DNA of 64,000 bases, taken from Cohnella abietis. Its GTDB lineage: Bacteria; Bacillota; Bacilli; Paenibacillales; Paenibacillaceae. A program made the translations under genes and the position numbers. The first letter of the stretch is position 1; each line of letters begins with the position of its first letter. Shown here one piece after another: positions 1 through 64,000 of this stretch. The stretch covers positions 2,261,501 to 2,325,500 of the forward strand of contig NZ_AP019400.1 in NCBI RefSeq assembly GCF_004295585.1, given 5' to 3'. The notes under the pieces are model-generated. The model did no database searches, had not been told where the DNA came from, and was given only the letters and a program-made list of their open reading frames with translations.

Positions 1-1
1 T

Positions 2-343
2 ACCTTATTGGACCAATATAAACCGGATACGGTAGCTGTCGAGAAGCTGTTTTTCAACAAGAATGTAACGAATGCATTTAGTGTTGGACAAGCCCGTGGG
101 GTTTTCATACTGGCAGCGGCACAACGAGGTTTAACTATTGGGGAATACACCCCGATGCAGGTGAAACAAGCCGTTGTAGGTTATGGGGCCGCCGAGAAAA
201 AACAAGTTCAGGAAATGGTCAAGATGCTGCTTAAATTATCGGTAGTACCTAAGCCGGACGATGTTGCTGATGCGCTCGCTGTAGCGATCTGCCATGCGCA
301 TTCCATCGTCTTAAATGATCGATTGAATGGAGTGATACGCTAA
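2..343 (+). CDS. ruvC: Holliday junction resolvase RuvC, 3' part
   Basis: RuvC cuts Holliday junctions symmetrically together with the RuvAB branch-migration motor. The 5' end lies outside the window; about 113 codons are visible. The visible part keeps the AVEKLFF block with the second catalytic carboxylate (Glu), the GQARGV helix, and the C-terminal [12 protein letters not shown] block that supplies the last two metal-binding aspartates. The stop codon overlaps the ruvA start (TAATG), so the two genes are translationally coupled in a ruvC-ruvA-ruvB operon. No frame damage is visible. Confidence 0.96.
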
Positions 344-963
344 TGATCGATTATTTACGAGGAAAAGTTGCTCATATAGAAAGCGAATACGTCGTTCTTG
401 ATGTTCATGATGTTGGTTATCGTGTATTTACACCTAACCCTTATGGATTGTCTCGGAACGAAGATCAAGTGCAATTATTTATTCATTATCATGTTCGCGA
501 GGATGCTACTCAGTTATTCGGTTTTACGACAAGAGATGAGCAAGCCTTATTCCGTAGATTGCTGGAAGTATCAGGAATTGGCCCTAAGGTTGCGCTTGGA
601 GTGCTTGTTGGAGGCCGACCGGAAACTGTAGTTGCAGCCATTCAGCAAGAAAATATCGCTTTTCTCACGAAGCTTCCTGGGATTGGTAGGAAAACTGCAC
701 AACGAATGATTCTTGATTTGAAAGATAAGCTGGGTACTTTAGATAGTCGTTGGGCGGTTGCGTCCATGATAGATCTTGAAATGCCAGGCGTAGCATCCGA
801 CAGCAGCTCGGCGTGGGCAGCGGCACGTGAAGCGCTAACTGGTCTTGGCTATCGTGATGTGGAATTAGATAAGGCATGGCTGGTTCTTAAAGACAAGGTA
901 ACCGGAGACGAATCCCCGGATGTGCTAATTAAGAAAGCTCTGCAGCAATTGTTTCAAGGATAG
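343..963 (+). CDS. ruvA: Holliday junction branch migration protein RuvA
   Basis: RuvA binds four-way junctions as a tetramer and loads RuvB. At 206 aa it has the usual length. The N-terminal OB-fold (about residues 1-62, starting [13 protein letters not shown]) is followed by two helix-hairpin-helix motifs, VSGIGPKVAL near residue 75 and LPGIGRKTAQRM near residue 111, and a C-terminal domain that contacts RuvB (ALTGLGYRDVELDKA). It starts at the ATG overlapping the ruvC stop and is followed by ruvB after 32 bp. Confidence 0.98.
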   Translation: MIDYLRGKVAHIESEYVVLDVHDVGYRVFTPNPYGLSRNEDQVQLFIHYHVREDATQLFGFTTRDEQALFRRLLEVSGIGPKVALGVLVGGRPETVVAAIQQENIAFLTKLPGIGRKTAQRMILDLKDKLGTLDSRWAVASMIDLEMPGVASDSSSAWAAAREALTGLGYRDVELDKAWLVLKDKVTGDESPDVLIKKALQQLFQG

Positions 964-995
964 ATAGCTGATTAGCGGTAGAGGAGGCGGGAGCC

Positions 996-2006
996 ATGGA
1001 GGAAGACCGAATCATTACCGCGCATTTAATGATGGAGGATCAAGCGGTTGAATATAGCCTGCGCCCTCGTTACTTGGCAGAATATATTGGCCAGGCGCAA
1101 GTAAAGGACAACTTAAAGATATACATAGAAGCTGCTAAAATGCGGAAAGAGCCGCTCGATCACGTTCTGCTGTATGGTCCACCAGGCTTGGGGAAAACAA
1201 CGCTTTCCAATATTATCGCGAATGAGCTTGGCGTTAACATCCGTACAACAAGTGGTCCTGCTATTGAACGTCCTGGTGATCTTGCTGCGATCCTGACTAA
1301 TCTTCAAGAAAACGATGTTCTATTCATTGATGAAATTCATCGGCTGCATCGAACGGTTGAGGAAGTGCTTTATCCTGCGATGGAGGATTTCGCGCTTGAT
1401 TTTATAATAGGTAAAGGGCCAAGCGCACGTTCGGTACGCCTTGATTTGCCTAAATTTACTTTAATCGGGGCAACAACAAGAGCGGGCTTGCTCTCGGCAC
1501 CTTTACGTGATCGCTTCGGGGTTGTAAGCCGGTTGGAATTTTACACAGAAGATGAGCTATCATACATCGTTACGAGAACAGCAGAAATATTCGGAGTAGG
1601 TATGGTTGGAGAAGCATCGAGAGAGATAGCAAGGAGAGCACGAGGAACGCCAAGGATCGCTAACCGACTGCTGAAGCGAGTACGTGATCATGCTCAGGTT
1701 AGAGGGGATGGAATCATTACGGATGCCGTGGCGGGTGATGCGTTGGAAAGAATCCAAGTCGATCCCATGGGTCTTGATAGTATCGATCACAAGATGCTTC
1801 GTTCCATGATTCAGAACTATGGTGGCAGGCCAGTTGGTTTAGATACGATAGCGGCTTCCATCGGTGAAGAGAGCCAAACGATCGAGGATGTCTACGAGCC
1901 ATATCTCATGCAGATTGGATTTCTGCAACGTACGCCGCGTGGTAGAATCGTTACGGCAGCAGCCTACCGACACTTGGGCCTGCCTGTTCCGGAGCTTAAT
2001 GGATGA
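996..2006 (+). CDS. ruvB: Holliday junction DNA helicase RuvB
   Basis: RuvB is the hexameric AAA+ motor that drives branch migration on RuvA-bound junctions. Visible motifs are Walker [11 protein letters not shown] (residues 61-70), Walker [10 protein letters not shown] (about 108-116), the sensor 1 segment [10 protein letters not shown] (158-167) followed by the PLRDRFG arginine region, and a C-terminal winged helix ending [18 protein letters not shown]. The ATG at 996 has a GGAGG-rich site just upstream. Length 336 aa is typical. The last codons overlap the next gene by 4 nt. Confidence 0.98.
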
Positions 2007-2464
2007 AGAAAACGTCGTTGAAGCCGCAGCTTACGGTTGTATATGACGGGCAGTGCAAGCTGTGTTTAGCAACAGTTGATAAATTAAAGAATTTGCCCAT
2101 TCGTGCGCAATTAACCTTCGTTTCCCTGCAGTCTTTAATAAGCGGACAAGTCAAGATTTGGCCAGGTATAGAGGATGTCACGCTAGATGAGCTTTCTGCG
2201 CAAATGCACGTAACTGATGAGCAGGGACGAAGATTTAGCGGGAGTGAAGGCTTACTCTTCCTTATGCGACAAATTCCTTCTCTATCTTGGCTTGGACGGC
2301 TAGGAGCATTGCCGGGGTTCAACGGATTGATACGATTAATATATCGCATTGTAGCCCGATATCGATATCGATTGTTCGGTAAGATAGCTTGCTCGGACGG
2401 TGTTTGTGAAATACCGCAACGAGCACAAGAGGACGGAGGAGAAATGAATGATCCTAGACGCTAA
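2003..2464 (+). CDS. DCC-family (DUF393) thiol-disulfide oxidoreductase-like protein
   Basis: This small protein (153 aa) belongs to the DCC/DUF393 family, named for the N-terminal D-x2-C-x2-C signature. Here it is YDGQCKLC, with D15, C18 and C21. The family is predicted to have a thioredoxin-like fold and possible redox activity; the substrate is unknown. The middle contains the usual [19 protein letters not shown] segment and a C-terminal amphipathic stretch ([14 protein letters not shown]) with two more cysteines. It starts in a 4-nt ATGA overlap with ruvB and ends 17 nt inside the next gene, so it is part of the same operon. Confidence 0.85.
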
Positions 2465-4574
2465 GCGATCTTATTCCCGAATTATTATACTCGTTCTATT
2501 GCTTACAGTAGTTGTATCCAGTTCAACTCGTATTCTGGTACATGCTGCTGTAAAGGTTCCCGATAATATACGTGTTGCGTTCTTTATTAACTTAGGCGCA
2601 GGCAAATATCAAAGCCTTACCTCATTTGCGACTTTACAGTCTACGACAGGTTTGAAGCTTGTCTGGCGTGATCCTCAGGTGAGCATACCAATAGGCTCCG
2701 TTCCCGCGGGGCAAGGCGTTCGATTTGCGATGGATGGCTATCGTGCACTTGTTCTGGAGACAGCTGATTTTAATGCGGCTAATACAGTTCTTAAGAAAAT
2801 TCAAGCTTCATCCTCTGCTGCTTCTGTAACACAGCTGTGGAAGTCAGGCAAAGCGGTCTATCAAGTTACAGAAGGAACATACTCTAGTGCAGCAGGAGCC
2901 GCTTCTGCTCAAACTAAGTGGACCAATGCTGGAGTAGCCGCAGGCATACAAAGCTTATTAAGTGCACGTGTGGCAGGCCCATGGGCGGTAGAGGCAGGCC
3001 CCTATGCTAGCGCAGCGGATGCAGCTGCAGCCGCAGATAAGATAGGGAATTCAGGCTTGGATGCATTCGTAGCTCTTAAGCCGCGAGAGGGCTCTATGGG
3101 CTATTATGTGCGAATCGGTCAGGAGAAGGATTCGACAACGCTCCCAGCCTTACAGCAAGCGGCAACGGCAGCAGGTGGTCTGAATGTGAGGGTTCCTGGT
3201 GCAACCGAGCCCTATGTGCTTGTAAAAAATGATTTGACCTATAACGGAGCAGTCAATAAGCCGATTTCGTTATATGCTATTCCTTCAGGAGCGGGTGCTG
3301 TTCTTAGAGCAGATCCAGAAGGAACAGGCGGTATTCAGCTTATCGAACGTAGTAAAAGGACATATCGTGGTAGTATGGAAATGAGTGTGTTAAATCAATC
3401 GTTGGCTGTCGTCAACGAAGTGAATTATGAGCAATATTTGTACTCAGTCGTTGGAGCGGAAGTAGGCTCAAAATGGCCTTTGGAAGCTCAGAAGGCACAG
3501 GCAGTGGCAGCACGAACCTATGCGATTTTCTCAGGTGTAGGCTACCAAATTGCAAATGTAGTCGATACAACGCTTAGTCAGGCTTATTATGGCATCGCTT
3601 ATGAGAACCCTAATGCTATTGAAGGCGTCAATCAAACGACTGGCGAAGTATTGACTATGGACGGTAAACCTATCAATGCTATATTTTCAGCCAATGCAGG
3701 TGGCATAACAGCAGATAATAACTTGGAAATATGGGGCGGTGACAATTCCTTCTTGGCGACAAGTGTACCGAGTCCTGACGAAGGACCGCAGGCTGGATTG
3801 TTGGATTGGTATTATGTTGCTCTTCCTTCAGGCCAATCGGGGTATATTCGTTCTGATCTTGTCACCAACAGCGATCAAGTTCATATTAGCGGAGCTAGAT
3901 ATCTTAAGGTTAATGCGGAAGGGGCAGCTATCCGTTCGCGTCCACAAATCATATCTTCTGTTGAACCGGTCGCGCGAGTTGGAAATGGAACGCTTATTAT
4001 AGAGCTCAATAAAGTACCGGAGTATACGGATTACAGCTGGGTGGAAGCATCAATGAAGCCCAATGACTTGCTTGTTAGCTTAAATAAACGTGCAAAAACC
4101 CCAATTGCTGGTCCCTTGCTTACGCTTGAGGTTTCAAGCAGAGGTCCTTCTGGGCGGGTAACAGAAATTAAAGCTAATGGAGTAGCTGTAAACGTTGGGT
4201 CTGGAGACAACTTACGAGGAGCGCTTAACGGCTTGAAGAGCACGTTATTTTCCATTGAAGAGACTGGTCGCTATTCAATAATGAATGGGACTGGATTACT
4301 TCGGGAGCTTCCTAAGCAAAGTGGGGCTGTTCAAGTAATGGGCAGTAATGGAGCTACACGCGCCATTTCAGAGGGTAATCTCTACATCATGGACGGAAAC
4401 GGTCAATTGCGCGCAGCAACGACCTCACCTGGGTTTATTATTTCAGGTAAAGGGTACGGTCACGGTGTAGGTATGTCGCAATGGGGTGCAAAGGGTTTAG
4501 CAGATCAAGGGTATGACTACCAATACATCCTGAAATACTATTATAAGAATGTGTTGATTGAAAAGGATGCTTAG
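2448..4574 (+). CDS. SpoIID/LytB-domain secreted protein
   Basis: This 708-aa protein has an N-terminal hydrophobic signal or anchor (about residues 8-32), a region with two SPOR-like Ala-rich repeats (about 100-260), and a SpoIID/LytB domain. The domain shows [30 protein letters not shown] and the C-terminal [19 protein letters not shown] block. SpoIID is a lytic transglycosylase needed for engulfment during sporulation; LytB-type relatives modify amidases. The middle (about 440-640) looks like an insertion with an SH3-like strand pattern. At about twice the length of classical SpoIID, it is probably a paralogue acting in the cell wall. GGAGGAG lies 8 nt before the ATG. It overlaps the DCC gene and lies 2 nt before queA. 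Confidence 0.85.
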
Positions 4575-4576
4575 AC

Positions 4577-5626
4577 ATGAATGTTAGCGATTATGATTTT
4601 GAATTACCTGAGCAATTGATTGCTCAGACTCCGCTGCTGGAACGAACTTCATCACGTTTACTTGTACTTGATTCAATAAGCGGACACATGGAACATCGTA
4701 CCTTCACTGACTTGGCAGAGTACTTAAGGCCTGGGGATACTCTTGTGTTGAACGACACGAGAGTACTCCCTGCACGTTTGTTCGGAGTCAAAGCGGATAC
4801 GGGTGCTAAAGCTGAGCTATTGCTGCTGAAAAGAATTGAAGGCGACCGATGGGAAACATTGGTGAAGCCAGGTAAGAGAATTCGAGCGGGGGCAAGGCTA
4901 AATTTCGGGACATCCTCAGATGATGCCCCTCTTCTCTCTGCGATTGTCGAAGAAGAAGGCGATTTAGGAGCTCGTACAATTCGATTCGAATATGAAGGCA
5001 TCTTTAACGAATTGCTGGAACGGCTCGGCCAGATGCCACTGCCGCCCTATATTAAAGAACGTTTGTCAGATCGCGAACGATATCAAACCGTTTATTCACG
5101 CAACGAGGGATCCGCGGCTGCTCCAACTGCAGGGCTGCATTTCACTGAGTCATTCTTGAATGATTTGCAATTAAAGGGCGTTAAGCTTTGTCCTATCACA
5201 TTGCATGTAGGTTTAGGTACATTCCGGCCAGTCTCCGCAGATTCTATTGAGGAGCATGAGATGCATGCGGAATGGTATTCAGTGAGTGAAGAGAGCGCAA
5301 AGCTATTAAACGATGCTAAAGCCAGTGGAGGTCGAATTGTTGCAGTGGGAACGACGTCCTCTCGTACACTTGAGACAATCGGTCAACGGTTTAAGGGTGC
5401 TCCAATTCAAGCTTGTAATGGATGGACGGACATATTCATCTATCCAGGCTACAAATTTCTTATGGTGAACGCACTTTTGACTAACTTTCATCTTCCCCGC
5501 TCTACTCTTGTCATGCTGGTCAGTGCACTTGCAGGACGGGAAAATGTGTTAAACGCCTATCATGAAGCAATTAAAAACGAATATCGCTTTTTCAGCTTCG
5601 GAGATGCGATGTTTATTAACGCATAA
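4577..5626 (+). CDS. queA: S-adenosylmethionine:tRNA ribosyltransferase-isomerase QueA
   Basis: QueA transfers and isomerises the ribosyl part of SAM onto preQ1 at the tRNA wobble position to make epoxyqueuosine. The 349-aa product has the family start [15 protein letters not shown], the [15 protein letters not shown] block, and the C-terminal [10 protein letters not shown]...[11 protein letters not shown] segment followed by [13 protein letters not shown] and [18 protein letters not shown]. It directly precedes tgt, the preceding step in queuosine synthesis, as in other Bacillales. A 2-nt gap from the SpoIID-like gene suggests co-transcription. Confidence 0.98.
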
Positions 5627-6811
<1,185 letters not shown>

Positions 6812-6828
6812 GAAAGGGGGGAAAACAA

Positions 6829-7143
6829 ATGTGGTTAGCGGAATCTGGCGGCGGTAGTAATCTACTTATTACTGTAGCACCCTTTATACTGATGTTTGCC
6901 ATTTTTTATTTCCTGCTAATTCGTCCTCAGCAGAAGAAGCAACGGCAACGTGGCTCCATGCTGAACGCTCTTCAAAAGGGCGATAAAGTAGTGACGGTTG
7001 GCGGCTTACACGGAACAATTGCAGAGATTTCTGATGACACTGTAGTTATTAAAGTCAACGATGTAACGAAGTTAACGTTTGATCGTTCTTCCGTAAATAA
7101 CGTGTCAGCACGATCTGATGCTAAGAGCGAAGGAAATGCTTAG
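6829..7143 (+). CDS. yajC: Sec translocase accessory subunit YajC
   Basis: YajC is a small single-span membrane protein that associates with SecDF-YidC. The 104-aa product has a short periplasm-side N-terminus, one transmembrane helix at about residues 12-30 (APFILMFAIFYFLLIRPQQKK), and the conserved cytoplasmic block LQKGDKVVTVGGLHGTIAEI. GAAAGGGGGG precedes the ATG. It closes the queA-tgt-yajC operon and is followed by a strong hairpin terminator. Its functional partners secD and secF lie about 4.6 kb downstream. Confidence 0.96.
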   Translation: MWLAESGGGSNLLITVAPFILMFAIFYFLLIRPQQKKQRQRGSMLNALQKGDKVVTVGGLHGTIAEISDDTVVIKVNDVTKLTFDRSSVNNVSARSDAKSEGNA

Positions 7144-7163
7144 GAATTTCCTTCCTTGCTTAC

Positions 7164-7213
7164 AAAAAAGCCATTGTATCCTGGATATTATTCCATGATC
7201 AATGGCTTTTTTA
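7164..7213. terminator. Bidirectional intrinsic terminator
   Basis: A-run, 7-bp GC-containing stem GCCATTG/CAATGGC extended by A/T pairs, then a T-run. Sits between the convergent yajC (+) and PAP2 (-) genes and can serve both strands. Confidence 0.85.
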
Positions 7214-7234
7214 TTTTAGCTTCGTGAAGCACCG

Positions 7235-8101
7235 TTAGCGACCAGAGGATTGGGAGCCAACAGGGCTTGAGGCTTCGAGCTTAGCCTTAGCACGGGCCGC
7301 ACCAAAGGAGGTACGATCTGCCCAAGCGCCAACCTTAATACCAACACTTGCTGCGAATAATGCGAGGGCAACTCCTGCAATCATATCTGTGAACCAATGA
7401 ATTCCTAAGTAGAAAATCGAGAAAATAATAATCGCTGCATTAATCCATGTGAATACTGCCCATCGGCGTATACCAGACTTGCTAGCTATTAAGGCTACTG
7501 TAACTGAAATAGAGGTGTGAAGGCTTGGAAAGCAATTATCCAATCCCGAAAGAGAACGATATTCCCGTTCAAAGGATGGAAATACGTCGAGCATTAGAAA
7601 TTTAACCTGCGGGTGCACAGACCAAACTTCATTAACTGGAACGAATAGGTAAAAGGGAACTGCAACAAAATAATTGATCAATATGGCAACGCAGAACGCG
7701 TAATAAAGCTTCATTTTCTGATGATGGGTGTAAATCCCAACAGATGCAATCATAGCAGATTGAAACATGACTAAATAAAAGAAAGCACAGAGGGCTGTAA
7801 GAAGATTGGACTGAAATGTCGTTTGTAGCCAAGTAGGCCAAGTGCCTTCCCATCCAGTAATCGTAGAAGTAAGGTCATAGGGCACATTTAACCAATTTTC
7901 TAGCTTTAGCTCATTCTTATTTAGAATCATGATTGCCAATACGGCCACGAAAAAAAATAAATATTTGCGTGACACAACTATTGACTTAAGGAGCGACCAA
8001 GCAGCAACAAAGGGTTGTTTTCCTGTACCGAAGGAAATTAGACCACCGACAGCAATAACCGAGCAGACCGCGACGGTCGACATACTTTGAAACAAAATCA
8101 T
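7235..8101 (-). CDS. PAP2-family membrane phosphatase
   Basis: This is an integral membrane protein of about 288 aa with roughly six hydrophobic spans. It carries PAP2 signature 2 as CFPSLHTS and signature 3 as YLGIHWFTDMIAGV, where the two histidines and the aspartate form the acid-phosphatase site. Signature 1 is not obvious, which fits the inositol-phosphorylceramide-synthase-like (PAP2_3) branch. It probably acts on a lipid phosphate; the substrate is unknown. I chose the ATG at 8101 because GGAGGG lies 5 nt before it; the GTG six nt upstream overlaps that site. A TGC-TATAAT extended -10 lies just upstream. Confidence 0.85.
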   Translation of the reverse strand: MILFQSMSTVAVCSVIAVGGLISFGTGKQPFVAAWSLLKSIVVSRKYLFFFVAVLAIMILNKNELKLENWLNVPYDLTSTITGWEGTWPTWLQTTFQSNLLTALCAFFYLVMFQSAMIASVGIYTHHQKMKLYYAFCVAILINYFVAVPFYLFVPVNEVWSVHPQVKFLMLDVFPSFEREYRSLSGLDNCFPSLHTSISVTVALIASKSGIRRWAVFTWINAAIIIFSIFYLGIHWFTDMIAGVALALFAASVGIKVGAWADRTSFGAARAKAKLEASSPVGSQSSGR

Positions 8102-8173
8102 GGGCACCCTCCGACTACTCTTGATGATTCAAGTATTACCTTATTATAGCACAAATGTGTAATTCTTAATGCA

Positions 8174-8572
8174 TCATCTCTGCCCAGAGCTGGCATTAAC
8201 TCCAAGCATACCACCGAATGCTCCGGCCAGTGCAGTTATGATAAATAAAATTGGGACGATCATTGACCAGTTAGCATTAGTTGCAAGAAAGCTAATCGTA
8301 GTAAGGAGAAGAGTGTACAACAGGCCATTAGCCATTCCGAAGTACCATCCTCGCCTCCCAGATCTCTTAGCGGATACAAACCCCCCGGCCAACGCTGCGC
8401 AGCTATGAACGCCGATTACCCAAGGCAGCATATTGGACTCACTAAGGGAAGAACCCATCAACATAATCGATAATACAGTTGCCCCGATGGAAAGCCATAT
8501 TCCAGACCAGTATAGACCAGATGCTACAGGAGATGCGTTGCGTAAGCCGAATACGCGAGAAAGGGTGTTCAA
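8174..8572 (-). CDS. TIGR04086-family membrane protein (YrzE-like)
   Basis: A 132-aa protein with four predicted membrane helices separated by short loops (WSGIWLSIGATVLSIML, LPWVIGVHSCAALAGGFVSA, NGLLYTLLLTTISFLA, IVPILFIITALAGAFGGMLG). The GG-x-x-SAKRSGRRGW loop after helix 2 and the Gly-rich last helix match the TIGR04086 family, found in this chromosomal neighbourhood in Bacillales. Function is unknown. It lies on the minus strand between PAP2 and a divergent DUF421 gene; no dedicated terminator is evident. Confidence 0.8.
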   Translation of the reverse strand: MNTLSRVFGLRNASPVASGLYWSGIWLSIGATVLSIMLMGSSLSESNMLPWVIGVHSCAALAGGFVSAKRSGRRGWYFGMANGLLYTLLLTTISFLATNANWSMIVPILFIITALAGAFGGMLGVNASSGQR

Positions 8573-8800
8573 GGGACTTCACTCCTTATCATAATTGTTT
8601 GTATCAGCTTATGGCGATGACTTGCAAGCTAGTACAGGCTAGACTAAAACAAATTACGTTTGGCTAGCTGGACAAGACGAATTACCATATTTTCTGCGGA
8701 GAACATTGGGATGAGTAGTTCAGTCCACGGTGACAATAGTTAGTGCAAGGAACCCTAAACAGGCAGAATGAGCCTTAGCAATGGATCTGGAGGGGGAAGT

Positions 8801-9526
8801 GTGGAGCTAACATCAATTTTGCTTAGAACATTAGTCATGTACTTTTTTGTATTTCTGGTCATGCGATTTATGGGCAAGCGAGAGATAGGCAAGCTTTCAG
8901 TCTTTGACGTGGTCATTTCAATAATGATTGCGGAAATAGCCGTTATTGCAATCGAATCCACAGATAAGTCAATACTTCTTTCCATTACCCCTATATTGCT
9001 CCTTGTCATTATCCAAATTGGCATGTCGTTCCTTTCACTCAAAAATAGGAAGCTGCGCATTTTGTTTGATGGCAAACCAAGCGTGCTAATAAGCAATGGT
9101 CACTTGAACCGTGAGGAAATGAAAAAGCAGAAGTATAATCTAGACGATTTAATGCTCCAGCTTCGAGAAAATCAGGTAACAGCTATTGGGGACGTGGAGC
9201 TAGCTGTATTAGAATCAACAGGCAAACTGTCTGTAATCGTAAAAGACAACAGCACCAGTAGCGACCAGACAACGGCCCAAACTACGAGCAATAGCTCTAG
9301 TGAGAACAATTATTCTAAAACAGACAGTCTTCCCAATATTCGCTACGAGTTACTCCCAATAGCCCTCATATTGGATGGACAGGTCCAAGATGACAACTTG
9401 GAGAAGCTAGGAAAAACACGATTTTGGTTGAAAAGTGAATTACAAAACCATAATGTAGACAATTTCAAAACTGTATTCTTTTGCAGTATTGACCACAAGG
9501 GAAAGCTTTACATTGATAAAAAATAA
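8801..9526 (+). CDS. DUF421 (YetF/YrbG-like) membrane protein
   Basis: About 241 aa. Three N-terminal membrane helices contain the family signature VMRFMGKREIGKLSVFDVVISIMIAE, followed by the cytoplasmic DUF421 domain (RILFDGKPSVLISNGHLN, LDDLMLQLRENQV). B. subtilis YetF and YrbG are relatives; their biochemical role is unclear. A Ser/Thr/Asn-rich low-complexity insertion (about residues 160-180) separates the domain from the C-terminal ALILDGQVQDDNLEKLGKTR segment. I chose GTG at 8801 because a GGAGGGGG site lies 4-5 nt upstream and the resulting VELTSILLRT start fits the family; the ATG at 8768 has no such site. It ends 4 bp from the convergent spoVB gene. Confidence 0.88.
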   Translation: MELTSILLRTLVMYFFVFLVMRFMGKREIGKLSVFDVVISIMIAEIAVIAIESTDKSILLSITPILLLVIIQIGMSFLSLKNRKLRILFDGKPSVLISNGHLNREEMKKQKYNLDDLMLQLRENQVTAIGDVELAVLESTGKLSVIVKDNSTSSDQTTAQTTSNSSSENNYSKTDSLPNIRYELLPIALILDGQVQDDNLEKLGKTRFWLKSELQNHNVDNFKTVFFCSIDHKGKLYIDKK

Positions 9527-9530
9527 TTAT

Positions 9531-11129
9531 TTACGGAGTAGTTTTTGAAGTGAAAAATCTTCCGATAATCGGCACTCGGGCAACATCGTGGCGGTCAATG
9601 AGCTTAAGTAAAATAAGCAGAAGCAAGTAAGCGATAACGGCAATAAAGCTCACAAGGATTAGATTTAGACTTGTTTGTTCAAACAGGTCTAAGTTCCAAA
9701 GCCATAAGGCTACGGCGCTCATTACGATCATGGCGGTAGTAACCTTAATAAAATCTAGAGATTGCATTCTAAAGCCTGTACAGCGAGCGACACTGATCCA
9801 ATGAAGCATGGTAACAAGAACCATGTTTATCCCTATTGCAATGACTACTCCAAGAATACCGTAGTCAGGATTGGTGGCTAATTGAACAATGAGTATTAAT
9901 TTGATAGCAGCTCCTACGAATGTATTAAATAATGCAATACCTGGACGATTCAGTGCTTGCAGTGCGGCCTGCAATGGCGCCTGCATGTACAAAAATATGG
10001 CAAGTGGTGCCATCCACCTTAACATCCCCGCCATGGAATCATTTCCGTAGAGTAACGTACAGATAGGACCGGCAAGTAATCCCATAAGAACTACGAAAGG
10101 TGCTCCCGATACAACTGCAAGCCTCATAGATTGGTGTAGCCTAATATGAACGGTAGACCAATCTCCGCGAGAAGCAGCTTCAGAGAGGGCGGGTACAAGC
10201 GATACAGCCAGTGAATAAGTTAAGGCTCCAGGTAGGAGAAGTAAGGGGATGACCATACCTTGCAAAGCCCCATACTGCGCTGTTGCTCCCGCAGCTGCTA
10301 TCCCAGCAGCAGTTAAGCTTCTTACGGTTAAAATCGATTCCAGCAAATAAGACAGGGAACCAATCATCTTGTTTCCAGTCACTGGAATTGCCGTTTGCAG
10401 CAAGCTTCTTAAATATCCTCTATGATTCATTTTCTGACTAAGATTTGTAGGTGTTTTATTGTGGGGCTGGGGCACAAGGTTAGGCTTTTCATGCCGATCA
10501 TTAATGAACTGTATCCATAGTACGATTAATCCTACTAGTTCTCCGACGACCATACCCAGTACAGCACCCGCTGCAGCAAGCTCAAGTCCATAGGGTAGCA
10601 GCATCCAAGCGAATAGAAGCGTCAAGACAATGCGAAAAATGGTTTCGCTCGTTTGGGATAGAGCGGTAGGAATCATGTTCTGCTTGCCTTGAAAATACCC
10701 CCGCCACACGGAAGATACTGCAACAAGCGGAAGAATGGGAATCATGACTAGAAATGCAGTGTGTACACGAGAATCCGTCATAACATGGTTCGCGATAATT
10801 TCTGAAAGCCCTAAGCAGATTACTGATGCTATCAAACTGATTGTAAGAGCCAGAATGACGGATGTTCGTAATATTTTGCTAACGGAATACTGGTCGTTTC
10901 TAGAGTCTGCTTCAGCAACTAGCTTGGCAACGGCAAGAGGAATGCCCCCAGCAATTAACGTAATCATGACGATGGTGAAGGGATATACCAGTTGAATGAG
11001 TCCGACTCCTTCGGCTCCAATCATTCGTGGTAAAGCGATTCGCGGAATAAATCCAAGAATTCTGTTAAGGAGTCCAGCAGCCAGTAGGATCATGGCACCC
11101 TGGATAAATGATTGTTTACGCACAGACAA
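9531..11129 (-). CDS. spoVB: Stage V sporulation protein B-like flippase
   Basis: A 532-aa polytopic protein of the MOP/MviN-like superfamily with about 14 hydrophobic spans. SpoVB is needed for spore cortex synthesis and is thought to move lipid-linked cell-wall precursors across the forespore outer membrane. The N-terminus (KQSFIQGAMILLAAGLLNRILGFIPRIALPRMIGAEGVGLIQLVYP) is characteristic. The TTG start follows GAGGGA by 5-7 nt. It occupies the usual Bacillales position beside yajC, comN and secDF but reads in the opposite direction to them. A plain polysaccharide exporter is the alternative reading. Confidence 0.88.
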   Translation of the reverse strand: MSVRKQSFIQGAMILLAAGLLNRILGFIPRIALPRMIGAEGVGLIQLVYPFTIVMITLIAGGIPLAVAKLVAEADSRNDQYSVSKILRTSVILALTISLIASVICLGLSEIIANHVMTDSRVHTAFLVMIPILPLVAVSSVWRGYFQGKQNMIPTALSQTSETIFRIVLTLLFAWMLLPYGLELAAAGAVLGMVVGELVGLIVLWIQFINDRHEKPNLVPQPHNKTPTNLSQKMNHRGYLRSLLQTAIPVTGNKMIGSLSYLLESILTVRSLTAAGIAAAGATAQYGALQGMVIPLLLLPGALTYSLAVSLVPALSEAASRGDWSTVHIRLHQSMRLAVVSGAPFVVLMGLLAGPICTLLYGNDSMAGMLRWMAPLAIFLYMQAPLQAALQALNRPGIALFNTFVGAAIKLILIVQLATNPDYGILGVVIAIGINMVLVTMLHWISVARCTGFRMQSLDFIKVTTAMIVMSAVALWLWNLDLFEQTSLNLILVSFIAVIAYLLLLILLKLIDRHDVARVPIIGRFFTSKTTP

Positions 11130-11282
11130 TGAGATCCCTCTTCTCTGAGGTGGGTTAGTCCATATGTATGCGAGGGTTGTCCGTCTTCATGCCATTGGCA
11201 GGAATATAAGCTTTAGCGAAGAAATACATAGAGTGATACAATGTGAATAGTTGCACTTTCATCAGGCAGGAGGGAATTCATA

Positions 11283-11612
11283 ATGGAAGAGCATAAAGAG
11301 GAGCTAGCAGTCGTTGATTTTGAGGGTAAGAATGAAGACTCTGCTGAAGAAGTGGTTGATAGCAAAATGACCGACATCGAGTTAAGCGATACACTTGAGC
11401 AGCTCTGCTTAAGCAAAGCTGAGGAGTTTCATCTCATCGGATATGAGCATGTCACTGGAGCAGATGTGTGGGAGTGCGTTAGTGATAAATATCATAAAAA
11501 AGGTACGCCACAGCTCTATGAAATAGTTAACGATATTCTTTCTCTTAAGGTGACACAATTTATGAATTTCGTAACTTTAAGCATGTATAGAGGCGAGGCG
11601 CGTAAACGATAA
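11283..11612 (+). CDS. comN: ComN-like post-transcriptional regulator
   Basis: A 109-aa soluble protein. The N-terminal 35 residues are acidic and variable; residues 36-105 match the ComN/YrzD family (LCLSKAEEFHLIGYEHVTGADVWECVSDKYHKKG...LYEIVNDILSLKVTQFMNF). In B. subtilis ComN affects the comE competence mRNA at a post-transcriptional level. An AGGAGGG site lies 9-10 nt before the ATG. It is monocistronic here, with a terminator right after it, and it divides spoVB from secDF as in other Bacillales. Confidence 0.85.
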   Translation: MEEHKEELAVVDFEGKNEDSAEEVVDSKMTDIELSDTLEQLCLSKAEEFHLIGYEHVTGADVWECVSDKYHKKGTPQLYEIVNDILSLKVTQFMNFVTLSMYRGEARKR

Positions 11613-11623
11613 AGGGTTATGGA

Positions 11624-11657
11624 TAAAGCCTTCTCGGCCTGAGAAGGTTTTATTTTT
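11624..11657 (+). terminator. Intrinsic terminator after comN
   Basis: Stem CCTTCTC/GAGAAGG with a 5-nt loop, flanked by AAAG and TTTTATTTTT. The T-run runs into the -35 of the secDF promoter. Confidence 0.85.
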
Positions 11658-11685
11658 GACTTCCATTTGATGACGTAGGTATAAT
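11656..11685 (+). promoter_or_regulatory. Probable sigma-A promoter of secD-secF
   Basis: TTGACT, an 18-bp spacer, then TATAAT. It begins within the T-run of the comN terminator and lies 36 bp before the secD ATG. Confidence 0.7.
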
Positions 11686-11721
11686 AGGAACATTGAGAAT
11701 CGAAAGGGGACCGCAACAAAG

Positions 11722-12996
11722 ATGAAAAGATTAGTGGCTTTCGTGCTCGTTGTTATCGTTAGCTTCGGGATTATGGGAGCCTTCACGCCCGGACTACTGA
11801 ACGGAACGAAGCTTGGGCTCGACCTGAAAGGCGGCATTGAAATCTTGTATGAAGCGCATCCGTTAACAGAAGGCGGCGTCATTACGAAAGAAGCGCTTAA
11901 ACAAACTGCGCTTAGTCTGGAAAAACGGGCAAACAAGTCTAACGTTGCGGAGCCGGAAGTAACAACGGAAGGTAAAAACCGGATTCGTCTAAAAATTGCG
12001 GTCTCAACCGGATCGACGGACAAAGAGCGCGATGAAGCTATTCAGAAAATTCGCGATCTAATGAAAAAGCCTGCAGAGCTTCAATTCCGCAGTGCTACAG
12101 GCTGTGCAGATGGGACTTATTGTAAAATCGAGCTGCTAGGCAGTGATTTTAAGGAAGGCGCTGCTAAAGTTGAGTATAACAACTTGAATCAGCCCTTGGT
12201 TAGAATTGTAGTCAAAGATAAAGGTAAATTGACTAAGGTTTCCACCGAACTTACGGGTAAAAACTTAGCCATTTACCTGGACGAGGATTTACAGTCGGAT
12301 CCAACTGTGGAGCAACCACTAACAGATGGTACTGCTGTAATAAGCGGTCAAGGAACAAGGGACAAAGCTCAAGCTCTTGCTGATGTTATTAATTTGGGTG
12401 CTTTACCACTGAAGATAACTGAGAAATACACACAAAGCGTTGGTGCAACGCTAGGTAAGCAGTCGCTCCATGATACTTTATTTGCGGGCGGACTAGCCTC
12501 TGTGCTCATTCTTGTGTTCATGCTGTACTTTTATCGGTTACCTGGTGCTGTTGCTAGCATATGTCTTGTCGTTTTCGTATGGGTGCTGCTACTCGTATTC
12601 TACATGATGGGAGCCACATTAACTCTCCCGGGTATCGCAGCCTTCGTGCTTGGTATAGGTATTGCAGTTGATTCGAATATCATTACAGCTGAGCGGATTA
12701 AGGACGAGCTTCGTAGTGGAAAAACGATTGCTTCATCACTGCGTGCAGGAGCGAAGAACAGCTTCAGAACGATTATTGATGCGCATATTACTACATTAAT
12801 CGCAGGCTCAGTGTTGTATTTCATGGGACATGGTATCGTTAAGAGCTTCGCAATTGTTCTCATTGCGAGCATAGTCGTTAACATTCTAACAAACGTGTTC
12901 CTTCCACGTTATTTGCTTACTCTGCTTATCAAAAGTGGACGTTTTAACAAGCCAGCGCACTATAGCGTGAAGGGGAGTGAAATCGATGCGCTCTAA
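11722..12996 (+). CDS. secD: Protein translocase subunit SecD
   Basis: SecD with SecF uses the proton-motive force to pull exported proteins through SecYEG from outside the membrane. The 424-aa protein has an N-terminal transmembrane helix, the GLDLKGGIEILYEA motif, an extracellular domain (about 45-250), and a five-helix membrane domain with GIGIAVDSNIITAERIKDELR and SFRTIIDAHITTLIAG. B. subtilis has a fused SecDF; here secD and secF are separate genes that overlap by 11 nt. A clear sigma-A-type promoter lies just upstream. Known partner YajC is encoded nearby. Confidence 0.97.
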   Translation: MKRLVAFVLVVIVSFGIMGAFTPGLLNGTKLGLDLKGGIEILYEAHPLTEGGVITKEALKQTALSLEKRANKSNVAEPEVTTEGKNRIRLKIAVSTGSTDKERDEAIQKIRDLMKKPAELQFRSATGCADGTYCKIELLGSDFKEGAAKVEYNNLNQPLVRIVVKDKGKLTKVSTELTGKNLAIYLDEDLQSDPTVEQPLTDGTAVISGQGTRDKAQALADVINLGALPLKITEKYTQSVGATLGKQSLHDTLFAGGLASVLILVFMLYFYRLPGAVASICLVVFVWVLLLVFYMMGATLTLPGIAAFVLGIGIAVDSNIITAERIKDELRSGKTIASSLRAGAKNSFRTIIDAHITTLIAGSVLYFMGHGIVKSFAIVLIASIVVNILTNVFLPRYLLTLLIKSGRFNKPAHYSVKGSEIDAL

Positions 12997-13894
12997 ACGT
13001 ACCTTTGACTTTGTTAAGTCAAGCCGTCGGTTTTTAATTATTTCCGCGATTATCACGCTTCTAGGTATCGTGGCTGTCAGCATTTTTGGATTAAATTATG
13101 GCATTGACTTCAGTTCCGGAACATCGGTAGATGTCTCAACTAAGAAACCAATTGAGGTTGAGAAGTTAAAGATTTTCCTTGATGATCAGAAATTAGGCGA
13201 CTACTCACTTACAACTGCTGAGAATCGCGATTCAATTCGTTTTAAGGCGGCGCTTAACGAGCAGCAAGAGAAGGATTTTAAAACTGCCTTCACTGAGCAG
13301 ATTGATCCTGGAGCTTCCTTCGAGATTAATATCGTTGATGTCGATATTGCTCGTGAGCAACAAAACAGTGCTCTAATAGGTATGTTAGTTGCCTGCCTTG
13401 GTATTGTTATTTACGTCAGTATTCGTTTTGAATGGAGATTCGCTATTTCTGCCGTAATTTCTCTTATTTATAGCGCATTTTTCGTTATCACGATGTTCTC
13501 GATCTTAAGGCTAGAGGTTAATTTACCTTTCATCCTTGCGGTGTTGACTATTATCGGTTACGCCATTAACGATACTGTCGTTATTTTCGACCGTATTCGG
13601 GAAAATCTACGGTTTGCTAAGCTCAAAACTTCGGCAGATCTAGACGCACTTGTCAACAGGAGTATCTGGCAAACCTTGGCGCGTTCCATTAATACTGTTA
13701 TTACGGTATTGATAGCTGCTGTTTGTTTGTTTGCTCTCGGTGGAGAATCGATTAAATTGTTCTCGTTGGCGATGATTTTTGGTCTCGTGAGCGGTGCATA
13801 TTCTTCTATCTTTATCGCCAGCCAAATCTGGCTGTATCTTAAGAAAAAACAACCGCTTAAGAAAGTGGCTGTTAAACCGCAAGGCACGCTTTAA
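12986..13894 (+). CDS. secF: Protein translocase subunit SecF
   Basis: SecF is the smaller partner of SecD. About 302 aa with an N-terminal helix, the motif LNYGIDFSSGTSVDV, a short extracellular domain, and five C-terminal helices with TIIGYAINDTVVIFDRIREN and RSIWQTLARSINTVITVL. I chose ATG at 12986 because GGGGAG lies 8 nt upstream; the GTG at 12977 lies inside that site. The gene overlaps secD by 11 nt, which suggests coupled translation. Confidence 0.97.
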   Translation: MRSKRTFDFVKSSRRFLIISAIITLLGIVAVSIFGLNYGIDFSSGTSVDVSTKKPIEVEKLKIFLDDQKLGDYSLTTAENRDSIRFKAALNEQQEKDFKTAFTEQIDPGASFEINIVDVDIAREQQNSALIGMLVACLGIVIYVSIRFEWRFAISAVISLIYSAFFVITMFSILRLEVNLPFILAVLTIIGYAINDTVVIFDRIRENLRFAKLKTSADLDALVNRSIWQTLARSINTVITVLIAAVCLFALGGESIKLFSLAMIFGLVSGAYSSIFIASQIWLYLKKKQPLKKVAVKPQGTL

Positions 13895-13917
13895 GCAATA
13901 GGAAAGGAGTGGCTCTA

Positions 13918-14859
13918 ATGGCAATGGAACAACGCTCCGTATCTGCGGAACGCGGCGCTCTGGTTTCCCTTTGGGGGCTACTCGGCTTGTTTGTAGTAAA
14001 AGGCACGGTAGGTTGGCTGACAGGCAGTAAGGCTTTGCTAGCAGATGCTTGTCATTCGGCTGCAGACTTTGCAGGGTCAGTGACCTCCTACCTTGGTATT
14101 CGCAAAGCAAAGGTGGATCCGAATGCGAAGGCTTCCTCCAGGCAACAGCCGGAATCTGCTGCAGCAATCGTTCTGTCGGCTTTGCTGCTTGTAGCAGGGA
14201 TTGAGGTTGGGGTTTCTTCAGTTCGATCTCTAGCTAATGGTGTAGACGAGGCTCCAGGTGTTAGTGCCGTAATTGTTATTGCTGCGGGTATCGGAGTTAG
14301 AGAAGGTCTCATTCGGTATAAACGGGTTCGTGATATCCGTTCAGGGATACGCGGAGATAGGAATGGAGACAATCGCTCAGATATATTTGCTTCCATAACT
14401 GCCTTAGTCGGAACTTCTGGCGCTGTTATCGGGGGCATGTACGACATGCCTTTTCTATACGTATTAGATCCTGCAGCAGGGATTGTCATATCCGTATTCG
14501 TTGTCAGGATGGGGTATCGCATGACATCCGGAGTTCTTAGATCCCCTGATCGCTATAAGATGGACGACACAGATGCTCAAACCCTGCTTGAAGCGGTTCA
14601 ACGGGTAGACGGTGTTGTTGCCGTGGACGAGGTGAAGGCTAGGGAGCACGGGCATTATCTCGTATTAGATATCGTTATATGTGTGAACCCAAGAATTAGC
14701 GTGTTTGAGGGACAGGATGTCGCTCATCGCGTACGGCGTCATTTAACGAAACGGTTTATACATGTTATGGATGTTAATGTGAAGGTACAGCCCTATGATC
14801 CTGGTTATCCTTATAAATCAAATCATCACGAAGAGGAAGTTTCTTCTCTTCTACAATGA
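13918..14859 (+). CDS. Cation diffusion facilitator family transporter
   Basis: About 313 aa. CDF proteins export divalent metals in exchange for protons. The transmembrane metal site shows H-x3-D in helix 2 (ADACHSAADF) and D-x3-D in helix 5 (DNRSDIFAS), an HD-DD set unlike the HD-HD set typical of strict zinc exporters. Mn or a broad range is possible but unproven. The C-terminal cytoplasmic domain (about 210-300) has the CDF dimerisation fold (VDGVVAVDEVKAREHGHYLVLDIVI). AAGGAG lies 9 nt before the chosen ATG. It follows secF after 23 bp and ends at a terminator. Confidence 0.9.
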   Translation: MAMEQRSVSAERGALVSLWGLLGLFVVKGTVGWLTGSKALLADACHSAADFAGSVTSYLGIRKAKVDPNAKASSRQQPESAAAIVLSALLLVAGIEVGVSSVRSLANGVDEAPGVSAVIVIAAGIGVREGLIRYKRVRDIRSGIRGDRNGDNRSDIFASITALVGTSGAVIGGMYDMPFLYVLDPAAGIVISVFVVRMGYRMTSGVLRSPDRYKMDDTDAQTLLEAVQRVDGVVAVDEVKAREHGHYLVLDIVICVNPRISVFEGQDVAHRVRRHLTKRFIHVMDVNVKVQPYDPGYPYKSNHHEEEVSSLLQ

Positions 14860-14880
14860 TTTACATTGCTTTAACGAGCC

Positions 14881-14914
14881 AAACAATCCGCCGCCAATAG
14901 TCGGCGGATTGTTT
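14881..14914 (+). terminator. Intrinsic terminator after the CDF gene
   Basis: Stem AAACAATCCGCCG paired with CGGCGGATTGTTT around an 8-nt loop. The U-tract is interrupted (TTTGTTGTG), so efficiency is uncertain. Separates the secDF-CDF unit from recJ. Confidence 0.75.
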
Positions 14915-14947
14915 GTTGTGTAATTGGACTTGGAAAGGAGACTTATG

Positions 14948-17395
14948 ATGATCAAATCCAAGTATAGATGGGATATTTCGGAGCCTAATCATGATTTGGT
15001 TACGTCTTTCATGCAAGGCTTAAAGGTTGACCGATTAGTGGCGAGTGTTCTCGTTGCCAGAGGATGGAGCTCATTGGATCAAACGGCTCATTTTCTCCAA
15101 GCTGACATAGAGCATTTGTTAGATCCTTTTGATATGAAGGGAATGGCGGTCGCAGTAGAGCGAATAAAAGAAGCCGTTCGCAATGGAGAGCAGATTCGTG
15201 TGTATGGGGACTATGATGCTGATGGCGTAACGTCTACCGTTCTTATGACTCGTTTACTTAGTGAATTAGGGGCTACCTATGATACTTATATTCCGCATCG
15301 TAGCCGAGAAGGTTATGGGCTTAATATTAATGCGATAGATTTGGCTGCTGAAGCCGGTATCCGATTGCTTATAACGGTTGATAATGGGATTAGCGCGGTA
15401 GAGCAGATTGCTTACGCTACGCAAAGAGGGATTGATGTTATCGTTACGGACCATCATGAGCCCCCGGAAGTATTGCCAGAGGCGATAGCTCTCGTAAATC
15501 CGAAACAGAAGGATTGCACTTATGCCTTTAAAGGACTATGTGGTGCAGGAGTCGTATTCAAGCTTGCGCATGCGATGCTTGGACGTCCTATGCTTGAATA
15601 CGCAGATTTGGCTGCAATTGGTACGATTGCGGATTTAATGCCGCTTACAGGTGAGAATCGAATTATTGCCCGTCTAGGGCTGGATTTAATGCGCCGTCAG
15701 CCTAATGCTGGTATTCGAGCACTCTCCAAGGTTTGTGGCATTAAACCTGAGGAACTAAACAGCGGTCGCATCGGATTTTCTCTGGCTCCAAGGTTAAATG
15801 CAGGGGGACGGCTAGAGCATGCGGATACTGCCGTGAAGCTTCTTGCTGCTACTGGAGATGAAGAAGCGGATTTGTATGCGGCAGAGCTGGATAAGCTGAA
15901 CAGTGAGCGTCAATTATTGGTTGAGCAAACGGTTATTGAGGCAGATGAGCTGTGGCAGAGCATCTGTCAATTAGAGGGAAGCACGAAGAGGAATGTAATT
16001 GTTCTCGCTAAGGAAGGCTGGAACGCAGGAATTGCAGGGCTTGTGGCCTCTAAGCTTGTAGAACGTTATTATCGCCCTGTTCTTATTCTTGCTGTTGATG
16101 AGTCGACAGGGCTGTGCAAAGGCTCTGCGCGTTCAATAGACGGCTTTGATCTCTATGCCGCATTGTCCGAGAATGCAGAGCTCATGGTGCATTTCGGTGG
16201 ACATCAGGCTGCTGCGGGATTGACTATTTCCCGGGAAAAGGTAGATGTGCTTGCGGATAGACTGCATATTCTTGCAGAGCAATGGCTTAGCCCTGAGGAT
16301 TGGAAGCCAAAGCGTCGGATTGATTTAAGTATTCCTTTATCCGAAGCCTCTCTAAAGGCTGTTGAGCAATTGGAACGCTTGGAGCCGTTCGGTAATGCCA
16401 ATCCAAGACCACGTATCGTCATTCAGGATGTATTCGTTAGAGAAAGTCGTACAATGGGGAAGGACGGCAGCCACCTGCGTTTAACGATAGAGCAAGCTAA
16501 TCAATCCATGGAAGTAGTAGCATTCGGAATGGGTGAGCAGCGAGATCGCTTGGCGCCAGGAACGATGATTGATCTGTTAGGAGAGCTATCGATCAATGAA
16601 TGGAACGGTAATCGTAAGGTGCAGGTTATGCTCCATGATTATCGATCCCAGCATATTCAGTTACAGGACAGACGTAAGGATAACAAGATGTGGAGCACTG
16701 TTGAAGAGCATATTAATAATCAGTCATCAGGTCTTGTTATCGGTTGTGGCTCTAAAGCTATATTTCAGGAAGCTATTTCTCAATTTAGTCATACAGGAGT
16801 TCCGATTCGTTTATTATCAGAGAGTAGCCTCGATGCCCGTCTAGTTATGGAGACTGCGGTGGCATCAGAGGAGAATAGTGCAGAAGGCGCAAATCTGTTA
16901 GAGGAATGGCGACATTTAATATTACTTGGATTGCCTTGCACTCAGCAGGAGGTCAGTACGCTAGAGCAGTGGCTCTCTCCTCAAGTAGGCGGGGAGTGTG
17001 TTACCGTTTTTTCAGATTTAGCAACAAACCAACAGGTTACTGAGGGCAATGCAGCTTTCCCTGATCGAAAGCAATTTGGCGAAATTTATGCGATGTGTCG
17101 GGCCCGAGGATCGTGGCTAGACAGTCCGAATGGATTTGTTCAAGAAATAGCATTAAAGACGGGAAAGCCTTTATCCACTCTTCGAATGATGCTGGATGTA
17201 TTCACGGAGCTTGGCTTCATCGCTGCAGAAGGGGCCTCTCGTAAGTTTGTTAAAGAGCCTCCCCGTAGAGACTTAGAGCAGTCTGAGCGTTATCGCAAAG
17301 CTCGGGAGCAATCTAATAGATTAAGATTATCAGAGATGACAACGGAAGAGCTACAGCAATGGCTGATAAGTTGTCATTCCAAGGTCCCATCGTGA
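14948..17395 (+). CDS. recJ: Single-stranded-DNA-specific exonuclease RecJ
   Basis: RecJ degrades single-stranded DNA 5' to 3' in recombination and mismatch repair. About 815 aa. DHH phosphoesterase motifs are visible: VYGDYDADGVTST (motif I, near residue 90), TVDNGIS, VTDHHEPPEVLP (DHH), then the DHHA1 segment with HFGGHQAAAGLTI near residue 420 and an OB domain. The C-terminal extension (about 580-815) is usual in Bacillales RecJ and ends in a winged-helix-like part. Two tandem ATGs (14945 and 14948) follow AAAGGAG; the second has the better spacing (7 nt). Confidence 0.96.
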   Translation: MIKSKYRWDISEPNHDLVTSFMQGLKVDRLVASVLVARGWSSLDQTAHFLQADIEHLLDPFDMKGMAVAVERIKEAVRNGEQIRVYGDYDADGVTSTVLMTRLLSELGATYDTYIPHRSREGYGLNINAIDLAAEAGIRLLITVDNGISAVEQIAYATQRGIDVIVTDHHEPPEVLPEAIALVNPKQKDCTYAFKGLCGAGVVFKLAHAMLGRPMLEYADLAAIGTIADLMPLTGENRIIARLGLDLMRRQPNAGIRALSKVCGIKPEELNSGRIGFSLAPRLNAGGRLEHADTAVKLLAATGDEEADLYAAELDKLNSERQLLVEQTVIEADELWQSICQLEGSTKRNVIVLAKEGWNAGIAGLVASKLVERYYRPVLILAVDESTGLCKGSARSIDGFDLYAALSENAELMVHFGGHQAAAGLTISREKVDVLADRLHILAEQWLSPEDWKPKRRIDLSIPLSEASLKAVEQLERLEPFGNANPRPRIVIQDVFVRESRTMGKDGSHLRLTIEQANQSMEVVAFGMGEQRDRLAPGTMIDLLGELSINEWNGNRKVQVMLHDYRSQHIQLQDRRKDNKMWSTVEEHINNQSSGLVIGCGSKAIFQEAISQFSHTGVPIRLLSESSLDARLVMETAVASEENSAEGANLLEEWRHLILLGLPCTQQEVSTLEQWLSPQVGGECVTVFSDLATNQQVTEGNAAFPDRKQFGEIYAMCRARGSWLDSPNGFVQEIALKTGKPLSTLRMMLDVFTELGFIAAEGASRKFVKEPPRRDLEQSERYRKAREQSNRLRLSEMTTEELQQWLISCHSKVPS

Positions 17396-17504
17396 TACCG
17401 CGGAAGGGCAACCCTCTCTAGCCAAACGCCAAAGAAAAAGTGTATAATTCTGTCGTGTGTTATCGTTACGATTAAGCTTCATCCCTATAAAGGAGTATGA
17501 TATC

Positions 17505-18017
17505 GTGGACTTCAAAGACTATATTCGTGTTATTCCTGATTATCCGCAGCCAGGCATACGCTTCAAAGATATTACGACCTTGCTAAAGGATGGTCCTGCT
17601 TATAAAGCTGCCATTGATGCGATGAAAGAGCTTGTAAAGGACAAGGAAATTGATCTTATTGCTGGACCTGAAGCTCGCGGCTTTGTTATTGGAGCTCCGT
17701 TGGCGCTAGCGCTAGGCATTGGCTTCATTCCGATTCGCAAAAGTGGGAAGCTACCTGGGGAAACGGTAGAGGCTACTTATGATTTGGAATATGGCAATGA
17801 CCGTCTCGCTATTCATAGCGATTCGATAAAGCCTGGTCAGAAGGTATTAATCGCTGATGATTTATTAGCTACAGGGGGGACGATTGCAACCTCTATAGAC
17901 CTCATCAAACAGCTTGGCGGGGACATTGTTGGTGCAGCGTTCTTAATTGAGCTTGGATATTTATCTGGACGCGATAAATTGTCCGGAATTGATGTTGTCT
18001 CATTAGTTACTTATTGA
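17505..18017 (+). CDS. apt: Adenine phosphoribosyltransferase
   Basis: Converts adenine and PRPP to AMP in purine salvage. From GTG 17505 the product is 170 aa, the standard length, starting [26 protein letters not shown]. The PRPP-binding loop is [13 protein letters not shown] (about residues 118-130); the [10 protein letters not shown] loop is near residue 60. AAAGGAG lies 9-10 nt before the GTG, which decides this start over an upstream in-frame start at 17457. It lies between recJ and relA, as in B. subtilis. A hairpin terminator follows. Confidence 0.97.
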
Positions 18018-18061
18018 GTGTAGACAATACCTTGGTAGGTAAATAGGCATTTAAGCATAAG

Positions 18062-18102
18062 ACGGGGCTTCTCTGGTCAGCAGACTATTGAGAGGTCCCG
18101 TT
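18062..18102 (+). terminator. Intrinsic terminator after apt
   Basis: 12-bp stem ACGGGGCTTCTC/GAGAGGTCCCGT with two G-U pairs, followed by TTATATTT. Confidence 0.65.
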
Positions 18103-18234
18103 TATATTTGCTTGCTATGCAAAGTCTTACATTAACTGGCTGAAGGTTGACGTTTCCCGTCGCAAAGAGGCATAATGGTAGCAATAACTTCAGGGAAACT
18201 CGCGGTGGATGACGCCGGCGGAAAGGAATTTGGC

Positions 18235-20427
18235 ATGGGCATGGAACTGCTTCTCGAGAAAGCTTCTACTTATATGAAAGAGCAAGATCTGCAGAAAATC
18301 CGGGAAGCTTATGAATTTGCCGAGGAAGCTCATCGCGGTCAGGTTCGTAAATCCGGTGAACCTTATATTTTGCATCCCGTTGCAGTAGCGGAAATCTGCA
18401 TGGGCATGCAAATGGATGTCGTTACAGTTATGGCGGCATTGCTTCATGATGTCGTAGAGGATACGAACGTTACAGTCGAGGACTTGCGCAGTCGTTTCGG
18501 TGAGACGCTAGCTGGCCTAGTAGACGGCTTGACCAAGCTAGAGCGGATTCAATTCCAGTCCAAGGAAGAGCAGCAGAACGAGAACTACCGCAAAATGTTT
18601 GTGGCAATGGCGAACGACATTAGAGTTATTCTCATCAAATTGGCCGATCGGCTGCACAATATGCGGACACTTAAGTTCCAATCAGAGGAAAGCCAGCGCC
18701 GTATTGCTCACGAAACACTGGAAATTTTCTGCCCTATTGCGCATAGGCTTGGGATTAGTGCGATTAAATGGGAGATGGAGGATATCGCATTGCGATTCCT
18801 CAATCCCCAGCAATATTATCGAATTGCACATTTGATGAAGATGAAACGAACAGAGAGAGAGCTGCACATTACCGAGCTGATAGAGAAAATTCGGGAGAAG
18901 CTCGAGGAAATGGGCATTCAAGGCGATATTTCTGGTCGTCCGAAGCATATTTATAGTGTTTATAAGAAAATGTCTTCACGGAACAAGCAGTTCAATGAGA
19001 TATATGATTTGCTTGCTATTCGGATTCTGGTTGACAATGTTAAGGATTGCTATGCCACGCTCGGTATTATTCATACTTTATGGAAGCCTATGCCGGGACG
19101 GTTCAAGGATTATATTGCTATGCCGAAGGCGAATATGTACCAATCTCTTCATACGACAATTGTTGGCTCCACAGGCGAGCCGACAGAGGTTCAGATTAGA
19201 ACTTGGGAAATGCACCGAACAAGTGAAATAGGGGTTGCGGCTCACTGGGCATATAAGGATGGGAATAGCACAGGTGTGACACCAGGCAGTTTCGGGGATA
19301 AAATGAACTGGTTCCGCGAAATTATCGAGCTGCAGCAAGAAACAAGAGATGCGGCAGAGTTCATGGAATCGCTCAAAATGGATTTCTTTACGGATCTCGT
19401 ATTCGTATTTACTCCTAAAGGTGAAGTGTTTGAGCTGCCTGCAGGATCAGTACCTCTTGATTTTGCTTTTCGCGTTCACACTGAAGTAGGTAACCGGACC
19501 ATCGGCGCTAAAGTTAATGGCCGTATCGTTCCGCTGGATCATAAGCTTAAAACCGGTGACATTGTTGAAATTTTAACCTCGAAGCATTCTTACGGGCCGA
19601 GCCAGGATTGGTTAAAGATCGCGCAGTCCTCTCATGCCAGAACGAAAATTCGGCAATGGTTTAAGAAGGAGAAACGCGAAGAAAGCGTTGAAAAGGGTCG
19701 TGACCTGCTAGAGCGTGAATTGAAGCGGCTTGGCTTGGAGCCTCATGAATGGATGACGGATGACAAGCTTCAGGAAGCGGCTAAAAAGTTTACGTTTAAC
19801 GACTGGGAAGACATGCTGTCGGCAATTGGATTCGGCGGGATAACAGCAGCACAAATATGTACGAAGCTGACAGAGAAGCTGCGGAAGGAAGCCGAAGAAG
19901 CGCAGCAAATTCAGCTGACTACCGAAGTGAAGGAAATGAAGGCTCCTTCCAATGGAGCCGAGAAACGTCGTCAGACACATGGCGTGAAAGTTAAAGGTGT
20001 TGACAATCTGCTCGTTCGATTTGCACGCTGCTGTAATCCGGTTCCGGGAGATGACATTGTTGGGTACATTACCCGAGGACGGGGCTTGTCCGTCCATCGT
20101 TCGGATTGCCCTAACATCCCTACGTCTGAGGACGGGGAAGAAGCAGCACGTGTCATTGAAGTAGAATGGGAAGCTACTGTCGAGTCAAACTATAGTGTTG
20201 AGATTGAGATTTTGGGTCATGATCGCCGGGGCTTGCTTAATGAGGTGCTACAAGCTGTTTCGGAAAGTAAGACGAACATTGCAGCTGTATCGGGCAGATC
20301 AGATAAGAATAAGATGGCTATTATGCATATGACGATACTTATCCGGAATGTAGATCATCTGCAATCTGTAGTCGATAAAATTAAACGTGTTAAAGATATT
20401 TTCTCCGTTCAACGGATGATGCAATAG
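18235..20427 (+). CDS. relA: Bifunctional (p)ppGpp synthetase/hydrolase RelA/SpoT (Rel)
   Basis: Makes and degrades the stringent-response alarmone. About 730 aa. The HD hydrolase domain is shown by YILHPVAVAEI and LLHDVVEDT; the synthetase domain by GRPKHIYSVYKKM and RFKDYIAMPKANMYQSLHT (an RxKD motif, typical of bifunctional Rel). Then come TGS (VFVFTPKGEVFELPAGS), the zinc-finger-like FARCCNPVPGDDIVGYITRGRG, and a C-terminal ACT domain. I chose ATG 18235 (MGMELLLEKA), which follows GGAAAGGA and fits the family. The ATG at 18175 would add 20 atypical residues. Confidence 0.96.
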   Translation: MGMELLLEKASTYMKEQDLQKIREAYEFAEEAHRGQVRKSGEPYILHPVAVAEICMGMQMDVVTVMAALLHDVVEDTNVTVEDLRSRFGETLAGLVDGLTKLERIQFQSKEEQQNENYRKMFVAMANDIRVILIKLADRLHNMRTLKFQSEESQRRIAHETLEIFCPIAHRLGISAIKWEMEDIALRFLNPQQYYRIAHLMKMKRTERELHITELIEKIREKLEEMGIQGDISGRPKHIYSVYKKMSSRNKQFNEIYDLLAIRILVDNVKDCYATLGIIHTLWKPMPGRFKDYIAMPKANMYQSLHTTIVGSTGEPTEVQIRTWEMHRTSEIGVAAHWAYKDGNSTGVTPGSFGDKMNWFREIIELQQETRDAAEFMESLKMDFFTDLVFVFTPKGEVFELPAGSVPLDFAFRVHTEVGNRTIGAKVNGRIVPLDHKLKTGDIVEILTSKHSYGPSQDWLKIAQSSHARTKIRQWFKKEKREESVEKGRDLLERELKRLGLEPHEWMTDDKLQEAAKKFTFNDWEDMLSAIGFGGITAAQICTKLTEKLRKEAEEAQQIQLTTEVKEMKAPSNGAEKRRQTHGVKVKGVDNLLVRFARCCNPVPGDDIVGYITRGRGLSVHRSDCPNIPTSEDGEEAARVIEVEWEATVESNYSVEIEILGHDRRGLLNEVLQAVSESKTNIAAVSGRSDKNKMAIMHMTILIRNVDHLQSVVDKIKRVKDIFSVQRMMQ

Positions 20428-20454
20428 AGCGGCGCAATGATATAGCATGTGGTT

Positions 20455-20537
20455 GACCGCCGTCGTGCAAGGTCACTCCGCCGTTGTGCAACGCCACAAC
20501 GCTGTCGTGCAGCTTCCAACGCGCGCGTTGGAAGCTG
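20455..20537. repeat. Short direct repeats ending in a 28-bp perfect palindrome
   Basis: Three degenerate copies of a 21-22 bp unit with core GTCGTGCA/GTTGTGCA (20461-20509) run into a perfect palindrome at 20510-20537. Each arm reads CAGCTTCCAACGCG. No T-run follows on either strand, so it is not a standard terminator. It lies between relA and dtd. Confidence 0.7.
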
Positions 20538-20575
20538 TTAGTGTGTTGCGAAAATAGAAAGCCGGGGGTAAGGTA

Positions 20576-21022
20576 ATGAAAGTTGTTTTGCAGCGGGTAT
20601 CCGAAGCGAAGGTATCCGTCGAGGGTAAAGTCGTGGGAGAAATCGGCGTCGGATTAATGCTGCTTGTTGGATTTGGACATGAGGATGGCGAGCAGGATCT
20701 CATTTGGATGGCGGACAAGCTTGCTGGCTTGCGGATTTTTGAGGACGACGCTGGTAAAATGAATTTGTCCGTGGAGGATGTCAAGGGAGCGATTTTGTCG
20801 GTGTCCCAGTTCACCCTTTACGCGGACTGTCGTAAGGGAAAGCGTCCTAACTTCATGGCAGCTGCCAAGCCGGAAATTGCAGAGCTTCTGTATGAGCAAT
20901 TTAATGAGCGTTTGCGTGGCCGAGGTCTTATAGTAGAGACGGGCAAATTCGGTGCAATGATGGATGTCTCTTTGGTGAATGATGGTCCGGTAACATTGAT
21001 CTTAGATAGCCGGAACGGTTGA
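20576..21022 (+). CDS. dtd: D-aminoacyl-tRNA deacylase
   Basis: Removes D-amino acids (and glycine mischarged onto tRNA-Ala) from tRNA. The 148-aa protein starts [24 protein letters not shown] and carries both active-site signatures: [17 protein letters not shown] (about residues 78-94) and the NDGPVT motif near residue 137, equivalent to the Gly-cis-Pro loop. It starts at ATG 20576 after a GGGGGTAAGG site. Position after relA is conserved in Bacillales. Confidence 0.97.
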
Positions 21023-21089
21023 AAATGGCGTGATAAGGCAACACTACTTGTCGAACCCTTCTCTGAACTAGAAAGGAAGTCGGCAGGTT

Positions 21090-21272
21090 ATGAGACAATC
21101 GCGCAAAGAAGCAAACTTAGAGTGGATGATGCGGGAAGGCTTAATACCTGAACGCAGAGAAGCGATAGCTTTGGCTAGTCAGATTCGCGAGGAATTCGGA
21201 AGCGAGCTGGGCTCTATCTCATCCGCGGGCGCTGCCCATGGACGACGTCATCCACCTGGTGGACGGGGGTAG
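21090..21272 (+). CDS. Possible small hypothetical protein
   Basis: A 60-codon frame starting MRQSRKEANLEWMMREGLIPERREAIALAS, charged and predicted helical, turning into a Gly/His/Arg-rich tail (GAAHGRRHPPGGRG). GAAAGGAAG lies upstream, but 12 nt before the ATG. I recognise no family. Its 3' half contains the first copy of a 39-bp sequence repeated 94 bp further on, so the tail may be altered sequence rather than the original C-terminus. Could be a remnant. Confidence 0.35.
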   Translation: MRQSRKEANLEWMMREGLIPERREAIALASQIREEFGSELGSISSAGAAHGRRHPPGGRG

Positions 21273-21308
21273 TCAGATCGGCTAGGAGTTCGGAAGCGAG
21301 CTGGGCTC
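21176..21308 (+). repeat. Imperfect 39-bp direct repeat, 94 bp apart
   Basis: Copies at 21176-21214 and 21270-21308. Both start TAGTCAGAT and share TTCGGAAGCGAGCTGGGCTC; the middle differs at a few bases. The first lies in the small frame at 21090, the second just after its stop codon. Confidence 0.8.
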
Positions 21309-21357
21309 GAATTCATCACGGCTAGTCTTCTTTTGAGGCTGAGAAAATAACGTGTTG

Positions 21358-21404
21358 GCTATCCCTCTTGATTCATTTGATGAGTCGAGGGATAGCTTTT
21401 TTTT
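21358..21404 (+). terminator. Strong intrinsic terminator
   Basis: Ten-bp stem GCTATCCCTC/GAGGGATAGC followed by eight T residues. Ends the relA/dtd region. Confidence 0.9.
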
Positions 21405-21621
21405 GATCTTTTTTGCCCATAATCCTCTATGTTTGTTGGGTAAAACTCCGCCAATTAACGTTTGTTTTCTGAGGATGGAGGAGGCTACAGCAAGTGTATT
21501 GTAGCAGCAAGGAGATAACGCTTACTTTTTTGTAACCTAATTGTAATCTCCCTATCATGCTTCCTTAAAGTAAATAGACTAATCTATAGACGACCCCCTT
21601 TTTCAATATATTTATAAAATG

Positions 21622-21652
21622 AACCTGTCGACATGTCGGCAGGTTATTTTCT
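21622..21652 (+). other. Hairpin, possible second terminator
   Basis: AACCTG-T-CGACATGTCG-G-CAGGTT, a nearly perfect palindrome followed by ATTTTCT. Found in the gene-free stretch 21405-21713, where I see no gene. ACGACCCCCT occurs twice there (21590s and 21700s). Confidence 0.5.
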
Positions 21653-21713
21653 GCCTTGCGACATTAAGTCGAAGGGCTACTGAGTAGTGAAAATCATGAA
21701 CGACCCCCTCTAT

Positions 21714-22168
21714 TGCTGCAAAAAATGATAATGAGAGTTGCACCAAGGAGAAATCCCACGTCATCGTCGCAAAATGCAACGATAAGAGCCAAGCTAAGGA
21801 GAAAGCCACCGTTATCGTCGCAAAATGCAACGATAAGAGCCATGCCAAAGAGAAAGCCACCGTCATCGTCGCAAAATGCAACGATAAGAGCCATGCCAAA
21901 GAGAAAGCCCCCGTTATCGTCGCAAAATGCAACGATGAGGGCCACGCCAAGGAGAAAGCCCCCGTCATCGTCGCAAAATGCAACGATAAGAGCCACCCCA
22001 AGGAGAAATCCCCCGTCATCGTCGCAAAATGCAACGATAAGAGCCACCCCAGGGAGAAAGCCCCCGTCATCGTCGCAAAACGCAACGATAAGAGCCATGC
22101 CAAAGAGAAAGTCCCCGTCATCGTCACAAAACGCAACGATAAGAGCCATCCCAAGGAGGACTTTCTTT
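21714..22168. repeat. Tandem array 1: 51-bp units, about 8.5 copies
   Basis: Eight copies at an exact 51-bp step from 21761 (21761, 21812, 21863, 21914, 21965, 22016, 22067, 22118), with a degenerate partial copy before. Each unit can fold a hairpin, ATCGTCGCA and TGCAACGAT around AA, then GATAAGAGCC and a variable purine-rich part. Because 51 is a multiple of three, frames stay open on both strands across the array, giving 17-residue periodic frames. None has a convincing ribosome-binding site, so I treat this as non-coding. It lies after a terminator and before the hisS promoter. Confidence 0.92.
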
Positions 22169-22260
22169 TCTTTTTCACAAACATCCGCTCTTCGGGATAA
22201 TCTCAGATTTTGATCCACCGATGCAACAATAACTTCGGTGAATAGCTGCTGGAAGCGACG

Positions 22261-22375
22261 TGGTCGGTGAACGGTGTACGATTTTTCAGGCAACGTGGGC
22301 TGGTAACGACTCGCTTGGTGGGTGGTGCACGATTTTTTTATGCAAGGTGGGCGGGTAATTCTAGCTTGGTTACTG
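22261..22375. repeat. Two-copy degenerate repeat, 51-bp step
   Basis: GGTGTACGATTTTT and GGTGCACGATTTTT recur 51 bp apart (22274 and 22325), with GGGCTGGTAA/GGGCGGGTAA following at the same offset. The sequence is unrelated to array 1, which ends 100 bp upstream, but the step is the same. Confidence 0.65.
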
Positions 22376-22512
22376 AAGAGAAGGCGGCTTTGTGCTTGAT
22401 TGGTAGGGATATGTTACTGCGAATTCAAACAAATGTAATGGGGTTACCCTAGTCGCACAAAAACAAAAACGCCGCACAAAAAATCCAGAGCATACAAAAT
22501 CGAGAGCACGCC

Positions 22513-22541
22513 TTGACATGCTCTCGGCAACAGACTACAAT
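22513..22541 (+). promoter_or_regulatory. Sigma-A promoter of the hisS T-box leader
   Basis: TTGACA, 17-bp spacer, TACAAT. A hairpin CGAGAGCA/TGCTCTCG (22501-22508 with 22519-22526) straddles the -35. Confidence 0.8.
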
Positions 22542-22547
22542 TAATTA

Positions 22548-22881
22548 CAATTGAAATTTGCCTTTAATTCTATGACAGGGAACAGTACTCCGGCCCCACG
22601 CCCCCAGAGAGGAAAGCCTTTTGGCTGCAAGCTTTCCGGCGATGATTGGACGAACGACACCCTCGAGAACCTGATGTGAAAGACACTGGCTCATTATTGA
22701 TGACCTAGAGTCAATTAGCATTAAGGCGTAGCCGGGCGTTAACCGGATTAAGCGCAAGCTGTGTAACGACGTTTCTTGGAACGGATAGCACGGTTTGAAT
22801 GACGGGTGGCACCGCGGGAGCATATAAAACACGCTCTCGTCCCTGACGATCTTAGGATCGTTATGGGACGAGAGCTTTTTT
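22548..22881 (+). ncRNA. T-box leader of hisS-aspS, Asp type
   Basis: Transcription-attenuation riboswitch that senses uncharged tRNA. Stem I contains GGAACAGTA, AGAGAGG and, on the 3' side of the specifier loop, GAAC-GAC-ACC, giving specifier GAC (Asp) at 22656-22658. The T-box proper is GGGTGGCACCGCGGG (22804-22818), with the UGGC bulge at 22807-22810. The terminator is GCTCTCGTCCC/GGGACGAGAGC (22833-22843 with 22865-22875) plus six T residues. A UGGC bulge pairs with an acceptor end having discriminator G, as in tRNA-Asp; bacterial tRNA-His has C73. A His codon CAC overlaps (22658-22660), but the bulge favours Asp. Confidence 0.93.
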
Positions 22882-22882
22882 G

Positions 22883-23078
22883 ACGATTCAGAAAGTATAA
22901 AATTCGTATACTTATCCTGAATCGTCTCCGACACAAACGTGATCGCCGTGAAAGGGACGGCATTAGCCGTTTATGCTTGTACGATCAGAAAGTATAAATT
23001 CCTATGTCTGTATACTCATCTGATCGCTCGATACAAACGTGTACCGCCGTTCAACGGACGGCGAAGCCGTTTACTTGT
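22883..23078 (+). repeat. Tandem duplicated 98-bp structured element before hisS
   Basis: Copies at 22883-22980 and 22981-23078. Each begins with a hairpin (ACGATTCAG/CTGAATCGT in the first, ACGATCAG/CTGATCG in the second) with inner AAGTATA/TATACTT pairing, then ACAAACGTG, a second small hairpin GCCGT...ACGGC, and a free GCCGTTTA that could compete with it. The stems differ but both sides change together, which suggests conserved structure. It lies between the T-box terminator and the hisS ribosome-binding site. Confidence 0.8.
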
Positions 23079-23101
23079 TTTCTGGAGAAGGAGTGATCGT
23101 A

Positions 23102-24385
23102 ATGAATTTTCAAAAACCACCAGGTACGCAAGATATTTTGCCTGGGAATTCGGAGCTATGGCAGTACGTAGAGAATACCGCACGCGACGTCTGTCGGCGT
23201 TACGGTTTTAGCGAAATCCGCACTCCAATATTTGAAGCGACGGAGCTGTTCAAGCGCGGAGTAGGCGAAACTACAGATATTGTAGAGAAAGAAATGTACA
23301 CTTTTGAAGACCGCGGCAAGAGAAGTATGACACTGCGACCAGAAGGTACAGCAGGTGTTGTTCGTTCCTATCTAGAGAATAAGCTTTTTGGAGAGCCTGA
23401 CTTGTCTAAGCTTTATTATATCGGACCTATGTTCCGATACGAGAGGGCGCAGGCAGGGAGATATCGCCAGTTCCACCAATTTGGCATAGAGGCCATCGGT
23501 TCGGCAGATCCTGCTCTGGATGCAGAGGTTATCGCTCTCGGGTACACCTTCTATCGTGAGCTCGGGCTTACTGGAGTTACAGTAGACTTAAATTCTGTTG
23601 GTACGCCAGCTGTTAGAGCAGAGTTTCGTGAGAAGCTACTTTCTTTTCTAACGCCAATAAAAGATACCCTGTGTAAGGATTGTCAATCACGAATGGAACG
23701 AAATCCACTTCGGGTGCTTGATTGTAAAGTGGATCAAGACAAGTTCGCGGATGCTCCTTCAATCGTGGACAGCCTCGACGAGGAATGCCTAGCTCATTTC
23801 TTGCGGGTACGCGAATGCTTGGATGAGATGGAAATACCGTATAATCTCAATTCTAGATTAGTTCGTGGATTGGACTATTACACGCACACCGCTTTTGAAT
23901 ATAAAGCTCAAGGCATCGGTGCTATTGATACCATTGGCGGCGGTGGTCGATATAATGGGCTTGTATCTGAATTCGGTGGGGATAATCAGCCTGGTGTTGG
24001 GCTTGGCTTAGGCTTAGAAAGAACGCTGCTATTGTTAGAAAGCCAAAAAGTTAAAACTAATGTAAACAGTGGCATTGACGTTTATATCGTTGCTCTCGGG
24101 GAACGGGCGGAAAAGGCAATACCAGCTTTGCTGCAGCAGCTACGGAATGCGGGCTTATCTGCGGAACGAGATTATCTTGGCCGTAAGACAAAAGCGCAAT
24201 TCAAAGCAGCTGAGCGCAATGGAGCTCGATTCGCGGCAGTGCTTGGAGATGACGAGCTGGAGCGCGGGGAAATTTCCTTAAGGGCAATGACGTCAGGAGA
24301 ACAGCAGGCGGTTAAGCTGGGTAGTCTGGCTGAAGCGATAAAAACATTTACTTTCACAGATGAAAAGGGGAACAACAAATCATGA
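23102..24385 (+). CDS. hisS: Histidyl-tRNA synthetase
   Basis: Charges tRNA-His. The 427-aa class II enzyme starts [20 protein letters not shown]. Motif 2 region is [28 protein letters not shown], the HisA motif is [13 protein letters not shown], and motif 3 is [15 protein letters not shown]. The C-terminal anticodon-binding domain runs from about residue 325. The ATG at 23102 has GGAGAAGGAG 8 nt upstream. It overlaps aspS by 4 nt, so both enzymes are made from one T-box-controlled transcript. Confidence 0.98.
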
Positions 24386-26226
24386 TGCTCAAAAACATCG
24401 ATTGCGGTAAGTTATCCAAGGAAAACGTAGGTCAAACGGTTATTTTGAACGGCTGGGTTCAAGGCTGGCGAGATTTCGGAGGTATTCTTTTTATAGATCT
24501 CCGTGACCGTACAGGTATTGTGCAAATCGTCTTCAACCCTGAATTCTCTGGTCAGGCATTGGATCTTGGAAGCCGTGCGCGTAATGAGTTCGTTCTAGCT
24601 GTAAAAGGTAAAATTGTTGAACGTGATCCAGCTACATTTAATCCAAACCTTGCAACCGGTGAAATTGAAGTTCAGGTTGTAGAAGTGGAAATCATTAATG
24701 CTGCGAAAACACCACCATTCCCGATTGAGGATGGAGTAGAAGTGGACGAGTCGCTTCGACTGAAATATCGCTACCTTGATTTGCGTCGTCCGGAAATGCA
24801 GAAGACGCTCCTGCTTCGCTCTAAAGCGACTAAAATTTTCCGTGACTTCTTAGATGATAATGGTTTTATTGATGTGGAAACACCGATTCTAACGAAGAGT
24901 ACGCCGGAAGGCGCGCGTGATTATTTAGTGCCAAGCCGGGTTCACCCAGGTGAGTTTTTCGCATTGCCGCAATCTCCGCAATTGTTTAAGCAATTGCTAA
25001 TGGTCGCTGGTATTGAGCGCTATTATCAAGTTGCTCGTTGTTTCCGTGACGAAGATCTTCGTGCTGACCGTCAACCAGAATTTACGCAAATCGATGTTGA
25101 AACCTCCTTCCTATCACAGGATCAGCTTCTTGGTATGATGGAGGAATTGATGTCCCGTTTGTTCCGTGAAACAATCGGCGCTGAAATCGCAACTCCTTTC
25201 CAACGCTTGACTTACCATGACGCTATCCATAAATATGGCTCCGACAAGCCAGATTTGCGGTTTGGCCTTGAAATTGAAGATGTTACGGATATCGTCAAGG
25301 AAAGCGAAGTTAAAGTATTCGCCTCTGTTGCAGCTTCAGGCGGTGTCGTAAAAGCATTAAATGCTAAAGGCTGTGCAGGCTGGAGTCGTAAGGAGCTAGA
25401 TGAACTACAACCGTTCGCTGCTCGTTATGGTGGTAAAGGTATTGCGTGGATAACTGTTAAGGACGGCGAATGGAAAGGTCCGATCGTTAAATTCTTCAAG
25501 CCAGAAGAAATTGCAGCCTTAACTGAACGCTTAAACGTTGAGGATGGAGATTTGCTAACCTTCTCTGCAGACAAGCTGAAAACAGCTGCAGATGTCATGG
25601 GTAACCTTCGCTTGAAGGTAGGTAAAGAGCAGGGTCTCATCGACAACAAAGCATACAAATTCCTATGGGTAGTTGATTTCCCATTGCTTGGATGGGACGA
25701 AGAAGGCAAGCGTTTCGTAGCCGAGCATCATCCGTTCACTCGTCCAGTAGAAGAGGATGTTCCATTGTTCGATACCGATCCAGGTGCGATTCGTGCACAA
25801 GCTTACGATATCGTGCTTAACGGGTATGAAGTCGGTGGTGGCTCGATGCGGATCTACAAGCGTGAGGTTCAAGAAAAAATGTTCCAAGCGCTTGGTTTTT
25901 CCGCTGAGGAAGCCCAAGAGAAATTCGGCTTTTTCCTTGATGCTTTCGAATATGGAACGCCTCCACATGGCGGTATAGCTTTTGGTTTAGACCGTCTAAT
26001 CATGCTGCTAGCTGGACGTACAAACTTGCGGGAGACGATTGCATTCCCGAAAACCGCAAGCGCTACGGATCTGTTAGTTGATGCACCGTCCACTGTTACT
26101 GATCGTCAATTAGATGATTTGCATGTCCGTCTATCTGCTAAGGCTATCGCTGCTCAAACGAAAAATACTGCGCCTGCTGAAGGAGTCGCTGAGTCGGGCG
26201 AGCCTGCTGCTGAGATCAAAGGTTAA
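24382..26226 (+). CDS. aspS: Aspartyl-tRNA synthetase
   Basis: A 614-aa class IIb enzyme of bacterial type: N-terminal OB anticodon-binding domain ([32 protein letters not shown]), motif 1 and 2 with [27 protein letters not shown], a GAD insertion (about 280-410), and motif 3 [16 protein letters not shown]. The last 30 residues are an Ala/Glu-rich tail. Translation is coupled to hisS through an ATGA overlap. Whether it is the discriminating or non-discriminating (AspRS-ND) form cannot be decided by eye. Confidence 0.98.
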
Positions 26227-26246
26227 TTAAAGGAGAGAGCTAACCG

Positions 26247-27005
26247 ATGTTGCATCAGTTCTCCAGAACAGAATTAGCTATCGGGCCGGAGGGACTGGAG
26301 CTGCTTAAAGGCAGCACAGTCGCCGTGCTAGGTATTGGTGGAGTCGGCGGAATTGCAGCTGAGGCTTTAGCGCGCTCAGGGATAGGCCGTCTTATCCTTA
26401 TCGACAAGGATGTTGTTGATATTACCAACATTAATCGTCAAATTCATGCGCTAACGACAACTGTCGGACAGCCTAAGGCAGATCTGATGAGAGATCGGAT
26501 AAAACAAATTAATCCAGAGTGTGACGTTATTTCACTTCGGATGTTTTACACCGAGGAGACGTATGAGGAGCTCTTCAAGTATGAGCTTGATTATGTTGTC
26601 GATGCATCAGATACAATTTCTTACAAGATACATCTCATTAAGCAGTGCTTGGACCGCAAAGTTCCTATCATTTCAAGCATGGGAGCTGCCAACAAGACAG
26701 ATCCAACTCGTTTTCAGGTTGCGGATATTTCCAAAACTACGGTAGACCCGATTGCTCGAGTCATTCGGAAAAAGCTGCGTCTTGAAGGCATTAAAAAAGG
26801 CGTTCAAGTTGTTTTCTCTACAGAGCTTCCAATTAAGCCGAGAGAAGATGTCACTCAGAGAATTGTTCCGGAAACAGCGCCTGAAATACGCAAAGCGCAG
26901 CAGCCACCGTCAAGTAATGCCTTTGTTCCTCCAGTCGCTGGCTTAATTATGGTTAGCGTGGTGTTTAAGGATCTGCTTGCAAAAGTAGACAAACCTTATG
27001 GATGA
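26247..27005 (+). CDS. tcdA: tRNA threonylcarbamoyladenosine dehydratase
   Basis: An E1/ThiF-like ATP-dependent enzyme that cyclises t6A to ct6A at tRNA position 37. The 252-aa protein has the nucleotide loop VLGIGGVGGIAAEALARSG (about residues 28-46), the VDITNINRQIHA block and a late PPSSNAFVPPVAGLIM segment. GGAGAGAG lies before the ATG. Located directly after aspS, as yrvM is in B. subtilis. Overlaps the following gene by 8 nt. Confidence 0.93.
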   Translation: MLHQFSRTELAIGPEGLELLKGSTVAVLGIGGVGGIAAEALARSGIGRLILIDKDVVDITNINRQIHALTTTVGQPKADLMRDRIKQINPECDVISLRMFYTEETYEELFKYELDYVVDASDTISYKIHLIKQCLDRKVPIISSMGAANKTDPTRFQVADISKTTVDPIARVIRKKLRLEGIKKGVQVVFSTELPIKPREDVTQRIVPETAPEIRKAQQPPSSNAFVPPVAGLIMVSVVFKDLLAKVDKPYG

Positions 27006-27645
27006 AGCGTTGATCAAGAAGCTTAAGCTGCCGAAGGATGGTAAGATTGCAATCATTGAACCACCGGAAGGCTTTTTGGAGCTTATTGGGATAACACTTG
27101 AGGATTCGCTGTTGGAAGAGAATCAACCAGGCGCGTATGATTATGTGCAATTATTTGCGACAAGCGTTGCCGATGTTGAGCGACTGGCTCTACAAGCTAT
27201 TCGTTTGGTAAAACCAGATGGCTTACTTTGGATGAATTACCCTAAAGGTACTTCAAAGTTGAAGGCAGATTTAAATCGTGATCGCGGATGGTCTGTCGTC
27301 TCTGAGGCGGGCTGGGAAGGTATTGCTCTCGTTTCTATAGATGAAACGTGGTCAGCTATGCGTTTTCGTCCATTGAGCGCCGTAGGCAGAACGCGAGTTA
27401 CTCCAGCAGAACGTCGGGCGGCAGGCACCGTTTCGCCGGTGACGTTAGATGTCCCGGACGATTTGCAGAAAGCTCTTGATACGAATCTAGATGCAGCTAC
27501 ATTCTTTGTTAATCTTGCTCCCTCGCACAAGAAGGAGTATATCCGCTGGATTATGGATGCTAAGCGTGAGGAGACTCGAATTTCCCGCGTCAAGAAGGCA
27601 ATAGAAAAGCTGGGTGGCGGGTTAAAGCGTCCATCTGATAAATAG
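26998..27645 (+). CDS. YdeI/OmpD-associated family protein with DUF3052-like N-terminus
   Basis: 215 aa. The N-terminal half (DGKIAIIEPPEGFLELIG...LVKPDGLLWMNYPKGTSKLKADLNRDRGW) resembles DUF3052. The C-terminal half carries the YdeI/OmdA signature (FFVNLAPSHKKEYIRWIMDAKREETRISRVKKAIEKL). The fusion is seen in other Firmicutes. Function unknown. It begins inside the last codons of tcdA and lacks a strong ribosome-binding site, so it is probably translated by coupling. Confidence 0.82.
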   Translation: MDEALIKKLKLPKDGKIAIIEPPEGFLELIGITLEDSLLEENQPGAYDYVQLFATSVADVERLALQAIRLVKPDGLLWMNYPKGTSKLKADLNRDRGWSVVSEAGWEGIALVSIDETWSAMRFRPLSAVGRTRVTPAERRAAGTVSPVTLDVPDDLQKALDTNLDAATFFVNLAPSHKKEYIRWIMDAKREETRISRVKKAIEKLGGGLKRPSDK

Positions 27646-27671
27646 CATCTCATTAAAATATTGTGTCAGTT

Positions 27672-27717
27672 AAAAAAAAGGCTATTCCGAGTGCATTATG
27701 CACTCGGAATAGCCTTT
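27672..27717. terminator. Bidirectional intrinsic terminator
   Basis: Sixteen-bp perfect stem GGCTATTCCGAGTGCA and its complement around TTA. The left side is preceded by eight A residues, so it is strongest for minus-strand transcripts from the coat operon; TTT follows on the plus strand. Confidence 0.92.
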
Positions 27718-27746
27718 AAGCATTGAGGAGGAGGTAAAGCATAATG

Positions 27747-28403
27747 CTAAGGTCGGTGAATAGTCTTGACGTGATCAAGATGGATAAAGGTGCTGGCGCC
27801 ATCCGCGGTGACCAATTCAACGAGATTGTTGTGAACGGATTTGAGTAAGCCTATTTTCTCAGGATGTTCTCCTAAGTCCAAAATGACGAACTCGTTCTCG
27901 AACTTTCTCAATTGCTGATCAAAGGTACGCGCGAGCGAGGCGGTTGAAGGATGGATAGGGAATTTATCTTGCTCCAGTGCGTAAGGTGTCGTATGTGGAT
28001 CGTAGGGTACCAGTATTTTTAGATGCCGCATCGACACATATAGCGATCTAAACATTGGAGAGTAGAATACGAAAAAGTCATTCATGATGCTTGTGACATA
28101 ACCATGAACCGTTTGACTACCAGCGATGTGCAGCTCAGAGAACATTCCTTTGGCGTTAAGCAGTACCTTACGGTAGGATAAATCCATTGTAGGGTCAAGC
28201 GGCGGCTCGGTCGGTTCACCGAAATTGGATTCGTGAGCAGGGCAGCGGGTCAATTGCTGGATATGAACGAGTGGGACATATAGAAATTGGAAGCCGTTAT
28301 GCAGGACAAGGATGTCGGTTCCGAGATCAATAAGCCTTCCTTTTATGGGAAGCCGAGTTCCGGATACGGTTAACGATACGGATTGGTTCAAGTAAGTTTT
28401 CAT
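27747..28403 (-). CDS. CotB-related spore coat-associated protein
   Basis: 218 aa with three short SH3/Lsm-like beta segments of the type found in CotB (VSLTVSGTRLPIKGRLIDLGTDILVLHNGFQFLYVPLVHIQQL; a middle copy around SIMNDFFVFYSPMFRSLYVSMRHLKIL; a last copy EFVILDLGEHPEKIGLLKSVHNNLVELVT...STFIHLDHVKTI). Lies 57 bp downstream of the cotB-like gene on the same strand and probably shares its transcript. GGAGGTG is 14 nt from the ATG, longer than normal. Coat role is inferred from similarity of the repeats and from context. Confidence 0.6.
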   Translation of the reverse strand: MKTYLNQSVSLTVSGTRLPIKGRLIDLGTDILVLHNGFQFLYVPLVHIQQLTRCPAHESNFGEPTEPPLDPTMDLSYRKVLLNAKGMFSELHIAGSQTVHGYVTSIMNDFFVFYSPMFRSLYVSMRHLKILVPYDPHTTPYALEQDKFPIHPSTASLARTFDQQLRKFENEFVILDLGEHPEKIGLLKSVHNNLVELVTADGASTFIHLDHVKTIHRP

Positions 28404-28460
28404 TGGTTCAGCGGGAGCACCTCCTTTGCGACTATGACTGATACTTGCGATAGGGATGAG

Positions 28461-29192
28461 TTAACGACGTGCGTTTCCTTTGCTCCGGTTGCGTTCTCCG
28501 CCTTGCCCGCTCTTATTTTTGTTGCCGCTGCTTGATTTCTTATTATTCGATTTGTTATTGCCGGATTTGTTATTGCCGGATTTGTTATTGCCGGATTTGT
28601 TGTTGCCAGACTTGTTATTGCCAGACTTGTTATTACCAGATTTGTTGTTGTTTTTATTGTCATTTTTGTTATCGTTTTTATTATTTTGATTTTTACCGGA
28701 TAAGGAAACATTTTTGATGTGGAATACGGGAATTCTTACTAGCTCGCGGTCAACGATCAATAACACATTGTCCTTAGATATTTCCGCTAGGAAACCATCG
28801 AGCTTTTCAGGTCCACCGCGGTTGATCTGAATGTGTTTATGGCGTAAACGATTAAGCAGTGATTGGAAGTTAGGGGCGCTTATAAAGCTTCTATGGGCAG
28901 ATCCTCTTGTCCGATTGCCACTGGAATTGCCGCCGCTTTTTCCACCATCATTTCCACCTTCGGTAATACTTTTTACATGAGTACCATTAACATAGACGAT
29001 AACATTTTCTGATAGAACGACTAAAAAATTACCGGGTATTGCAATAAGGACACCTAATACGCTGTCGGGTCCGCCACGGTTAATACGAACCTGTTGACCA
29101 ATCAAGTGATTGGCTTGCACTGCATGATTATGCTGTCCGGTTTGAGAGTGATGCTGGGCTGCCTGCTGTTGTGACTGATAATTAAATAACAT
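28461..29192 (-). CDS. cotB: Spore coat protein CotB-like
   Basis: 243 aa. Two copies of the CotB-type domain: VRINRGGPDSVLGVLIAIPGNF...VYVNGTHVKSI (about 30-78) and IQINRGGPEKLDGFLAEISKDN...VRIPVFHIKNV (about 115-160). A low-complexity C-terminus follows, made of Asn/Lys/Ser repeats with NNKSGN repeated six-residue units (18-bp DNA repeats near 28555-28645) and a basic end. In B. subtilis CotB is a surface coat protein phosphorylated by CotH on its Ser-rich C-terminus. Here Ser residues in the repeats may serve similarly. AAGGAG lies 9 nt before the ATG. Confidence 0.85.
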   Translation of the reverse strand: MLFNYQSQQQAAQHHSQTGQHNHAVQANHLIGQQVRINRGGPDSVLGVLIAIPGNFLVVLSENVIVYVNGTHVKSITEGGNDGGKSGGNSSGNRTRGSAHRSFISAPNFQSLLNRLRHKHIQINRGGPEKLDGFLAEISKDNVLLIVDRELVRIPVFHIKNVSLSGKNQNNKNDNKNDNKNNNKSGNNKSGNNKSGNNKSGNNKSGNNKSGNNKSNNKKSSSGNKNKSGQGGERNRSKGNARR

Positions 29193-29531
29193 TGATGCAT
29201 TCTCCTTCCATAATAGGGGAAATGGGTCGTTGATAGATTCGCTAAACTAACTATCCAAGAAGTGAAAGAGAGACAAATGTCTTCTGATCCAGATAAGCTT
29301 TTGATTCCTTATCCTTTGTCCCTCCTTTGCACTTGTAGGGGAAGTAAGTTTGTAATCTATATGTATGTGTCCCCTTATAGAAGGGATACGGTTGGTTGTC
29401 CAAGTAGAGTAATAAATCCGCATTTAATAGTAGAGAACAGCCCCTTTTAGTCTGTATTCTGCGCTTGTCCCTATCAATATCATGCCTCCTCTCATAGATT
29501 AAATAGTCTTCAAATAGGAGGTGTAGCATAA
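29193..29531. other. Divergent intergenic region between cotB and cotG
   Basis: 339 bp with no supported gene. A minus-strand frame (29251-29580) runs through it and into cotG but has no ribosome-binding site or known similarity. It should hold the mother-cell promoters of both coat genes; only the cotG side shows a clear -10. Confidence 0.6.
29493..29501 (+). promoter_or_regulatory. Possible sigma-K -10 element of cotG
   Basis: CATAGATTA matches the sigma-K -10 consensus CATAnnnTA exactly, 31 bp before the ATG. A clear AC-type -35 element is not seen at the expected distance, so this is tentative. Confidence 0.4.
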
Positions 29532-30068
29532 ATGAGTATTGAATTGCATGGAAACCAAGGTAACACTCGCTGTCGTCCAAAACGCTTCAACTGTAAATGC
29601 AAATGCAGACGGACAGTTAATGGTGGAAGGAATAACGGTGGTCAGAAAAGGATTTGCAAACCAATTGGAGGTCAACAGAATGTAGCGCCACAATATGGTC
29701 ATAAAACTTGGGGTAATTGGGGCGGTAATGAATCCAATTCAGGGACAAGCGGTCATAACCATAGTAGTGGACACAGCAGCGGACGTAGTGGTGGACACAG
29801 CAGCGGACGTAGTGGTGGACACAGCAGCGGACGTAGTGGTGGACACAGCAGCGGGCGTAGTGGAGGACACAGCAGCGGGCGTAGTGGAGGACACAGCAGC
29901 GGGCGTAGTGGAGGACACAGCAGCGGACGTAGTGGTGGACGCAGCGGCGGACGTAGTGGAGGACACAGCAGCGGACGTAGTGGTGGACACAGCGGCGGAC
30001 GTAGTGGTGGACGCAGTGGAGGACACAGCGGCGGGCGTAGTGGTGGACGCAGTGGCGGACGTAGATAA
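29532..30068 (+). CDS. CotG-like Ser/Arg/Gly/His repeat coat protein
   Basis: 178 aa. Residues 1-75 are basic with four cysteines close together (RFNCKCKCRR). From residue 76 to the end there are about 13 copies of an eight-residue unit, GHSSGRSG, sometimes shortened to GRSG. The DNA repeats in 24-bp steps. B. subtilis CotG is likewise a short protein of positively charged Ser-rich tandem repeats, next to cotB and cotH, and phosphorylated by CotH. The repeat sequence here differs from CotG, so the assignment rests on composition and location. GGAGGTG lies 9 nt before the ATG. Confidence 0.75.
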   Translation: MSIELHGNQGNTRCRPKRFNCKCKCRRTVNGGRNNGGQKRICKPIGGQQNVAPQYGHKTWGNWGGNESNSGTSGHNHSSGHSSGRSGGHSSGRSGGHSSGRSGGHSSGRSGGHSSGRSGGHSSGRSGGHSSGRSGGRSGGRSGGHSSGRSGGHSGGRSGGRSGGHSGGRSGGRSGGRR

Positions 30069-30103
30069 TAGAAGTTAGATGTTTTTAGGAAGTGAAGAAC
30101 GGT

Positions 30104-30155
30104 AGAGGCTAACTTAAGGCAGCTGTAGCTGCTAAGAGAAAGCCTCTTCTTTTTG
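30104..30155 (+). terminator. Terminator between cotG and cotH
   Basis: Outer stem AGAGGCT/AGCCTCT followed by TCTTTTT; inner stem GCAGC/GCTGC. Confidence 0.7.
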
Positions 30156-30248
30156 TCTTGCCTCATAGACGAATGCCGTTTCCGCGAATGTCGGGGCTAC
30201 ATACGCTGATTTGACGATTCGATGCTGTACGAGGAAAGGCGGATTGAC

Positions 30249-31304
30249 ATGCTTCTACCTATCAGAAGGATTAGCGTTGACGAGACGAATTATGAAGCAT
30301 TAGAAAAGAACCTCTGGAACGATAAATACGTCTCCGCCAAAATGACAACTAACGGTAAACAAGTGAAGGTGTCGCTACGATATCGGGGTGGTCATAATCG
30401 GGGATACCCTAAGCGTTCCTATGAGGTAGTGCGGAAAAACCAAGCCTTTCATTATAATGCAGAGTTTGACGATCCTTCGATTGTTCGCAACGCGCTTTCG
30501 TTTGCCTTTTTTCCGATGATAGGGGTCGCTGCGCCAAGAACGAAGCATGTACAACTGATGATTAATGGCGAATCGTTAGGGGTGTATCACGAAATTGAAG
30601 GTGTTGAGAAATTGTTTTTCCGCAGGAGAAGTATTGGTGCATCTTCATTGTTCTACGCAGTAAATAATCAAGCTGATTTCGGTCTCTACGCTCCTGAAAC
30701 GAGTCAGCTGAAATCGTCGCTTCTAAAAGGTTATGAATACAGATTTGGGAATTTATCAGAGAAAACTAAGCTTAAAGCATTCATAAAGGGATTAAATACT
30801 TACAATGGCAAGCGAGGAGAGGCGTTCCTAAGCTCAAGTCTTGATGTAGACAATTATCTTCGTTGGCTGGCGGGTGCAGTGTTGACCGGGAACTATGACG
30901 GATTTGAGCAAAATTATGCTATTTACCGCAGCAGCAAAACAAGAAGGTTTCGAATGATTCCTTGGGATTATGAGGGGACTTGGGGGCGTAATTGCTACGG
31001 TAAGCTCGTCGATAGTGATTTGGTAAAAGTCACGGGATATAATTACTTGACGAGTAAGCTACTGGAATACCCGAGTTTCACAAGACGTTATAAAACTATT
31101 TTACAAAGTGCTTTGAACGGGCCATTCACGGAAAAAAAGTTAATGCCTATTGTGGAAGGGATGCTAAAGAAAGTATCCAGCTATGTTCGAGAAGACAGTA
31201 CGCGTCGATGGTCTTATGGGGATTTTCTTGGAGAGTCGAGTGTTATACGCCAGTATATTAAGGAAAGAAGGGCTATTATCAAAGCTGAAATCCTTCGCCT
31301 ATAG
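30249..31304 (+). CDS. cotH: Spore coat protein kinase CotH
   Basis: CotH is an atypical secretory-type protein kinase that phosphorylates coat proteins CotB and CotG. This 351-aa protein aligns along its length with B. subtilis CotH: YRGGHNRGYPKRSYEV, NAEFDDPSIVRNALSF, LGVYHEIEGVEKLFFRR, LRWLAGAVLTGNYDGFEQNYAIY and IPWDYEGTWGRN. The catalytic Asp of NYDGF (D217) and the metal-binding Asp of PWDY (D240) are both present; the residue after PWDY is Glu instead of Asp. I chose ATG 30249, which follows AAAGGCGG, giving the family N-terminus. It lies 180 bp from the CotG-like gene, with a terminator between. Confidence 0.93.
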   Translation: MLLPIRRISVDETNYEALEKNLWNDKYVSAKMTTNGKQVKVSLRYRGGHNRGYPKRSYEVVRKNQAFHYNAEFDDPSIVRNALSFAFFPMIGVAAPRTKHVQLMINGESLGVYHEIEGVEKLFFRRRSIGASSLFYAVNNQADFGLYAPETSQLKSSLLKGYEYRFGNLSEKTKLKAFIKGLNTYNGKRGEAFLSSSLDVDNYLRWLAGAVLTGNYDGFEQNYAIYRSSKTRRFRMIPWDYEGTWGRNCYGKLVDSDLVKVTGYNYLTSKLLEYPSFTRRYKTILQSALNGPFTEKKLMPIVEGMLKKVSSYVREDSTRRWSYGDFLGESSVIRQYIKERRAIIKAEILRL

Positions 31305-31382
31305 CGGGAACGTAAGTTCCTATAACCTTCCTGTCAGATCATCTTTCTGATATGATGGAAGGATAAGAAAGGCGGTTTGACA

Positions 31383-32705
31383 ATGGATTTATTCAGCTTT
31401 CGTGAGGGGACAGAGCCGCGGGCGCGGTTACTAGCAGATCGAATGCGTCCAGAGACGCTAGAGGAATATATCGGACAGGAGCACCTTATTGGTGAAGGGA
31501 AATTGCTGCGCCGGGCGATCGAAGGTGACGTGGTTTCCTCCATATTGCTTTTTGGTCCCCCAGGTTGTGGGAAAACAACTCTCGCGCATATTATATCGAA
31601 GCAAACGAAAGGCGACTTTGTCCGGTTAAATGCGGTCGATGCTACGGTGAAGGACGTCCGTGAAGTGATTGAGCAGGCGGAAAATAACAAGAGCATGTAT
31701 GGTCGTAAAACGATTCTTTTTCTAGATGAGGTACATCGCTTTAATAGTGCCCGCCAAGATGCGCTTCTTCCTGCTGTCGAGCGGGGGATTATCGTATTTA
31801 TCGGGGCGACAACAGAAAATCCTTTTCATTCCGTTAATGGAGCTTTGCTGTCACGTTCGACTTTGTTTCGACTAGAGCCGCTCGAGAAAGAGCATTCCAT
31901 GCTAGCTGTAAGAAGAGCACTAGCGGATTCTTCTAAGGGTCTTGGTTTTATGAAGCTGGAAGTAGATGAGGAAGCTTTGGAGCATATCGCATCTATGGCA
32001 AATGGAGATATACGTCGCGCCTTGACTGCCTTGGAGTTAGCTGCGGTGACGACTCCATCCGAGCTTGACGGTGCAGTACGAATTACACTTGATGTCGCGG
32101 TGGAATCTATTCGCCAGCCAACGGTTAAGGCAGATGAATCTACCCAGTACGATGTGCTATCAGCTTTTCATAAGAGCTTGAGAGGATCTAGCGATGCAGC
32201 TTTATTCTGGTTTCTGTATGCGGTTGAGAAGCTAGGGATGGATCCTATGGTGTTTCTAAGGCGCTTGACCGTTGCTTGTAGTGAAGATATCGGTTTGGCT
32301 AATCCTCAGGCTATGGTACAGGCTGTAAGTGCTATGGAGGCTTATCACCGGATTGGCTGGCCAGAATCCAAATATATCGTATCACAGGCTATTTTGTTTG
32401 CTGTGGAAAGTCCCAAATCCAATGCTATTGCCGTTACAATTGGGCGAATTATGGCGTCGTTCGATGCGATTAAATCGGCAGAGGTGCCATTTCATCTGAG
32501 GGATGCACACTACAGTGGTGCTCAGAAGCTAGGACATGTTGGTTACCAATATCCGCATGATTTTCCAGGTCATTATGTAGAACAGAATTATTTGCCGGAC
32601 AAGCTTGCTTCTAAAGTGTTTTACGAAGCTACTGCACAGGGAATGGAAGATAAAATACGTCAGAATCAATCTAAACGCAGAGAAAAACGATCGGGAAAAC
32701 TTTAA
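31383..32705 (+). CDS. rarA: Replication-associated recombination protein RarA
   Basis: AAA+ ATPase related to RuvB and clamp loaders, acting at stalled forks. About 440 aa. Visible: LADRMRPETLEEYIGQEHLIG, Walker A FGPPGCGKTTL (near residue 57), Walker B ILFLDEVHRFN (near 113), sensor GATTENPFHSVN, and the C-terminal tetramerisation domain ending GHYVEQNYLPDKLASKVFY. ATG 31383 has AAAGGCGG 9 nt upstream; an in-frame TTG at 31377 is less likely. In B. subtilis rarA (yrvN) follows tcdA; here a coat cluster has come between them. Confidence 0.95.
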   Translation: MDLFSFREGTEPRARLLADRMRPETLEEYIGQEHLIGEGKLLRRAIEGDVVSSILLFGPPGCGKTTLAHIISKQTKGDFVRLNAVDATVKDVREVIEQAENNKSMYGRKTILFLDEVHRFNSARQDALLPAVERGIIVFIGATTENPFHSVNGALLSRSTLFRLEPLEKEHSMLAVRRALADSSKGLGFMKLEVDEEALEHIASMANGDIRRALTALELAAVTTPSELDGAVRITLDVAVESIRQPTVKADESTQYDVLSAFHKSLRGSSDAALFWFLYAVEKLGMDPMVFLRRLTVACSEDIGLANPQAMVQAVSAMEAYHRIGWPESKYIVSQAILFAVESPKSNAIAVTIGRIMASFDAIKSAEVPFHLRDAHYSGAQKLGHVGYQYPHDFPGHYVEQNYLPDKLASKVFYEATAQGMEDKIRQNQSKRREKRSGKL

Positions 32706-32931
32706 AATGAGTCAATTTATTATGAAAAATCAGTAAAATCGTTAGATTCGGGGATATATAGCCTTTTCGTTCGAAAAATCGGCATAGGTGGCAGGCTCAA
32801 GCGAATAGAGATGGGTACTACGGCGAATTACGCAGTCAGTCGCTGTTTGACGGACTGCCTCAAACCGTCTAAGCTATATAAAAGCCTTATATCTAGCTAT
32901 TCTGAATTATTGTAAGTATCTTTCAAAATAT

Positions 32932-32980
32932 AAAGGAGGTGTACCTATCCTCTCTAATCGGTGAGGATAGGGAATATTTG
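32932..32980 (+). promoter_or_regulatory. Strong Shine-Dalgarno separated from a TTG start by a hairpin
   Basis: AAAGGAGGT (32932-32940) has no start codon at normal distance. A perfect 9-bp stem CCTATCCTC/GAGGATAGG (32944-32952 with 32963-32971) lies between it and TTG 32978. With the stem folded, 9 unpaired nt separate the site from TTG. The rest of the 233-bp gap after rarA shows imperfect inverted repeats (AGCTATATAA/TTATATCTAGCT) and no known riboswitch. Confidence 0.5.
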
Positions 32981-34315
32981 GACGGTGACCCCTTTCCATT
33001 AAGCGTGGACTTGGTCCTAATTTTTATCTTGGTGTTTCTGAACGGCTTCTTTGTGGCCGCAGAATTTGCCATGGTTAAGGTACGTGGCTCAAGAATTGAT
33101 ACATTGGTGCAAGAAGGGCACAAGAAAGCTAAGGTCGCTTCTCATCTAATGGACCATCTTGATGCTTATTTATCGGCCTGTCAGCTTGGAATTACTCTTG
33201 CTTCTCTCGGCCTTGGTTGGATCGGTGAACCAGCGATCGCAAGAATGCTGGAGCCTCTTTTCGTATCCATGAACCTAAGCAGCAGTTTCGTTCATCCTGC
33301 ATCTTTCATTATCGGCTTTACATTTATTACGGTGCTGCATATTGTGCTTGGAGAATTGATGCCCAAGTCCGTTGCAATCCGCAAAGCTGAGATGGTTACG
33401 CTTTGGACAGCGACTCCGCTTATCTTTTTCCGTAGGGTGATGAGTCCTTTTATATGGGCGCTTAATGGAATAGCTGGTTTATTGCTTAAGCCCTTCGGAA
33501 TCGATACCTCAGAAGTTTCATCCTCTGCTCATACGGAGGAGGAGATAAGGATACTTGTTAAAGAGAGTCATAAGAGCGGGTTGATCGATAAGACCGAATT
33601 AACGCTAATGGACAATATTTTTGAATTTGTGGAAACGAATGCTCGCGAAATTATGATTCCACGGACAGATATGAGCTGCTTGTACGGTAACTTATCTTTT
33701 GAAGAAAACAAAGCCATGGCCCTTAGGGAAATGCACACTCGATATCCTGTATGCGAGAAGGATAAGGATAACATTATCGGATTTGTTCATATTAAGGACT
33801 TATTGAAAGTATCTGATCATTCGATTCATGATATACGTGATGTTATGCGTCCAATAACAACGATACCCGAGAGCATGCCGATTAGTACGCTTCTTAAGCT
33901 CATGCAGAAGAGGAAATCGCAAATCGCGATACTTATCGATGAGTATGGCGGAACTTCAGGGTTAGTCACATTGGAAGATATTATGGAAGAAATTGTTGGA
34001 GAAATTCAAGATGAGTTTGACGAAGAACGCCCTGATCTAGAGCAGCAGGATGAAAGCACTTATTCCATTAATGGTATGATGCTCATTGAGGAAGTTAATA
34101 GCTATTTCGGACTGGATATTTCCACGGACGATTATGATACGATTGGCGGCTGGGTCTATTCCCAGATTGAGAATCCACCAACGAAGAGCCAGTTTGTTGA
34201 ATCAGTTGATGGCTACCGGTTTACAATTGAAGAGACGGACCATATGCGGATTTCAAGGATAACTGTATCACGGGCAGGTAATTCTCGGTGGGAGTTACAG
34301 GCTGAGACAGGTTAA
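32978..34315 (+). CDS. CNNM/HlyC-CorC family transporter (hemolysin family)
   Basis: About 445 aa: an N-terminal DUF21/CNNM membrane domain of 3-4 helices (LVLIFILVFLNGFFVAAEFAMVKVRGSRID; GITLASLGLGWIGEPAIARM; IVLGELMPKSVAIRKAE), a tandem CBS pair (about 210-330, with IMIPRTDM and IDEYGGTSGLVTLEDIMEEIVGEI), and a C-terminal CorC_HlyC domain. Related proteins are linked to Mg2+ or Co2+ efflux and to magnesium homeostasis. Start is uncertain: GTG 32939 overlaps the ribosome-binding site; TTG 32978 gives the usual family N-terminus and is favoured. Monocistronic, with a terminator after it. Confidence 0.9.
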   Translation: MDGDPFPLSVDLVLIFILVFLNGFFVAAEFAMVKVRGSRIDTLVQEGHKKAKVASHLMDHLDAYLSACQLGITLASLGLGWIGEPAIARMLEPLFVSMNLSSSFVHPASFIIGFTFITVLHIVLGELMPKSVAIRKAEMVTLWTATPLIFFRRVMSPFIWALNGIAGLLLKPFGIDTSEVSSSAHTEEEIRILVKESHKSGLIDKTELTLMDNIFEFVETNAREIMIPRTDMSCLYGNLSFEENKAMALREMHTRYPVCEKDKDNIIGFVHIKDLLKVSDHSIHDIRDVMRPITTIPESMPISTLLKLMQKRKSQIAILIDEYGGTSGLVTLEDIMEEIVGEIQDEFDEERPDLEQQDESTYSINGMMLIEEVNSYFGLDISTDDYDTIGGWVYSQIENPPTKSQFVESVDGYRFTIEETDHMRISRITVSRAGNSRWELQAETG

Positions 34316-34320
34316 AGCGA

Positions 34321-34366
34321 ATAAGGTTGTATGGGATGCAAATCCTATACAACCTTATTTTTTTGT
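34321..34366 (+). terminator. Intrinsic terminator
   Basis: Stem ATAAGGTTGTATGGGAT/ATCCTATACAACCTTAT (one mismatch) followed by seven T residues. Confidence 0.9.
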
Positions 34367-34420
34367 GGGCGGAAGATGGGGGAGGACGCGCTAGGTACTT
34401 TATCTCCCAGCAATGTGGGA

Positions 34421-35587
34421 CTATGCTGCGCGACGAAGATGAGTGAACAAGAAGCCGCAGGCACCGACTAGTGCGAATAGGGCGCCGGTACGGAAGACGT
34501 AGGCGAGGCCCATCGCATCATAGAGGTAACCGCCGAGGGTACCGGCGATTAGACCTGCTAAGCCTGACCAGACGACGGCAAACACGGCTTGGCTGGACGA
34601 GCGGTATTCATCCGGGATTAGCACTTGCAGATAGCGCAAAGCCGTTATATAGAAGATGGCAAAGGTGAGAGCGTGCATCATTTGTAAGCATGCCATCATC
34701 CAAGGCTCGTTCGCGAAGCTGAGCAGCACTAATCGAATAACATACATAAAGCTTGCCATTGCCAGCAATGGCAGCTCTTTAAAGCGATGTCCATACTTGG
34801 CCAGCAAGAAAAACATCGGTATTTCACTAACAGCGGAAGCTAGAGAAGCATAACCGATAATCGAGTCGTCTGCACCGATTTCTCTCATGGCAACAGCCAG
34901 AAACCCCTCATTCATCCGATGTCCCACCGACACGATCATAATAAAGATGAAGAAAAGGACTGTTTCTTTTTTACGGAGCAAAATCAACAAGCCCTTAAAT
35001 TCAAATTTCTTCAAGGTAGCTTGGAAATCACTAATAAAAAGAGAGAAGACCAACGAAGCTCCGATTGTACATAGGGCGAGTATGATAGTTAGATCGGAGC
35101 CGTATATTTTGAGCAAATAGCCGAAGGCGACAGCACTAAGCGCATAACCGAGAGAGCCGAACATTCGAATCGTCGGGAAGCTAAGCTTCATTTTGTCAGC
35201 AGCAAGTAACGATACACTATCGAGCATGGAATTGATCGGAGTTTGGAACAGGTAGAAAAACGCCATAATTCCAGCCATGAAGCCGAATTCCTTCTGGGGT
35301 AGCAGCAACGCTAACGCTAAAATTTGAATGACGTAAAGCAAGTTAAGGATGCGGCGCAGATTCTTAGTCCGGTCGCTTATAACACCAACAGCTATATTGG
35401 AAACGATAGATAATAATGGCCCGATGGAATAGATAGCTCCGATTTGAAGCTTGGTAAATCCAAGTGACTCAAAATAAAGCGGGAAGTAGGAGACGAGTAG
35501 TACCATTGTAGAATAGTTGACAAACTGCATAGCACGAAGAATGAAAAGCTGATTTTTATAAGTTTGAACGTGTTCCACCGCAGGCAT
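34421..35587 (-). CDS. MFS transporter (MFS_1-like, 12 TM)
   Basis: A 388-aa permease with 12 hydrophobic segments. The N-terminus (RAMQFVNYSTMVLLVSYFPLYFESLGFTKLQIGAIYSIGPLLSIVSNIAVGVISDRTKN) has the loop 2-3 MFS motif GVISDR. It resembles the LacY/nucleoside-permease-like MFS_1_like group, but the substrate cannot be told. Lies downstream of the 35615 membrane gene on the same strand with a 27-bp gap, so probably co-transcribed. Confidence 0.85.
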   Translation of the reverse strand: MPAVEHVQTYKNQLFILRAMQFVNYSTMVLLVSYFPLYFESLGFTKLQIGAIYSIGPLLSIVSNIAVGVISDRTKNLRRILNLLYVIQILALALLLPQKEFGFMAGIMAFFYLFQTPINSMLDSVSLLAADKMKLSFPTIRMFGSLGYALSAVAFGYLLKIYGSDLTIILALCTIGASLVFSLFISDFQATLKKFEFKGLLILLRKKETVLFFIFIMIVSVGHRMNEGFLAVAMREIGADDSIIGYASLASAVSEIPMFFLLAKYGHRFKELPLLAMASFMYVIRLVLLSFANEPWMMACLQMMHALTFAIFYITALRYLQVLIPDEYRSSSQAVFAVVWSGLAGLIAGTLGGYLYDAMGLAYVFRTGALFALVGACGFLFTHLRRAA

Positions 35588-35614
35588 CTCCTGTTCTTGA
35601 AGCTTTTCTATATG

Positions 35615-36913
35615 TTAGCTAACGGATCGATGAGTACGCCTAAATATCCAAGCCAGGAAAACCAATTCTGCGATTAATCCTCCCGATTGAGCTAAGGAAC
35701 CAAGCACGCCACTCCAACTCGGCAATAACAATACAAGAAGGACAATGAGAATTGCCGTTACAATAGCATTGGCGATTTGCGAACCAAACATGAGCTTCGT
35801 TTCCCCGTGAGCCATAACAATACCGTTTAAGGTATCGAGCCAAGGGAACACGAGCACGAACGGGAAAAACCCTCTCAAAGCATGAATACAGGCTTGAAGC
35901 AGCTCACCTTTAACCCCGAGCACATGTGAGAACATCCATGAACCGATAGGTGTATAAGCCAACAAAATCATAAGTAATGGAGGAATGAATCCAAGCGTTA
36001 ACGTAAATCTACGAACAAGATCAGGATGAGACCTTACGAAGAGCAAGGCAATCTGGTGGAAGTACGTAAAGAAACCAAGGATAAGATTCATTAGGCTACC
36101 CGCCACCGCAAAGGATGCCACCGCAAGAGTCCCTCTATGAGTCGTTCCCAGAAGTGCGTTCAATATCGGCAATAGCCATACGACAATAAGAGTTGAATAC
36201 AGCAGCGGGCTGTAAAATTTCTGTACCTGTTTAGGCTGTGTAATCTCACAAGCCTCGTCCTTGAGTGGCATTTCTTTAAGTAGTCTATTGGCTTCCCAGT
36301 AGCTAATGGCGGCTTCAATCATCATGCCGAATACAAAAATAGTTGTCCCTTGCAGAGCACTGGTTACACCAATATGTAGAAAATATTGGGATAAGAGAAA
36401 CATTCCCCCGAGTCGAAATATCATCGCGATCATTAGCCAGCGAGTTCTCATTTTATAAATGATAACCCCTTGATATAAGCAGCGTACTCCGGAAAATACA
36501 GATAAGAACATTAATGCGTAATAAGCATGAATAGCCTCCCGCTCAACAACGGGATCAGCACCGTAAGCGCCTCCGAATATCCAATGTCCAAGCGGAGTAT
36601 AAGCAATTAGTGCCCCGAATACGAGTGAAGCTCCGAATACATAATAGCTTACGTGTTTTACAGCCTTGAAGGAGATTCGATCTCGAACTAAGGCGGAGCA
36701 GGTCTGGCGGAACAGGACCGCAGGCTTTTCCGATACGATAAGTAAGCTCATAGCAAGCGCATAGCCGGCAAGAATGATTTCCGGGTTGCTAGATCTTGCC
36801 AAAGTGCCGTTAATAATGACATGAGACATGTTAATTAATAGAACCGAAATGCCCATCGGAATGAAAAACAGGAAAAGCCGTCTCATTGAGACCGGCTCAG
36901 TAGCTTTTGACAT
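35615..36913 (-). CDS. MATE/ANKH-like multi-span membrane protein
   Basis: 432 aa with about 12 hydrophobic helices (RRLFLFFIPMGISVLLINMSHVIINGTLAR; SLLIVSEKPAVLFRQTCSALVRDR). The pattern fits the MOP superfamily, near proteins annotated as 'multi antimicrobial extrusion protein MatE' in Paenibacillus and to the ANKH family. The SEKPAVLFRQTCSALV segment is a good marker of this group. Substrate unknown. Divergent from the gene at 37136. Confidence 0.65.
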   Translation of the reverse strand: MSKATEPVSMRRLFLFFIPMGISVLLINMSHVIINGTLARSSNPEIILAGYALAMSLLIVSEKPAVLFRQTCSALVRDRISFKAVKHVSYYVFGASLVFGALIAYTPLGHWIFGGAYGADPVVEREAIHAYYALMFLSVFSGVRCLYQGVIIYKMRTRWLMIAMIFRLGGMFLLSQYFLHIGVTSALQGTTIFVFGMMIEAAISYWEANRLLKEMPLKDEACEITQPKQVQKFYSPLLYSTLIVVWLLPILNALLGTTHRGTLAVASFAVAGSLMNLILGFFTYFHQIALLFVRSHPDLVRRFTLTLGFIPPLLMILLAYTPIGSWMFSHVLGVKGELLQACIHALRGFFPFVLVFPWLDTLNGIVMAHGETKLMFGSQIANAIVTAILIVLLVLLLPSWSGVLGSLAQSGGLIAELVFLAWIFRRTHRSVS

Positions 36914-37135
36914 GATAACTCCCTTTAGAACGTAGTAAATTGCATTTTTATGTCGCTGTTTATTAAGATAGGTAGTATTATATCAGATTTTGAAAGGAAA
37001 TCGGGGAAGGATTTTGGATAGGCGTGCTGCTAGACAGCTGCCAGACATTTGTGCTGGATTTCAACGGTGTGAAATGATAAATTAAAGAATAATGCTTTTT
37101 GATAGGCTCTAAGGCTGAAGATTGGGTGAAAAACG

Positions 37136-37480
37136 ATGCGGATAAATTCAAGGTGGCTTGACAGCCAGTTCGAATATAGCGCAAGACATGGGATTTCAAT
37201 TCCTTGCTTAAGCACGGATTGGGATGAGCTAAATCTTGAGCATCAGACTGCCATACTAGCTAAATGGGAAATGATTCGCGGCAATATTCCGGATCATATT
37301 ATGCGTTTCGAAGCAATAATTAGACTCAAGCAGCAGCAGCTGTTTGAAGAGGATGATTTCGCTCAATCGTGCCTAATCAATGGAGACATCGCGGATCTGG
37401 CCAGCCGGATTAACGATCTCAATATTTGGTTCCGCACACAGCAGGATTTAGATAGCGATTCTAAAAGGCATAGCGGTTAG
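37136..37480 (+). CDS. Conserved hypothetical protein
   Basis: 114 aa, soluble, mostly helical, with no family that I can name. Conserved-looking core: LEHQTAILAKWEMIRGNIPDHIMRFEAIIRLKQQQLFEEDDFAQSCLINGDIADLASRINDLNIWFRTQQ. The ribosome-binding site before the ATG is weak. It lies 23 bp before the YtpB-type terpene synthase gene and may be co-transcribed. An accessory role in that pathway is possible but unsupported beyond position. Confidence 0.65.
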   Translation: MRINSRWLDSQFEYSARHGISIPCLSTDWDELNLEHQTAILAKWEMIRGNIPDHIMRFEAIIRLKQQQLFEEDDFAQSCLINGDIADLASRINDLNIWFRTQQDLDSDSKRHSG

Positions 37481-37503
37481 AGCATAGCGGAGGACCCAAA
37501 GCA

Positions 37504-38583
37504 ATGAATAACAGATCCCTATTGGTAGGCCGTTCCCCTAGTGGAGCGATTTCATTGATGAAAAGAGTCTATAAGTACATTTTGCCGGAGGTTCGCGCAG
37601 AACTGGGACGATGGCGATCAGTAGCCAATCACATTCCTGATTTAGAGCTACGCAAGCAAGCGTTAGACAGTATGAATACGAAGCAATTTCATTGCGAGGG
37701 TGGAGGCGTATATGCTGCCGCCAATCTGGAGCAAAGGCATGTTCTGATTCCGCTTATCGTAGCCTTGCAGACCATTAGCGATTATTTAGATAATTTGTGT
37801 GACCGAAGCACCTCCTTGGATCCGAAAGATTTTCGGCTCTTACATCAAAGTATGTTAGACGCAGTTACACCTGAGGCGCGGACCCAGAATTATTATGCCT
37901 TTCGCGAAGAACAAGACGATGGTGGTTATTTAGAGGCGTTGGTCATGCAATGCCGAGCATCAATTGCTAAGCTGCCCACCTATCGCCATGTGCAGAAGCA
38001 TGTGACAGAGCTAGTTCAGCTTTATGTAGATTTGCAGGTTTACAAGCATATTTCCCATTCGCAACGTGAAAAAGAGCTGTTGAACTGGTGGGATAAACAT
38101 TCTTCTCATTATCCGCAGCTGAAATGGAATGAATTTGCTGCAGCTACGGGCTCAACTCTAGGGATGTTTATGCTATTCTTGGCTGCCAGCGACCCATTGC
38201 TGGAGGAGGATCAGGCTGCGGCAATCAAAGCTAATTATTTCCCATCGATATGCGGCTTGCATATCCTTCTCGATTACTTGATAGATCAGGCGGAAGATCA
38301 AGCGGGCGGAGATCTAAATTTCTGCAGCTACTATGATGATCAACAAATGCTCAATGATCGTATGAGACAATTGGTTCAAGCCGCTAGAAAATCTGCTGAC
38401 GAGCTACCCTTTGGACATTTTCATCGGATGATTGTAGAAGGGCTTGTAGCTTTGTATTTATCAGATCCGAAGGTAAAGGACCAGGCTGATGTCCGCAAGA
38501 CGGCAAAGCTGTTGATGAAGGGCAGTCCTTGGACTAGAGTGTTTTTCTGGCTAAATAGCCATTGGATAAGGAAGGCCATGTGA
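37504..38583 (+). CDS. ytpB: Tetraprenyl-beta-curcumene synthase (YtpB, DUF2600)
   Basis: YtpB-type enzymes are large-substrate terpene synthases that cyclise C35 prenyl diphosphate to tetraprenyl-beta-curcumene, the precursor of sesquarterpenes (sporulenes) in spore formers. The 359-aa protein shows the DUF2600 pattern: GGGVYAAAN, LQTISDYLDNLCDRS (an Asp-rich motif near residue 95-105), NYYAFREEQDDGGYLEALV, and LHILLDYLIDQAEDQAGGDLNFCSYY (near residue 255). GGAGG lies 9 nt before the ATG. pfkA follows after 34 bp. Confidence 0.88.
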   Translation: MNNRSLLVGRSPSGAISLMKRVYKYILPEVRAELGRWRSVANHIPDLELRKQALDSMNTKQFHCEGGGVYAAANLEQRHVLIPLIVALQTISDYLDNLCDRSTSLDPKDFRLLHQSMLDAVTPEARTQNYYAFREEQDDGGYLEALVMQCRASIAKLPTYRHVQKHVTELVQLYVDLQVYKHISHSQREKELLNWWDKHSSHYPQLKWNEFAAATGSTLGMFMLFLAASDPLLEEDQAAAIKANYFPSICGLHILLDYLIDQAEDQAGGDLNFCSYYDDQQMLNDRMRQLVQAARKSADELPFGHFHRMIVEGLVALYLSDPKVKDQADVRKTAKLLMKGSPWTRVFFWLNSHWIRKAM

Positions 38584-38617
38584 TTAAGGGCAAGGACACA
38601 TTAGGGAGGCATTGGAT

Positions 38618-39586
38618 ATGAGTGAAGTTAAAAAAATAGCCGTATTAACAAGTGGCGGAGATTCACAAGGTATGAACGCGGCCGTTCGGGCTGTAGTAAG
38701 AAGCGCACTATATCGTGGGTTAGAGGTATATGGCGTTCAGCGGGGCTTTCAAGGTCTATTGAATCAAGATCTCAGACCGATGGATTTACGTAGTGTTGGA
38801 GATATTATTCAACGTGGGGGTACGATTCTACAAACTGCTCGTTGTAAGGAGTTCATGACACCTGAAGGTCAACAACGAGGAGCTGACGTGCTGCGTGAGC
38901 AAGGCATCGATGGCTTAGTCGTTATCGGCGGCGATGGCTCTTATCAAGGGGCTAACAAGCTGAGCAAGCTCGGTATCAAAACGATGGGGCTGCCAGGAAC
39001 AATTGACAACGACATCCCTTTCACAGATTTCACAATCGGGTTTGATACTGCAGTAAGTATCGTTGTTGATGCCATTAACAAGCTACGTGATACAATGACA
39101 TCTCACGAGAGATCTTCTATTGTTGAGGTCATGGGCCGTCATTGCGGAGACATTGCTCTATATGCAGGACTGGCAAGTGGAGCAGAAGCTATTCTTGTCC
39201 CTGAGGTTCCGTTTGATCTTAAAGATATTTCCTTGCGCATGAAGGAAAATTTCCAGAAGGGCAAAAGACATGGTATTGTCGTTGTTGCTGAAGGAGTTTG
39301 CTCTGGTGATGAAGTAGCGCGGAGTATTACGGAATATAGCGGTATCGAGCCGCGTGTGACCGTATTAGGACACATTCAACGTGGAGGCTCTCCAACCCAC
39401 AATGACCGGATACTGGCTAGCCAGCTGGCAGATTTCGCGGTTCAGCGCTTGCTCGAAGGAGATTCAGGTAAGGGTATCGGTATTATTAAGGGCGAATTCG
39501 TGGCCACGGATATAGAAAAGGTAGTTTCCACTAAGAAATCCTTTAATTTAGATTTATACAATTTAGCATTAAGATTAGCGCAATAA
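38618..39586 (+). CDS. pfkA: 6-phosphofructokinase
   Basis: Glycolytic kinase, 322 aa. The ATP loop is TSGGDSQGMNAAVRAVVR (residues 11-28), where the usual Pro after GGDS is Gln. The catalytic block is GTIDNDIPFTDFTIGFDTA; MGRHCGDIALYAGLA and LGHIQRGGSPT are also conserved. Start ATG 38618 follows GGGAGG by 8 nt. pfkA more often pairs with pyk or accA/D; here it lies between ytpB and deoC. Confidence 0.96.
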   Translation: MSEVKKIAVLTSGGDSQGMNAAVRAVVRSALYRGLEVYGVQRGFQGLLNQDLRPMDLRSVGDIIQRGGTILQTARCKEFMTPEGQQRGADVLREQGIDGLVVIGGDGSYQGANKLSKLGIKTMGLPGTIDNDIPFTDFTIGFDTAVSIVVDAINKLRDTMTSHERSSIVEVMGRHCGDIALYAGLASGAEAILVPEVPFDLKDISLRMKENFQKGKRHGIVVVAEGVCSGDEVARSITEYSGIEPRVTVLGHIQRGGSPTHNDRILASQLADFAVQRLLEGDSGKGIGIIKGEFVATDIEKVVSTKKSFNLDLYNLALRLAQ

Positions 39587-39596
39587 TAGGTATACC

Positions 39597-39645
39597 GGGA
39601 CTGAATAGAGACCTTAATGGTCACTTCTATTCGGTTCCTCTTGTT
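39597..39645 (+). terminator. Possible terminator after pfkA
   Basis: Imperfect stem: GGGACTGAATAG and GACC pair with GGTC and CTATTCGGTTCC around TTAAT, followed by TCTTGTTATTT. The T-tract is interrupted. Confidence 0.5.
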
Positions 39646-39689
39646 ATTTGCCTGCTAAATAAATTGGACTTATAGGAGAAATGATACAT

Positions 39690-40361
39690 ATGACAGCTGA
39701 TCAAATTGCAGGAATGATTGATCATACCTTGTTAAGCGCGGTGAGTACTGAGGCGGAAATTGTTCGAATTTGTGGGGAAGCCAAGCAATATGGTTTTGCA
39801 ACAGTATGCGTCAATCCTCATTGGATCCCTGTTGCTTCTCGTGAATTGGCTGGCAGTAAGGTTGGTCTAACGACTGTAATAGGATTTCCTCTGGGTGCAA
39901 GTCGTACGGAAGTAAAAGCGGCAGAGGCAACGGATGCCATTCTGGCTGGTGCTACTGAAATCGATATGGTGCTGAACATTGGTGCTCTAAAGTCGGCCAA
40001 TACGGACGCAGTGAAGCGGGATATTGAAGAAGTGGTAAAGGCTTGTAAAGGGAAAGCGAAGGTTAAGGTCATCATTGAAACCTGTTACTTAACAGACGAA
40101 GAGAAAAAACAAGCTTCTCTATTGTGTAAAGAGGCTGGAGCAGACTTCGTCAAAACCTCCACGGGCTTCGGTACAGGTGGGGCAACGGTAGAGGATATCG
40201 CTTTAATACGTAGCGTCATAGGGCCGGATATGGGAATAAAGGCTTCTGGTGGTGTACGTGATTTGGATATTGCACACAAATTGATTCAAGCCGGAGCGAC
40301 AAGACTAGGAGCAAGCTCCTCTATAGCAATTGTGACAGGTGGAGTCGGACAAGGGTATTAA
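39690..40361 (+). CDS. deoC: Deoxyribose-phosphate aldolase
   Basis: Splits 2-deoxyribose 5-phosphate to glyceraldehyde 3-phosphate and acetaldehyde in nucleoside breakdown. From ATG 39690 the product is 223 aa, the usual length. The Schiff-base lysine lies in [15 protein letters not shown]; the second active-site lysine in [22 protein letters not shown]-like sequence is [19 protein letters not shown] precedes; ATG 39681 would be only about 2 nt from that site. Operon partner pdp follows after 47 bp. Confidence 0.96.
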
Positions 40362-40408
40362 ACGGACTTAGTGCTCTCCCAAATGTTGAGTTGAGGAGGA
40401 ATACAACG

Positions 40409-41710
40409 TTGAGAACGGTTGATTTAATCACGAAAAAGCGCGATGGCGGCGAGCTAGAAAAGGATGAAATTAATCATCTCATCAGTGGATATACGGATGG
40501 TTCAATCCCAGATTATCAGATGTCGGCAATGGCGATGGCTATTTTCTTCCGTGGAATGACACCGACAGAAAGAGCAGATTTGACGATGGCGATGGTTCAT
40601 TCCGGTGAAACGATTGATTTATCGGGGGTTTCAGGAGTCAAGGTGGATAAGCACAGTACGGGAGGCGTTGGAGACACAACGACACTCGTGTTAGCTCCTC
40701 TGGTCGCTTCTATAGGCGTTCCAGTAGCCAAGATGTCCGGTCGGGGACTTGGACATACTGGAGGCACTATAGACAAGCTAGAAGCCGTTCCTGGCTTTCA
40801 TGTAGAAATCGATAATGCGGAGTTTTTGGAGCTTGTTAATCGCAACGGAGTTGCGGTTATTGGTCAGAGCAATAATCTAACTCCAGCGGATAAGAAGCTG
40901 TATGGTCTTCGGGATGTAACAGGGACGGTGAATTCTATACCGTTAATTGCAAGCTCAATTATGAGCAAGAAGATCGCTTCTGGAGCAGACGCGATTGTGC
41001 TCGATGTGAAAACAGGCGACGGTGCTTTCATGAAGACATTGTCTGAGGCAGAGGATTTAGCTGCTTGCATGGTGGATATCGGAAACAGGGTCGGTAGACA
41101 GACTGTTGCTGTATTATCTGACATGAGTCAGCCGCTTGGTAATGCCATTGGCAATGCTTTAGAGGTGAAGGAAGCCATAGACACGCTTAGAGGTGTTGGC
41201 CCGAAGGATCTTACGGAGCTATGTTTAATTCTAGGGAGCCATATGGCTGTCTTAGCTGGAATAGCAGCTAGCAAAGAAGAAGCTCGTCAGATGCTCCAGC
41301 AATCGATAGCCAGTGGGCAAGCGATAGAGAAATTTAAGACCTTTCTTGCCGCGCAAGGTGGAGACGCTACAGTTGTTGACCATCCAGAGCATTTGCCTAC
41401 GGCTAAGTATCAGATAGAGGTGCCGTCGAAGGAATCCGGCTATGTTGCGTCAATAGCAGCAGAGAATGTGGGTCTGGCTGCTATGCTCCTTGGAGCGGGA
41501 CGGGCTACGAAAACCTCTGAGATTGATTTGGCTGTTGGTATCGTTCTGCATAAGAAAATCGGGGACGCTGTGCAAAGTGGGGAATCACTTGCGACCATTC
41601 ATGCGAATAAAGAAGCGGTAGAAGATGTGCTAGCTAAAATGTATGAGTCTATTCAAATCTCAGCTATAAGAGTTACTCCGCCGCCTTTAGTAGTGGGGGA
41701 AATAAATTAG
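40409..41710 (+). CDS. pdp: Pyrimidine-nucleoside phosphorylase
   Basis: Releases ribose/deoxyribose 1-phosphate from pyrimidine nucleosides. 433 aa from TTG 40409, matching the B. subtilis Pdp length; GAGGAGG lies 9 nt upstream. The family signature is [21 protein letters not shown] (near residue 110-130); the phosphate site is [15 protein letters not shown]. It works with DeoC, encoded just upstream, in deoxynucleoside catabolism. No regulator gene is adjacent. Confidence 0.96.
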
Positions 41711-41742
41711 GTAGCAGTTAGAAGCTGTGGCGAATCGTACTA

Positions 41743-42240
41743 GGCTGTCGATTAACTGTTAGCAAATTAAAACGTCTACTAAAGCCGACTATAAATTCCA
41801 GTTTTATGTGCTTATTTCGGTTTTCAGGGGTGAAAAGCGACGTTTTTCACAAGTAATCGATTTTTAGCAGCTAATTTTTTTATTCCACAGTTAATCGACA
41901 ACCTAGCTCGGTACCTTATCGCGGCTGAAAGTGGGAAAAGGCGGCTCATAGTGAACGCTCGGTACCTTATTTCGGAATAAAGCGTGGATTGGCGGTTCAT
42001 AGTGAACGCTCGGTACCTTATTGCGGCTGAAAGTGGGAATTGGCAGCTCATAGTGAACGCTCGGTACCTTATTTCGGAAGAAAGCGTGGATTGGCGGCTG
42101 ATAGTGAACGCCCAGTACCTTATTGCGGCTAAAAGTCTGAATTGGCGACCCATAGTGAACTCGGAGGCTGTCGATTAACTGAGGACAAAATCTCTTCGTA
42201 CATACGCTATTTGCATCATATGGGGTGAAAAGTAACGTTT
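41743..42240. repeat. Tandem array 2: five 51-bp units in an inverted-repeat frame
   Basis: Units begin at 41907, 41958, 42009, 42060 and 42111, an exact 51-bp step. Each contains CTCGGTACCTTAT and, near the end, CATAGTGAACG. Two unit types alternate (A with GCGGCTGAAAGTG, B with TTCGGAAxAAAGCGTGG), A-B-A-B-A. The array is bounded by CAGTTAATCGACAACC (41888-41903) and its inverse GGCTGTCGATTAACTG (42166-42181); a further direct copy of the latter is at 41743-41758. GGGGTGAAAAG-n2-ACGTTT occurs on both sides (41827 and 42222). No gene is supported between pdp and 42480. Confidence 0.92.
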
Positions 42241-42430
42241 GAGGGGCAAATAAGGTGACTACGATTCGAAATTCAAACCGCTGTTTTTTCGCTAAATAGG
42301 GTGTTCAGGATTCGTCAGAATCGGATCGAAGTCGAAAACCATCATACCACTGTGGCAATAATAACGCCCAAGTGCTCTCTAACCGTAAAGCACTCATTTT
42401 GAAGCTGAGTCCATAAAGCAACAACAAATT

Positions 42431-42470
42431 AGGGCTAATCTCAAGGTCAGTGACGACCGAGATTAGCCCT
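42431..42470. terminator. Hairpin at the 3' end of the GH-like gene
   Basis: Twelve-bp perfect stem AGGGCTAATCTC/GAGATTAGCCCT. On the minus strand it is followed by AATTTGTTGTT; on the plus strand by ATTATTTG. A moderate terminator for both directions. Confidence 0.65.
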
Positions 42471-42479
42471 ATTATTTGT

Positions 42480-43640
42480 CTAAAACTTAACACCTTCGGT
42501 ATATTTATTTCCAGCATTCCAGAGCAAGTACTCTTCGACTCCACTGTCGTTAAGTGCTTTGATTTGAGCTTGTACTTCAGCGGCTCCATATTGAGAATAA
42601 TGTCCTTTACCTAGCCACTTAGCAGTAAAATCCTGTATCCAAGGACGAATGATCGGTTTCTTATCGCCCAGAGGATCTAATTTCTTATGCGTATCATCCA
42701 TAGCCCCTTTAATCGTTTCATACGGAGCTTTATCCGGATCCTTCTGTTTGAACCAACCGGTGCTGTAATGACTAGGGTAAATCATTGGGCTAATAACGTC
42801 GACTGCATTGGAAATTTTGACGAAGTCCTGCCCGATTCCTTCAGCTGCTGGTACAGATGCTGCATAGCCGAAGATGTCTACAGAAACTCTTACTCCCAGT
42901 GGTGACAATTCTTTTTTTGCATATTCTACAAACTCAGCAACGATATCGACACGGCTTAGCTTATTTTTAGTAAATGTTAAGCTGTCTGCTCGCTTCTCAA
43001 AGCCTTCCGGAAAACGCACGTAATCGAATTGAATTTCTTTGAAGCCAAGCTTTACAGCTTCCTTGGCGACTTCAACGTTGTACTCCCACACCTCTTTGCT
43101 GTAGGGATTTACAAATCCATCCTTGTTCTTGTTTTGCCAGACCGTTCCGTCCTTCTGCACGAAAGACATCTCAGGATGCTTCTTTGCTAATACGCTGTCC
43201 TTAAAAACAACAACCCTAGCAATCGGATAAATGTCATGCTCCTTAAGAGTAGTCATGAGCTTGTGAATATCTTTAATATAAGGCTGGGGACTGCCGAGCT
43301 TCTGCAAGGTCGTGTTGTCTGTTTTGTATGTAATATTGCCTAAATCATCTTTGATATCGATGACCATCGAATTAAGAGCTGTTTTGTCTAAAAGATTTAA
43401 TAGGGAAGCAAATCGCTCTCCACCAGCGCTGTAAGCTGTTACATAAATCCCTTTTACAACAGGTGCATCCGGCTGAGGGTCATCTGCAATTGGCTTAGCT
43501 TGGCCTGGTGTTGTGGATTCATTCTGGGACTTAATGGCGGTGCTGACTGAGTGTAATAATTTCTCTAATGGTTTCTCGCCTTGGTGTGAACCACCTAATG
43601 ATGCTTGTAGAAGTAAAAATAAAGTAAGTAAAATATTCAT
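42480..43640 (-). CDS. Putative glycoside hydrolase (DUF4015)
   Basis: 386 aa. A short hydrophobic N-terminus (MNILLTLFLLLQASLGG) suggests export; a Ser/Pro-rich linker follows to about residue 60. The rest matches the DUF4015 beta/alpha-barrel family: VKGIYVTAYSAGG, NSMVIDIKDDLGNITY, YPIARVVVFKDSVLAKKHPE, GFKEIQFDYVRFPEG, VRVSVDIFGYAA, DVISPMIYPSHYSTGWF and a final EEYLLWNAGNKYT. The family is presumed to act on cell-surface polysaccharide; the substrate is unknown. Minus strand, convergent with pdp across array 2. Confidence 0.85.
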   Translation of the reverse strand: MNILLTLFLLLQASLGGSHQGEKPLEKLLHSVSTAIKSQNESTTPGQAKPIADDPQPDAPVVKGIYVTAYSAGGERFASLLNLLDKTALNSMVIDIKDDLGNITYKTDNTTLQKLGSPQPYIKDIHKLMTTLKEHDIYPIARVVVFKDSVLAKKHPEMSFVQKDGTVWQNKNKDGFVNPYSKEVWEYNVEVAKEAVKLGFKEIQFDYVRFPEGFEKRADSLTFTKNKLSRVDIVAEFVEYAKKELSPLGVRVSVDIFGYAASVPAAEGIGQDFVKISNAVDVISPMIYPSHYSTGWFKQKDPDKAPYETIKGAMDDTHKKLDPLGDKKPIIRPWIQDFTAKWLGKGHYSQYGAAEVQAQIKALNDSGVEEYLLWNAGNKYTEGVKF

Positions 43641-43752
43641 CCATATCTCTCCCCAATATACTCTGTAAAAAGAGTATAAACGAGATAGGGGGGGTTAGAC
43701 ACAGGTATTTTGTAGTATTTTGTGGAATTATACTAGAATTTATAGAAAATAT

Positions 43753-44580
43753 TTATCGACGCCGGAATTCTCCGATTACATCAATCGTTTGAACAATATT
43801 TACAAATGCTTTGGAGTCAATTTCGATAATTGTTTTGCGTAGCTCAGCTAGTTCATATCGAGTTGTCACCGTCATCAGCATATCCCGTTCCTCGCTAGTA
43901 AAAGCACCCCGTGTTTTAATAATTGTTACCCCCCGTGGGAGCTTTAGAAGCTTAGAAGCAAGCTCTTGAGTATGGTTAGTTACAATAAAGGCGGTAATTT
44001 TATGATGAGGGGTATATACCGCATCAATTATTTTTCCCGTTAGGTAGATCGACAGCATAGAATAAAGAGCGGCATTCCAATCATTCTTTAGATAGCCCAG
44101 AATGGCAACAACAAAAGTATTAAGTAAAACCGTAAGCAAACCGATGGGTAAGTCTCTATAACGTGATATAATGGAAGCGATGATGTCAAAGCCACCCGAT
44201 GAGCCTCCATAACGTAGCGTTACTGTAGTTCCTAATCCGACCAGTACTCCTCCGAAAACGGAAGCTAGAAGCCGATCATCTGTCATCTTGATAACGGGAA
44301 TGACTTGCAGAAAAAATGCCACGGACAAAACGGTTACGATACTAAGCACTATAAATCGTTTTCCTAAAATCCGATATCCCCAGAGCAAAATCGGGACATT
44401 TAGGGCAAAATACAACCAGCCAATATTCCACTCGCTTAAGTAACCGATCACCATGGCGACCCCGGAAACCCCGCTACTAAGCAGTTGATTGGGGATCAGG
44501 AGCAGTTGAAACCCAGCAGCCACAGCGGCGGCACTGATTATCATCAAAAATACGGGGCCTATTATGGCAACTCTTTTCAT
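43753..44580 (-). CDS. YitT family membrane protein
   Basis: 275 aa with five or six N-terminal helices (DUF161: LIPNQLLSSGVSGVAMVIGYL, GGVLVGLGTTVTLRYGGSSGGFDIIA) and a C-terminal DUF2179 cytoplasmic domain (ITAFIVTNHTQELASKLLKLPRGVTIIKTRGAFTSEERDMLMTVTTRYEL). The family is widespread in Firmicutes, often as several paralogues; function unknown. Divergent from cshA. Confidence 0.9.
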   Translation of the reverse strand: MKRVAIIGPVFLMIISAAAVAAGFQLLLIPNQLLSSGVSGVAMVIGYLSEWNIGWLYFALNVPILLWGYRILGKRFIVLSIVTVLSVAFFLQVIPVIKMTDDRLLASVFGGVLVGLGTTVTLRYGGSSGGFDIIASIISRYRDLPIGLLTVLLNTFVVAILGYLKNDWNAALYSMLSIYLTGKIIDAVYTPHHKITAFIVTNHTQELASKLLKLPRGVTIIKTRGAFTSEERDMLMTVTTRYELAELRKTIIEIDSKAFVNIVQTIDVIGEFRRR

Positions 44581-44702
44581 TATGCAGCACTCCTTAGCGG
44601 TTAGGGAGGGAACCGATTTGTATATTTAGGTTCCCCTCGGAGAAGCCGATCATGCAATAATTGGTACTCTTTTCCTGAGACTAGAGTTTTCCAGCATGTT
44701 TG

Positions 44703-44711
44703 TGCTATAAT
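44703..44711 (+). promoter_or_regulatory. Extended -10 promoter of cshA
   Basis: TGCTATAAT, an extended -10 element, 63 bp before the TTG start. The -35 region is poor, as expected for an extended -10 promoter. Confidence 0.55.
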
Positions 44712-44774
44712 GAACTGATCATTTTTTTGGAAGCCGTAATTTGAAGGCCCAACACAGAAGGAGATTGAAAAAGT

Positions 44775-46418
44775 TTGAGCACATTTGCAGAGTTTGGTTT
44801 GGAGCCGGACGTACTTCAAGCCATATCAGAGATGGGATTTGAAGAGGCGACCCCAATCCAAGCGAAAGCTATACCCGTTGCCTTAGCAGGCAAAGACATG
44901 ATTGGTCAGGCCCAAACAGGTACAGGCAAAACAGCAGCTTTCGGAGTACCGCTTATTAGCCGCATCGCTACAACGGAAGATCGTATCGTTGCCCTGATTA
45001 TGGCCCCAACCCGTGAGTTGGCCATTCAAGTATCAGAAGAAATCGAGAAGCTTGGACGTTTCAAGGGACTTCGTTCCTTGGCTATATATGGCGGTCAAGA
45101 CATCTCACGTCAAATCCGCTCCTTGAAGCGGAAGCCGCAAATCATTATCGGAACACCTGGTCGTTTGTTAGACCACATTAACCGTAAGACAATTCGTCTA
45201 GACGATGTACGTACAGTCGTTCTTGATGAAGCCGATGAAATGCTGGACATGGGTTTCATGGAGGATATTCAATCCATCCTGAAGCTAGTACCGGAAGAGC
45301 GCCAAACTTTGTTGTTCTCAGCTACAATGCCTACGAACATCCAGAAGCTTGCACAGCAATTCCTGCGTGATCCAGAACATATTAAAGTCGATTCAAAGCT
45401 GCTTAGCGCACCTTTGATTCAACAATTCTATGTTGAAATTCAAGAACGCATGAAGTTTGATGGTCTCTGCCGTCTTCTAGACATGGAGCCACCTGAGTTG
45501 GCCATTATCTTCGGTCGTACTAAACGTCGCGTAGCTGAATTATCCGAAGCGTTGATGAAACGTGGATATGCATGTGATGGACTACATGGTGACTTGTCGC
45601 AGAATCAACGGGATACTGTTATGCGTAAGTTCCGCGACGGCAGCATCGATGTATTGGTTGCAACAGACGTTGCGGCTCGTGGACTAGATGTTACTGGTGT
45701 AACTCATGTTATTAACTTCGATTTGCCGCAAGATCCGGAAAGCTATGTTCACCGGATTGGTCGTACGGGCCGTGCAGGTAAAGAAGGAACTTCTTGGTCC
45801 TTCGTAACTGCTCGTGAGACAGATCACCTTCACTTCATTGAGAAGGTTACTCGTCACCGTATTTCCAAGAAAATTTTGCCAACCTTGTCCGAAGCGATGG
45901 AAGGCAAGCAAAAGCTGATGGCGGAACGTATCATGGATACGGTTCGTGCAGAAGAAGACGTAACTCCATTCAAATGGGTTGCTATGCAATTGCTTGAGCA
46001 ATATGATTCCGTTCAATTGTTAGCTGCAGCAATGAAATTGTTGACTGGCGACAAAAAAGATGTGAACATAGAGCTTACACCTGAAGATCCTATCCGTTCC
46101 AAGAAACGCAAGTTTGAAGGAAACCGTGGTGGATCCGGCAGCAGCTATGGTGGCAGCGGACGTCGTTATGGCGGCAGCAGCTCCGGTGGTAGCAGCTCTG
46201 GTGGTGGAGCTTGGCGTCAAGGAGGCCAAGGACGCAGCGATTCTCGTGGCTCTAGCAGCTACGGTGGTCAACGCAAGCCTTACCAAGGTAATCGTTCAAG
46301 CACGACTGGCCGCGATGATAGCAGCTACCGTGACGCAAACCGTGGTGGACGTCCAGAACGTAAGGATGATTCCCGTGGCAGCAGCCGCTCACCGAGCGAA
46401 GATTTCGTAAAAATCTAA
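44775..46418 (+). CDS. cshA: DEAD-box RNA helicase CshA
   Basis: ATP-dependent RNA helicase, 547 aa. Motifs: Q ([13 protein letters not shown]), I ([10 protein letters not shown]), Ia (PTRELAIQ), II ([12 protein letters not shown]), III (LFSATMP), IV, V ([11 protein letters not shown]), VI ([12 protein letters not shown]). The C-terminal tail (about 435-547) is Gly/Ser/Arg-rich, typical of RNA-binding tails in this group. CshA unwinds mRNA and works with RNA-decay enzymes and in cold adaptation. The TTG start follows AAGGAG by 10 nt. Confidence 0.94.
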
Positions 46419-46459
46419 ACCAATAGCTTACTGACGATTGTCATCAGGGAGGAAACCCC

Positions 46460-47206
46460 ATGGAAATGCGGGGCATGATGGGTGGCTTCTATCGGCTATC
46501 CGAATGGATCATGAGGTTGTCGGTTACGAATGTATTGTGGCTTATCACATCATTTCCGTTTTGGCTAATGGTGATCATTTTTCTTGGGGCTAAAGATACC
46601 GAGCAATTAAAGGCGGTTATCATTCCGCTTGCAATTGTAGCCCCCTTTACTCTGTTTCCGGCGACTTCGGCAATGTTCTCAGTCGCCCGGAAATGGGTTC
46701 TGGGCGATACTGATGTTCCGCTCTTTAAGACTTTTTTCCGTAGCTACAAGCAAAATTATTTGCAAGCTATGATCGGCGGCATCATTTATGCGCTATTGTT
46801 CGCGATATTGATTATTGACTTCCAGGTTTATTTAAAACAAATATCTGGATTTCAAATTATCGCGTACTTATTTGTAGCATTGCTGCTGTTACTGCTTATT
46901 TCTTTGTTGCATTTCTTCTCCCTTTTGTCTCATTTTCACATGAAAACGATTCAATTGCTCAAAAACGCCCTTATCTTGACGATTGGTCGTCCAATTCGTT
47001 CTCTGATAATGGCAATCGGAGCGGCTGCGGTTATTTTCATGAGTACTAGGTTCACGTTTCTGATCCCATTCTTCTTCGGAAGTATGATTGCGGTTTACAC
47101 CTTCTACAACTTTAATCTGGTTATCCAGAAAATGATGCTGTTGAAGGATGCTGCTGAGGCAGAGACGTCCGAAACCGAAGAAGACGAAGAAGAGAAGAAA
47201 GCCTAA
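46460..47206 (+). CDS. DUF624 (YesL-like) membrane protein
   Basis: 248 aa with six hydrophobic helices and an acidic C-terminus (ETSETEEDEEEKK). The family marker is the beginning YRLSEWIMRLSVTNVLWLITSFPFW and FPATSAMFSVARKWVLGDTDVPLFKTFFRSYKQNY. DUF624 proteins often accompany sugar-uptake genes in Bacillales; here there are none next to it, so function is open. GGGAGGA lies 6-7 nt before the ATG. Confidence 0.85.
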   Translation: MEMRGMMGGFYRLSEWIMRLSVTNVLWLITSFPFWLMVIIFLGAKDTEQLKAVIIPLAIVAPFTLFPATSAMFSVARKWVLGDTDVPLFKTFFRSYKQNYLQAMIGGIIYALLFAILIIDFQVYLKQISGFQIIAYLFVALLLLLLISLLHFFSLLSHFHMKTIQLLKNALILTIGRPIRSLIMAIGAAAVIFMSTRFTFLIPFFFGSMIAVYTFYNFNLVIQKMMLLKDAAEAETSETEEDEEEKKA

Positions 47207-47217
47207 GGCAATGTGAT

Positions 47218-47246
47218 TTTACTTTTCTTATCCACCTGCTTATAAT
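47218..47246 (+). promoter_or_regulatory. Promoter of 6S RNA
   Basis: TTTACT, 17-bp spacer, TATAAT; predicted start is near 47252. Confidence 0.65.
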
Positions 47247-47251
47247 GAGAA

Positions 47252-47434
47252 TACTCCTGCCATGTTCGTTACGACGCTTAATTGTTTTGAACCAATGTTT
47301 GTTTCAAGGGAGCTCTAGATTTCTTAGTGGCTGACATGCCCCCGAAAAGGGAAGTCAAAAGCTGAGCTGCGGGCACCCACCTGCCAAAGCAGGTTCAGAA
47401 ACATGCACGTCGGACGGCATGGCGGGTTTTCTCT
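47252..47434 (+). ncRNA. ssrS: 6S RNA
   Basis: 6S RNA mimics an open promoter and binds sigma-A RNA polymerase. The closing stem pairs CCTGCCATG (47256-47264) with CATGGCGGG (47418-47426), followed by TTTTCTCT as terminator. The Firmicutes-specific blocks TTGAACCAATGTTTG, CAAGGGAGC and GCGGGCACCCACCTG (3' side of the central region), then CCAAAGCAGGTTC, are all present. In B. subtilis bsrA lies next to aspS; here it lies between a DUF624 gene and a DUF1499-like gene. Ends are set by pairing and promoter position and may shift a few bases. Confidence 0.88.
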
Positions 47435-47512
47435 ATCCTTGGACTTTATTCCCCGGGTTAGGCGTGGTAAGATAGAATATAGCGCCAAGGGTACCCGGAG
47501 GGAGAGAGAGCA

Positions 47513-47893
47513 TTGAAGCGTTTGCTGCTCGGTTTAATTCGCAGTCATGAAAACACTAGCGATAAGGCAAAAGATCCAAAGCTTAAATCTCATTATTATC
47601 GTCTGTCAAAGGACCGTGCTTGGGATGAGGTAACTTCCATTCTCAAGAAGATGAAGGGCTATAAAGTTCTTCACGAGGTTCAGACTGTCGGTGAGATCGT
47701 AATGGAGAAGAAATCAATGTCTGGCCGTACAATGGATATTACTATTCAGGTGGTCGGTACAAGCCCTGGTAATACAGCGGTTGATATCTACTCGGCATCT
47801 CGTGGATCGCTTGGCGATCTGGGTGCTAATTATCGAATCATTCAAGAGATTTACTCTGTATTAGATCGTAAGCTGTCCTCATATAAAGCATAA
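47513..47893 (+). CDS. DUF1499-like small protein
   Basis: 126 aa, soluble. The last part (GNTAVDIYSASRGSLGDLGANYRIIQEIYSVLDRKL) resembles the DUF1499 ending (SASR-x-G-x-x-DLG-x-N-x-x-R-I); the earlier part (AWDEVTSILKKMKGYKVLHEVQTVGEIVMEKKS) fits the same fold. Function unknown. TTG start, with GGAGGG 11-12 nt upstream. Follows 6S RNA and ends at a bidirectional terminator. Confidence 0.65.
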   Translation: MKRLLLGLIRSHENTSDKAKDPKLKSHYYRLSKDRAWDEVTSILKKMKGYKVLHEVQTVGEIVMEKKSMSGRTMDITIQVVGTSPGNTAVDIYSASRGSLGDLGANYRIIQEIYSVLDRKLSSYKA

Positions 47894-47914
47894 GTAAGCG
47901 GTTTAAACCAAATT

Positions 47915-47950
47915 AAAAGCGAGGAAGGCGCATGGCCTTACCTCGCTTTT
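47915..47950. terminator. Bidirectional intrinsic terminator
   Basis: Stem AAAAGCGAGG plus AAGGC paired with GCCTT plus CCTCGCTTTT, followed by TGCTGTATTTTTTT. Between the convergent 47513 gene and tpx. Confidence 0.85.
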
Positions 47951-47968
47951 GCTGTATTTTTTTACAAT

Positions 47969-48481
47969 TTAGATCAGGCTTTTTACAGCTGCAACTGCTG
48001 CTTCGTAGTCTGGGTGATCAGCCATTTCATTCAGTACTTCTACATAAGTAATTTGATCATTTCCGTCTACGACGAAGATAGCTCTCATATCCAAGTGAAG
48101 CTCTTTAATTAGAACGCCATAAGATTTGCCGAAGCTGTTCTCTTTGTAGTCAGATAGTAGTACTACGCGATCTACTCCAGCTGCTCCGCACCAACGAGCT
48201 TGTGCGAATGGAAGATCTGCGCTTACTGTAATAATAACTACGTTGTCACCTAGTCCGGATGCTTCTTCGTTGAAACGACGTGTTTGTGCGTCGCATACAC
48301 CTGTGTCGATAGAAGGAACAACGCTAATTAATTTTACTTTTCCTGCGAAATCCTTCAAGGAAGATGTTTCAAGCAGGTTCTTGTTAAGGGTGAAGTCTGG
48401 AGCTGCATCACCGGCTTTAAGTACGGGGCCAACAAGTGTAATCGGGTTACCTTTAAGTGTAACTGAACGTTCTTGGGACAT
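47969..48481 (-). CDS. tpx: Thiol peroxidase
   Basis: Atypical two-cysteine peroxiredoxin that reduces peroxides with thioredoxin. 170 aa. The peroxidatic cysteine is C63 in [11 protein letters not shown] and the resolving cysteine is C98 in [11 protein letters not shown]; the spacing is right for Tpx. GGAGGAA lies 8 nt before the ATG. Divergent from the LysR gene; the gap between them holds a Fur-family-like box overlapping the probable -10. Confidence 0.96.
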
Positions 48482-48521
48482 GAATATGTTCCTCCTTCAT
48501 TGATAAGGTTAGCCGTTATTA

Positions 48522-48536
48522 TTATAATCGTTATCG
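48522..48536. promoter_or_regulatory. Fur/PerR-type operator candidate at tpx
   Basis: TTATAATCGTTATCG: the left half matches the PerR half-site (TTATAAT) exactly, the right half 4 of 7; read on the other strand it matches the Fur 7-1-7 box at about 12 of 15. It overlaps a TATAAT (minus strand, 48521-48526) suitable for tpx. Confidence 0.5.
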
Positions 48537-48591
48537 AATACCCTTGTCCAATCTCTGGAACAAGCGGATGGACATGAAAGGGGATAGAATA

Positions 48592-49494
48592 GTGGAACTG
48601 CGTCAGCTTGAATATTTCGTACAGGTCGCGCGGCTTCAGCATGTTACGAAAGCGGCCGAGGAGCTTCATGTAGCCCAGTCGGCAGTCAGCAGGCAGATTC
48701 ATCGGCTAGAAGAAGAGCTGGGCATACGTCTGTTTATGCAGCGTGGTCGCAATGTTCAGTTAACACCTGTAGGTCAGCTTTTTCTTAAAAGGGCAGAAGC
48801 CATACTCGGCGACTTAGATCGTGCGGTTATGGAAATTCATGAATTTTTAGATCCAGAGGTTGGAGAGATCCGGCTTGGATTTCCTCATAGCTTAGGCATT
48901 AACCTTGTCCCGCAGGTCGTGGCAGCGTTTCGCAAGCTTCATCCCAATGTGAAATTTAAGTTTCGACAAGGGATGTATCCCTCATTAATTCGCGATGTAG
49001 TAGATGCAGAGGTCGATATTGCTTTTATTTCTCCTTTTCCGGACAAGAACGATCAAGTAATTGGAGAGGTTGTGCTGACAGAAGAGCTGTTCGCCATTCT
49101 TCCGGAAAATCATCGCCTTGCTCATGAGGAGTCCATTAAGCTTGGTGATTTGAAGGATGAGACATTCGTTCTGTTCAGCTCTGGCTACTCTCTCAGACCT
49201 ATTGTTTGGGATGCTTGCAGAGAGGCTGGCTTTACGCCGAAAATAGGCTTCGAGAGCGAAGAGGCAGGCACGATAAGGGGGCTTGTGGCAGCGGGGATGG
49301 GCGTCAGCTTGCTCCCGGAGATGGCGATGTATGAAACTAGCTCCATGATGCCTGCGGTCGTTAAAGTGAGCGAGCCGAGGATTAATCGGACAATTGGTTT
49401 AATCCGGAGGTCGGGTGAAAAGCTACCGCAGGTGGTTCATATGTTTCATACCTTCTTGCTTGATTTTTTTCAAAATGAGTATAAGCCACGTTGA
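48592..49494 (+). CDS. LysR-family regulator, GltC-like
   Basis: 300 aa from GTG 48592, which follows AAAGGGGA by 7-8 nt. The N-terminal winged helix-turn-helix is LRQLEYFVQVARLQHVTKAAEELHVAQSAVSRQIHRLEEELG. The effector domain aligns with B. subtilis GltC (same length; shared blocks EIRLGFPHSLG, KFRQGMYPSLI, GLVAAGMGVSLLPE). GltC activates gltAB glutamate synthase; those genes are not in this window, so its target is unknown. It could also act on the divergent tpx gene. Confidence 0.88.
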   Translation: MELRQLEYFVQVARLQHVTKAAEELHVAQSAVSRQIHRLEEELGIRLFMQRGRNVQLTPVGQLFLKRAEAILGDLDRAVMEIHEFLDPEVGEIRLGFPHSLGINLVPQVVAAFRKLHPNVKFKFRQGMYPSLIRDVVDAEVDIAFISPFPDKNDQVIGEVVLTEELFAILPENHRLAHEESIKLGDLKDETFVLFSSGYSLRPIVWDACREAGFTPKIGFESEEAGTIRGLVAAGMGVSLLPEMAMYETSSMMPAVVKVSEPRINRTIGLIRRSGEKLPQVVHMFHTFLLDFFQNEYKPR

Positions 49495-49513
49495 GAAATG
49501 TTCAAAATTAGCG

Positions 49514-49555
49514 AAAGGGCCTGTCCAACTACCGAGGTAGTTGGACAGGCCCTTT
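49514..49555. terminator. Bidirectional terminator
   Basis: Twenty-bp perfect stem starting AAAGGGCCTGTCC with a 2-nt loop centre, followed by TGTTTATTTT. Between the convergent LysR and YugP genes. Confidence 0.9.
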
Positions 49556-49570
49556 GTTTATTTTCAAACC

Positions 49571-50254
49571 TTAATCCCGATTGCTTGTGAATATCATGAT
49601 GTACTTCACTAATTCGAGAAGTGCGATCAGTGCGGCTGCTACATAAGTTAAAGCTGCGGCATTTAATACTTTGGCTACCCCTCGTTCTTCATCCTGGGTG
49701 ATAAAGCCTTCAGATATCATGATGTCACGGGCACGTGAGCTTGCATTGAATTCAACTGGCAGTGTTACAAGTTGGAATGCGACTGCTGCTGAGAAAAATA
49801 TGATTCCGACTCCGATAAGATTTAGTGATTGTAGCAGGAAGCCTCCAATAAGCAAGAGGGGTGCAAATCCTGAAGCGAAGCGGACGACTGGAAACATTCG
49901 GTGTCGCATGACGAGCATCGGATATGAGCTCTGGTGCTGAATGGCATGGCCTACCTCATGGCAAGCAACGGAGATAGCTGAGATAGAGTTCTCATAATAT
50001 ACTGGCTCTGACAGTCGTACGACGCGGTTGATGGGATCGTAATGGTCAGTGAGCCTGCCTGGAACAGGTTCGATCGGTACATCGTGCAGTCCGTTGCGAT
50101 CGAGCATGCGTCTTGCTGCTTCATAACCAGTTAATCCGGTGGCGCTTTTCACTTCTGACCAATGATTGAATGTGGTTTTTACTCGGTATTGGGCCCATAG
50201 CGATAAAACAAAAGCAATAATGATGAGAAAGTCCATTGGGTGAAAGAAAAGCAT
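49571..50254 (-). CDS. YugP-like zinc metallopeptidase
   Basis: 227 aa. An N-terminal helix, then the zinc motif HEVGH (H99-H103) within SVACHEVGHAIQHQ, and three later hydrophobic segments. This is Pfam 'putative neutral zinc metallopeptidase' (YugP). Substrate unknown; probably a membrane-bound protease. ATG 50254 follows GGAGGGG by 9 nt and is preferred over an upstream TTG that overlaps the site. An ATT microsatellite (about 50270-50290) lies just upstream. Confidence 0.88.
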   Translation of the reverse strand: MLFFHPMDFLIIIAFVLSLWAQYRVKTTFNHWSEVKSATGLTGYEAARRMLDRNGLHDVPIEPVPGRLTDHYDPINRVVRLSEPVYYENSISAISVACHEVGHAIQHQSSYPMLVMRHRMFPVVRFASGFAPLLLIGGFLLQSLNLIGVGIIFFSAAVAFQLVTLPVEFNASSRARDIMISEGFITQDEERGVAKVLNAAALTYVAAALIALLELVKYIMIFTSNRD

Positions 50255-50313
50255 GGGAGAAGTCCCCTCCAATTATTATTATTATTATTATAGTAGGTCT
50301 AAGTTATTGGGCA

Positions 50314-50766
50314 TTACATGAAATTACCTTTTCCTAAAAGAAGAAGCAAAGCTTCTACACAGGCAGCAGTCTGTGGTGTAATAGCTCGAAAAAGTCGTTT
50401 GGCTTGCTGTGGCTTCAACTGCTCTAAAACAGGCTCTAGCTCCTTGACTTCGCGTTCCAGCATGGCTAAGTGTACTTGTAAGTCCGAAAGCTTACGAGAT
50501 ACCGCTTCATTCGTTACGACGTGATTAATGGAAGTGAATTGGTCACGAATTTCTTCCAAAGAATATTTCTGCGCCTTTAGCTGCTCGATACGGCGAATGC
50601 GTGTCAATGTTTCATCATCATATAGTCGATAATTTCCAGTAGATCTTTTGGCTGGAGCCAAAAGACCCAAGCCAGTGTAGTAATCAATGGTACGAGGGCT
50701 TATACCGGCCAATGTGGAAAGTTCTCCAATCCGGTACAGGCGAGCATTTATCGATCCATTCCTCAT
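50314..50766 (-). CDS. MerR-family transcriptional regulator
   Basis: 150 aa. The N-terminal MerR DNA-binding domain is YRIGELSTLAGISPRTIDYYTGLGLLAPAKRSTGNYRLYDDETLTRIRRIEQLKAQKYSLEEI. A coiled coil follows (about 80-125, LSDLQVHLAMLEREVKELEPVLEQLK). The short C-terminus has one Cys (TAACVEALLLLLG) and no evident effector domain, so it belongs with small MerR proteins such as GlnR/TnrA-like or YfmP-like ones. AAAGG lies 8-9 nt before the ATG. Its target is unknown; amt is divergent from it. Confidence 0.88.
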   Translation of the reverse strand: MRNGSINARLYRIGELSTLAGISPRTIDYYTGLGLLAPAKRSTGNYRLYDDETLTRIRRIEQLKAQKYSLEEIRDQFTSINHVVTNEAVSRKLSDLQVHLAMLEREVKELEPVLEQLKPQQAKRLFRAITPQTAACVEALLLLLGKGNFM

Positions 50767-51067
50767 CGATATCACCTTTCCTTCCTGCGCGTTTCTTCAT
50801 AGCTCTATCATACCGAATCGCGAACCATACAGTCAAACGTAGTGCTTTAGCCGTTATCATGGATCTCGTATGCAAAATGGTGCTATATGAGATGTGATGT
50901 TACATATAATGCCGTAAGTTGAGGTTTTCGAATGCTTGCTAATGAAAAAGGGGGAGGAGAACGTTTTTTTAGTGGGTTATGTAGGCTATTTCCTAACATT
51001 GAGCAGTTAAATCATGGTTAATGTTAGATTTTTGGTGTATTTTATTAATATTTTTATGAAAACTGTA

Positions 51068-51096
51068 TTGTCAAATCGTCGATATCACCCTATAAT
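51068..51096 (+). promoter_or_regulatory. Sigma-A promoter of amt
   Basis: TTGTCA, 17-bp spacer, TATAAT. Predicted start is near 51103. The rest of the gap 50767-51067 is AT-rich and contains an inverted pair CTAACATT/AATGTTAG (50993-51000 and 51020-51027). Confidence 0.8.
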
Positions 51097-51117
51097 GACA
51101 TTAAGTCTTTCTTGATA

Positions 51118-51134
51118 TGTCAGGAAACATTACA
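51118..51134 (+). promoter_or_regulatory. GlnR/TnrA-type nitrogen-control box
   Basis: TGTCAGGAAACATTACA matches the GlnR/TnrA consensus TGTNA-N7-TNACA at every defined position. It lies about 15-31 bp after the predicted transcription start of amt. Confidence 0.75.
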
Positions 51135-51153
51135 CACTTAGGGAGTGGTTGTT

Positions 51154-52518
51154 ATGATTAAGAAAAGTTTAATATCGCTAGGTGCATTGCTACTATTGTT
51201 TCCGACAATGGCGTTCGCTGAGGATCCATCAGCAAGTCAGCTTAACATGGGGCTTAACGCATTATGGGTGATGCTAGCTGCAATTCTTGTTCTTCTCATG
51301 CAAGGCGGATTTATTCTTCTGGAAGCTGGATCCACTCGAATGAAAAATGCAGGTCATGTTGCTGGTAAAACGATATTTACACTTGGGCTGGCTTCGATCG
51401 TTTATTGGGCAGTCGGATATGGAATCACATTCGGGGGCGATGCATCCGAATCACTAAATAAATTTATTGGTATAGGAGATTTCTTCTTCAATCCTAGTTT
51501 CGCTGCATTAGCTGGAGATGATTATCCATCGTCCGTATTCTTCGTTTTCCAACTTGCTTTTGCAGCAGTATCGCTTTCCATCGCATGGGGCGGCTTCGCA
51601 GAGCGAGCTAAATTATCGGCTTACCTCATCTTTACATTATTTTTCGTTTCTGTAATCTACCCAGTTGTTGCTCATTGGATCTGGGGCGGTGGTTGGTTAG
51701 CTGAAGATGGAGCGCAAGATTTCGCGGGTTCAACTGTTGTTCATTTAACAGGTGCAATGGCTGCATTTGCAGCAACTATCTTGCTGAAGCCTCGGATTGG
51801 GAAATTCAATAAGGATGGATCTGCCAATGAAATTCTTGGTCATAACCAAGTGTTTACTGCTCTAGCGGTTTTGATTCTGTGGGTAGGTTGGTTCGGGTTC
51901 AATGCAGGAAGCACAGCTGCTATAGGTGACGGATTCTTCGGCTTTGTAGCATTTAACACGCAGCTTGGCGCTGCAGCAGGTGCGGTATCAGCTCTGTTGA
52001 TTTCCTGGCTCGTGAACGGTAAAGCAGATATTACGGCTATGCTGAACGGGGCTCTCGCAGGCCTGGTTGCTATCACAGCGTCTTGCGCATTCGTTGATCC
52101 TTGGGCAGCGGTAGTTATCGGTCTAGTTGCTGGTGTGCTTGTGTTCTTCAGTGCTAAATTTTTCGAGAAAATGAAAGTAGATGATCCTATCTTCGCTCTT
52201 TCGGTTCATGGAGCAGCAGGAGTTTGGGGAACATTGGCGAATGGTTTGTTTGCAACAGAAGAGTTGTCCGCTAAAGTAGGTGTTGGTAAAGCTGGTTTGT
52301 TTGAAGGCGGCGGATGGGGACAATTGTGGGTACAATTTGAATCGGTTGTCGTTTGCGGAGCATTCGCATTCCTTGCATCTTACATCGTATTGTGGGTTGT
52401 AAAACAAGTAATCGGACTCCGTGTAACAGAAGAACAAGAAATTATTGGTTTGGATTTGAGCGAGCATGGTAACTACGGCTACCCTGAGCAATTGAAAAAA
52501 GAGAATGCATCTGTATAA
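51154..52518 (+). CDS. amt: Ammonium transporter Amt
   Basis: 454 aa with an N-terminal signal-like segment (MIKKSLISLGALLLLFPTMAFA) and 11 hydrophobic helices. Amt signatures: WVMLAAILVLLMQGGFILLEAGSTRMKN, FGGFAERAKLSAY-like WGGFAERAKLSAYLIF, HLTGAMAAFAATILL, WVGWFGFNAGST and SVHGAAGVWGTLANGLFA (with the pore His). The protein conducts ammonium in nitrogen limitation. ATG 51154 follows GGGAG. The usual partner glnK is not adjacent; a GlnD-like DUF294 gene and an exonuclease gene follow on the same strand. Confidence 0.96.
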   Translation: MIKKSLISLGALLLLFPTMAFAEDPSASQLNMGLNALWVMLAAILVLLMQGGFILLEAGSTRMKNAGHVAGKTIFTLGLASIVYWAVGYGITFGGDASESLNKFIGIGDFFFNPSFAALAGDDYPSSVFFVFQLAFAAVSLSIAWGGFAERAKLSAYLIFTLFFVSVIYPVVAHWIWGGGWLAEDGAQDFAGSTVVHLTGAMAAFAATILLKPRIGKFNKDGSANEILGHNQVFTALAVLILWVGWFGFNAGSTAAIGDGFFGFVAFNTQLGAAAGAVSALLISWLVNGKADITAMLNGALAGLVAITASCAFVDPWAAVVIGLVAGVLVFFSAKFFEKMKVDDPIFALSVHGAAGVWGTLANGLFATEELSAKVGVGKAGLFEGGGWGQLWVQFESVVVCGAFAFLASYIVLWVVKQVIGLRVTEEQEIIGLDLSEHGNYGYPEQLKKENASV

Positions 52519-52575
52519 TCAAATTGTCCATTAACTAGCTTAACTTAACGTAAATACAGGAGGGGTAGAAGCCGC

Positions 52576-53664
52576 ATGCATAATCCCCAGCGGGAGAAGC
52601 GGTTGCTTGATATCGCCAGCGCCGAAGAGCTTGGACAATTAAGGTTCATAAGAGAAACAGAGCAGGATCAGTTGGCGACGGAGCTGTCCACCTCTCCAAT
52701 AGATGAAGTAGTAGAGAGATTAAATGCGCTTCATGACTCTCTCATTACTCAAGCATTAAAGCTAGCGGAGGCTGATATGGCACGGTTGGGGCATGGGGCC
52801 CCTCCCGTGCCTTATACGTATATGCTGTATGGCAGCGGTGGGCGTTTTGAGCAGACGATGTGTAGTGATCAAGATAGCGGTCTTGTCTATGCGAATGCAT
52901 CCGATGAGCAGGAAGATGAACGCTGTCGTAGCTTTTTTCCTAAATTTACGGAAACGGTGGTCCAATATTTAATTAAGCTTGGGTATCCCCCCTGTGAAGG
53001 CAAGGTTATTGCATCGAACCCAGAATGGTGCTTGTCATTGAAAGGCTGGGAGGGAAAAATAAATAGCTGGTTTACTGAACCGAGCTGGGAAAATGTACGC
53101 TATCTTCTCATTGCAGCAGATGGTCGTCCTATAGCTGGAAGCTTGGAGTTAGCGGGCAGGCTGCAGGAGTACTTTTTCAATGATCTAATTGAAAATCCAG
53201 TCATCGCACAGAGAATGATTGAAAATACGATTAGGTATAAGGTGCTAGTTGGAGTATTCGGTCAATTATTGACTGAACAGTATGGGGAAAATGCAGGTAG
53301 CTTAGATATCAAATATGGGGCTTACATTCCTATGGTTAACGCATTTCGGCTGCTTGCTGTACAGGCTGGCATCAGAGAAACAAGCACACTTAAACGAATC
53401 GAAGCCCTTCATAGTGCTAGCTTGCTGACACGGGAGGAAGCAGATGAAGCCTCTGAAGCATTTATTTTTTTCCTAAAGATGAGAATGCTTACGATTGTCA
53501 CTGATGACAAGGGTCAATGGGTCGGAACGGGAAAAATCTCGCGTGAGCAATTAACAAAGGAAATAAGATTGCCGCTCAAAAAAGCGCTAAAAGCAGGTAG
53601 AAAAATTCAGCTTAGAGTTCAACGGGAGTTGCAGCACCGCTTCGGCGGGAGGTGGAGGCAATGA
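52576..53664 (+). CDS. DUF294 nucleotidyltransferase-like protein (GlnD-like)
   Basis: 362 aa. The N-terminal helical part (to about 75) leads into a nucleotidyltransferase domain with the signature YGSGGRFEQTMCSDQDSGLVY (near residue 86-106: the GSGGR loop and the D-x-D metal pair). A C-terminal DUF294_C substrate-binding domain follows (about 210-350). This architecture is like the catalytic part of GlnD, the PII uridylyltransferase, without HD or ACT domains. GGAGGGG lies before the ATG. Linkage to amt suggests a nitrogen-related role; its target is unknown. Confidence 0.85.
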   Translation: MHNPQREKRLLDIASAEELGQLRFIRETEQDQLATELSTSPIDEVVERLNALHDSLITQALKLAEADMARLGHGAPPVPYTYMLYGSGGRFEQTMCSDQDSGLVYANASDEQEDERCRSFFPKFTETVVQYLIKLGYPPCEGKVIASNPEWCLSLKGWEGKINSWFTEPSWENVRYLLIAADGRPIAGSLELAGRLQEYFFNDLIENPVIAQRMIENTIRYKVLVGVFGQLLTEQYGENAGSLDIKYGAYIPMVNAFRLLAVQAGIRETSTLKRIEALHSASLLTREEADEASEAFIFFLKMRMLTIVTDDKGQWVGTGKISREQLTKEIRLPLKKALKAGRKIQLRVQRELQHRFGGRWRQ

Positions 53665-54404
53665 AGGAGCCCAAGGATACAAATTCAATGGGGCGAATGT
53701 GGAATTTATACAAGATGGGTGGGCTTACTCCTGCTATTGCATCTATGCTCGGTTCTTCCAATGCTCAGCAAATGGCCTTTATCCGTTCCATGTCACGTGA
53801 TCAACGTAAGGAAAGCTCCTTAGAGATGCAGTTATCGGATATGGAGGCAGTTGTTTTCGATTTGGAAACAACCGGATTCTATCCGTATAATGGCGATGAA
53901 ATTCTGTCTATTGGCGGAGTTATTATCCGTGGGGACAATTTTGAAGAAGCTGCACCGTTCTATCAGCTTGTGAATCCGAAGAGAAAAGTTCCTCGACATA
54001 TAACGGAGTTAACGGGGATTACGAACGAGATGGCTGAGAATGCTCCCGATCTCATGCAGGTGCTGCATGATTTCATGAATTTTGCTGGAAAAAGGGTGCT
54101 TATTGCGCATGGTAGCGGACATGATAAGCAATTTCTGAATTCTGCACTCTGGCGGACGTCAAAGATTAATCTAACACACCGCATATTGGACACGATGATG
54201 ATTGCTAAATGGTTGGAGCCCAAAGCCATCCATTATGGCTTGGATGAAGTGCTGGAACGCTACGGGGTTGAAGTAACAGAGCGCCATCATGCGCTTCATG
54301 ATTCCGTAATGACTGCGAAGCTCTATTTTCGCTTCCTAAAGCTAATTGCTGACCGTCAGGTTACAACGCTCGGTGAGCTATATGCTTATTTAAGCCGCCA
54401 TTGA
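53661..54404 (+). CDS. DnaQ-like 3'-5' exonuclease
   Basis: 247 aa. DEDDh exonuclease motifs: ExoI VFDLETTGFYP (near residue 60), ExoII LIAHGSGHDKQFLN (near 150) and ExoIII RHHALHDSVMTAKLYF (near 215). About 50 N-terminal residues precede the domain. Related to PolC/DnaQ proofreading domains, but it stands alone. Start ATG 53661 overlaps the stop of the DUF294 gene (ATGA), with GGAGGTGGAGG upstream. A GTG at 53652 is the alternative. Third gene of the amt operon; its substrate is unknown. Confidence 0.9.
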   Translation: MKEPKDTNSMGRMWNLYKMGGLTPAIASMLGSSNAQQMAFIRSMSRDQRKESSLEMQLSDMEAVVFDLETTGFYPYNGDEILSIGGVIIRGDNFEEAAPFYQLVNPKRKVPRHITELTGITNEMAENAPDLMQVLHDFMNFAGKRVLIAHGSGHDKQFLNSALWRTSKINLTHRILDTMMIAKWLEPKAIHYGLDEVLERYGVEVTERHHALHDSVMTAKLYFRFLKLIADRQVTTLGELYAYLSRH

Positions 54405-54430
54405 TCAATGACCAACAACCAACGGGTCGC

Positions 54431-54832
54431 TTAGTAGCCCTCAGTGCGTTGTTCGCATATGGATGGGTCAATAGGGCTCTCTTAGTAGCCGTGAGTGCGT
54501 TATTCGTGGGTGGAAGGGTCGATGCGACAATCATAGTAGCCGTGAGTGCGTTGTTTGTGTGCGGATGAGTATTTGAGGATGTCTTAGTAGCCCTCAGTGC
54601 GTTATTTGTGTGCGGATGAGTATTTGAGGTTGTCTTAGTAGCCGTCAGTGCGTTATTTGAGTGAGGGAGGAAGAATTCGGCTATCTTAGTAGCCGTGAGT
54701 GCGTTAATTGAGTATGGAAGGGAGAATTCGGCTATCTTAGTAGCCGTGAGTGCGTTATTTGTGTGCGGAGGGAGAATTCAGCTATCCTTAGTAGTCAGTG
54801 TGTTATTTGTGCGTGGAGTCTGGTTACGAGTA
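54431..54832. repeat. Tandem array 3: eight 51-bp units
   Basis: Unit starts at 54431, 54482, 54533, 54584, 54635, 54686, 54737 and 54788, an exact 51-bp step; the last unit is short by a few bases. Each has a conserved head TTAGTAGCCGTGAGTGCGTT plus ATTT, then about 27 bp that drift between units (GGATGAGTATTTGAGG versus GGGAGAATTCGGCTATC). The array follows the exonuclease gene and ends at the stop codon of the frameshifted gene. Confidence 0.92.
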
Positions 54833-55116
54833 TCAGTTTGTTAATAAAATAGGTATTTCAATAGAATGAGTGCCCATAACCTTTATGCCATCTTTTTTGT
54901 CGGAGCCGACTTCAACGCCAATTTTGAATGTTGCTGGTTGATGTGAGGCATTATTATCAGAAACTAAATCGATCACAACTGTTCCTGTGCCGCCACCTGT
55001 TGAAATGTAACTGTGATTTCTTCCGACTTCTATAAAAGTATTCCATTTATTAACCGAACCTGCAGAAGTCCACGTCGTTATGAAGTTCGATTATCTTTTA
55101 CGACTTTTTGAATCAA
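54833..55116 (-). pseudogene. Small gene broken by a one-base frameshift
   Basis: On the minus strand GGAGGAGGTG (55125-55134) lies 8 nt before TTG 55116, which opens IQKVVKDNRTS then a stop. One base out of frame, translation continues for about 80 codons without a stop: TTWTSAGSVNKWNTFIEVG, then NHSYISTGGGTGTVVIDLVS, ending HSIEIPILLTN before TGA at 54833. The total is 284 bp, one base short of a multiple of three, which fits a single deletion near 55082. I do not recognise the family; the product looks like a small beta-rich protein of about 94 aa. A real programmed shift or a sequencing error are alternatives. Confidence 0.6.
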
Positions 55117-55222
55117 GCCAAACACACCTCCTCCATAATGTAACTTCACATAATTTCACCAACTTATACCATATTACGGTAAGCGTCAAATAGCTCCCAA
55201 CTTATCGTGAAGATGAGGGCTT

Positions 55223-56054
55223 CCTCCAACTAAATTTCACCACCGGTGCACGCGGGATAGAGAAGAGCGGCGATACCGACTAATTCGGGTCAGCAAGGCA
55301 AGTTTGAGATAGAGTAAAGCGGAGGGACCGACTAATTGGTGCTACAGTGGCACGTGTGAGATAGAATAGAGCGGCATCACCGACTAATTCGGGATACTGA
55401 GGCGCGTATGAGATGGAGAAAAGCGGGGATACCGACTAATTGGCGAGACAGTGGCACGTGTGAGATAGAATAGAGCGGCATCACCGACTAATTCGGGTCA
55501 GCAAGGCAAGTTTGAGATAGAGAAAAGCGGCGATACCGACTAATTGGCGCTACAGTGGCACGTGTGAGATAGAATAGAGCGGCATCACCGACTAATTCGG
55601 GTTACCAAGGCAAGTTTGAGTTAGAGTAAAGCGGAGGGACTGACTAATTGGCGCGACAGTGGCACGTGTGAGATAGAATAGAGCGGCATCACCGACTAAT
55701 TCGGGAACCTGAGGCGCGTATGAGTTAGAGAAAAGCGGTGAAACCGACTAATTGGTGCGATAGTGGCACGTGTGAGATAGAATAGAGCGGCATCACCGAC
55801 TAATTGGCGAGACAGTGGCACGTGTGAGATAGAATAGAGCGGCATCACCGACTAATTCGGGTTACCAAGGCAAGTTTGAGTTGGAGTAAAGCGGAGGGAC
55901 CGACTAATTGGCGCGACAGTGGCACGTGTGAGATAGAATAGAGCGGCATCACCGACTAATTCGGACAGCAAAGCAAGTTTGAGATAGAGAAGAGCGGCGC
56001 CCCAGACTCATTCCCACCACCAAGGCGCCTTCCAGACAGAGCTGAGGTGAAGCT
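55223..56054. repeat. Tandem array 4: sixteen 52-bp units
   Basis: ACCGACTAATT recurs at 55275, 55327, 55379, 55431, 55483, 55535, 55587, 55639, 55691, 55743, 55795, 55847, 55899 and 55951, an exact 52-bp step, with degenerate units at each end. Two types alternate: one with TTCGGG and CAAGGCAAGTTTGAG (or GAGGCGCGTATGAG), the other with TTGGCGCGACAGTGGCACG. The only break is two adjacent units of the second type at 55743-55846. The array ends about 15 bp from the stop codon of the minus-strand MFS gene. Unit length is not a multiple of three, so it does not code for a repeat protein. Confidence 0.94.
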
Positions 56055-56069
56055 CGCCGAAACAATCCT

Positions 56070-57377
56070 TTACTGGACTTGTTTTCCTGGCTTAACCATG
56101 AAAAACACAAGGCCCAATGCGATGAAAGACAATGAGGAGACGGTGATAAATACGAGCTGGTGCGACATTCCCATTAACCATCCGAATAGGGGAGGGCCAA
56201 GGGCCACCCCAAAAAACCTCAAGCTACTGTAAAGGGAGGTAATCATTCCTCTTTCGGCCTTCTCAACTGCGCCAGTAATCATCGTATTTAGACAAGGCAG
56301 AAGCAACCCAGTTCCAATGCTGCTGACGGTTAACAGTCCGATGAATACATATAAATTTGAATTAAACCATATGGCCAGCGCTAAAGAAACAACCATCATT
56401 GCCAGGCCAATATTCATAAGCCAACGTATAAGTACGCCATTTTTTTTGATGATTGTACCTGTAAGGTAAGCGGTTAGCACCATGCCTAATAACGGAATGG
56501 CTAAGATAAGCCCTTTGCGCACTCCTATAATGGAGTAGGGCGGTTCCTCCAGTATGTTGGAAAGAAAGAACAGAACCCCGAACAAAATAAACAACGCCAA
56601 TGATCCCCCGAAAAAAGAAGAAATCAACCAGCGACCCTGTTTTGCGAAAATACTCCGAATGGATTTCAAATATTGTTTTAATGGCTTAGGCTGCTCTTCG
56701 CGCTTCGGTTCCTTAAGGAGAAATATAACCGCTAGCAATGACAATAAGCAGAAGACTGGAAAAGCAAAAAATGCAGCATACCACACGATAATTGCAAGAA
56801 GAGCTCCCAGTATAGGGCTCACAACCTTGCCAGCACCGTTGGACGCTTCGATTAAGCCTAGCGCCTGGCTTTCCTCGCCATCTTTGAATAAGTCGCCTAC
56901 TAAAGCCATAGCAATAGGAGCCGTGCCTGCAGCACCAATTCCTTGCACCGCTCTTGCCCCGATCAAGATTCCATAGGAGTCCCACACTGCACCCAAACCG
57001 GCCAGAATCCCCGCCCCTCCATACACAATGAGAGCAGGAATCATAACGGCTTTGCGACTGAATCGGTCAGAGAGGTAGCCGGCGATCGGAATGATAATAG
57101 CTGCTGAGAAGGAGAATAGACTTATGACCAGGCTGCTCTGAAATTTCGAAATGCCGAGCTCTTTACTCAAAGTGGGTAAAATAGGGACAAGCATGGAATT
57201 ACCGAGAACGAGCACTAAAGGGACAGTCGAGAGGGCGATGTATTCCCATATTTTACTCTTCCGTCCCCCTGTAGAGCTTGGGGACGCTTTCTGTTTTGTT
57301 TCAGTTTGTGAGGTCATATCGCTTGTAAAAGTTACCGACAGCTTACGCTTAGATTCAGTTGTAGTGGACAATCCCAT
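56070..57377 (-). CDS. MFS exporter (DHA1-type)
   Basis: 435 aa. A 40-residue polar N-terminus rich in Ser/Thr/Lys, then 12 helices. Motif A is GYLSDRFSRKAV after helix 2, and the helix 4 region is GARAVQGIGAAGTAPIAMALVGDLF; motif C-like SNGAGKVVSPILGALLA follows, typical of drug:H+ antiporters (DHA1). Substrate unknown. AAGGAGG lies only 2 nt before the ATG at 57377; TTG six nt later has better spacing, so the start may be there. Confidence 0.85.
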   Translation of the reverse strand: MGLSTTTESKRKLSVTFTSDMTSQTETKQKASPSSTGGRKSKIWEYIALSTVPLVLVLGNSMLVPILPTLSKELGISKFQSSLVISLFSFSAAIIIPIAGYLSDRFSRKAVMIPALIVYGGAGILAGLGAVWDSYGILIGARAVQGIGAAGTAPIAMALVGDLFKDGEESQALGLIEASNGAGKVVSPILGALLAIIVWYAAFFAFPVFCLLSLLAVIFLLKEPKREEQPKPLKQYLKSIRSIFAKQGRWLISSFFGGSLALFILFGVLFFLSNILEEPPYSIIGVRKGLILAIPLLGMVLTAYLTGTIIKKNGVLIRWLMNIGLAMMVVSLALAIWFNSNLYVFIGLLTVSSIGTGLLLPCLNTMITGAVEKAERGMITSLYSSLRFFGVALGPPLFGWLMGMSHQLVFITVSSLSFIALGLVFFMVKPGKQVQ

Positions 57378-57569
57378 TCCTCCTTAGGACCCCAAAAGCC
57401 CCGTCTAAAGCCAATATCAAAGGTAAGGTGCCCACTTGAAGATTAAGGTATGCACTGGGAGATGGGATCATTTTCCGAAATAGACACGAAGCTGTCGTTG
57501 GAACGATGCTCACAAATGAGTTAAAATAAAATAACCATCCGAGATTGGATAGAAAAGAGTGAATATACG

Positions 57570-58151
57570 ATGAAAAGAAATGTATTAATATTAGGTTTAG
57601 TTGTAATCGCTATTGTAGCGGTATGGATATGGGACTCACCAAGTGGTAAGGAAGGCAACCAGGCTACAGTGGGAGCCCCTGCAGGAAAAGTAGATGACCG
57701 GAATATCCCGTCTAAGCCATCACCTAAAGTAAATCATTATGCTCCATCTTTTAGCTTACCGTCCTTAGACGGAACTTCTACCTTCGAGGTAGGGGGCAAA
57801 AGGGATAAAGTACTTATCGTTAATTTCTGGGCGGCATGGTGCGGTCCTTGCGAGCTAGAGGCGCCCGATCTCAAGGATATTTATGAGAAGCACCAGGATA
57901 AGCTGGATTTATATGCGGTTAATGCAACCAATTTTGATAAGCTGAGGGAAGCAAAGGATTTCGTCAAGGAGCAGGAGCTTGTTTTCCCTATTCTTACAGA
58001 TGCAAAAGGTGTTGCCGGGGATTTATATAAGGTATACTCGTACCCAATAAGCTTTATTATTGATCGTGATGGGGTCATTCGCCACAGGATTGAAGGGGTT
58101 ATTGAACGAAAGCAATGGGAGATTTACCTGCAAGAGGTTATTAATTCGTAG
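57570..58151 (+). CDS. TlpA/ResA-like membrane-anchored thioredoxin
   Basis: 193 aa. One N-terminal membrane anchor (residues 5-21), a polar linker, and an extracytoplasmic thioredoxin fold with active site WAAWCGPCELEAPD (C91, C94) and the cis-Pro loop YSYPISFIID. This fits the TlpA/ResA group that reduces exported proteins, for example apocytochrome c. No cytochrome-maturation gene lies nearby, so the partner is unknown. Confidence 0.9.
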   Translation: MKRNVLILGLVVIAIVAVWIWDSPSGKEGNQATVGAPAGKVDDRNIPSKPSPKVNHYAPSFSLPSLDGTSTFEVGGKRDKVLIVNFWAAWCGPCELEAPDLKDIYEKHQDKLDLYAVNATNFDKLREAKDFVKEQELVFPILTDAKGVAGDLYKVYSYPISFIIDRDGVIRHRIEGVIERKQWEIYLQEVINS

Positions 58152-58260
58152 ACGCTTATTAAGACAGAAAATTAAAGGGATTTCCGTAAAGATCGAGCAC
58201 CTGGATCTGAACGCGGAAGTCCTTTTTCTTTTTCCAAGTTTTCTTTTCCAGCGACAAAAC

Positions 58261-58288
58261 AAAAAAAGAGAGGCCTAAGCCTCTCTTT
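58261..58288 (-). terminator. Terminator of cimA
   Basis: AAAGAGAGGC-CTAA-GCCTCTCTTT, preceded on the plus strand by seven or more A residues, giving a U-run on the minus-strand transcript. Confidence 0.88.
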
Positions 58289-58300
58289 ACAGTCTCTACA

Positions 58301-59914
58301 TTAATGATTAACTAGCCCATGCGATTCTCTTACGAGCTCATGGATGGTTTCGTCCTTCACCATGTCAAGCAAAGCATAACGGATGCTGTCGACAAGTGCT
58401 TCCCAGCTCGCTTCAATTACATTTGAGGATACACCAACGGTGCTCCATCTGTCCTTGAAATCGGTTGACTCAATTAATACCCGGACCTTAGCGGCTGTTG
58501 TATCCTTTTCATCTAGAACGCGTACCTTATAATCGGTTAGATGAATATCGCGGATTCCCGGATAAAACTGCACTAGAGCCTTACGCAGCGCGTTGTCTAA
58601 TGCATTCACTGGTCCATTACCACCGGCAACGGTGTACACTTGCTCTCCAGCTACCGATATTTTGACAATAGCTTCCGTCGTCATCTCAGCTGCCGTTTTC
58701 TCAACCATGATTTTGAACGAATCTACTGTAAATACCTCTACCGAACTGCCGTAAGCATCGCGTAGCAATAACTCTAAGGAAGCATCCGCACCCTCGAACT
58801 GATAGCCTTGATGCTCTAATTCCTTAATGCGATCAATGACTTCGCGAGATTTCATGCTTTCTGAATTAACTTCGAGTCCCAGTTCCTGTGCTTTGGACAA
58901 AATATTGCTCTGACCAGCAAGCTCGGAGACAAGCACCCGTTGCTTATTACCAACGAGATCAGGAGAAATATGCTCATAGGTTTTGGAATCCTTCATAATG
59001 GCAGACACATGAATGCCGCCTTTATGAGCGAATGCAGCATTTCCAACGTACGGCTGGTTAACCGGCATATGAACATTCGCAATTTCGCTTACATACCGGG
59101 AAACGCTTGTGAGTGTCTTAAGCTGCTCGTCGCTGACACAGCTATAACCCATTTTCAACTGTAGCGTAGGTAAAATAGAGGAGAGGTTTGCATTCCCGCA
59201 ACGCTCGCCATACCCGTTGATTGTACCTTGAATTTGACGGGCACCAGCCGTAATAGCCGCAAGTGTGTTAGCGACAGCTAGTTCAGCATCGTTATGTGTA
59301 TGAATTCCAATTGGAGCATCAATAGTGGACACCACTCGTGAAACAATTTCACTGATCTCACCAGGTAGCGTACCGCCATTTGTATCACATAGCACGATCC
59401 AATTGGCTCCTGCATCCTTTGCTTTTGCTAGTGCAGCAAGCGCATATTCAGGGTTTGCTTTATAGCCGTCGAAAAAATGCTCTGCGTCGAATAGAGCTTC
59501 CATGCCGCTTTGTTTAACGAATGCTAATGATTCGTAAATCATCGCGAGATTTTCCTCCAACGTTGTTTGCAGAGCGGTGTGCACATGGAAATCCCATGAC
59601 TTTCCAACTAGTGTAGCCGCTTGAGCACCAGATTCCGTGAGGTGCTTCAAGTTAATATCTTGCTCACACGTGCTATTTTTCCGCCGAGTACTTCCGAACG
59701 CTGTTAGCTTCGCCTGAAGCTGTAGCTCGCGGACACGACGAAAAAACTCGATGTCTTTACTATTGCTGCCGGGGTTTCCGCCTTCAATATAGTGGACGCC
59801 TAAAGCATCGAGCTTAAGAGCGATTTTAACTTTGTCGTCAGCCGTTAAACTGATGCCTTCACCTTGCGTACCGTCGCGCAAAGTGGTATCGAAAATACAT
59901 AGGGGAGTAGACAT
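58301..59914 (-). CDS. cimA: Citramalate synthase
   Basis: Condenses pyruvate and acetyl-CoA to (R)-citramalate, the threonine-independent route to 2-oxobutyrate and isoleucine. 537 aa. The catalytic TIM barrel begins IFDTTLRDGTQGEGISLTADDKVKIA; the metal-binding HTHND (residues near 207) and NGYGERCGNANL are present; the C-terminal LeuA-dimer regulatory domain runs from about 400. The length and the DGTQGEG variant distinguish CimA from LeuA (DGEQ). Monocistronic, with a terminator after it. Confidence 0.94.
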   Translation of the reverse strand: MSTPLCIFDTTLRDGTQGEGISLTADDKVKIALKLDALGVHYIEGGNPGSNSKDIEFFRRVRELQLQAKLTAFGSTRRKNSTCEQDINLKHLTESGAQAATLVGKSWDFHVHTALQTTLEENLAMIYESLAFVKQSGMEALFDAEHFFDGYKANPEYALAALAKAKDAGANWIVLCDTNGGTLPGEISEIVSRVVSTIDAPIGIHTHNDAELAVANTLAAITAGARQIQGTINGYGERCGNANLSSILPTLQLKMGYSCVSDEQLKTLTSVSRYVSEIANVHMPVNQPYVGNAAFAHKGGIHVSAIMKDSKTYEHISPDLVGNKQRVLVSELAGQSNILSKAQELGLEVNSESMKSREVIDRIKELEHQGYQFEGADASLELLLRDAYGSSVEVFTVDSFKIMVEKTAAEMTTEAIVKISVAGEQVYTVAGGNGPVNALDNALRKALVQFYPGIRDIHLTDYKVRVLDEKDTTAAKVRVLIESTDFKDRWSTVGVSSNVIEASWEALVDSIRYALLDMVKDETIHELVRESHGLVNH

Positions 59915-60013
59915 GCGTAAACAAAAGGCCTCCTTAGGTAAAAACAGGTGAAACTATTATATCACGGCTTACTGGAAATGTAGAGGGGAACAGCGTGTTA
60001 AGGGCTACATTGC

Positions 60014-60039
60014 GGGAACAATCCGTTCCTCTGTATAAT
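60014..60039 (+). promoter_or_regulatory. dinB promoter with internal dyad
   Basis: TATAAT at 60034-60039, with a poor -35 about 18 bp upstream. The spacer contains a perfect dyad GGAAC-N5-GTTCC (60014-60028). It resembles the Gram-positive SOS box (GAAC-N4-GTTC) but has one extra central base. Confidence 0.45.
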
Positions 60040-60062
60040 TAGAAGCTATAGGGGGAGTGATC

Positions 60063-61352
60063 ATGAGCGAGAGCGCGGGTAAGCTACGAATTATTTTGCA
60101 TATAGATATGAACGCGTTTTATTGCTCCGTTCACGCCGCCGAGGAACCGGATATATACAAAGGAAAACCTACGGCTGTTGCCGGTAGTGTTGAATTGCGC
60201 AAAGGAATTGTCGTGACAAGCTCCTATGAGGCTAGAGCCAGGGGAGTTCGAACGGGGGTTACAGTACGACAGGCTCTTACTGTTTGTCCAGAGCTCATCA
60301 TTATTTCTCCTGATTTCGATTTATATCGTAAATATAGCCGTGGGTTTATGAGAATTGCGGGCAACTATACTCCGCTTATTGAAGCGGTGTCCATTGATGA
60401 GTGCTTTCTAGATATTACAGGAAGCTCACAGTTCGGGACGCCCATTGAGATTGCTGAAACGATTGCCCGTCGGGTAAAAGAGGAATTGTCCCTGCCCTGC
60501 TCCATCGGAATAGCACCGAATAAGCTATTAGCTAAGATGGCTTCTGATATGCGCAAGCCTGATGCAATAACGATTCTTCGAAGGCGAGAAGTGCCGAAGC
60601 TGCTCTGGAGTAAGCCTTGTCAGACCTTATACGGTATTGGTGCCCGAACGGCGGATAAGCTACTACGGCTGAATATTCGGACGATTGGGGAGCTAGCAGC
60701 CGCGAATGAGAAGGTGTTAGTGGAGCGGTTCGGTGTGTACGGAGCTTGGATGAAGCAAGCGGCGAATGGCATTGACGACTCCCCTGTAGAGCCGTTGCAG
60801 GAAGGACCGAAATCAATCGGGCATACGACGACTCTCCCAGCAGATTTAACAGGCCGAGAACAATTTCGTCGTGTATTGCTTAATCTCGCCGACCAGACAA
60901 CCCGAAGGCTAAGGCATCAAAGGATGGTGTCCTCTACCATTCAGATTACGATCCGAGATCCTGATATGCGGACGATCACGCGATCTTCCACTTTAGCGAT
61001 CCCAACGGATACTGTGGAAGACGTCTACCGGGTTGCCTGTCGTCTTATGGAGGCTCACTGGAAGGAAGGGAGTCCAGTACGATTGCTGGGCATTACTTTG
61101 CAGACCTTGGCTTCTAAAGAAGAAACCCCCTTGCAGTTGGATTTGTTCTCCTATGAAGAGAGCCCTAAGAAGGATAGGCTCATTACTGCTATGGACTCTT
61201 TAAGGGATAAATATGGTGAAGATGCGGTGCTGACAGCAGGGATGCTTGGGGACGATCCATCAACTCTTATTCGGAATAAAAAATTAAGAGGAACCTCGCT
61301 TCAGAAGGATTTTTTGCGTGAAAAATCACCTGACATTGAGAATGATTATTAA
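60063..61352 (+). CDS. dinB: DNA polymerase IV (Y family)
   Basis: Translesion polymerase, 429 aa. Catalytic residues: ILHIDMNAFYCSVHAAEEP (Asp at 15) and SIDECFLDIT (Asp-Glu near 105). GKPTAVAGSVELRKGIVVTSSYEARARGV is the fingers region; a helix-hairpin-helix (LYGIGARTADKLLRLNIRTIGELA) and the little-finger domain follow. A beta-clamp-binding motif QLDLF occurs at about residue 358, followed by a 67-residue tail. ATG 60063 follows GGGGGAG by 5-6 nt. Confidence 0.94.
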   Translation: MSESAGKLRIILHIDMNAFYCSVHAAEEPDIYKGKPTAVAGSVELRKGIVVTSSYEARARGVRTGVTVRQALTVCPELIIISPDFDLYRKYSRGFMRIAGNYTPLIEAVSIDECFLDITGSSQFGTPIEIAETIARRVKEELSLPCSIGIAPNKLLAKMASDMRKPDAITILRRREVPKLLWSKPCQTLYGIGARTADKLLRLNIRTIGELAAANEKVLVERFGVYGAWMKQAANGIDDSPVEPLQEGPKSIGHTTTLPADLTGREQFRRVLLNLADQTTRRLRHQRMVSSTIQITIRDPDMRTITRSSTLAIPTDTVEDVYRVACRLMEAHWKEGSPVRLLGITLQTLASKEETPLQLDLFSYEESPKKDRLITAMDSLRDKYGEDAVLTAGMLGDDPSTLIRNKKLRGTSLQKDFLREKSPDIENDY

Positions 61353-61468
61353 GTACTATTCACGATGATTATGATCTGTGATTTCGTTTGATCTCTGCGA
61401 CGTTTTGTATTATATTGATCAGTAGTAGTCTATTATAGATGCGACTCGGATTTAATCAAGGAGGTTAA

Positions 61469-61708
<240 letters not shown>

Positions 61709-61726
61709 TTCAACGGTAATGAAATC

Positions 61727-61768
61727 AAAAACCCGTTTCTAGGTGCACAGACCTAGAAACGGGTTTTT
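61727..61768 (+). terminator. Intrinsic terminator after fer
   Basis: AAAAACCCGTTTCTAGGT paired with its complement around GCACAG, with a T-run. Confidence 0.93.
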
Positions 61769-61907
61769 ATTCGTACGTAAATGACAACTTTTTTCATAAC
61801 TTTTTTCACATAAGTCATCATTTAGATAAAATACAACATAAAACCCATAGCTTAAGTTATAATTAATTTTGTAATTGGAATCATTTACATAGGGAGGCAG
61901 GTTTTTT

Positions 61908-63737
61908 TTGAAAGAGCGTATTAGAAGAATGACCATTGTTTTGAATGTCCTTTTAATAGTTGCTGTATATTTCATCTATAGCTCTCATTCTATGCAGAAG
62001 ATTGACAATTTATTGTTTGATTATGATATGAAGCAGGTAAGGGATGGTATTGCTGATTCGCGGATCGTTGTTGTTGCAATTGACGATGAGTCGCTAAGTC
62101 AGTTAGGAAGATTCCCATGGGATCGTGCCGTATATGCCCAACTGCTAGCCAACATGAACGAGGAAGGAAATATCCCTACCTCAATTGCTTTTGATATTGT
62201 TTTTAGTGAGGAAAGCGGTAATCCGGACAGTGACATGGCTTTTGCCGAAGCATTGGCCGAGTATCCTAATGTTATCTTGCCTGTTGTGGGGATTACAGAA
62301 AATAATATAAACAACCGAACTGTGGTTAAGCGAGATCAGCTGTTGAAAGCAGTTAGTGTGTCGGAGCCCTACCAATTATTCGCAGATGTAACCAAGAAGG
62401 CACACATCAACCGGGTTATTAGTCCAGACGGGGTCATTCGGCAAACCTGGTTAAAGATTCAATCCCCAACAGGTGAAGTTATCCCTTCATTGGCGTATTT
62501 ATCGGCACAGATGGCTGGTGTGGATCTCAGTAAATACGATGCTATAACGGACCCTAGTAAAACGGCAGAACAAATCGCGAAAAATACCATTACAATAGAT
62601 TATCAACTAAAAACAGAAAATTTCACGACGGTGTCGTTTGTACAGGTTCTGAATGGAGAGGTTCCTCCAGACTTATTCAAGGATTCGGTCGTCTTTATTG
62701 GGTTTACGGCAGTAGGATTATCGAATGAGGGTGGGCAGGACACTGGGGTAACACCGATTGAGAAAGATATCAAAATGGTGTACGCACATGCTAACATCAC
62801 TAATCAGCTACTTAAGGGAACATCAATCTCTTTTACTTCTAACTGGTCAGAGCTTGTCTTAATATTTGTGCTCTTTGTCCTGTTTGGCATTCTCCCGTGG
62901 AGATTGAAAAATATTTACTCTATTCTTATTTTCTTGGCTGTCTTCTCATGCGTTCTATATGGACAATTTGCTCTCTATCAGCAATCAGCCATACATATTA
63001 ATATCATTTATGCATTACTTGCGATGATGCTGGCATACCTCGCTAATGTCTCGCTTAAGTCATATATGGATAGTGTTCAGAAGAGCTTCGTAACACGCCA
63101 GTTTGGGCGATATATCTCACCTGATCTCGTGAAGCAGATCGTCGCTCAGGATATTGAGATCAAATTAGGCGGAGACCTTAAGACTATATCCATTTTATTT
63201 CTTGATATTCGGGGGTTCACCCCATTATCTGAGAAATTGACTCCATCTGAGCTCGTTGACACCTTGAATACGATGTTTAATATGATCACCGAGACAACTC
63301 TTCGTAATCAGGGAACGATAGATAAGTTTATCGGAGATGCGGCTATGATTTTATTTAATGCTCCGCTTGAAGTTGTGGACCATGAGCGAATGGCAGTTAA
63401 GACCGCATATGAAATTCAGCAGGGCATGAAGAAGATTAAGGACGAGATCATGGAGAAATATCAATGTGAGGTTAACGTTGGGATTGGGATTCATGCGGGA
63501 CCTGTTGTTGTTGGAAATATAGGCTCTTATTTGCGGGTAGATTACACGGCGATTGGTGATAACGTCAATATTGCGGCCAGAATCGAATCACAAACAAAGA
63601 AGGGACAAGTTCATGTCTCCGAGCAGGTTTATGAGAAAACAAAACAATATTACCGCTTCGATGAGGGAGAAGACCGTATGTTCAAAGGTAAATCTCATCC
63701 GATACGGGTGTATGAGGTTCTTGGCATAGTTGAATAG
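61908..63737 (+). CDS. CHASE2-domain class III adenylate cyclase
   Basis: 609 aa. One N-terminal membrane helix (about 8-26), an extracellular CHASE2 sensor domain (about 30-310), three membrane helices (about 315-390), then a class III nucleotide cyclase domain from 427. Metal-binding aspartates are D433 (LFLDIRGFT) and D477 (FIGD); the base-selecting Lys is K473; N554 and R558 lie in DNVNIAARIE. The set fits an ATP cyclase. It should sense something outside the cell and make cAMP. TTG start with GGGAGGC 10 nt upstream. A FecR-like gene follows after 70 bp. Confidence 0.92.
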   Translation: MKERIRRMTIVLNVLLIVAVYFIYSSHSMQKIDNLLFDYDMKQVRDGIADSRIVVVAIDDESLSQLGRFPWDRAVYAQLLANMNEEGNIPTSIAFDIVFSEESGNPDSDMAFAEALAEYPNVILPVVGITENNINNRTVVKRDQLLKAVSVSEPYQLFADVTKKAHINRVISPDGVIRQTWLKIQSPTGEVIPSLAYLSAQMAGVDLSKYDAITDPSKTAEQIAKNTITIDYQLKTENFTTVSFVQVLNGEVPPDLFKDSVVFIGFTAVGLSNEGGQDTGVTPIEKDIKMVYAHANITNQLLKGTSISFTSNWSELVLIFVLFVLFGILPWRLKNIYSILIFLAVFSCVLYGQFALYQQSAIHINIIYALLAMMLAYLANVSLKSYMDSVQKSFVTRQFGRYISPDLVKQIVAQDIEIKLGGDLKTISILFLDIRGFTPLSEKLTPSELVDTLNTMFNMITETTLRNQGTIDKFIGDAAMILFNAPLEVVDHERMAVKTAYEIQQGMKKIKDEIMEKYQCEVNVGIGIHAGPVVVGNIGSYLRVDYTAIGDNVNIAARIESQTKKGQVHVSEQVYEKTKQYYRFDEGEDRMFKGKSHPIRVYEVLGIVE

Positions 63738-63807
63738 CTTCAGTTTTTTATGATAGCAGAAGTATCTATACAAATTCTGAACAAATAATTGAAGGGAGAT
63801 ATGAATG

Positions 63808-64000
63808 ATGAAAAAGTTCAGTTTGCATTTTATTGTAGCTTTACTAGTGTTAATGCCTTTACTTGGAGCTCTAGCCAATGAGTCTTCGGCTGCAGCATCG
63901 CGCGTGTCCGTTATTAAGGAGCTAAAGGGATCAGTGAAGGTCAAGAAATCTGGGGGCTCCAAGGAGTTTACGGCTTTTGTAAAAATGAGTCTGAATGAGG
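63808..64000 (+). CDS. FecR-like secreted protein, 5' part
   Basis: Only 64 codons are inside the window. It starts MKKFSLHFIVALLVLMPLLGALA, a good signal peptide, with a probable cleavage site around LANESSAAA. Then ASRVSVIKELKGSVKVKKSGGSKEF and AFVKMSLNEG, which is the start of a FecR-type domain (V-x-x-L-x-G-x-V-x-V). AAGGGAG lies about 10 nt before this ATG; an out-of-frame ATG lies at 63801. Pairing with a CHASE2 cyclase is seen in other Paenibacillaceae-type genomes as far as I recall. Continues past the window end. Confidence 0.75.
   Translation, partial: MKKFSLHFIVALLVLMPLLGALANESSAAASRVSVIKELKGSVKVKKSGGSKEFTAFVKMSLNE

Follow-up and report, generated by a model that had tools for sequence, protein, structure and literature searches.

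How a non-coding tandem array can hold its unit length while the bases inside its units change is the question raised by array 4, which lies in a 64-kb window (the whole stretch of DNA analysed here) of a 7.06-Mb, single-contig genome. Anchoring the register on GACTAATT/GACTCATT, with anchors from 55278 to 56005, gave 15 units (Table 1), and degenerate part-units extend beyond the registered ends to about 55223 and 56054. The sixteen units of the original prediction are therefore reached only by including a degenerate part-unit from one end. Of the 14 steps in this register, thirteen measure 52 bp and the final one 51 bp, so the claim of exactly 52 bp with no length errors was wrong by one step. 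The periodicity itself is far beyond chance, since self-identity is 0.646 at lag 52 and 0.749 at lag 104 compared with 0.21-0.32 at the remaining lags from 45 to 59, and TRF reported both a 52-bp and a 104-bp array for the same stretch. Seven units match one 41-bp stretch at 41/41 positions and the units alternating with them match at 30-33/41. This A/B alternation, predicted to be broken once, is real, and the break, where two identical-type units adjoin, was placed at 55765-55868. Nine exact cores of the family to which array 4 belongs (family G, below) lie within it, all on the minus strand.

Table 1 Coordinates of array 4, its parts and related features in the window.
Feature	Position	Strand	Basis and remarks
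Array 4, family G	55245..56023	-	15 registered units; register, TRF, family assignment
104-bp higher-order repeat in array 4	55349..55972	-	41-bp unit matching and lag-104 identity
Last unit of array 4	55972..56023	-	Reached by the 51-bp step; diverged toward the array edge
Spacer between arrays 3 and 4	54818..55244	.	Stops break minus-strand frames
Family A array, 51 bp, core CTTAGTAGC-n5-GTGCGTTAT	54430..54817	+	TRF, family assignment; just upstream of array 4
Family B array, 51 bp	41906..42160	+	TRF, family assignment; same genome-wide class
Family E array, 51 bp	21743..22158	+	TRF, family assignment; same genome-wide class

Array 4 lies in the gap between an exonuclease gene and an MFS gene (54405-56069, 1665 bp), which consists of two arrays and a stop-broken stretch. 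No ORF of at least 100 aa occurs in this gap, in agreement with the prediction that the array is non-coding, and because 52 is also not a multiple of three a coding repeat was ruled out. A CRISPR array was ruled out as well, since the spacers inside an array are near copies rather than unique sequences. Across the window, Rfam gave a single match at gathering level, the 6S RNA gene at 47251-47432, away from the array, which argues against a known RNA family. For the neighbouring exonuclease gene, the nearest relatives come from Cohnella species. Across 22 related loci (21 from Cohnella and one from Paenibacillus), the corresponding gap is 473-548 bp long and none contains such an array. The relatives' gap holds a small minus-strand gene (eight loci aligned, two translated), which we take, by eye, to carry a JAMM-like motif; no recognisable copy of it is present at 54405-56069 in the window. 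Because the relatives carry this gene at that place, the empty-site comparison gave no clean insertion point. Taken together, the 1665-bp gap with its two arrays, the missing small gene and the array-free relatives indicate that array 4 is a young feature of its lineage. Other repeats in the window include a 52-bp remnant of 1.9 copies at 22273-22370, near the family E array, which by eye resembles a decayed family F, and tandem repeats at 28534-28683 (periods 15/30/45 bp) and 29762-30064 (period 24 bp), which overlap ORFs and are probably protein repeats.

Array 4 is one of many. We ran TRF on 100 evenly spaced 20-kb stretches (2.0 Mb) and the window, and on 40 further stretches as a second batch, several of which were picked for known occurrences of families A and F. 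Periods of 51 (45 rows) and 52 (29 rows) dominated the first sample. Counted after merging and with a minimum of three copies, the first batch contained 69 arrays. The 2.0 Mb of stretches accounted for 65 of these, and scaling up gives an estimated 230 or so intergenic 51/52-bp arrays per genome. In total, 105 arrays were found in 40% of the genome, and 104 of these were assigned to seven core families, A-G. The seven seeds were picked by eye on the first batch, so its 69/69 assignment is in-sample; 35 of 36 arrays in the second batch were assigned. The lone array outside the seven families lies at 4310351 (genome 4305001-4325000) and has a 50-bp period and 6.7 copies. Units are 52 bp long in families F and G and 51 bp long in A-E, with 100 of the 104 arrays carrying their family's own TRF period and two of the 20 family G arrays having a period of 51 bp. 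A called gene lies mostly inside the array in only 7/104 cases. Among 37 same-genus genomes searched, family A was found in its own genome only, and the family F core forms arrays in at least two other same-genus genomes. The families may also occupy different zones, as many sampled D arrays lie near the terminus and several C arrays near the origin.

Within each unit, two half-sites of about 9 bp flank a variable 5 bp, together forming a core, and the rest is a divergent spacer. Between arrays of one family the core half-sites are 0.80-0.97 identical and the spacers 0.34-0.63, and spacer identity between families is 0.34. The core is an imperfect dyad in six of the seven families; family A is hardly palindromic. 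The best inverted-repeat score of the array consensuses averages 6.87/10 compared with 6.29 for shuffles, and the signal is weak unit by unit. The inner half-sites differ among families but remain complementary: 41/63 pairs match, compared with 26/63 when halves are swapped between families (p = 0.001), a result favoured by the fact that core centres were chosen partly by pairing. A similar geometry occurs in 24 published Bacillus consensus units, where an odd-centred inverted repeat scores 6.21/9 compared with 4.75 for shuffles and 4.67 for even-centred geometry, and reaches P < 0.05 in 10/24 units.

Complementary half-sites would also be expected if the arrays act as RNA, being transcribed and folding through their inverted repeats into hairpins that serve as small RNAs or protein sponges. 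RNA-seq reported in PMC8625621 shows that 52-nt repeats are transcribed in B. coagulans, which is consistent with this idea, as is the between-family complementarity, read with the same caution over the choice of centres. However, two-unit folds in families A, B, F and G are close to shuffled sequence (family mean z from -0.74 to +0.60), with family G at mean z +0.12 and +0.39, so that an RNA hairpin as the main function of array 4 is unsupported. Only C (on the opposite strand) and E (on both strands) come near z = -2, and D is weak. Half-sites show no covariation within families beyond shuffles, and an RNA function gives no reason for either the 51-52 bp unit or the helical phasing described below. 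We regard an RNA element as improbable.

The original prediction also held that length is kept more strictly than sequence. In kind this is so: adjacent units differ by 5464 substitutions and 166 gap events, a ratio of 33:1. The absolute form of the claim does not stand given the 51-bp step in array 4, the family G arrays with a 51-bp period, and the roughly 9% of steps elsewhere that are off; across the 104 assigned arrays, 766/842 steps equal their own array's median and 76/842 differ by 1-4 bp, after steps outside 46-58 bp (missed or misregistered sites) were dropped. For comparison, the substitution:gap ratio is 11.5:1 in alignable intergenic DNA from 28 Cohnella pairs and 24-43:1 over whole loci, coding plus intergenic. 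The depletion of indels within arrays is thus only about threefold and applies relative to intergenic DNA alone, since whole loci reach 24-43:1. Length constraint is stronger between arrays than within them, because spacers keep their length even where their identity is mostly lost.

A within-array ratio that does not exceed that of whole loci is also what a neutral or selfish satellite would show. Under this explanation the arrays are functionless, slippage or unequal exchange and drift shape their sequence, and constant length reflects recent family ancestry and amplification by whole units. Several properties of the arrays agree with it, including the identical units inside the higher-order repeat, homogenised centres with decayed edges (edge units are 0.79 identical to the array consensus, compared with 0.87-0.90 for inner units), the restriction of family A to one species and the array-free orthologous place in the 22 relatives. 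What bears against it is that drift alone should erase both period and phase, and both are kept.

We determined this phase from the distribution of A/T (W) along the unit. W power at harmonic 5 is 3.09 times that of shuffled units, with the next-highest harmonic at 1.28, and ranges from 2.3 to 5.0 by family. Every family has its highest W power at this harmonic, which corresponds to a period of 10.2-10.4 bp, or five periods per unit. A/T is richest at the core centre itself (0) and at distances of about 10 and about 21 bp from it, with G/C in between. All seven families share one phase, which, measured from the core centre, lies between -12 and +10 degrees for whole units and between -20 and +32 degrees for spacers alone. 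Across the 104 arrays the phase coherence is R = 0.96, or 0.83 for the spacer alone, and 0/20000 permutations of the spacer alone reach the observed value. Spacer-only harmonics 4 and 6 are phase-coherent too, as expected from leakage of a 26-bp window. Purine content has no peak at harmonic 5 (0.88). As controls, 7373 intergenic windows outside arrays give a W power of 1.13 at this harmonic, and 19208 coding windows give 1.06. For array 4 itself, harmonic-5 W power is 3.14; its strongest single spectral line is at 2.17 bp and the second is at 10.4 bp. Helical phasing thus supplies a possible cause for the fixed length, for which the original prediction gave none.

The phasing extends beyond this genome. 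The 24 Bacillus consensus units have a harmonic-5 power of 2.92, which 0/2000 shuffles reach, and nine arrays from six other Cohnella loci average 2.40 (P = 0.0005), with individual values of 1.05-4.03 and almost no phasing in the arrays of two loci, L012 and L015 (1.05 and 1.19). Measured from the dyad, however, the A/T phase is close to 0 degrees in Cohnella but about 178 degrees in those ten Bacillus units whose dyad is significant, and the layout therefore differs between the groups. A 52-bp phased unit has another point of symmetry, offset by 26 bp, at which exactly this opposite phase holds, and the Bacillus site may sit there. Since spacers without shared identity, within or between families, keep their A/T phase, and unrelated Bacillus families keep both period and phasing, we consider a purely neutral satellite unlikely, though it remains the more serious competitor to a function at the level of the DNA than an RNA role.

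The arrays also tend to lie at convergent gene ends. Convergent gaps hold 31/94 arrays compared with 95/735 in the background (p = 4e-6), and divergent gaps hold 7/94 compared with 153/735; these counts cover arrays with both flanking genes called by a home-made codon scorer, and the background still includes the array gaps. By GC skew, the origin lies near 0 and the terminus at about 3.6 Mb. Relative to these, arrays have a leading-strand purine skew of 0.142, compared with 0.047 for 638 other intergenic gaps, and it is positive in 84% of arrays and 75% of the other gaps. It is still positive in 7/8 arrays between two lagging-strand genes. The cores themselves are oriented relative to replication in 69/104 arrays overall (p = 0.001). 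This bias is strongest in A (14/17) and F (18/22), followed by G (14/20) and D (10/15), and is absent in B (5/12), C (3/8) and E (5/10) taken whole. Whole-genome lists of exact matches gave 18/20 for A, 7/10 for D and 9/12 for G; in the second batch, family G ran contrary to the bias (3/7). When B and E were divided by half-site sequence, a split made after the data were seen, the counts were 0/5 for E1, 9/9 for E2, 2/6 for B1 and 8/10 for B2; the B counts rest on 100 of the 108 sites, and those for E omit two arrays. At one family E array, at 6138 kb, the self-complementary cores are listed on both strands. Mutation bias, the orientation of insertion or selection could each underlie the polarity.

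Polarity of this kind would fit a single-strand step at the replication fork, and a core of two half-sites around a variable centre resembles the target of a recombinase. The arrays could thus be recombination or transposition targets whose copy number is set by recombination between units. However, no recurrent gene lies beside them: the 183 flanking proteins have no recurrent family and form only small clusters (the largest of five) of common superfamilies, which also argues against a gene-linked mobile cassette. A genome search for the Y1 transposase family PF01797 gave no match, and a REP/RAYT system was rejected on that result. Recombination also leaves the phasing of the spacers unexplained, and we give this explanation little credence. 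Separately, in the genome stretch 70001-90000, one of the two HU-family genes (74433-74702) sits a few hundred bases upstream of a family C array at 75082.

Fixed length, free sequence, one site per five helical turns and phased A/T together point to the geometry of double-stranded DNA. With five turns per unit, every unit shows the same helical face. The reading that we favour, with middling confidence, is that the class is a DNA-level element that presents sites on one face to a DNA-bending or DNA-wrapping dimer and changes its copy number by whole units. Conservation in the class lies in geometry rather than sequence: each unit has one half-site core, and its A/T patches follow the helical pitch. 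A dimeric protein would bind the cores in register along that face and may thereby shape or constrain the DNA between gene ends. Candidates are a nucleoid protein such as HU, which is encoded twice in the genome, a topoisomerase, or a protein not yet recognised; the analysis found no binding protein, and no gene family recurs beside the arrays. Unequal exchange or replication slippage is the probable source of copy-number change, and gain or loss of whole units in this way would account for the decayed units at array edges as well as for the 104-bp higher-order repeat. That the geometry is conserved is no proof of a benefit to the cell.

More tentatively, the constant-size satellites of Firmicutes in general could be helical-phase arrays: thousands of five-turn units forming platforms for wrapping or bending, nucleosome-like in layout, at gene ends, oriented relative to replication and bound by a putative dimeric protein, their sequence drifting freely provided that the half-sites and the A/T phase persist. 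If the length does equal five helical turns, the 52-nt class becomes a testable element of DNA architecture rather than a curiosity. The predictions would be bending, protein protection with the period of the unit and dependence on spacing, all in culturable soil bacteria, and such arrays could be sought by helical-phase A/T power instead of by sequence similarity.

Nucleosome-positioning DNA, in which A/T and G/C alternate at the helical pitch, is one known system with a similar pattern, as the arrays also alternate A/T and G/C in phase about a centre. The arrays differ in being tandem 51/52-bp units in bacteria, and we know of no histone that binds such units. A second comparison is with the REP/BIME elements of E. 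coli, which are likewise intergenic inverted repeats in many copies, although the inverted repeats here are imperfect and family A is hardly palindromic. Units here, in arrays registered with cores on one strand, all run head to tail rather than alternating, neighbouring arrays of different families can differ in strand, and the Y1 transposase family associated with REP has no match in the genome. According to the gyrase-binding results in PMC6379681, gyrase prefers BIME-2, and its motif has a GC periodicity of 10.75 bp that is likened there to nucleosome patterns. By this analogy gyrase may be a candidate partner, with the reservation that the period here, 10.2-10.4 bp, is shorter.

The closest system is the published class of 52-nt constant-size tandem repeats of Bacillus and other Firmicutes, whose length was left unexplained (Subirana & Messeguer, PMC8161180). 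These repeats have constant size, variable sequence and recurring short signals together with their reverse, and Paenibacillus is said to be rich in them (PMC8161180). The same authors proposed a protein requiring repeats of constant size, stabilisation of the nucleoid or a role for RNA, and tied helical turns to the 20-21-nt class only (PMC8161180). On its sequence, array 4 is a member of the 52-nt class. The class is defined by a period of 51-53 nt with at least four repeats, and array 4 has 15 units at 52 bp; it is non-coding, its genome holds equal-length families of different sequence (seven families, 104/105 arrays), and its host is placed in Firmicutes by the Cohnella relatives of the neighbouring gene. 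Both also contain short characteristic sequences whose reverse often occurs within one and the same repeat. In contrast to the published class, lengths of 51 and 52 bp are family-specific here. The terms palindrom-, dyad and leading strand are absent from PMC8161180, and we found no description of the core geometry, 52-nt helical phasing or polarity in the literature searched, which excluded the 2020 J. Bacteriol. paper of Subirana & Messeguer. What our analysis adds to the 52-nt class is the core geometry, the helical phasing of A/T, the convergent placement and the replication polarity.
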